From positions 1-21,194 of the IMG/VR virus record IMGVR_UViG_3300020463_002002: DNA of 21,194 nt, one strand, 5' to 3'. The DNA is from a virus. This document shows, piece by piece, positions 1-21,194 of this stretch. The notes beneath the pieces are model-generated. The model was not told the DNA's origin, ran no database searches, and saw only the letters and a list, made by a program, of their open reading frames with translations. The translations under genes were made by a program, and so were the position numbers. Numbering within the stretch: position 1 is the first letter of the stretch; each line of letters starts with the position of its first letter.

Positions 1-426
1 GTAATTTTATTATTGACTAAATATCTTGGTATAAGCATACTAATATTTATCGGATTAATGTTAACAAAAGATATAGAACAAAATTTTCCATATATAAGCG
101 TAGTTACTTACGGTGGCAACGAATATGTAGGCATCATTGCAAATCAAGATCAATATGTAACTACAATGTTTGTATACACAGAACTAAAGACTGAAAAAGA
201 AAAACAACGTTTATTAGAATTAGGAAGTATATGGTGGTGGGAATCAAATAGAATGATACCTATCAATATATTCTTGCGAGAAGACATGAAATATTACAAT
301 CATTGTCTACTAACTATGAATAGTAAAGACGTTAAAGTAACAATAGGACCTGTTACAAATATTAATAATCTTACAGTTAAACGGGTAAAAAGAAAAAGCG
401 TACAACTAATACGCAAACCTACGTAG
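1..426 (+). CDS. Membrane-anchored hypothetical protein (5' end uncertain)
   Basis: I do not recognise this protein. The frame is open from base 1, so the start may lie outside the window; the first start codon visible inside is a TTG at 13, giving about 137 residues. The N-terminus is hydrophobic (about residues 4-16, rich in Ile and Leu) and looks like a single membrane anchor or uncleaved signal. It is followed by a polar domain with a Trp-Trp-Trp run near residue 74 and a basic tail (KRVKRKS). It is on the plus strand, convergent with the minus-strand DnaE-like gene; the two share 8 bp at their 3' ends, where both stop codons sit in the palindrome CTACGTAG. The reading frame and the topology are seen; the membrane location is inferred. 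Confidence 0.6.
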   Translation, partial: VILLLTKYLGISILIFIGLMLTKDIEQNFPYISVVTYGGNEYVGIIANQDQYVTTMFVYTELKTEKEKQRLLELGSIWWWESNRMIPINIFLREDMKYYNHCLLTMNSKDVKVTIGPVTNINNLTVKRVKRKSVQLIRKPT

Positions 427-985
427 TCATTTTTTCGCAAATTAAATTCATGTGTACTACACATGCTACAGCATAGCTCATAGCATGTGCTTTCTTAAAA
501 TAATAGTCACCGTTTGTTGGTTTTATCCAAACTTCTTTCATTATCGTTTGCCAGTCTTTGTCCGCTAGATGTCTTTTGGCTGGACGTATTATTGCTAGTG
601 TCGCGGCCAATTGGCTTACCGAGGTAGGCTTCAATTGTTTCAACAGACTGTCGTGTCCGCTTAGATGAAAGACTTGATCGACGAAGTCCTTGTGCTCCAA
701 TAGTTCCCATAGTGGCTCCTTTCTCATTAGGCTTATTAAATGTGTCTCGTCTTCTACATCTTTGTAGATAGACACATTTAGAAAATCTAATTTAAAGTAT
801 CCGCGGTCTTCAGCAGTTTTATAATCAACCGTGCATATATTGTTAACAGGGTTGTGTGGACATTCAGTAACATACACACCTGTATTATGTTTCTTACCTG
901 TATCTAGTTTTGCTACTCTGTGATTAAGTTGTGATAATATAATATCTCTATCAGCAAAGTCTATATCAATATCAGGCAAGGTCAC
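419..985 (-). CDS. Miniature DnaE-like protein (PolIII-alpha palm/finger remnant)
   Basis: This short protein reads as a collapsed bacterial DNA polymerase III alpha core. Residues 4-10 (PDIDIDF) match the DnaE palm motif with the first two catalytic Asp (D7, D9). Residues 31-39 (KKHNTGVYV) match the GKHAGGVVI region. KLDFLNV (D67) matches the third catalytic Asp motif KFDFLGL. FVDQVFHLSGHDSLLKQLKP through AIIRP (about 101-134) follows the finger region, and FKKAHAMSYA (163-172) matches FNKSHSAAYA. PHP, most of the palm inserts, the beta-clamp and OB regions are absent; real DnaE is over 1,000 residues. The start is GTG at 985, or TTG at 979, which has a better-spaced GAGGA. It overlaps the upstream nucleotidyltransferase gene by 14 bp and is last in the long unit. 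Family origin is clear by eye; activity is unknown. Confidence 0.75.
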   Translation of the reverse strand: MTLPDIDIDFADRDIILSQLNHRVAKLDTGKKHNTGVYVTECPHNPVNNICTVDYKTAEDRGYFKLDFLNVSIYKDVEDETHLISLMRKEPLWELLEHKDFVDQVFHLSGHDSLLKQLKPTSVSQLAATLAIIRPAKRHLADKDWQTIMKEVWIKPTNGDYYFKKAHAMSYAVACVVHMNLICEKMTT

Positions 986-1346
986 CGTCCTCTCTCATTT
1001 GCTTCCTAATTTTTGTTGCACTTATTTGATGAATATCTTCTCCAAGATCATGTTCTGTAAAAGTATATCCAACTCCTCTACCATAACTTATGTTTACAAT
1101 ATTAGGAACTTTTATTATAACATAATCTATATTATATGTAAAGTTTTCTTTGTTCAATTCTTTTATAATCTTGTCTGCCACATCAGTAGTGCTAAAAGGG
1201 TTGTCTTCAAATCCTTGTACATCTCTAATCATTATACATACTTGACCTGTTTTAGTAATAGCTTTTTTAAAAAGTTCTGTATGTCCTTTATGCCAAGGTT
1301 GCCACCTACCTAACATCATTGCTGTAGGTTTTTTATTGTCGAACAT
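972..1346 (-). CDS. HIGH-motif nucleotidyltransferase (NMNAT/cytidylyltransferase-like)
   Basis: A 124-aa nucleotidyltransferase of the Rossmann-like cytidylyltransferase superfamily. GRWQPWHKGH at 13-22 is the nucleotide-binding HxGH motif, and ISATKIR at 108-114 is the second ATP-binding signature. Enzymes of this superfamily transfer AMP or CMP to a phosphorylated or acidic acceptor. The wording of both motifs is closest to NMN adenylyltransferases. The position directly after an APS-kinase-like gene and a sulfotransferase suggests the alternative that it supplies an adenylylated substrate for sulfation, but the classical ATP-sulfurylase RNPxHxxH motif is absent. The ATG at 1346 is preceded by GGAG at 7 nt and overlaps the kinase gene by 14 bp. 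Superfamily is confident, substrate is not. Confidence 0.7.
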   Translation of the reverse strand: MFDNKKPTAMMLGRWQPWHKGHTELFKKAITKTGQVCIMIRDVQGFEDNPFSTTDVADKIIKELNKENFTYNIDYVIIKVPNIVNISYGRGVGYTFTEHDLGEDIHQISATKIRKQMREDGDLA

Positions 1347-1764
1347 TATTACGCTCCATATAATTTAATACTACTTCACTTAATTGTGCATGTGTATCTG
1401 TAAACCATTTTCTAATATGGTAATTACAATTAGGAGGATTTTCAAATAGTGTATTTGTATCCTTATATTCTGAAGCTATAATGGTATCCATCCATACAGT
1501 GTAATCTGGTTCGAATGCTTTTCTAGTTTCTTCCGTAGGACACACAAAGTCTGCAACAGCAACTTTTCCTGCTGATACAACTCCGTCAGCTAAATGTCTC
1601 ATACGTTGTGCTTGTCTTATACGTCCTTCTATTGAGAAGTCCCAGTCGTTATAATTTTTTCTTACTTCGTCTGCGTTGATATGAACACCGTTTATAAGTT
1701 GTGCAAATGGCTTTGCAAGTGTAGTTTTTCCGCTACCTGGTAATCCAAAAATTAAAATCTTCAT
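1333..1764 (-). CDS. APS-kinase-like P-loop kinase (CysC family)
   Basis: A 143-aa small kinase resembling adenylylsulfate kinase, which phosphorylates APS to PAPS, the universal sulfate donor. The P-loop GLPGSGKTT is at 7-15. INADEVRKNYNDWDFS (29-44) follows the CysC pattern of (D)GDxVRxxLxxDLGFS, then RIRQAQRMRHLADGVVSAGK (48-67) matches the conserved helix before the ISP motif. At the ISP position this protein reads VCP (74-76), so the usual Ser is a Cys. FENPPN (107-112) resembles the yExPxxPd stretch near the C-terminus. It is shorter than typical CysC (about 200 residues). The ATG at 1764 overlaps the sulfotransferase stop as TAATG, implying co-expression. The context of sulfotransferase and nucleotidyltransferase supports PAPS supply; another small-molecule kinase role remains possible. 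Confidence 0.7.
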   Translation of the reverse strand: MKILIFGLPGSGKTTLAKPFAQLINGVHINADEVRKNYNDWDFSIEGRIRQAQRMRHLADGVVSAGKVAVADFVCPTEETRKAFEPDYTVWMDTIIASEYKDTNTLFENPPNCNYHIRKWFTDTHAQLSEVVLNYMERNNVRQ

Positions 1765-2324
1765 TATATCATCCTAGTGTAGTGCAAATATTTAAAATCT
1801 TTTTTAAAATCTTTGCGTACCCTTTCTAACACTGCACTGTTTGTATAATAAGACGGCAACGCTATTCCGTCTTGTTTAGATACATTAACTTTAGGAAAAG
1901 GTTTCGGAGTATGCAAATATGCTTGTAATTTTTCTAAGTCAGTTTCTAATTTAAATTTTTTATGCACATAAAATTTATTGCCGTTCATTATATAGTCTAT
2001 CTGTAATCGCCAAGGTTGATTATCTCTCAAAGGAGATATACGAGGACGATCCATCACAAATTGTGTCCAGGGAAAGTCTTGTTCAAGCCAGCCCATCTTT
2101 ATACTGTAATTATAAAAACTTACTAGTCTTGAATAAGGATTTCTAACTATACAAAAGCGTTCTTCGTTTGGATAATCGGTATAATATTTGTATGCTGTCC
2201 TATGTTTTTTAGTATCTGCGCCGTTGTCTTTTGTTCTAGGACTATTCACAGGAAGTTTATTTTCTCTTAAAAACTTTATCATACTTCGGCCGGCAGTTTT
2301 TGGTATGTGGATAAATCTTTTCAC
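1764..2324 (-). CDS. PAPS-dependent sulfotransferase
   Basis: A 186-aa sulfotransferase of the type that sulfates carbohydrates. The N-terminal FIHIPKTAGRSM (4-15) is the 5'-phosphosulfate-binding loop of the HIPKTAG (Sulfotransfer_2-like) group. VRNPYSRLVSFYNY (60-73) is the 3'-phosphate-binding motif with its Arg and Ser. These two PAPS contacts are seen directly; the acceptor cannot be read from sequence. The start is GTG at 2324 in a GTGA overlap with the stop of the zinc-finger gene, with AAGGA about 9 nt upstream. It is followed immediately by the APS-kinase-like gene, so donor synthesis and transfer appear coupled. Given the surrounding CMP-KDO, GDP-deoxysugar and glycosyltransferase genes, a glycan acceptor is the simplest inference. 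Confidence 0.8.
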   Translation of the reverse strand: MKRFIHIPKTAGRSMIKFLRENKLPVNSPRTKDNGADTKKHRTAYKYYTDYPNEERFCIVRNPYSRLVSFYNYSIKMGWLEQDFPWTQFVMDRPRISPLRDNQPWRLQIDYIMNGNKFYVHKKFKLETDLEKLQAYLHTPKPFPKVNVSKQDGIALPSYYTNSAVLERVRKDFKKDFKYLHYTRMI

Positions 2325-3022
2325 AGATTACTTTCCTTGGCTACTTGCTTTGCTAGTTCAACATCCTTAGGCAGTTTTCTAAATCTCATTGCCCAATGCT
2401 CTGGATAAATTACATGATAAACCATTTCTAACTGTTCATCATTAAATTTACTTAGCATATTTTTTCCGCTATCACAATTTAAAAGTAACCAAGGTGAAAT
2501 CTTTCCGTCCTTTATATCCCATACAGCCTTGTTAAGACTAATGTAATTAAAATAATGATTCCAAGCCGCTGGCTCATTTTCGCTTGCCCATTCCATCATA
2601 GTCTGCACACTGCGTTCTAACGCTGTTGTGACATCTTCTTTAAGAATAAATTCTAGTACATATTTTTCATACAGTTCATCTCTACACCAATGATCAAGTT
2701 TAACTCCGCTTGTTACAACATAATCAATATAACGCTCAGGATATAGAGGCCGCACATTATTGATAAACGAACCAAACTTGACGAAAGCATTATAGTACTG
2801 CGAGTTACAAAAGTCTTCATATGTTTTTTCTTTCTTTGCCCCTGCACTTAATTTATAAAATCTATTAAAAGCATACATGCCATAGCGTACACGCTTCTCA
2901 TCTTTTTGTAGATGTCTACGTTTTTTTTCGCACATATGCGCCGCAAGAGTTTTTTCTCTTACGTAACTGCTACCACAATATTCGCACTTGAATGCCTTAT
3001 TAGACAAGTTTCTCACCCACAT
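2321..3022 (-). CDS. Zinc-finger-containing conserved phage protein
   Basis: A 233-aa protein with an N-terminal zinc-finger-like knuckle: Cys13-x2-Cys16, then 12 residues to His29, with Cys31 or His37 as the fourth ligand. A strongly basic stretch follows (KKRRHLQKDEKR, about 33-44), which fits nucleic-acid binding. The rest is a mostly helical, aromatic-rich domain (for example YAFNRFYKL, WASENEPAAWNHYFNYI) with no motif I can name. I believe related zinc-knuckle proteins occur in other marine T4-like phages, but I cannot assign a function. The ATG at 3022 overlaps the end of the oxygenase gene by 23 bp and has no clear Shine-Dalgarno; GTG at 3016 is an alternative start. Confidence 0.6.
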   Translation of the reverse strand: MWVRNLSNKAFKCEYCGSSYVREKTLAAHMCEKKRRHLQKDEKRVRYGMYAFNRFYKLSAGAKKEKTYEDFCNSQYYNAFVKFGSFINNVRPLYPERYIDYVVTSGVKLDHWCRDELYEKYVLEFILKEDVTTALERSVQTMMEWASENEPAAWNHYFNYISLNKAVWDIKDGKISPWLLLNCDSGKNMLSKFNDEQLEMVYHVIYPEHWAMRFRKLPKDVELAKQVAKESNL

Positions 3023-3647
3023 TCATACTGTTCATTGATACATCACCAGCAACACTTATTCTATAAGAATTAGGTTTTGTATAACTTGGATATACCATAT
3101 GACCCATATCGCTTGGGAACAGTATAAGCGTACCTTCCATACTAGGATCTAATTTATAATTTCTCTGTTGTATCTGTCCAATTGTATTTGTATATTGTAT
3201 TACAAAATCACTTGCGTCTGGATGTGCAAATCCTAAGTCACCTTCTTGTTCTTCTCTGTAATCTGTTGGAATTTTTAACCATACAACAAAACTGAAAACT
3301 GCTTGATGATCATGTATACTTTGATATTGATCACTTGTAGTAATACGCACCCAAAATCTATTGAACTCTAAATTATGATAGTGTGTGGTTTTAATATTAA
3401 TAGGCCAACCCCAATTGTCAGCGTATGCATTAATTAAAGGTTGCAGGACCTCTTTTTCAAATGTATTTTCATGATCTATAAGGCTCCATTGATTATCTTT
3501 TGCATGGCTTATTACTTCATTACCATCAAAGTTATATCCTACATATGCTGTATCTTTAATGTATGCATATAATAAATCAATGTGTCGTTGTGTTAATTTG
3601 TATTCAAGTATACCATAATTATTAGGAGTAATTAATTTGTAGTCCAT
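3000..3647 (-). CDS. 2OG-Fe(II) oxygenase
   Basis: A 215-aa protein resembling the 2OG-Fe(II) oxygenase group often found in marine T4-like phages (prolyl-hydroxylase-like double-stranded beta helix). The core reads SIHDHQAVFSFVVWLKIP (110-127), which gives the first metal His (H112 or H114) and the following strand typical of the HxHxxxxxSGVYYL pattern. LILFPSDMGHMVYPS (174-188) supplies the distal His183, and YRISVAGDV (195-203) the Arg196 that would bind the 2-oxoglutarate carboxylate. Such enzymes hydroxylate or otherwise oxidise proteins or small molecules; the substrate is unknown. It begins at ATG 3647 as TAATG with the upstream gene and lies between a clamp-loader-like gene and the zinc-finger gene. 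Confidence 0.7.
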   Translation of the reverse strand: MDYKLITPNNYGILEYKLTQRHIDLLYAYIKDTAYVGYNFDGNEVISHAKDNQWSLIDHENTFEKEVLQPLINAYADNWGWPINIKTTHYHNLEFNRFWVRITTSDQYQSIHDHQAVFSFVVWLKIPTDYREEQEGDLGFAHPDASDFVIQYTNTIGQIQQRNYKLDPSMEGTLILFPSDMGHMVYPSYTKPNSYRISVAGDVSMNSMNVGEKLV

Positions 3648-4099
3648 TATAATTTTACCTCTATGTTATGATCTTCTGCAAGTTGTTTAATATCTTTTTT
3701 ACTGTTGATCGACGCTAATATTTCAAGTTCATTTTGCTTCATGTGCGGATAAACTTGCTCTAACACTTTTACAAGTTTGTTATTATCTTGTGTTTTCTTT
3801 TTAAATCCTATCCAAGGATGGTACTCAATTTTTCCTGTAGCACCACTCATGCACAATAGTTGCCATTGCAATTTTTGATGCTTGCTTACTTCCATATAGT
3901 TTTTATTATAGTATTCATTTGTTTTGAATATAGCAAGCTCTTGTTTGTCTCTGTCGCCTTGTACAGAACTTACATATCTATTGAGCAACCAAAAACTAAC
4001 TTGTTTACGTTCGTCATCTGTAATCTCATTCCAAACGTTTTTTGCACCCATATCTATGGCTGCTAGTATATCTTTTATTGGGAGTTTTTGTTGTGCCAT
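3647..4099 (-). CDS. Possible clamp-loader small subunit (gp62-like)
   Basis: A 150-aa protein tentatively likened to the T4 gp62 clamp-loader subunit as found in marine T4-like phages. The pattern supporting this is FWLLNRYVSS (36-45), a helix with NEYYNKNY and HQKLQWQLLC, a central Trp in PWIGFKKK, and a C-terminal half of the form VLEQVYPHMKQNELEILAS... DIKQLAEDH, which resembles the helical repeat and the closing helix of gp62. No catalytic motif is expected in gp62. gp44 and gp45 are not next to it, which weakens the call. The start ATG 4099 lies inside the 3' end of kdsB (25-bp overlap), with GAGGA about 9 nt upstream. It could equally be an unrelated conserved phage protein. Confidence 0.4.
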   Translation of the reverse strand: MAQQKLPIKDILAAIDMGAKNVWNEITDDERKQVSFWLLNRYVSSVQGDRDKQELAIFKTNEYYNKNYMEVSKHQKLQWQLLCMSGATGKIEYHPWIGFKKKTQDNNKLVKVLEQVYPHMKQNELEILASINSKKDIKQLAEDHNIEVKL

Positions 4100-4746
4100 T
4101 CCTCTAGATCCTCAGGTGTGTTTATCTCTGTACCTTTATATTGTACACTCTTACATCCTATTTGCCAACCATTTTTTAGCCAACGTAGCTGTTCAAGTTT
4201 TTCAATTTGTTCTTCTTGACTTATCACACTGGGATATTGTTCTAGAGCCTTTGCAGAGTATCCATATATTCCTAAATGCCAATCACCATAACCAGTCATA
4301 CCTCTGCCAAACCATAATGCTCTATCTGTAGATCTTACCATTTTTACAGTGTGAGGATCGTTTTGTTTTTCTTTTGGCATCTCAGTATAAACAGTAGATA
4401 CATCGCAATCCTTTAAAGCATTAATTGCTGTGTTAACAATTTCTGGTGTAACATCTGCCATATCACCTTGAACATTTACATAATGCTTATAATTTACAAA
4501 TGCCTTTACATGTGCGCCTTGGCATCTTTCTGTGCCGTTATCATATTGATCTCTATCAATAATACACGGACCACCTACTGCATTATATATTTCTTGGTGA
4601 TCAGTCAAAACATATGTATCAATGCCTGTGCTTTTACAGATATCATATACACGTTTAATTAGAGGCACACCGTTTAAGTGAGCGAGAGGTTTACCTGGAA
4701 ATCTTGTACTTGCCCAACGTGCAGGAATTAAAATTGCCACACTCAT
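4075..4746 (-). CDS. kdsB: CMP-KDO synthetase (3-deoxy-manno-octulosonate cytidylyltransferase)
   Basis: KdsB couples CTP and KDO to CMP-KDO, the activated donor for KDO transferases. IPARWASTRFPGKPLA (7-22) is the CTP-binding signature; DNGTERCQGAH corresponds to the family's GTERCAEA; VNVQGD is the Mg-binding loop; LGIYGYS matches the HIGIYAY strand; and EQLRWLKNGW ... INTPEDLEEW is the C-terminal signature. In most KdsB proteins this last motif begins with Asp (VDTPEDL), and here it is Asn, so one predicted metal ligand is changed. At 223 aa it is slightly shorter than the usual 245-250. It starts at 4746 in an ATGA overlap with the SDR gene, with GGAGA 8-9 nt upstream. Together with kdsA in the same unit it completes two of the KDO steps. 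Confidence 0.9.
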   Translation of the reverse strand: MSVAILIPARWASTRFPGKPLAHLNGVPLIKRVYDICKSTGIDTYVLTDHQEIYNAVGGPCIIDRDQYDNGTERCQGAHVKAFVNYKHYVNVQGDMADVTPEIVNTAINALKDCDVSTVYTEMPKEKQNDPHTVKMVRSTDRALWFGRGMTGYGDWHLGIYGYSAKALEQYPSVISQEEQIEKLEQLRWLKNGWQIGCKSVQYKGTEINTPEDLEEWHNKNSQ

Positions 4747-5285
4747 AAAGGTCTCCTACTGTGCATTACATCAATAGTATAATTCTTTATAAGCATTTGT
4801 TTTGGCGCAAGCATAACTTGTTCTATAATTATTTTAGCAACATCTGTTGTATCCATTTTTCTAGCTTGTTTGTTTGCAACCAAAGGTGTGTCCATTCTAC
4901 CTAATTTTACTTGTACGACTTTGCATTCGCTGTCTATAAGTTGTAATTGCATACACGCTTTATCTAGTGCCGCTTTATGCACTGCATAAGGATTAATAAC
5001 ATCATAATTACCATCTGCACTAACACTTCCGATGTTAATGATTGTGCAGTCTCTATCTTTGTTTTTCTCAAATAATTTGTAAAGAAGATCTGTTTGTGCC
5101 CAATTTGCATAAGCATTATTAACAAAGACATCCCAATAATTTCTTTGCACAAAGTTTTCTAAATTTTTTTGTAAATCAAATCCATTACTACGGCTCAATC
5201 CTTCTGTATGATAATCATGGAGAATACATGTATCATAAATTGCTTTGCCTAAACCGCTTGTATGTCCTGTTACAAATACGTTCAT
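4743..5285 (-). CDS. Short-chain dehydrogenase/reductase (SDR)
   Basis: A compact 180-aa NAD(P)-binding SDR. VTGHTSGLGKAI (5-16) is the TGxxxGxG cofactor loop, FVNNAYA corresponds to the NNAG strand, IINIGSVSADG carries the catalytic Ser, and PYAVHKAALDKA carries the YxxxK pair. It is shorter than the classical 250 residues and lacks much of the C-terminal substrate-binding part. It sits between gmd (TAATG overlap) and kdsB (ATGA overlap). That position makes it a candidate for reducing a keto-sugar nucleotide, for instance a ColC-like 4-keto reduction after the ColD-like step, although ColC proper is a longer extended SDR. The SDR fold is well supported; the substrate is inferred only from context. 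Confidence 0.75.
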   Translation of the reverse strand: MNVFVTGHTSGLGKAIYDTCILHDYHTEGLSRSNGFDLQKNLENFVQRNYWDVFVNNAYANWAQTDLLYKLFEKNKDRDCTIINIGSVSADGNYDVINPYAVHKAALDKACMQLQLIDSECKVVQVKLGRMDTPLVANKQARKMDTTDVAKIIIEQVMLAPKQMLIKNYTIDVMHSRRPL

Positions 5286-6253
5286 TAGAACCTTTTTAAA
5301 TCCTCATCTACCATCATGGTTATTAACTTTTCAAAATCAACTTTAGGTTTCCAACCTAATTCTTTTTGCAATTTTGTACTATCACCTCTTAGAAAATCTA
5401 ATTCTGCAGGACGGATAAAATTATGATCAATATGAATGTGGTCTTCCCAATCAGTAATTCCAACATGTCTGAATGCTGTTTTACATACGTCTTTTACGCT
5501 ATATGTTTTTCCTGTGGCACACACATAATCTTTCGGTTCGTCTGCTTGTAGCATCATCCACATTGCTTCTACAAAGTCACCTGCATACCCCCAATCTCTT
5601 TTTGCATCTATGTTGCCAAGTCCTATCTTAAAATTTTTTCCATTAGCAATAGCCGCAACACCATTTGTAATTTTACGTGTAACAAATTCAATACCTCTAA
5701 TCGGTGATTCATGATTAAATAATATACCACTACATGCAAACATGTCATAACTTTCTCTCATATTACGTGTAATATGATATCCGTATAATTTAGCTACACC
5801 ATAAGGAGAACGTGGTTGCATATTTGTAGTTTCTCTTTGCCAACCTGCTTCGTGACTGTTACCAAACATTTCGCTAGTGCCCGCTTGATAAAATTTACAT
5901 TTAGGTTTAATTCTACGTACAGCTTCTAAACAATTCAATGGACCTAACGCATCTACCTGACTAGTTACATGAGCTAATCGCCAACTACCACCTACAAAAC
6001 TTTGTGCGGCTAGATTGTAAAATTCATCTGGTTGATGTTTCTCTACAATATCAAATATACTTCCTATGTCAGTTACATCTCCAGTTTCTAAAAATAATCC
6101 TCTTTTTAATAAATCTAAATATTCAATATTATTCCAACTAGGATCGGTATATCTTTTAATCATACCTACTACACGGTAGCCTTTTGTTAGTAAAAAGTCT
6201 GCAAGATAGCAAGCATCCTGTCCAGGAAATCCTGTAATTACAGCTACTCTCAT
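5285..6253 (-). CDS. gmd: GDP-mannose 4,6-dehydratase
   Basis: Gmd converts GDP-D-mannose to GDP-4-keto-6-deoxy-D-mannose, the entry to fucose, rhamnose, perosamine and colitose. The 322-aa protein has the NADP loop GFPGQDACYLADFLL (8-22), the catalytic Thr and Glu in AGTSEMFG, and Tyr and Lys in SPYGVAKLYGY. The diagnostic blocks NHESPIRGIEFVTRKIT and RDWGYAGDFVEAMWMMLQ match the family closely. It is a little shorter than typical Gmd (about 345-370). The ATG at 6253 overlaps the upstream stop as TAATG and has GGAGA about 7 nt ahead. The product is the known substrate of ColD-type dehydratases, and the gene just upstream looks like one. Confidence 0.92.
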   Translation of the reverse strand: MRVAVITGFPGQDACYLADFLLTKGYRVVGMIKRYTDPSWNNIEYLDLLKRGLFLETGDVTDIGSIFDIVEKHQPDEFYNLAAQSFVGGSWRLAHVTSQVDALGPLNCLEAVRRIKPKCKFYQAGTSEMFGNSHEAGWQRETTNMQPRSPYGVAKLYGYHITRNMRESYDMFACSGILFNHESPIRGIEFVTRKITNGVAAIANGKNFKIGLGNIDAKRDWGYAGDFVEAMWMMLQADEPKDYVCATGKTYSVKDVCKTAFRHVGITDWEDHIHIDHNFIRPAELDFLRGDSTKLQKELGWKPKVDFEKLITMMVDEDLKRF

Positions 6254-7419
6254 TATAATGTCTCCATAAGTTCTTTTACTTTTGTAAGTTGTTCTTGTAA
6301 ATTTCTATTGTCATTTCCTAAGAAAAATCCTTGGTCATGAATTTCATCTGCACAGTCATATGTGCCAAATGTTGTATAGTTTAATCTGTCAATCACAGGA
6401 TTACGCATAAAGTTTCCTGCAACAATCGGACGGCATTCAATATAGTTTTTTCTAAATAAATTAATCACTTCTGCACGTCTATCCTTTAAATTATTTTCAA
6501 GAACAAAGCTAAATCCAAAATACGTATGTACACTGTTTTCAGTAGGTAATTGTGTTCTTGCATAATCTACTTCGTCAAAAAGACTATGGTATAATTTACT
6601 ATTTTCTATTCTCCTATATACCATACCGTCTGCTTTTCCTAATTGCACCTGACCAACAGCTCCACTCATTTCTAATGGTCTGACACAATATCCAGGCAAC
6701 ACAAATCTAAAACTATCTTCGAACGGGTCTCCGGACTTTGTGTATAGTGAACTATAATCACCTATGTCACGCACCCATCCATGTGCTCTTAGACTACGCA
6801 TATAATCTGCAAGATCGGCATCGTCTGTAACAATCATTCCGCCTTCCATAGTCTGTAAATGGTGACTAAAAAAGAAACTAAATGTACCTGCATCTCCCCA
6901 AGTTGAACAATATTTGTTAATGTGCTTTGCTCCAAAACTTTCACAATTATCTTCTATTAACACAAGACCATGCCTGTTGCATATATTTTTCAATTTACTT
7001 AATTCACAACTGTTACCTAACAAGTTGACTGCAAATACTGCTTTTGTTTTTTCTGTGATAGCTTGTTCAACTAGATCCGGATCTATGTTTAAACTGTCTT
7101 TGTTAATGTCTACAAATTTTAAAACTAATCCATTTTGCTGTACAGGAAAAAATGTTGTACTCCAACTCACTGCTGGTACAATTACTTCGTCACCTGGATT
7201 TAAATTATAGTTTGGATTCTGTACAATACTTGTTAAAGCAATTAAGTTTGCACTGCTACCACTATTAGTCATTACTGCAAACTTTGCTCCAATATAATCT
7301 GCAAATTCTTTTTCAAATTTTGCAACTTCTGGTCCCATTGTATATCTGCCGCTGTCCATTACTCTTTGTAGTGCGGCTACTTCTCTTTTATCCCAGGTAT
7401 CGTGTGCTAAATTGTACAT
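6253..7419 (-). CDS. PLP-dependent sugar 3-dehydratase, ColD-like (DegT family)
   Basis: A DegT/DnrJ/EryC1-family PLP enzyme of 388 aa. The conserved TNSGSSANL phosphate-binding turn and LIEDNCESFGA (the Asp that pairs with the pyridine nitrogen) are present. The usual FSFxxxK motif, whose Lys forms the Schiff base, reads FSFFFSHHLQTMEGG; the Lys position is His186 followed by His187. A His there is the hallmark of ColD (GDP-4-keto-6-deoxymannose 3-dehydratase) and of E1/RfbH, which remove a 3-hydroxyl instead of transferring an amine. ColD is also about 388 aa. I chose ATG 7419 over the longer frame from 7482, because AAAGGA lies just upstream and it avoids overlapping kdsA. It adjoins gmd, which makes the ColD substrate. 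The exact product is inferred. Confidence 0.8.
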   Translation of the reverse strand: MYNLAHDTWDKREVAALQRVMDSGRYTMGPEVAKFEKEFADYIGAKFAVMTNSGSSANLIALTSIVQNPNYNLNPGDEVIVPAVSWSTTFFPVQQNGLVLKFVDINKDSLNIDPDLVEQAITEKTKAVFAVNLLGNSCELSKLKNICNRHGLVLIEDNCESFGAKHINKYCSTWGDAGTFSFFFSHHLQTMEGGMIVTDDADLADYMRSLRAHGWVRDIGDYSSLYTKSGDPFEDSFRFVLPGYCVRPLEMSGAVGQVQLGKADGMVYRRIENSKLYHSLFDEVDYARTQLPTENSVHTYFGFSFVLENNLKDRRAEVINLFRKNYIECRPIVAGNFMRNPVIDRLNYTTFGTYDCADEIHDQGFFLGNDNRNLQEQLTKVKELMETL

Positions 7420-7438
7420 TGCTTTTCCTTTTGTATAT

Positions 7439-8212
7439 TTAAATATCACCATGCTTTTTGATGTCAGATGCGATTTTTTCAAAGTCTTTTAATTTTATCA
7501 TGTTAGGTCCGTCGCTAGGTGCTACGTCTGGATCTTTGTGGACTTCGATAAAGAAACTTCTGATTCCCATTGCGGCTCCTGCTCTGGCCAGGCGAGGTAC
7601 ATAAAGTCTATTTCCATCTGACGATCCGCCCAAGCCTCCAGGTTTTTGAACGCTGTGTGTAACATCAAAAATAAGATCGGCGCCGTAGTTATCCATAATA
7701 TAAGCCATTCCTGTGAAGTCCACGACCAAAGTGTTGTATCCAAAACTAGTTCCTCTTTCTGTTATCCATAATCTTTTTGCACCTTCAGTTTTTGTTACTA
7801 TTCCGCCTATATCCCAAGGTGCTAGGAATTGACCTTTCTTTATGTTTACAATTTTCTTTGTTTCTACACATGCTCTAATTAAATCAGTTTGTCTACATAA
7901 GAATGCAGGAATCTGTAGTACATCTACAGCATCATCATATATTTCTGATATAGTCTTAACTTGTTGTACATCATGTACATCTGTTAATGTTTGTAAACCA
8001 GCAATCTCTAATTTCATTGTACGAAATGCTTCTAGTGTGACATCTAGTCCTTTGCCTCTTGGACCTTTCATACTTGTTCTGTTTGCTTTATCAAAACTTG
8101 CTTTGAATATATAATCTATATCTAAACTGTCGCATACACGTTTGCATTCACGTGCTATTTCTATACTTTGAGCAAGAGATTCGTGTTGACAAGGTCCTGC
8201 TATAATTCTCAT
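7439..8212 (-). CDS. kdsA: KDO-8-phosphate synthase, metal-dependent type
   Basis: KdsA condenses phosphoenolpyruvate and arabinose-5-phosphate to KDO-8-phosphate. The 257-aa protein shows FKASFDKANR (37-46), LTDVHDVQQV, LQIPAFLCRQTDL (99-111), IKKGQFLAPWD (124-134), TERGTSFGYN (151-160), FDVTHSVQKPGG and SDGPNM, all core KdsA blocks. The N-terminal GPC motif has Cys8 where non-metal enzymes have Asn, and H186, E223 and D234 fall at the spacing of the Aquifex metal ligands (C11, H185, E222, D233), so a metallo-enzyme is predicted. The ATG at 8212 overlaps the pyrF stop as ATGA and has AAGGA 6-7 nt upstream. KdsD (Ara5P supply) and KdsC (phosphatase) are not in the window and would come from the host or elsewhere. 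Confidence 0.93.
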   Translation of the reverse strand: MRIIAGPCQHESLAQSIEIARECKRVCDSLDIDYIFKASFDKANRTSMKGPRGKGLDVTLEAFRTMKLEIAGLQTLTDVHDVQQVKTISEIYDDAVDVLQIPAFLCRQTDLIRACVETKKIVNIKKGQFLAPWDIGGIVTKTEGAKRLWITERGTSFGYNTLVVDFTGMAYIMDNYGADLIFDVTHSVQKPGGLGGSSDGNRLYVPRLARAGAAMGIRSFFIEVHKDPDVAPSDGPNMIKLKDFEKIASDIKKHGDI

Positions 8213-8850
8213 CTGTTTTCCTTTATATCTAAAAGAGCTTTCACTGGATCATCACTCTGTGTAATAGTTCTTCCTATAACCAAATAGTCTGCACCTAAGT
8301 CAACTGCCTGTTTGGCTGTTACTGTTCTAACCTGTCCTTTGTTTTTTCCTATGCCTGGACAAACTTTTATATAATGTTTTTCTAAGTTAGGAATGTTTTC
8401 TATATCACTTGCAGAACATATTACACCACTAAATCCGTAAGGACTTATTCTGTCTAAATGAGTCCTCCACATTAAATTCATAGCAGTGTTTGTTATTCCA
8501 AATCTCTCTTCTGGCGACCAACTTGTTAGATATGTTACACCTAATAGTTTAACTTGCTTTGCTAATGGTTGTATTTCTTCAAACACTGCTTCGTTGTTGT
8601 GTGTGCAAATTGTAGTCATTGTAGCACCTTTGTCTACAATCTTTTGAACAACCTGCTTTACAGTATTTGGTGTATCCCAGAGTTTACAATCAACAAACAA
8701 TTCACCTGCTTTTGTGTAGTCTTTTATGTATACACTTTGGCTCCATAGTGCATGATTTATTTTAAATCCATCTGCAACGTCACGCAACTTTGCACACATT
8801 TCTAATGCTTCTAATGGGTTGGTATAATCTAATGCAACTATAATTTTCAT
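8209..8850 (-). CDS. pyrF: Orotidine-5'-phosphate decarboxylase
   Basis: PyrF decarboxylates OMP to UMP, the last de novo step of pyrimidine synthesis. The catalytic D-x-K-x-x-D array appears in FVDCKLWDTPNTV (D54, K56, D59), the CPGIG...GQVR loop and LVIGRTITQSDDPVKAL give the phosphate-binding Arg and C-terminal signature, and IIVALD opens strand 1. Length, 213 aa, is normal for the short bacterial class. I chose ATG 8850 rather than 8865, because it forms an ATGA overlap with the stop of the 28-aa ORF upstream. It sits directly ahead of kdsA; UMP made here could end up as CTP, the cosubstrate of KdsB, or simply support phage DNA synthesis. Confidence 0.9.
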   Translation of the reverse strand: MKIIVALDYTNPLEALEMCAKLRDVADGFKINHALWSQSVYIKDYTKAGELFVDCKLWDTPNTVKQVVQKIVDKGATMTTICTHNNEAVFEEIQPLAKQVKLLGVTYLTSWSPEERFGITNTAMNLMWRTHLDRISPYGFSGVICSASDIENIPNLEKHYIKVCPGIGKNKGQVRTVTAKQAVDLGADYLVIGRTITQSDDPVKALLDIKENR

Positions 8851-8933
8851 AAATTTTTCCAACATAGGTAAGCATAAAATAATGCACCTAAGAATAGTGT
8901 CAATAACAAAACTTCTTCATCTGATATTATCAT
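8847..8933 (-). CDS. 28-aa single-pass membrane peptide
   Basis: A very short ORF of 28 codons. It starts at ATG 8933, read leftward, and ends in TGA at 8847. The peptide has an acidic N-terminus (MIISDEE), one hydrophobic helix (VLLLTLFLGALFYAYLCW) and a short polar end (KNL), so it should be a membrane peptide with the N-terminus outside the bilayer core. AAAGGAG lies 6 nt upstream of the ATG. It forms ATGA overlaps at both ends: its ATG with the stop of the 85-aa gene, and its TGA with the pyrF start. Two such junctions plus a strong ribosome site make chance unlikely. No function is recognised; it is shorter than common gene-calling cut-offs. Confidence 0.7.
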   Translation of the reverse strand: MIISDEEVLLLTLFLGALFYAYLCWKNL

Positions 8934-9187
8934 TTATTCTCCTTTACCATATAGTATGTTATTACTAATTTGTTAAGTAACTTTTTTAGAGTTTGATTTG
9001 TTTGTGCAAGGTCGCAAAGATTTTGCCACTCGCTATAATCTAATAATTTGCCCTGTGCTCTTGCTACTCCTCCTGGATCACCTCCTACTATCCATCTTTC
9101 TATTTCTGGCTTATCTCTATACCTAGCGTATACTACACCGTCTGCTCTTTCATAAATTAATGCTTGTCCAGGTATTAATTTACCCAT
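8930..9187 (-). CDS. Small conserved phage protein of unknown function
   Basis: An 85-aa protein beginning MGKLIPGQALIYERADGVVYARY, then a Pro/Gly-rich middle (WIVGGDPGGVA) and a helical C-terminal half (LLDYSEWQNLCDLAQTNQTLKKLLNKL). I recognise the opening as similar to small uncharacterised ORFs in marine T4-like phages, but no function is known to me. ATG 9187 is preferred to 9202, because GGAA lies about 8 nt upstream and the overlap with the methyltransferase gene shrinks to 8 bp (ATGGGTAA). Its stop forms an ATGA junction with the 28-aa membrane ORF, and its last codons carry that ORF's ribosome site, so the two are probably translationally coupled. Confidence 0.65.
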   Translation of the reverse strand: MGKLIPGQALIYERADGVVYARYRDKPEIERWIVGGDPGGVARAQGKLLDYSEWQNLCDLAQTNQTLKKLLNKLVITYYMVKENK

Positions 9188-9713
9188 GTGTAAGTTCCAC
9201 ATCTATTCTTTGTTTTTTATTTGTATACATGTCTACAATTTTCATATTCATAGCAAATTCTATACGTTCTCTCCACCATGCTTCTTCTTCGATTATTAAA
9301 TGTGCATTACGCCCATCAGATAAAATTTTTGTTGCAGGTTGTGTATCTATTCTTAGCCAAACATGTTTTTCACTTTGTTGTTCAATAAATTGTAACACAC
9401 TATCAAGATATAATGGTTCAACATGTTCAAGTACATCATTTGAAAATACTACATCAAATTTTTGTTGTGGTAATTGATCGTATATTTTAACTGCTGGGTC
9501 ATATCCTAAACAATGTATATGCGGATATTTTTCTCTAATCATTTGGAGCAATGCTCCCTTGCCACAACCAAAATCTAAAATAGATCGAGGCTTCCATTTT
9601 TTTATACAAGCCTCGAACTCTTTAATTTTTTTCTTCTTGTTGCCAAAACCTCTTGCATGAGCGTTGTGTACGCTTTTAAGTAATTCTAAATAGTTATGAC
9701 TGCACAGTTCCAT
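9180..9713 (-). CDS. Class I SAM-dependent methyltransferase
   Basis: A 177-aa methyltransferase. SILDFGCGKGALL (44-56) is motif I, the SAM-binding glycine loop; CLGYDPAV (68-75) carries the acidic residue after strand 2; and FDVVFSNDVLEHVE (86-99) is motif post-II in the form common to the ubiE/Methyltransf_23-like group that methylates small molecules and sugars. Nothing indicates a DNA methyltransferase (no N/DPPY or PCQ motif). I used ATG 9713, which follows the oxygenase stop by one base, not TTG 9722. It sits between a TauD-like oxygenase and the 85-aa gene. Sugar O-methylation is plausible from context, but the acceptor is not visible in the sequence. Confidence 0.8.
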   Translation of the reverse strand: MELCSHNYLELLKSVHNAHARGFGNKKKKIKEFEACIKKWKPRSILDFGCGKGALLQMIREKYPHIHCLGYDPAVKIYDQLPQQKFDVVFSNDVLEHVEPLYLDSVLQFIEQQSEKHVWLRIDTQPATKILSDGRNAHLIIEEEAWWRERIEFAMNMKIVDMYTNKKQRIDVELTHG

Positions 9714-9714
9714 A

Positions 9715-10509
9715 TTAATCAAATAGATTCATATAATCGCTAGCCACTCTCCATAGTAATCTACCAGGGCCACCTATTGGTGTTCTTCTATGCAGAGAAG
9801 TAAATTGATCCATAAGAATAAAATCGCCTGGTTGGAATATATGGTGTACTTGATATTTGCTTTTAAATATCTTTGGCTTCAATCCTTCAATAAGTTCTTC
9901 ATGATCTATTTTTTTATCACCTTCCCATGCTTCGCATATAAAGTGAAATGGAAAATAAAAATACTTAAGATCATTATGTGGGTGTGTTCCTATTAGAGGC
10001 CTAATACTACCAGGAGTTTTTTTAGCTAATTCTAAGTAAGGATCGTCTTCATCAAAAGTTCGCATAGTTTTATCTTTGAACTTGATTTTAACTATAATAC
10101 TTTCATAATATGCACGTTCGTCATCACTCATATCATAATACGGTGTACTAGTATTGCATATACTAAGAGTAGTATTTGGATCACCTACTACGCAATACAA
10201 TCCAATTAGTATTTTATCAACAAAGGATCTGCCGTTTCCGTTGCTGTGCCATCCTAATTCGCCATCACCAAACATACCAATTCTAGCGCCTTTTTCATCT
10301 CTTTCGCCGCTCACCCTAAATATCTCTGGGTAATCTGGATCGTTCATAAACTGTCCTGGTGCCTCACAAGAACCTGTACGTTTAAAAATATCTGTAAATT
10401 GTCCTTCGTTCATCCACTGTTCGTAGAATATAGCCCAGCCATCTTTCTGGACAGTGGTCATTAATTCTTTTAATTCATTATCTGTATAATCATAAATCTT
10501 TGATGTCAT
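9715..10509 (-). CDS. TauD-like 2OG oxygenase with atypical metal motif
   Basis: A 264-aa protein with the layout of TauD/TfdA 2OG-Fe(II) dioxygenases. ELGWHSNGNGRSF (85-97) stands where TauD has WHTD, QFTSLHRRTP (235-244) contains the distal metal His240 in the usual DNxxxLHxRTP setting, and GRLLWRVASDY (249-259) supplies the Arg for 2-oxoglutarate. The carboxylate of the HxD facial triad is replaced: H88-S-N90. In SyrB2-type halogenases the carboxylate is lost to Ala or Gly so that chloride can bind; here Asn could still be a weak ligand or mark loss of activity. The ATG at 10509 has AAGGAG 7 nt upstream and is preferred to TTG 10515. It follows the cupin gene by 19 nt. Confidence 0.75.
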   Translation of the reverse strand: MTSKIYDYTDNELKELMTTVQKDGWAIFYEQWMNEGQFTDIFKRTGSCEAPGQFMNDPDYPEIFRVSGERDEKGARIGMFGDGELGWHSNGNGRSFVDKILIGLYCVVGDPNTTLSICNTSTPYYDMSDDERAYYESIIVKIKFKDKTMRTFDEDDPYLELAKKTPGSIRPLIGTHPHNDLKYFYFPFHFICEAWEGDKKIDHEELIEGLKPKIFKSKYQVHHIFQPGDFILMDQFTSLHRRTPIGGPGRLLWRVASDYMNLFD

Positions 10510-10528
10510 TTTCAATCTCCTTCCACAG

Positions 10529-10879
10529 TTAAGTTTGGGTGCCGACTGTACGACGAACTATGTCGTTGTGATTAAATTCAGCCCAATATAGTTCAAAAGC
10601 GACACCGTCTTCTAAACCTTCAAATTGATGGACCTTGCCTGGCTTCACTTGTGTGAAGTCTCCTGCCTCAAGAACAGTTTCGTCAACCAAACCGTCTTGA
10701 TCTCCGTCTTGCCAAACACGCACAAGCATCTTTCCAGATTCAACATAGAACCCATTCCACTTGTACTGATGTTCGTGTTCGGAACACTTGTAACCCGCTT
10801 TGTACTCAATGCGGTGAAATTCTAATACGCCATTAGCGTGGATCAATTCAGTTTGTCCCCAAATTTTTCCTGCTTTCAT
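10529..10879 (-). CDS. Cupin-fold protein
   Basis: A 116-aa single-domain cupin. CSEHEHQYKWNGFYVESGKM (32-51) is cupin motif 1 with His35 and His37 and the conserved Gly, and GDFTQVKPGKVHQFEGL (73-89) is motif 2 with His84. The two motifs are separated by an acidic loop (WQDGDQDGLVDE). Small cupins of this form can be sugar-nucleotide or small-molecule isomerases, epimerases, or sensors; the sequence does not decide. The start ATG 10879 has AGGAG about 7 nt upstream. By eye its codons are clearly more G+C-rich than the neighbours, which may reflect separate acquisition. It lies between the glycosyltransferase and TauD-like genes. Confidence 0.7.
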   Translation of the reverse strand: MKAGKIWGQTELIHANGVLEFHRIEYKAGYKCSEHEHQYKWNGFYVESGKMLVRVWQDGDQDGLVDETVLEAGDFTQVKPGKVHQFEGLEDGVAFELYWAEFNHNDIVRRTVGTQT

Positions 10880-10888
10880 TTTAGTCTC

Positions 10889-11635
10889 CTAACCTTTTAT
10901 CTTTCTACGTATAGCTTTACTATAATATTTTTCCCTGTTTGTTTTATCAGGGCCTTTATAGTGAGTCATATAACCTTTAAATGCTTGATTAAAAACATCC
11001 TTAGGCATATCTTTTGTTATATTATATGACTGTATTCCATCTTCTTCAAACTCCTGTCTAACAGCATCATATACATGACAATCAGTAAATCCTTTGAGAT
11101 TATATATAAGATCTTCGTCATAGTATTGCTTGAAACGTTTAAAGAAACTTTTACTATCCGGATGTTGCATGTTCCAAGCAAGCCAACCGGTCTCTGTATA
11201 TCTACCAGGCCTACCAAGGTAACTGGACACAAATCCGTCTGGCATAAATTTTGTAAGATAATTAATGTCAATATGTTCTATTACTTCTGTATCTGCATCT
11301 AACCAAATTACAATATCACTGTCTGTGTTTAATCCTGCATGACACCAAGCGTAACTTTTATGACTGAATCTTACACCATCCCAAATAAAACCTTTTGTTC
11401 CTTCAGGTACTGTTTTGTATAAATTTCTATTTTTAAATACTGTAAGTTCAGGAACTTCTTTTTCTAAAATTTTATTTGTCCAATTAGGTTTATTGAACTC
11501 ACGTGGTGTATCTGTATACACTATCATTTCTACATCATCTGAGAGATATTTTTGTAAACTACTAATACAGTGTTTAGCATATACTTCATATCCTTTATCA
11601 CTAAACGTTGTAAGTATTGTAATCTTTTTATTCAT
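10889..11635 (-). CDS. Glycosyltransferase with DxD motif
   Basis: A 248-aa GT-A-type glycosyltransferase. It opens with a strand-loop typical of nucleotide-sugar binding (KITILTTFSDKGYEVYA), and DIVIWLDADTEVIE (107-120) contains the D113-A-D115 metal/nucleotide motif. The segment FIWDGVRFSHKSYAW just before it is shared with the plus-strand enzyme at 15774-16622, so the two are paralogs. Length and the lack of a membrane anchor suggest a soluble enzyme acting at the cytoplasmic membrane or on a soluble acceptor. The ATG at 11635 forms ATGA with the upstream 168-aa gene. Sugar donor and acceptor are unknown; GDP-deoxysugars from this unit are candidates by location only. Confidence 0.75.
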   Translation of the reverse strand: MNKKITILTTFSDKGYEVYAKHCISSLQKYLSDDVEMIVYTDTPREFNKPNWTNKILEKEVPELTVFKNRNLYKTVPEGTKGFIWDGVRFSHKSYAWCHAGLNTDSDIVIWLDADTEVIEHIDINYLTKFMPDGFVSSYLGRPGRYTETGWLAWNMQHPDSKSFFKRFKQYYDEDLIYNLKGFTDCHVYDAVRQEFEEDGIQSYNITKDMPKDVFNQAFKGYMTHYKGPDKTNREKYYSKAIRRKIKG

Positions 11636-12138
11636 AATAATTTTCCGTAATCGATCAATTCACTTTGTCTACTTACATCTTTAATAAAAAATGCACAAAG
11701 AGGATTTTCACCAGTTGTGATCGGTACTCCTAGTAGCTGACCATTTTTTAATTTTGGAAAGTACCACTTGACGTCATTGTAAAAATTTGTTATTTCTATA
11801 CTACCAAAATCAGTTTTAAAACTTGTTAAAGGATTGAATAAAAATGATTCAAATCCTCTATCGTTAATACTAGTTAGTGGTAGTATTTCTATATCGTTAC
11901 CAGTTTGGCTATCACCTACTGCTATGCTCCAATCTACGGGCATCATTATTTCATGTCCGTTGATTTCCATTACCATAGCAGGCGCACTAAAAGATTCTAA
12001 AAATATTAGTGGGATAAAAAAGAAGTCTGGCTCTTTAGGGTCTGAGTTATCTAGTATTGCAAACCTTACATCATCTTCTAGTTCATCAGGTAAATTAGTA
12101 AGTGAAAACGCTTTGTTTTCTAAACTTAATATATGCAT
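11632..12138 (-). CDS. Conserved hypothetical protein, first gene of the long unit
   Basis: A 168-aa soluble, acidic protein. It opens MHILSLENKAFSLTNLPDELEDDVRFAILDNSD and contains FFFIPLIFLESF and MVMEINGHEIMMPVDWSIAVGD. I do not recognise a catalytic motif or membrane segment. It looks like an all-beta or mixed-fold phage protein, and I believe relatives occur next to uvsW in other marine T4-like phages, but I cannot name a function. It is the first gene after the strong promoter at 12160-12188, with AAGGA about 7 nt before ATG 12138 and a leader of roughly 20 nt. Its TGA forms ATGA with the glycosyltransferase gene, so it would be expressed with the whole cassette. Confidence 0.6.
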   Translation of the reverse strand: MHILSLENKAFSLTNLPDELEDDVRFAILDNSDPKEPDFFFIPLIFLESFSAPAMVMEINGHEIMMPVDWSIAVGDSQTGNDIEILPLTSINDRGFESFLFNPLTSFKTDFGSIEITNFYNDVKWYFPKLKNGQLLGVPITTGENPLCAFFIKDVSRQSELIDYGKLL

Positions 12139-12159
12139 TGAGTATCCTTAATTTTGTTA

Positions 12160-12188
12160 ATTATAACAAAGACTTACCCAAAAGTCAA
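12160..12188 (-). promoter_or_regulatory. Sigma70-type promoter for the 11.7-kb cassette
   Basis: Read leftward, TTGACT (12188-12183) and TATAAT (12165-12160) are separated by exactly 17 nt. The -10 is a perfect consensus match and the -35 matches five of six positions. The element starts 4 bases after the uvsW stop codon and lies 22 bases before the ATG of the 168-aa gene. A dyad GACTT-6 nt-AAGTC overlaps the -35 and spacer, which could be an operator or a weak uvsW 3' hairpin. No later gap in the 20-gene unit exceeds 19 nt, so this is the only obvious promoter for the cassette. It suggests host-polymerase (early) expression. Confidence 0.8.
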
Positions 12189-12192
12189 CCAA

Positions 12193-13656
12193 TTAATGCC
12201 AATCTACCTTTTCTATTGTAAACGGATATTGTGCTTCTTTGTAAAACTTTTTTCTTTGTGTTAAATGTCTTTTTGCAAATTTACAGGTACTTGTAAGGTC
12301 CCATATTTGTACAAAGTCTTTGTCTTTTGCCTTTCTTACGCCTCTACCAATACTTTGTATGACTCTAACAAAACTTTTTCCAGGTTCAATTAAAACTAAG
12401 TTAAATATCCGTGGAATATTAATTCCTACTGCCGCAACTCCATAGGTTGCTATAATAACCTTGTTTGTTGCTTCTTGTATTTCATCATACGTATCTTTTC
12501 TGTCTTTTAATTTTACATCGCCCTTAACAAATGTACTGTCTGGTATAAGTTCTTGTAACATTTCGCCAGCACTAATTCGATCAACTAATATCAGTGTATT
12601 ACCGTCTTCTTTAATTTTGTTTAGTAGCTTACCTAAGTATGTAACTCTGTTTTTATCTGTTACAAGATATTTTAATTCTGATTGATAATCTCTGTGAACT
12701 ACTGTGTCAATAAGTTGAACAACATTCACATGACATTGGGATAGCACACCTTTGTCTTGTAATTCTTTTGCACTAATTTGTCCTATTACAGGACCAATGC
12801 TTGCATGTATACTTTCAAATTCAAATTTTTCTTTTGGGATTGTGCCTGTTAGGCCCCATCGTATAGGAGCGTTACGTAAATTGCGTGTAAGCAACGTCTT
12901 GAGTACTTCTGCCTTTGCTTGGTGCACTTCGTCAATTATTACTGTGCTTACGCCTTCAAGAAACTCTGCAAGGCTTAACACTGCACTGCCATCTTTAAAT
13001 TTCTTATCTAAAATGTTTAACGACTGCCATGTGCATATTGTGTGAGTCTTGCCCAACTCTTTCCTATCACCGAAGTATACGCCGACGTCCAGCCCGCAAT
13101 TAATGTAGTCCTCTTCAGTTTGAGTGACAAGACTTTTATTTGGTACAATGACAAGTGTTCGTCCATGTTCTTCCGCTATATGACTTAGTGTTGCAGTTGT
13201 AATAGTTTTACCTGCGCCAGTTGCAATCTCTTGCAGGCTTTGTGGAGTGTTTAAAAAATTATTTATCGCTTCAACTTGATAATCACGTAAAATGATATGT
13301 TCGCCTTCTGCTGAATGTCCTGCAGGCCAACGTATATCTTGATCTTTCCAATAGTTTTCAGTAATAGGTTGGAAGTTAAGTTTTATAGGATGTCGTCTGT
13401 CCTCAATGTCAACAATCTCTACACGATTCTTTTCAAGTACACTAACAATAGTATCAAGATGATTTACATAGCCTGTGCCACCAATGCCAAAGAAAGCAAC
13501 CTTACCATCCCAGCGTCCTAGTTTATATTGTGGCATATAACGTGCATAAGGCACTTCAAACTTTAAAGCGTTTGCAAGTTTGCGTCGAACGTCTACCTCT
13601 AGTCCTTCTATCTTGATGTTTACTTCATCTTCTATTATTAGTTTACAAGTTGCCAT
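12193..13656 (-). CDS. uvsW: UvsW-like SF2 DNA/RNA helicase
   Basis: UvsW is the T4 helicase that unwinds R-loops and branched DNA and drives the switch from origin- to recombination-dependent replication. The 487-aa protein shows the N-terminal UvsW-type domain (about 1-115), motif I ATGAGKT (145-151), motif II DEVH (242-245), motif III TGT (270-272), motif V with ATYGVAAVGINIP (403-415), and motif VI QSIGRGVR (434-441). Size is close to T4 UvsW. The start ATG 13656 overlaps the stop of the 403-aa gene as TAATG, so they are coupled. It is a core replication/recombination gene, and its position between two sugar blocks shows that the accessory genes are inserted into phage backbone. Confidence 0.93.
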   Translation of the reverse strand: MATCKLIIEDEVNIKIEGLEVDVRRKLANALKFEVPYARYMPQYKLGRWDGKVAFFGIGGTGYVNHLDTIVSVLEKNRVEIVDIEDRRHPIKLNFQPITENYWKDQDIRWPAGHSAEGEHIILRDYQVEAINNFLNTPQSLQEIATGAGKTITTATLSHIAEEHGRTLVIVPNKSLVTQTEEDYINCGLDVGVYFGDRKELGKTHTICTWQSLNILDKKFKDGSAVLSLAEFLEGVSTVIIDEVHQAKAEVLKTLLTRNLRNAPIRWGLTGTIPKEKFEFESIHASIGPVIGQISAKELQDKGVLSQCHVNVVQLIDTVVHRDYQSELKYLVTDKNRVTYLGKLLNKIKEDGNTLILVDRISAGEMLQELIPDSTFVKGDVKLKDRKDTYDEIQEATNKVIIATYGVAAVGINIPRIFNLVLIEPGKSFVRVIQSIGRGVRKAKDKDFVQIWDLTSTCKFAKRHLTQRKKFYKEAQYPFTIEKVDWH

Positions 13657-14867
13657 TAAATCTTTTCTACGTCTCTATGAAAAGGACTTATGTCAGTATC
13701 ATAATGTATAATAAGATCACAGTCGTTTAGATAGGTTCTTAATTTACCATTGCTCATTTTACTTCCGGATAGCACTACTGCTCTTGGCCTCCATTCATTT
13801 ACTAGTAAAGGTTTTGGTATTTTATCACCTTTAATATACACAAGTTTTGATGTTGTGTCAAGTGGCGAATTAAGTTTTTTATCTTTTATATAATTGTTTA
13901 TTTCTTGTCCTTCGGCTGTGTCATTTTCTTCTCTAAATAATACGCTAAAGCTATCTTCTTGAAATACACCTTTGAATGTTTCGTAAAAAGGATGTATATC
14001 ATTTAATTTAAATTTATCATTACACACAACAAGTATAGGATACCTAAATAGTTCAAGTAATGTTTCAGCAAGCATATTATAATTGTAAGTAGATTTGTTA
14101 ACAAAAATTTGTGTGTTTGTTCTACGAATAATTTTATTTGTTAAAACATTTAAACCTTGTCCACTTTCATTTAAATCATCTTCGTCTATATGTCCAACGC
14201 CGTATATATTTTTTCTATCTGCGAATATAGGAAGATTCTTTTTTGTAGGCTCGCCTATATCCTCAATCATAACATCTATCGCTTTGCTTGAAAAATTGCG
14301 TAGTTTTAATCCATATATTCCAGGCACGTGATCTTTTTTATTATTTTTCATTAGTAGTAGTTCCTTGTACACGTTTTGTATACTTTCCTCCACTTCAAAA
14401 TGTTTACCTTCTAGTAATTGCATTACTGTGAAAATACTTTGTTCATTGTAAGGAAAGTAATGTATTTTAAGTTCCCTGTCATATGCCTTTTCTTTTGTTC
14501 TTGTTTTTTCTAATAATTCTATAAGTTTTTTATTAAATGTAAATCTTACACCTAAACAATTTTCGCCTTTGTGTTCTACTTTACGTACCCATTTACTTCG
14601 ATCTATTTCTCTAAGCGGCAAGCGTAAGTTTTCAAAAACTGTTTTATCCATACCAAATTTAAATAATAGATCATAATAATCATTACACTTTACAACCGCT
14701 AAATCGTATTGTCTATCTGTTAAAGGAATGCCACGTAGTACTTGTCTTCCTAAACTTTGTATCAAATTTATATCGCTAGATTTAATTTGATTACGATCAA
14801 CATTGCATACATCATCAAAACCTGCTAATATTTCAAGACAACGTTCTATTGTGTTTTTTTGTTTCAT
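13656..14867 (-). CDS. Unrecognised 403-aa protein coupled to uvsW
   Basis: I do not recognise this protein. It is 403 residues, rich in Lys, Asn and Leu, without membrane segments, Walker motifs or zinc knuckles. Its C-terminal third looks alpha/beta (LVYIKGDKIPKPLLVNEWRPRAVVLSGSKM, then LNDCDLIIHYDTDISPFHRDVEKI), as in a Rossmann-like or inactivated helicase domain. The ATG at 14867 is immediately preceded by an AT-rich -10-like stretch with no Shine-Dalgarno, and its stop overlaps uvsW as TAATG. That tight coupling makes a role with UvsW, in branched-DNA processing or recombination-dependent replication, the best guess from context. Nothing in the sequence ties it to sugar metabolism. Confidence 0.6.
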   Translation of the reverse strand: MKQKNTIERCLEILAGFDDVCNVDRNQIKSSDINLIQSLGRQVLRGIPLTDRQYDLAVVKCNDYYDLLFKFGMDKTVFENLRLPLREIDRSKWVRKVEHKGENCLGVRFTFNKKLIELLEKTRTKEKAYDRELKIHYFPYNEQSIFTVMQLLEGKHFEVEESIQNVYKELLLMKNNKKDHVPGIYGLKLRNFSSKAIDVMIEDIGEPTKKNLPIFADRKNIYGVGHIDEDDLNESGQGLNVLTNKIIRRTNTQIFVNKSTYNYNMLAETLLELFRYPILVVCNDKFKLNDIHPFYETFKGVFQEDSFSVLFREENDTAEGQEINNYIKDKKLNSPLDTTSKLVYIKGDKIPKPLLVNEWRPRAVVLSGSKMSNGKLRTYLNDCDLIIHYDTDISPFHRDVEKI

Positions 14868-14873
14868 AGTATT

Positions 14874-14902
14874 ATAATAACAAATTATAGCTTAGAAGTC
14901 AA
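14874..14902 (-). promoter_or_regulatory. Candidate promoter before the 403-aa gene/uvsW
   Basis: Read leftward, TTGACT (14902-14897) is followed after 17 nt by TATTAT (14879-14874), 6 nt before ATG 14867; a perfect TATAAT (14876-14871) also exists but with 20-nt spacing. The -35 is inside the last codons of the 282-aa glycan gene. The element shares TTGACTT and, in the same register, TTTGTTAT with the promoter after uvsW. Transcription from it would begin almost at the ATG, giving a leaderless or near-leaderless message, which fits the missing ribosome site. This part is inferred. Confidence 0.4.
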
Positions 14903-15733
14903 TCGATTAAATGCTATACCTTGTGTTATTTCGTCTAAAGTATACTCTGTCCACACATAATTGTTAAACCAATCCTGTCTATCAAAGTATTTTGGATTTT
15001 CTATATCTGATAAATTTTTATTAGATACTAGGTATGCTAAACTTTCTGGACCTGTAAACGCAGGAATACCTTTAATAACTGACTGGGGACCTGGATTACT
15101 AGACCAACTTATCACTGCCCAAGCATTTTTTGGATCAAAGTCAAAGTCATCATAACTACCTTGTATGTGCATAGGATTGGCACGTACAACATTTGTCCAT
15201 TCATGTTCTATTGCTGTAAGCATATTTCTAGGGTGCGGTCTAACAACAATTCTTCTACCTGTATACATACGCAAAGCATCTATTACTTCTCCTACCCAAC
15301 GTGCTACAGGTGGCATCATACGCCATTGATGACTTTTGTCATGCTGACAACATATAATGATGTCTCCATCTACATTACGTTGCCAATCATTTAATTCTAG
15401 CCCTAATTGTTTTGCTCTGCTATCGTCTTGGCCCATGTCGCCGAAATAGGCTTCGCCGTTTATACCGTTTAATGCAACTTTCCATGTATGACCTCGTTGT
15501 ATACCACCTACCTCTAATACAATAACTTGTTTTCCTTTGCTACGAAAATCATCCCACACTTTTTTATTTTGTGCCATTCTGCCGTGCCATAGAACACTCC
15601 AAATTACTGCTACATCAGCATCTAGTGTATTATGCACTACATTACAACCTGCATCCTTTAAACTTTTTTCAAAAGCCGCAAATACAGGCTTACTGTTCAT
15701 TGCGCCATTATCTGTCCATAAACTAAAAATCAT
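14885..15733 (-). CDS. KpsC/KpsS-like capsule glycosyltransferase (single domain)
   Basis: A 282-aa protein resembling the Capsule_synth (KpsC/KpsS) family, whose characterised members are beta-KDO transferases that build the capsule lipid linker. VVRPHPRNML (163-172) is the basic RPHP motif, and NAWAVISWSSNPGPQSVIKGIPAF (203-226) is the nucleotide-sugar-binding strand-Ser-Gly helix typical of GT-B folds. The C-terminal signature NPKYFDRQDW...TEYTLDEITQGIAF recurs in the two homologs at 16607-17533 and in the fusion at 17490-19193. ATG 15733 has AGGAG about 9 nt upstream. The presence of kdsA and kdsB nearby makes CMP-KDO a reasonable donor. Family call is by motif only. Confidence 0.55.
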   Translation of the reverse strand: MIFSLWTDNGAMNSKPVFAAFEKSLKDAGCNVVHNTLDADVAVIWSVLWHGRMAQNKKVWDDFRSKGKQVIVLEVGGIQRGHTWKVALNGINGEAYFGDMGQDDSRAKQLGLELNDWQRNVDGDIIICCQHDKSHQWRMMPPVARWVGEVIDALRMYTGRRIVVRPHPRNMLTAIEHEWTNVVRANPMHIQGSYDDFDFDPKNAWAVISWSSNPGPQSVIKGIPAFTGPESLAYLVSNKNLSDIENPKYFDRQDWFNNYVWTEYTLDEITQGIAFNRLTSKL

Positions 15734-15773
15734 GCTTAAATACTCCTAGTATACTATTTACAAAGGATTAACT
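15734..15773. promoter_or_regulatory. Divergent intergenic region with symmetric AGTATACT
   Basis: Forty bases separate two divergent genes. They include AGTATACT at 15749-15756, a perfect palindrome that offers a TATACT -10-like hexamer on either strand, and an AGGAG and an AAAGGA that serve the two starts. I see no good -35 at 17 nt on either side, so at most this is a weak or factor-dependent bidirectional promoter. Confidence 0.3.
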
Positions 15774-16622
15774 ATGAAGCAAATAACTGTGGTTACTACA
15801 TTTCATAAACCGGGATTAGAGTTGTATGGACAGCGTTTTTTAGACAGTTGGGCAGAACATGTACATCCTGATATTAAATTAAAAGTGTATACTGAGAATT
15901 GCACACCTGTCAACCCAGATGAAGATTCTATTAGTATTATACCTGCAGAGCATGTATTAGAAAAGTTATCATATTTTAAAGAGACATGGAAAAATGTTCC
16001 TAAAGCAAACGGTATCCCACCAGAAAACATAAAAGCAAAACGTCCAAGAGATTGGCATAAGAAATTTAAGTGGGACGCAATAAGATTTGCAAATAAAACC
16101 TACGCTGTATTTGATGCGGCTTCTAAAGCAGACGATTGGTTAGTCTGGATGGATGCAGATACTGTTGTACATAGTTATTGGGACCACAAAGATTTTTCTG
16201 AACTGCTACCTAATGACAAATGGCTGACATATGTTGGTAGAGGTAAAGGCTCACAAACTTGGCCAGAATGTGGATTTTACGGAATGAATTTAAAAGATCC
16301 AATCTGCTTAGACTTTTTACGTGAGTTTGAGCGTGTATACGAAGATGCAGAAAACGGAATATTTTTAATGGAAGAGTGGCACGATAGTTTTATATTTGGA
16401 GAAATATTAAATCGTATGAAGCAACAACATCCTAATGTGTTAGATTACAGTGAACATATGTATTTGAAAGAAGCAAAGACTGGCGGTGGAGGTCATCCGT
16501 TAATTAACACAGAATTAGGAAGATGGATAGATCATATGAAGGGCGATCGTAAAAATCAAGGTAAAAGCAAAACTAGTGACATAATGGTTTCTAACAGAAC
16601 AGAAAGTTACTGGCGTACATAA
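15774..16622 (+). CDS. Glycosyltransferase with DxD motif (plus strand)
   Basis: A 282-aa GT-A-type glycosyltransferase and the only complete plus-strand gene in the window. KQITVVTTFHKPGLELYGQRF (2-22) is the N-terminal strand, FKWDAIRFANKTYAVFDAA (98-116) leads into DDWLVWMDADTVVHS (120-134), whose D127-A-D129 should bind Mn and nucleotide. The blocks are shared with the minus-strand enzyme at 10889-11635, so they are paralogs. An insertion around 70-95 (TWKNVPKANGIPPENIKAKRPRD) is absent there. AAAGGA lies about 7 nt before ATG 15774. Its 3' end overlaps the convergent gene by 16 bp. Being inverted between two KpsC/KpsS-like genes suggests it was inserted separately. The donor is unknown. 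Confidence 0.78.
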   Translation: MKQITVVTTFHKPGLELYGQRFLDSWAEHVHPDIKLKVYTENCTPVNPDEDSISIIPAEHVLEKLSYFKETWKNVPKANGIPPENIKAKRPRDWHKKFKWDAIRFANKTYAVFDAASKADDWLVWMDADTVVHSYWDHKDFSELLPNDKWLTYVGRGKGSQTWPECGFYGMNLKDPICLDFLREFERVYEDAENGIFLMEEWHDSFIFGEILNRMKQQHPNVLDYSEHMYLKEAKTGGGGHPLINTELGRWIDHMKGDRKNQGKSKTSDIMVSNRTESYWRT

Positions 16623-17533
16623 TTACGCATAAATTCCCAAGCTTCACCACTGCGTAGTTCTTCAAACTTCCAATGACACATTGCAAGTCCTTCGATCCAT
16701 TCTTGACGATCAAACATCTTAGGGTCTTCTAAACGCTTAAATGTTGTGTTTGCGACATGATGGTACTGACTATAATTAGGATCTGGATCCATTGCAAACA
16801 CAGGCACACCTTCTATTAAACTAACAACTCCTGGACTACTATTATAGGTTACTACAGCCCATGCATTCTGTAAATCTTGTAAAATAGGTTTTTTCCAAGG
16901 ACTAATTGTAACATTAGGTTCATTTAGTTGTAGGTACAATGGTACTTTTTTATCTCCTGGATGTCCTCTTACAACAATTGGCCTATCACTAAATTTTCTA
17001 ATTTCTAATATTGTTCTTTTAAGCCAATCCATTACAGGTAAATTACGCATGCTCCATCCGCCGTTGCGTTGTAAAGGAATTAGAATATAATTACCGTTTG
17101 TTCTATAATCTTTCAATCTAATGTTTAAATCTTCGCTTAATTTTCTCCAGCGATTAGGATCGATGTCTTTATCAAAATAAAATCCTGTATTTTTAAATAC
17201 ACCATCATAACTGTATCTTAAATAATTATGTGGCAAATTATCAGGCTTTGCATATAGAAATAAATTACTATCTGCTATCAAAGTTCTATTACCCATCATC
17301 TTTTGATGTTCAACAACTCTTGTTCTTAATTTAAGATGAGGTAAATCTTTACCATTAGGATGCGTAAATCCTTGGAGTAATGCTACATCGCAATCAACAA
17401 GATTCATACCCATATGGCATATGCCAAGATCGCCTACATGGTTAACACCGTTAACCATATATTGTAAAATTAATGGTTTTTCTTTGTTGTTATTCTGCGG
17501 TGGGATGCCACTCAGGTAACTCACAAGTTTCAT
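16607..17533 (-). CDS. KpsC/KpsS-like capsule glycosyltransferase
   Basis: A 308-aa homolog of the 14885-15733 protein. PIVVRGHPGDKKV (185-197) corresponds to the RPHP motif, with Gly in place of Pro, and NAWAVVTYNSSPGVVSLIEGVPVF (223-246) is the GT-B donor-binding signature. The C-terminal tag DPKMFDRQEW...FEELRSGEAW is shared with its two paralogs. I chose ATG 17533, because GGAGGA lies 6 nt upstream; the 6-codon longer frame from 17551 lacks this. The gene overlaps the 3' end of the two-domain glycosyltransferase by 44 bp. It likely acts at the cytoplasmic face of the membrane on a lipid- or protein-linked acceptor. KDO transfer is an inference from family and context. Confidence 0.55.
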   Translation of the reverse strand: MKLVSYLSGIPPQNNNKEKPLILQYMVNGVNHVGDLGICHMGMNLVDCDVALLQGFTHPNGKDLPHLKLRTRVVEHQKMMGNRTLIADSNLFLYAKPDNLPHNYLRYSYDGVFKNTGFYFDKDIDPNRWRKLSEDLNIRLKDYRTNGNYILIPLQRNGGWSMRNLPVMDWLKRTILEIRKFSDRPIVVRGHPGDKKVPLYLQLNEPNVTISPWKKPILQDLQNAWAVVTYNSSPGVVSLIEGVPVFAMDPDPNYSQYHHVANTTFKRLEDPKMFDRQEWIEGLAMCHWKFEELRSGEAWEFMRNYVRQ

Positions 17534-19193
17534 TGACTGTCCTCCAAGCAAACCCGCTTTTCATCTCTTCAGTTGTAAATTGACAGTATGCTAAATTACT
17601 AATCCATGCCTCCATAGTTTCCCTATCTGGGATCCTTGGTGCATCTATGTTTTGTATTTCCGTTTCAGCAATTACACTGGCTGCATTATTGCCTAATACT
17701 AATGCTGGTTTACCTTCCATTAGAGCCTCACAGGCTGCGATACTGTTATAGGTAACCAAACAATGTACATCATTTGCTAACGCATCTTGTATGGTGTCTG
17801 TACTAATTCTATCAGTACGGCTAGGTTTTCTTCTAATTTCAATTTCCCTATCCGTATATTTTTTTAATTCTTTTACAGTGCGATCTAACCAAGCGTCTAA
17901 ATTTTCACCCCATACTTCCATAACTTTTACACTAGGAGGGCAAATTAATATTTTACTACCTGGTTTGAATTTTTTAAACCGGTACCCAAATTTTCTAGCT
18001 CTATCATTTGGACGTATTTTAATTGGTCCTGTATATTGTAGGCCATTTTTTGTTATACGATGTAGGTATTTGTTTTTTATATTACCTAAGTAACCTGTAT
18101 CTATAGCATAGTAAGTCCTACCTGTTTTCCAACAATAGTGAAGAGCTTTTCTACTTCCGCCACCTAAGCCTCTTATAACAAGAGCTCGATCTGTGTCTTT
18201 TTCTCTATCCCAATTACTACATACACCTCCTGATCCTTTTACAAATGATGCAAGTATAGGATCAAAAGGCAACCCTTGAGGATTAGAAAATCCGCCAGTA
18301 CTATCAATAGCCGCAATCTTTTCACTCATGAATTTTTCAGCCTTTCCTTTAATTGTGTTAAATGTCTTTCCATAAAACAATCCTTCAGGATCAATTGTAA
18401 ATTCTAATAAATCTTCACAAAGCTGTTCCTTCTCTGGAGATAAATTGTTCAAAGGTCCGGTTTCTTTAGTTTGTTTTATTTCTTTACTTTTTTTTCGGTT
18501 ATATTGTTTTTCTGCCAGCAACCAATCTACAGCATATTCACATCGTTCGTATTCCTTAAACCACGGGCCACCTTCTGTGTAATGTATAGCTTTAGGCTCT
18601 CCGTCCATAGGTTCTTGATACCAGCCTGCAAGCCAGTTCCATTCATGTGATAATCGTCCAATGTCTTCATCGTCTAACCAACTAAATCTATGCAAGTATT
18701 GGCCAGTAGTATTAGGATTATTTACAAGTTCTTTTGTAACAACTTTATTTGCAGGATGAGCACAGTTCCATAATACCATTGAACTCCAGTTTTTACGTGG
18801 ATAGATATGTTGTTCTTTACCATCCATTTTAGTAGTTTCGTTAGGAGTGTAATCATGTTGGGCACACATTACTGCGTATCTATCATCTTTAATTTGAAAT
18901 AGTTTCCGTATGTCAGTTCTAAATAAAAAGTCGCAATCTATAAACAAAGCCCATCCATCATAATTACAAAGATGAGGTAACAAAAATCTGCTAAATGTAA
19001 ATTCTGTACTTGCTAAAGGATCAACATCTCTAGTATAATGTCCGTCTTTTATTAAGTCTTTTAGTTTCAACGGAACAATTTCTAGTTGCTCTGGATACTT
19101 ACAGGTTTGTTCAATACTATGTTTTGCAATTTGATAAGCAATATCTTCTCTACTATCATATCCTATAAAAACTTTTATTTTATATCCGCTCAA
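17490..19193 (-). CDS. Two-domain glycosyltransferase (GT8-like + KpsC/KpsS-like)
   Basis: A 567-aa fusion. Residues 1-230 form a GT-A domain like family 8: KVFIGYDSREDIAYQIA, FTFSRFLLPHL, then GWALFIDCDFLF with D86-C-D88, and AIHYTEGGPWFKEY with the late metal His204. A charged linker (about 231-260) leads to a domain ending in HCLVTYNSIAACEALMEGKPALVLG (477-501) and the tag APRIPDRETMEAW...TEEMKSGFAW, as in the KpsC/KpsS-like paralogs. KpsC itself is a tandem glycosyltransferase, so a two-reaction polymerase is conceivable. No ATG fits except 19220; I chose TTG 19193, which has GGAGG exactly 6 nt upstream, although 14 bp overlap the upstream gene. The start is the least certain part. Confidence 0.65.
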   Translation of the reverse strand: MSGYKIKVFIGYDSREDIAYQIAKHSIEQTCKYPEQLEIVPLKLKDLIKDGHYTRDVDPLASTEFTFSRFLLPHLCNYDGWALFIDCDFLFRTDIRKLFQIKDDRYAVMCAQHDYTPNETTKMDGKEQHIYPRKNWSSMVLWNCAHPANKVVTKELVNNPNTTGQYLHRFSWLDDEDIGRLSHEWNWLAGWYQEPMDGEPKAIHYTEGGPWFKEYERCEYAVDWLLAEKQYNRKKSKEIKQTKETGPLNNLSPEKEQLCEDLLEFTIDPEGLFYGKTFNTIKGKAEKFMSEKIAAIDSTGGFSNPQGLPFDPILASFVKGSGGVCSNWDREKDTDRALVIRGLGGGSRKALHYCWKTGRTYYAIDTGYLGNIKNKYLHRITKNGLQYTGPIKIRPNDRARKFGYRFKKFKPGSKILICPPSVKVMEVWGENLDAWLDRTVKELKKYTDREIEIRRKPSRTDRISTDTIQDALANDVHCLVTYNSIAACEALMEGKPALVLGNNAASVIAETEIQNIDAPRIPDRETMEAWISNLAYCQFTTEEMKSGFAWRTVNETCELPEWHPTAE

Positions 19194-19959
19194 TGTCTTC
19201 CTCCACACAATTTGTACCATATTGTATTTCTACAATCTTTAAAGGTTTATCTGATTCGTTTGCTAATTGGTGCCATTCATTACATGGAATATGCAAACTT
19301 TGATGTTCAGTATATATACCACGCAACTCTGCATCTGAACTTACATTCAGAGTATAAACATGAGCAGTACCTTCACTTACAAACCAATGTTCGCTACGTT
19401 CTTCATGTTTTTGCATACTAAGTCTTTTTCCTGGTTCAACAGTAAGTTCTTTAACTTTTACTCCAGGTCCGTTTTCATGTAACACTCTATAATACCCCCA
19501 TGTCCTGATTGTCTTAGGTTCTTTCCATTCTTGTAATATCCAGCTTGAAGAATTTTTCTTGTTGTCTCCTCCTACTCCCCATGCAAATTCTACATTTGCA
19601 TCTTCCTCGTATACATTTTGTTCTGGAACGTTTCCAGGTTTGCGATCACCGCCGTTCGCAAAAATTATCTTTGTATTCATAGGATTTACTGACTTTACAT
19701 GATGAATTGCACCACATGCATCGTTAGTGTCTGCATCGCCGTAACATATTGCAATATTATCAACCATTTTTAAATTGCGTATAATTTGTACACGTTCTTC
19801 GTATGGCATAAAGGCTTGGCCTTTTTTAGCTATTAACCATTCGTCACTATTCAAGCCTACCCAAAGCTCGTCACCTAACTCCTTGGCAGCTTTAAAATAT
19901 TCAATATGTCCAGAATGTAGTGGATCAAATCCACCTGTCACTAATACAATGCGTTTCAT
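19180..19959 (-). CDS. Nucleotidyltransferase fused to mannose-6-phosphate isomerase-type cupin
   Basis: A 259-aa two-domain protein. The first domain (1 to about 145) is a cytidylyltransferase of the TagD/HldE-C type: VTGGFDPLHSGHIEYF with H15-S-G-H18, LNSDEW, and SSSWIL at 137-142 as the second signature. The second (about 150-259) is a type II mannose-6-phosphate isomerase cupin, as at the ManC C-terminus: RTWGYYRVL, VKVKELTVEPGKRLSMQKHEERSEHW (168-192, with metal residues H185 and H191), NEWHQLAN (His230) and IVEIQYG...EEDIERI. Isomerisation of fructose-6-P and activation of a phosphosugar could thus be joined, feeding GDP-mannose-type chemistry used by gmd. I know of no defined activity for this pairing. 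ATG 19959 has no Shine-Dalgarno. Confidence 0.75.
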   Translation of the reverse strand: MKRIVLVTGGFDPLHSGHIEYFKAAKELGDELWVGLNSDEWLIAKKGQAFMPYEERVQIIRNLKMVDNIAICYGDADTNDACGAIHHVKSVNPMNTKIIFANGGDRKPGNVPEQNVYEEDANVEFAWGVGGDNKKNSSSWILQEWKEPKTIRTWGYYRVLHENGPGVKVKELTVEPGKRLSMQKHEERSEHWFVSEGTAHVYTLNVSSDAELRGIYTEHQSLHIPCNEWHQLANESDKPLKIVEIQYGTNCVEEDIERI

Positions 19960-19964
19960 AAAGA

Positions 19965-19972
19965 TATTTATA
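19965..19972 (-). promoter_or_regulatory. T4-type late promoter match (TATAAATA)
   Basis: Read leftward, TATAAATA (19972-19965) is identical to the T4 late-promoter -10 consensus recognised by the gp55 sigma. It lies 5 bases before ATG 19959, so transcription would start at or next to the ATG and the message would be leaderless, in keeping with the absence of a ribosome site. In AT-rich DNA an 8-mer of this kind can occur by chance. Confidence 0.4.
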
Positions 19973-19992
19973 TACGCACTTAACTATGTTGC

Positions 19993-20448
19993 TTAAAGAC
20001 TGGCGTCTTCCATACCTGCAACACGCAGTTTAGTTATATTTGTGATCTGCCACTGTTTCTGATCAAGTGCTTTTAGCACACCTAACCATTTATTCCTCAA
20101 CAATGCAAATTCATTAATAATCTTTTCATAGTCAACTACGTCTGCTTCGCCGTCAACATATCTATCTACATCTCTACTTGATAAAGCACGTTGATAGTTT
20201 TCAAGATATTTTTTAAAATAAGAACTACGCAATCTACGTAGTTCAATATTAAGGTAATTGAGTATCGCTTCAATCTCTTGTAATTGATTAAAGCGATGCT
20301 CAACAATACCTGGCATAGACGCAGAAGCTCGCTCTAAGTTGCCACTAAGTTTACATTCCACTCTTGCTTCTTCTAGCTCTGCTTCAAAAAATGCAACAGC
20401 GTTTGGAATCTTAGCAACATCTCTACTTACTTCTGAGTACCAGCCCAT
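19993..20448 (-). CDS. uvsY: UvsY-like recombination mediator
   Basis: A 151-aa helical, charged protein in the position of UvsY, which loads UvsX onto gp32-covered single-stranded DNA. The C-terminal part, YEKIINEFALLRNKWLGVLKALDQKQWQITNITKLRVAG, parallels the T4 UvsY end (a Trp-containing helix, LDA-type turn, then F/W-x-I-x-x-I-x-x-x-R). The middle is a coiled-coil-like stretch (QLQEIEAILNYLNIELRRLRSSYFKKYLENYQRAL). I chose ATG 20448, which overlaps the stop of the 77-aa gene as TAATG, not GTG 20460. It is two genes from uvsX, as expected. No catalytic motif exists to confirm it; a BLAST or HHpred search would settle it. Confidence 0.65.
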   Translation of the reverse strand: MGWYSEVSRDVAKIPNAVAFFEAELEEARVECKLSGNLERASASMPGIVEHRFNQLQEIEAILNYLNIELRRLRSSYFKKYLENYQRALSSRDVDRYVDGEADVVDYEKIINEFALLRNKWLGVLKALDQKQWQITNITKLRVAGMEDASL

Positions 20449-20681
20449 TAGTCTTCCCACTCGTTATTGTAGTCATCATCGTCATCCCATTCATCGTCAA
20501 GATAGTAATTGATTGCATTATCTAACTCTGTACATGAACCAAGCGATTCGCGAAATGTATCGTCAGACGTGCCATAATCAGCACATATATCAACAAAACG
20601 CTCTGCTACAGTTTCAACTTTTTTAGGTTCAATTGAATCTTTAAACACTAACCAAATGTCTACAATTTGACTTTCGTCCAT
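20448..20681 (-). CDS. Small acidic conserved protein next to uvsX
   Basis: A 77-aa acidic protein, MDESQIVDIWLVFKDSIEPKK..., with a strongly acidic tail (DDEWDDDDDYNNEWED). The central part, ERFVDICADYGTSDDTFRESLGSC, is helical. I believe a small acidic ORF of this kind follows uvsX in other marine T4-like phages, but no function is known to me; an interaction with UvsX or with basic DNA-binding surfaces is only a guess from charge. AGGAG lies about 7 nt before ATG 20681, and the uvsX stop is 3 nt upstream of it. The TAA overlaps the uvsY-like start (TAATG), so the three are co-translated. Confidence 0.7.
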   Translation of the reverse strand: MDESQIVDIWLVFKDSIEPKKVETVAERFVDICADYGTSDDTFRESLGSCTELDNAINYYLDDEWDDDDDYNNEWED

Positions 20682-20684
20682 ATT

Positions 20685-21194
20685 TTACTCCTCGGTAATC
20701 TCTTCAACCACTGCTTCTTGATCGGCAGTTTCCTGGGTATTTACCACAGTCTGCTCTTTTATAAGGTAGTCTGACATTACTTTGTCGAGAAGTTCTCCAG
20801 TCCATTTTTTACGGTAATCTAATAATTCTTCACCGTCTAGTGTTGTGTATGCAAGTCTATTACCTGACTTGATAACAAGTCCTTTTTTCTCAAATAATTC
20901 AAGCAATCCACTGTAAGGATTCATGCCTGTTTCATATGGAATTTTAACTTGTACACCTTCGAAAGGTTTTGCATATCGTGTCTTCATTACTTTGCAACCT
21001 GCACGAATTCCACGCACTTCACTTATCTTGTTGCCGTCTTCATCTTCTTTTAGTTTTAGTTTTTTCATTGCTACAACTATTGAAGATGCATAGATAAAGC
21101 CTTGTCCACCTGATATCTTATCATCTGGATCAAACATATCTTGTGATGCATATGTGTGATTTGTACATACAAGTCCTACGTTATGCGAGCCAAT
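20685..21194 (-). CDS. uvsX: UvsX RecA-like recombinase, C-terminal part (5' end outside window)
   Basis: UvsX is the T4 RecA-like strand-exchange protein. Only the last 169 residues are in the window; the frame is open to base 21194, so the annotated start at 21137 would be internal. The visible part shows VCTNHTYASQDMFDP (loop L2 region), ISGGQGFIYASSIVVAMKK, RGIRAGCKVMKTRYAKPFEGVQVKIPY and MNPYSGLLELFEKKGLVIKSGNRLAY, matching the RecA-core end and the C-terminal domain of UvsX. The Walker A and B motifs lie upstream, outside the window. It ends with an acidic tail (VVEEITEE). It heads the 77-aa and uvsY-like genes with 3-nt spacing. Confidence 0.9.
   Translation of the reverse strand: MGSHNVGLVCTNHTYASQDMFDPDDKISGGQGFIYASSIVVAMKKLKLKEDEDGNKISEVRGIRAGCKVMKTRYAKPFEGVQVKIPYETGMNPYSGLLELFEKKGLVIKSGNRLAYTTLDGEELLDYRKKWTGELLDKVMSDYLIKEQTVVNTQETADQEAVVEEITEE

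Follow-up and report, generated by a model that had tools for sequence, protein, structure and literature searches.

A 28-codon reading frame on the minus strand of a 21,194-nucleotide virus record (IMGVR_UViG_3300020463_002002; the whole stretch is referred to here as the window) is almost certainly a real gene encoding a membrane peptide. The gene is under purifying selection, and intact homologues in related contigs, together with this selection, are the decisive evidence that it is a selected gene. The preliminary description of the region had proposed a very small, selected gene, too short for most gene finders, and the 15 complete, intact homologues and a pN/pS ratio of 0.27 bear this out.

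The micropeptide gene occupies positions 8847..8933 (read from 8933 to 8847) and its translation is MIISDEEVLLLTLFLGALFYAYLCWKNL; the plus strand across the same interval is full of stop codons. A Shine-Dalgarno sequence, AAAGGAG, is located 5 bases ahead of the ATG (8945-8939, minus strand), within the 3′ end of the upstream gene. The start codon overlaps the stop codon of this upstream 85-aa gene by four bases (ATGA, 8930..8933), and a second ATGA (8847..8850), identical in all 15 complete homologues, joins the micropeptide stop to the pyrF start. A 4-base overlap on either side and an upstream ribosome-binding site, as expected of ATGA-coupled genes, were therefore both found. The final codons of the micropeptide (TTGGAAAAATTTATGA, 8847..8862) also form a weak pyrF Shine-Dalgarno, which reads GGAA in the window and GGAG in 4 of 10 distinct homologous sequences (see below). 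The ribosome-binding site at a good distance, the junctions with both neighbours (8933-8930 and 8850-8847) and the identity of the following gene as pyrF had all been described correctly. Of the 533 ATGs on the minus strand, only 3 are preceded by AAGGAG at the same spacing, while overlapping junctions (ATGA or a 1-base overlap) are the norm in the minus-strand gene run, with -4 or -1 overlaps at 11 of the 22 junctions examined. The probability of 28 open codons arising by chance at the local base composition is P = 0.13, and that of an open frame with at least the hydrophobicity of the micropeptide is P = 0.004. By itself, this anatomy is suggestive: moderately unusual, and no proof.

The 85-aa gene (8930..9187, minus strand) belongs to no known family that we could find. 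It is listed among the open reading frames with a start at 9202, and the start is probably at 9187, because a stop codon precedes this position in a close relative. The pyrF gene, encoding orotidine-5′-phosphate decarboxylase (8209..8850, minus strand; OMPdecase 2.7e-30, TIGR01740 above cutoff), was assigned a start at 8850, since the ATG at 8865 is absent in a close relative. Family matches identify the remainder of a nucleotide-sugar module (4075..8212, minus strand) as kdsA, a DegT aminotransferase, a gmd-like gene, an SDR and kdsB; kdsA passes the NCBIfam cutoff (PRK05198), and for kdsB and gmd these are the best families, below cutoff. The operon from pyrF to kdsB (4075-8850) looks like a CMP-Kdo or amino-Kdo route, with pyrF perhaps feeding pyrimidine nucleotide. 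Elsewhere on the minus strand of the window, adjoining sulfotransferase-like, APS-kinase-like and nucleotidyltransferase/ATP-sulfurylase-like genes (972-2324) may make up a phage sulfation set. A 188-residue protein (419-985), in which PDIDIDF lies close to the N-terminus, weakly matches the DNA polymerase III alpha finger domain (E 0.007, below cutoff) and may be a pared-down fragment of DnaE; it has no PDB match.

Homologues were sought in IMG/VR using two peptides as queries, and then wider alignments. The micropeptide was found to be encoded by 16 further contigs, one copy being cut off by the contig end and the other 15 being complete and 68-86% identical. Many of the contigs are near-duplicates, and the 16 complete copies, including that of the window, represent 10 distinct DNA sequences. 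All complete copies have exactly 28 codons and ATGA at both junctions, and 15 residues are invariant in the 10 distinct sequences (M1, S4, D5, E7, L10, T12, L13, G16, Y20, A21, Y22, L23, W25, N27 and L28). The pN/pS ratio is 0.27 in the frame of the micropeptide, and 0.73 and 0.95 in the other frames. A neutral simulation, which assumed a transition bias of 3 and used a tree built from the same bases that it tests, gave a median pN/pS of 0.79; none of 1000 runs reached a value as low as 0.27, and all frames stayed open in 0.4% of runs. In the closest relative, IMGVR_UViG_3300020463_002180 (L002/L107/L123), the frame is kept between the same two genes as MIISDAETMLLTLVFGAILYAYLVWRNL, differing from that of the window at 17 of 87 bases, with no indels and a dN/dS of 0.42. 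The two signs of protein coding, a conserved frame and purifying selection, were both observed in the relatives. No relative was found in which the frame is broken between conserved flanks, the result that the preliminary description had named as contrary to its proposal.

The micropeptide occurs at two sites. Conservation between the same flanking genes, a check that had also been proposed, holds for the closest relative (L123), but most homologues are located in another operon, before a UDP-sugar dehydrogenase. The peptide precedes pyrF in only 2 of 17 contigs (the window and L123), and these two copies share 68% protein identity, being more divergent than their flanking genes. In the other 15 contigs it follows a gene for 87-93 residues, with a stretch of hydrophobic residues and in most cases the ending RWRAK. 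This site lies shortly downstream of a family B DNA polymerase gene, and both ATGA junctions are present here too. The next gene there, wherever the contig reaches, encodes a UDP-glucose/GDP-mannose dehydrogenase, and is followed by an epimerase and a cytidylyltransferase. The only element common to both sites is the micropeptide itself: the upstream and the downstream genes are unrelated, and the downstream genes at both loci encode nucleotide-sugar enzymes. The idea of an obligate pyrF partner was rejected, because among 17 pyrF loci only one (L002) has the micropeptide within 260 bases upstream. Two Pantoea matches in bacterial genome contigs (L174, L175), in which YAYLCW lies inside a 58-residue ORF, were taken as chance.

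Among cultured phages, Sinorhizobium phage Phosso (469 kb) and Agrobacterium phage Atu_ph07 (490 kb) are closest both to the UvsW protein of the window and to the polymerase found at the other site. Two contigs, one of 146 kb with the polymerase site (G031) and one of 168 kb with the 85-aa gene (G018), have 73 ORFs in common, mostly 60-90% identical, and are colinear over ~100 kb; on the basis of this colinearity, both slots are assigned to one lineage of large marine T4-superfamily phages. No contig carrying both sites was found among those analysed, the G031 and G018 stretches each missing the other locus. Transfer between unrelated phage lineages, raised for this reason, was dropped given that these two contigs are colinear relatives. 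G031 is offset from G018 by ~40-44 kb, and from the offsets and match positions we infer that the two sites are ~180 kb apart in this genome type. In a tree of the 87 bases of the peptide gene, the window copy forms a pair with one from the polymerase site (support 90/93), and the pyrF-site copies were joined in 1% of bootstrap trees. This pattern would fit repeated copying or gene conversion between the sites; a single clade was not rejected by the AU test (p 0.1), which allows one origin.

Both sites also exist in an empty form. At the polymerase site of L134, L136 and L146, the upstream gene (60-63% identity with its L126 counterpart) runs directly into the dehydrogenase gene (63-74%), with TAG or TAA followed by ATG. 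The 85-aa gene of the other site has 71 relatives, of which 23 are joined by ATGA directly to kdsA, with neither the peptide nor pyrF in between, and the micropeptide motif is absent from the 400 bases after the 85-aa gene in all 71. The window peptide and pyrF therefore look like a two-gene insert between the 85-aa gene and kdsA, or like genes lost elsewhere. Since the conserved flanks are directly adjacent in relatives lacking the peptide (L134, L136, L146), the micropeptide is dispensable. A different, 31-residue membrane peptide (MNNEGLNLIALMLICIIGTLCLNALVWSLTN), for which no family match was found, begins by ATGA in the polymerase-site slot of L161 and L162, immediately behind the homologue of the 93-residue gene. 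In relatives L019-L098, the gene after the 85-aa gene may be kdsA, an S-adenosylmethionine synthetase-like gene, a cupin-like gene or another, mostly joined by ATGA, which makes this a slot of variable cargo with a Shine-Dalgarno of its own.

The double ATGA coupling had been put forward as a sign of selection on the peptide, and this argument is weakened. The coupling is not peptide-specific: in 50 of its 71 relatives, the 85-aa gene overlaps whichever gene comes next by ATGA, and AAGGA, present in most relatives lacking the peptide, lies in the C-terminal codons of the 85-aa gene itself, ahead of many different next genes. The upstream Shine-Dalgarno and the ATGA are properties of the slot, and not of the peptide. 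At its 3′ end, the micropeptide gene reads TGG ARA AAT TTA TGA, which gives the next gene GGAG or GGAA. The AAT and TTA codons are invariant, without synonymous change, and their role in supplying the Shine-Dalgarno of the next gene may explain why they are frozen.

A single hydrophobic span after an acidic start, noted in the preliminary description, was recovered by sequence-based prediction: acidic residues at positions 5-7 are followed by a spanning-length hydrophobic core of ~18 residues and by K or R at position 26. The mean Kyte-Doolittle value is 1.8 over 19 residues and the hydrophobic moment is low (0.04), which argues for a membrane span and against an amphipathic helix. One inner-membrane span, approximately residues 8-25, is predicted. 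The topology is probably N-out/C-in according to the positive-inside rule, with acidic residues before the span and a basic residue after it. The invariant T12xxxG16, together with small residues at positions 17 and 21, suggests packing onto another helix.

We consider it reasonably probable, with the inferred steps weighted in, that the product is an accessory, single-span inner-membrane micropeptide, ATGA-coupled at the head of nucleotide-sugar modules, whose helix packs on a membrane partner and whose function is linked to glycans. The inferred steps are translation, membrane insertion, topology, partner and glycan link. Ribosomes would re-initiate from the upstream gene onto the micropeptide and then pass to the downstream gene via the ATGA junctions. 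The peptide would be accessory cargo at the head of either of two modules, one beside the DNA polymerase (UDP-sugar dehydrogenase-epimerase-cytidylyltransferase) and one in the window (pyrF-kdsA-aminotransferase-gmd-SDR-kdsB). Helix-to-helix packing with a host or phage inner-membrane protein would be the most likely mode of action; the partner plausibly handles envelope glycans, and the micropeptide would then assist the surface modification encoded by its operons. An inner-membrane role in phage-directed change of envelope glycans is our favoured guess, since a nucleotide-sugar module begins at each of the two sites, and a tentative one, as it rests on neighbours, and glycan genes are frequent neighbours in these phages in any case. 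Unlikely, in our estimate, is the more elaborate proposal of a new micropeptide family that forms a one-gene cassette, ATGA to ATGA, heads different nucleotide-sugar operons, is kept similar by recombination and acts as a membrane adaptor for envelope modification.

The preliminary description had named membrane remodelling, lysis timing and superinfection exclusion as roles that such micropeptides can have. The same dispensability, the two slots and the short span with its small-xxx-small pattern could be expected of a peptide for superinfection exclusion or host takeover whose target is a host inner-membrane protein without a connection to glycans, and the surrounding cargo slots do differ between relatives. 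However, no resemblance to known exclusion proteins was seen in the libraries searched, and we hold this reading to be improbable. A regulator of lysis or of the membrane during infection (an antiholin-like peptide, or one that forms a small ion channel or depolarises the membrane) would also have a single hydrophobic span and an acidic N-terminus in a phage context. Both loci, however, are flanked by DNA-polymerase-side and nucleotide-sugar genes, none of them identified as a lysis gene, and no match to a holin, antiholin or superinfection-exclusion family was obtained with Pfam, PHROGs and NCBIfam, profile searches being weak for 28 residues; such a regulator is distinctly improbable. The frame might instead be maintained solely to bring ribosomes to the downstream gene for re-initiation, with a functionless peptide as its product. 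ATGA on both sides in each copy and final codons that carry the downstream Shine-Dalgarno, two of them without synonymous change, are consistent with such a leader or translational coupler. A coupler, however, needs an open frame and not a fixed protein, and the low pN/pS and the invariant residues point to the latter; moreover, the dehydrogenase gene also follows the upstream gene directly in contigs that lack the peptide, which is therefore unnecessary for coupling. The amino-acid constraint and the empty sites rule out pure coupling as the sole explanation, and we regard this reading as very improbable. A chance ORF within the 80-base spacer has a negligible probability, for although 28 open codons are not rare at the local composition, the homologues at two loci are every one intact and under strong purifying selection, which rules it out.

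The preferred reading, an accessory membrane micropeptide, concerns a 28-codon ORF between overlapping phage genes that is easily missed by ordinary annotation and whose status as a selected gene could be verified with metagenomic contigs as the only material. A natural series is formed by two occupied and two empty slots and by the 31-residue peptide in the L161/L162 slot; it bears on the contribution of the micropeptide and on the movement of tiny genes as exact units in compact operons.

Comparison with family models (Pfam, PHROGs, NCBIfam) gave no match for the micropeptide. Neither the micropeptide, its locus nor the 93-residue gene had a DNA or protein match in cultured phages (including a tblastn of the phage collection), and the absence from cultured phages and bacterial genomes applies at the search sensitivity for a 28-residue query. 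The only PDB match of the micropeptide, to a helix of a haem transporter (E = 5.2), was not meaningful. KdpF, CydX and the Pf3 phage coat protein have ~28-45 residues and one span; the first two are believed to work by packing onto a larger membrane protein, in whose operon their genes are located, and the Pf3 coat protein is inserted N-out. The micropeptide resembles these proteins in its size and single span, and showed no similarity to them in the searches made. ATGA overlaps are common in prokaryotes and have been shown experimentally to be coupled (PMC6728339). As in those termination-reinitiation pairs, a 4-base stop/start overlap is combined here with a Shine-Dalgarno inside the upstream gene, whereas in the present case two such pairs follow one another, with a 28-codon gene as their shared middle member. 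The small proteins of phages form a recognised class whose members are mostly uncharacterised (PMC11323111), and small phage genes have been surveyed by Fremin et al. 2022, as cited in PMC11364881. The micropeptide is assigned to this class as a new family: like other members, it is short, missed by standard annotation, conserved and likely membrane-associated (PMC11323111). Unlike them, it has a sequence that no phage small protein shares in the libraries searched, and it fills two precise slots in one lineage.
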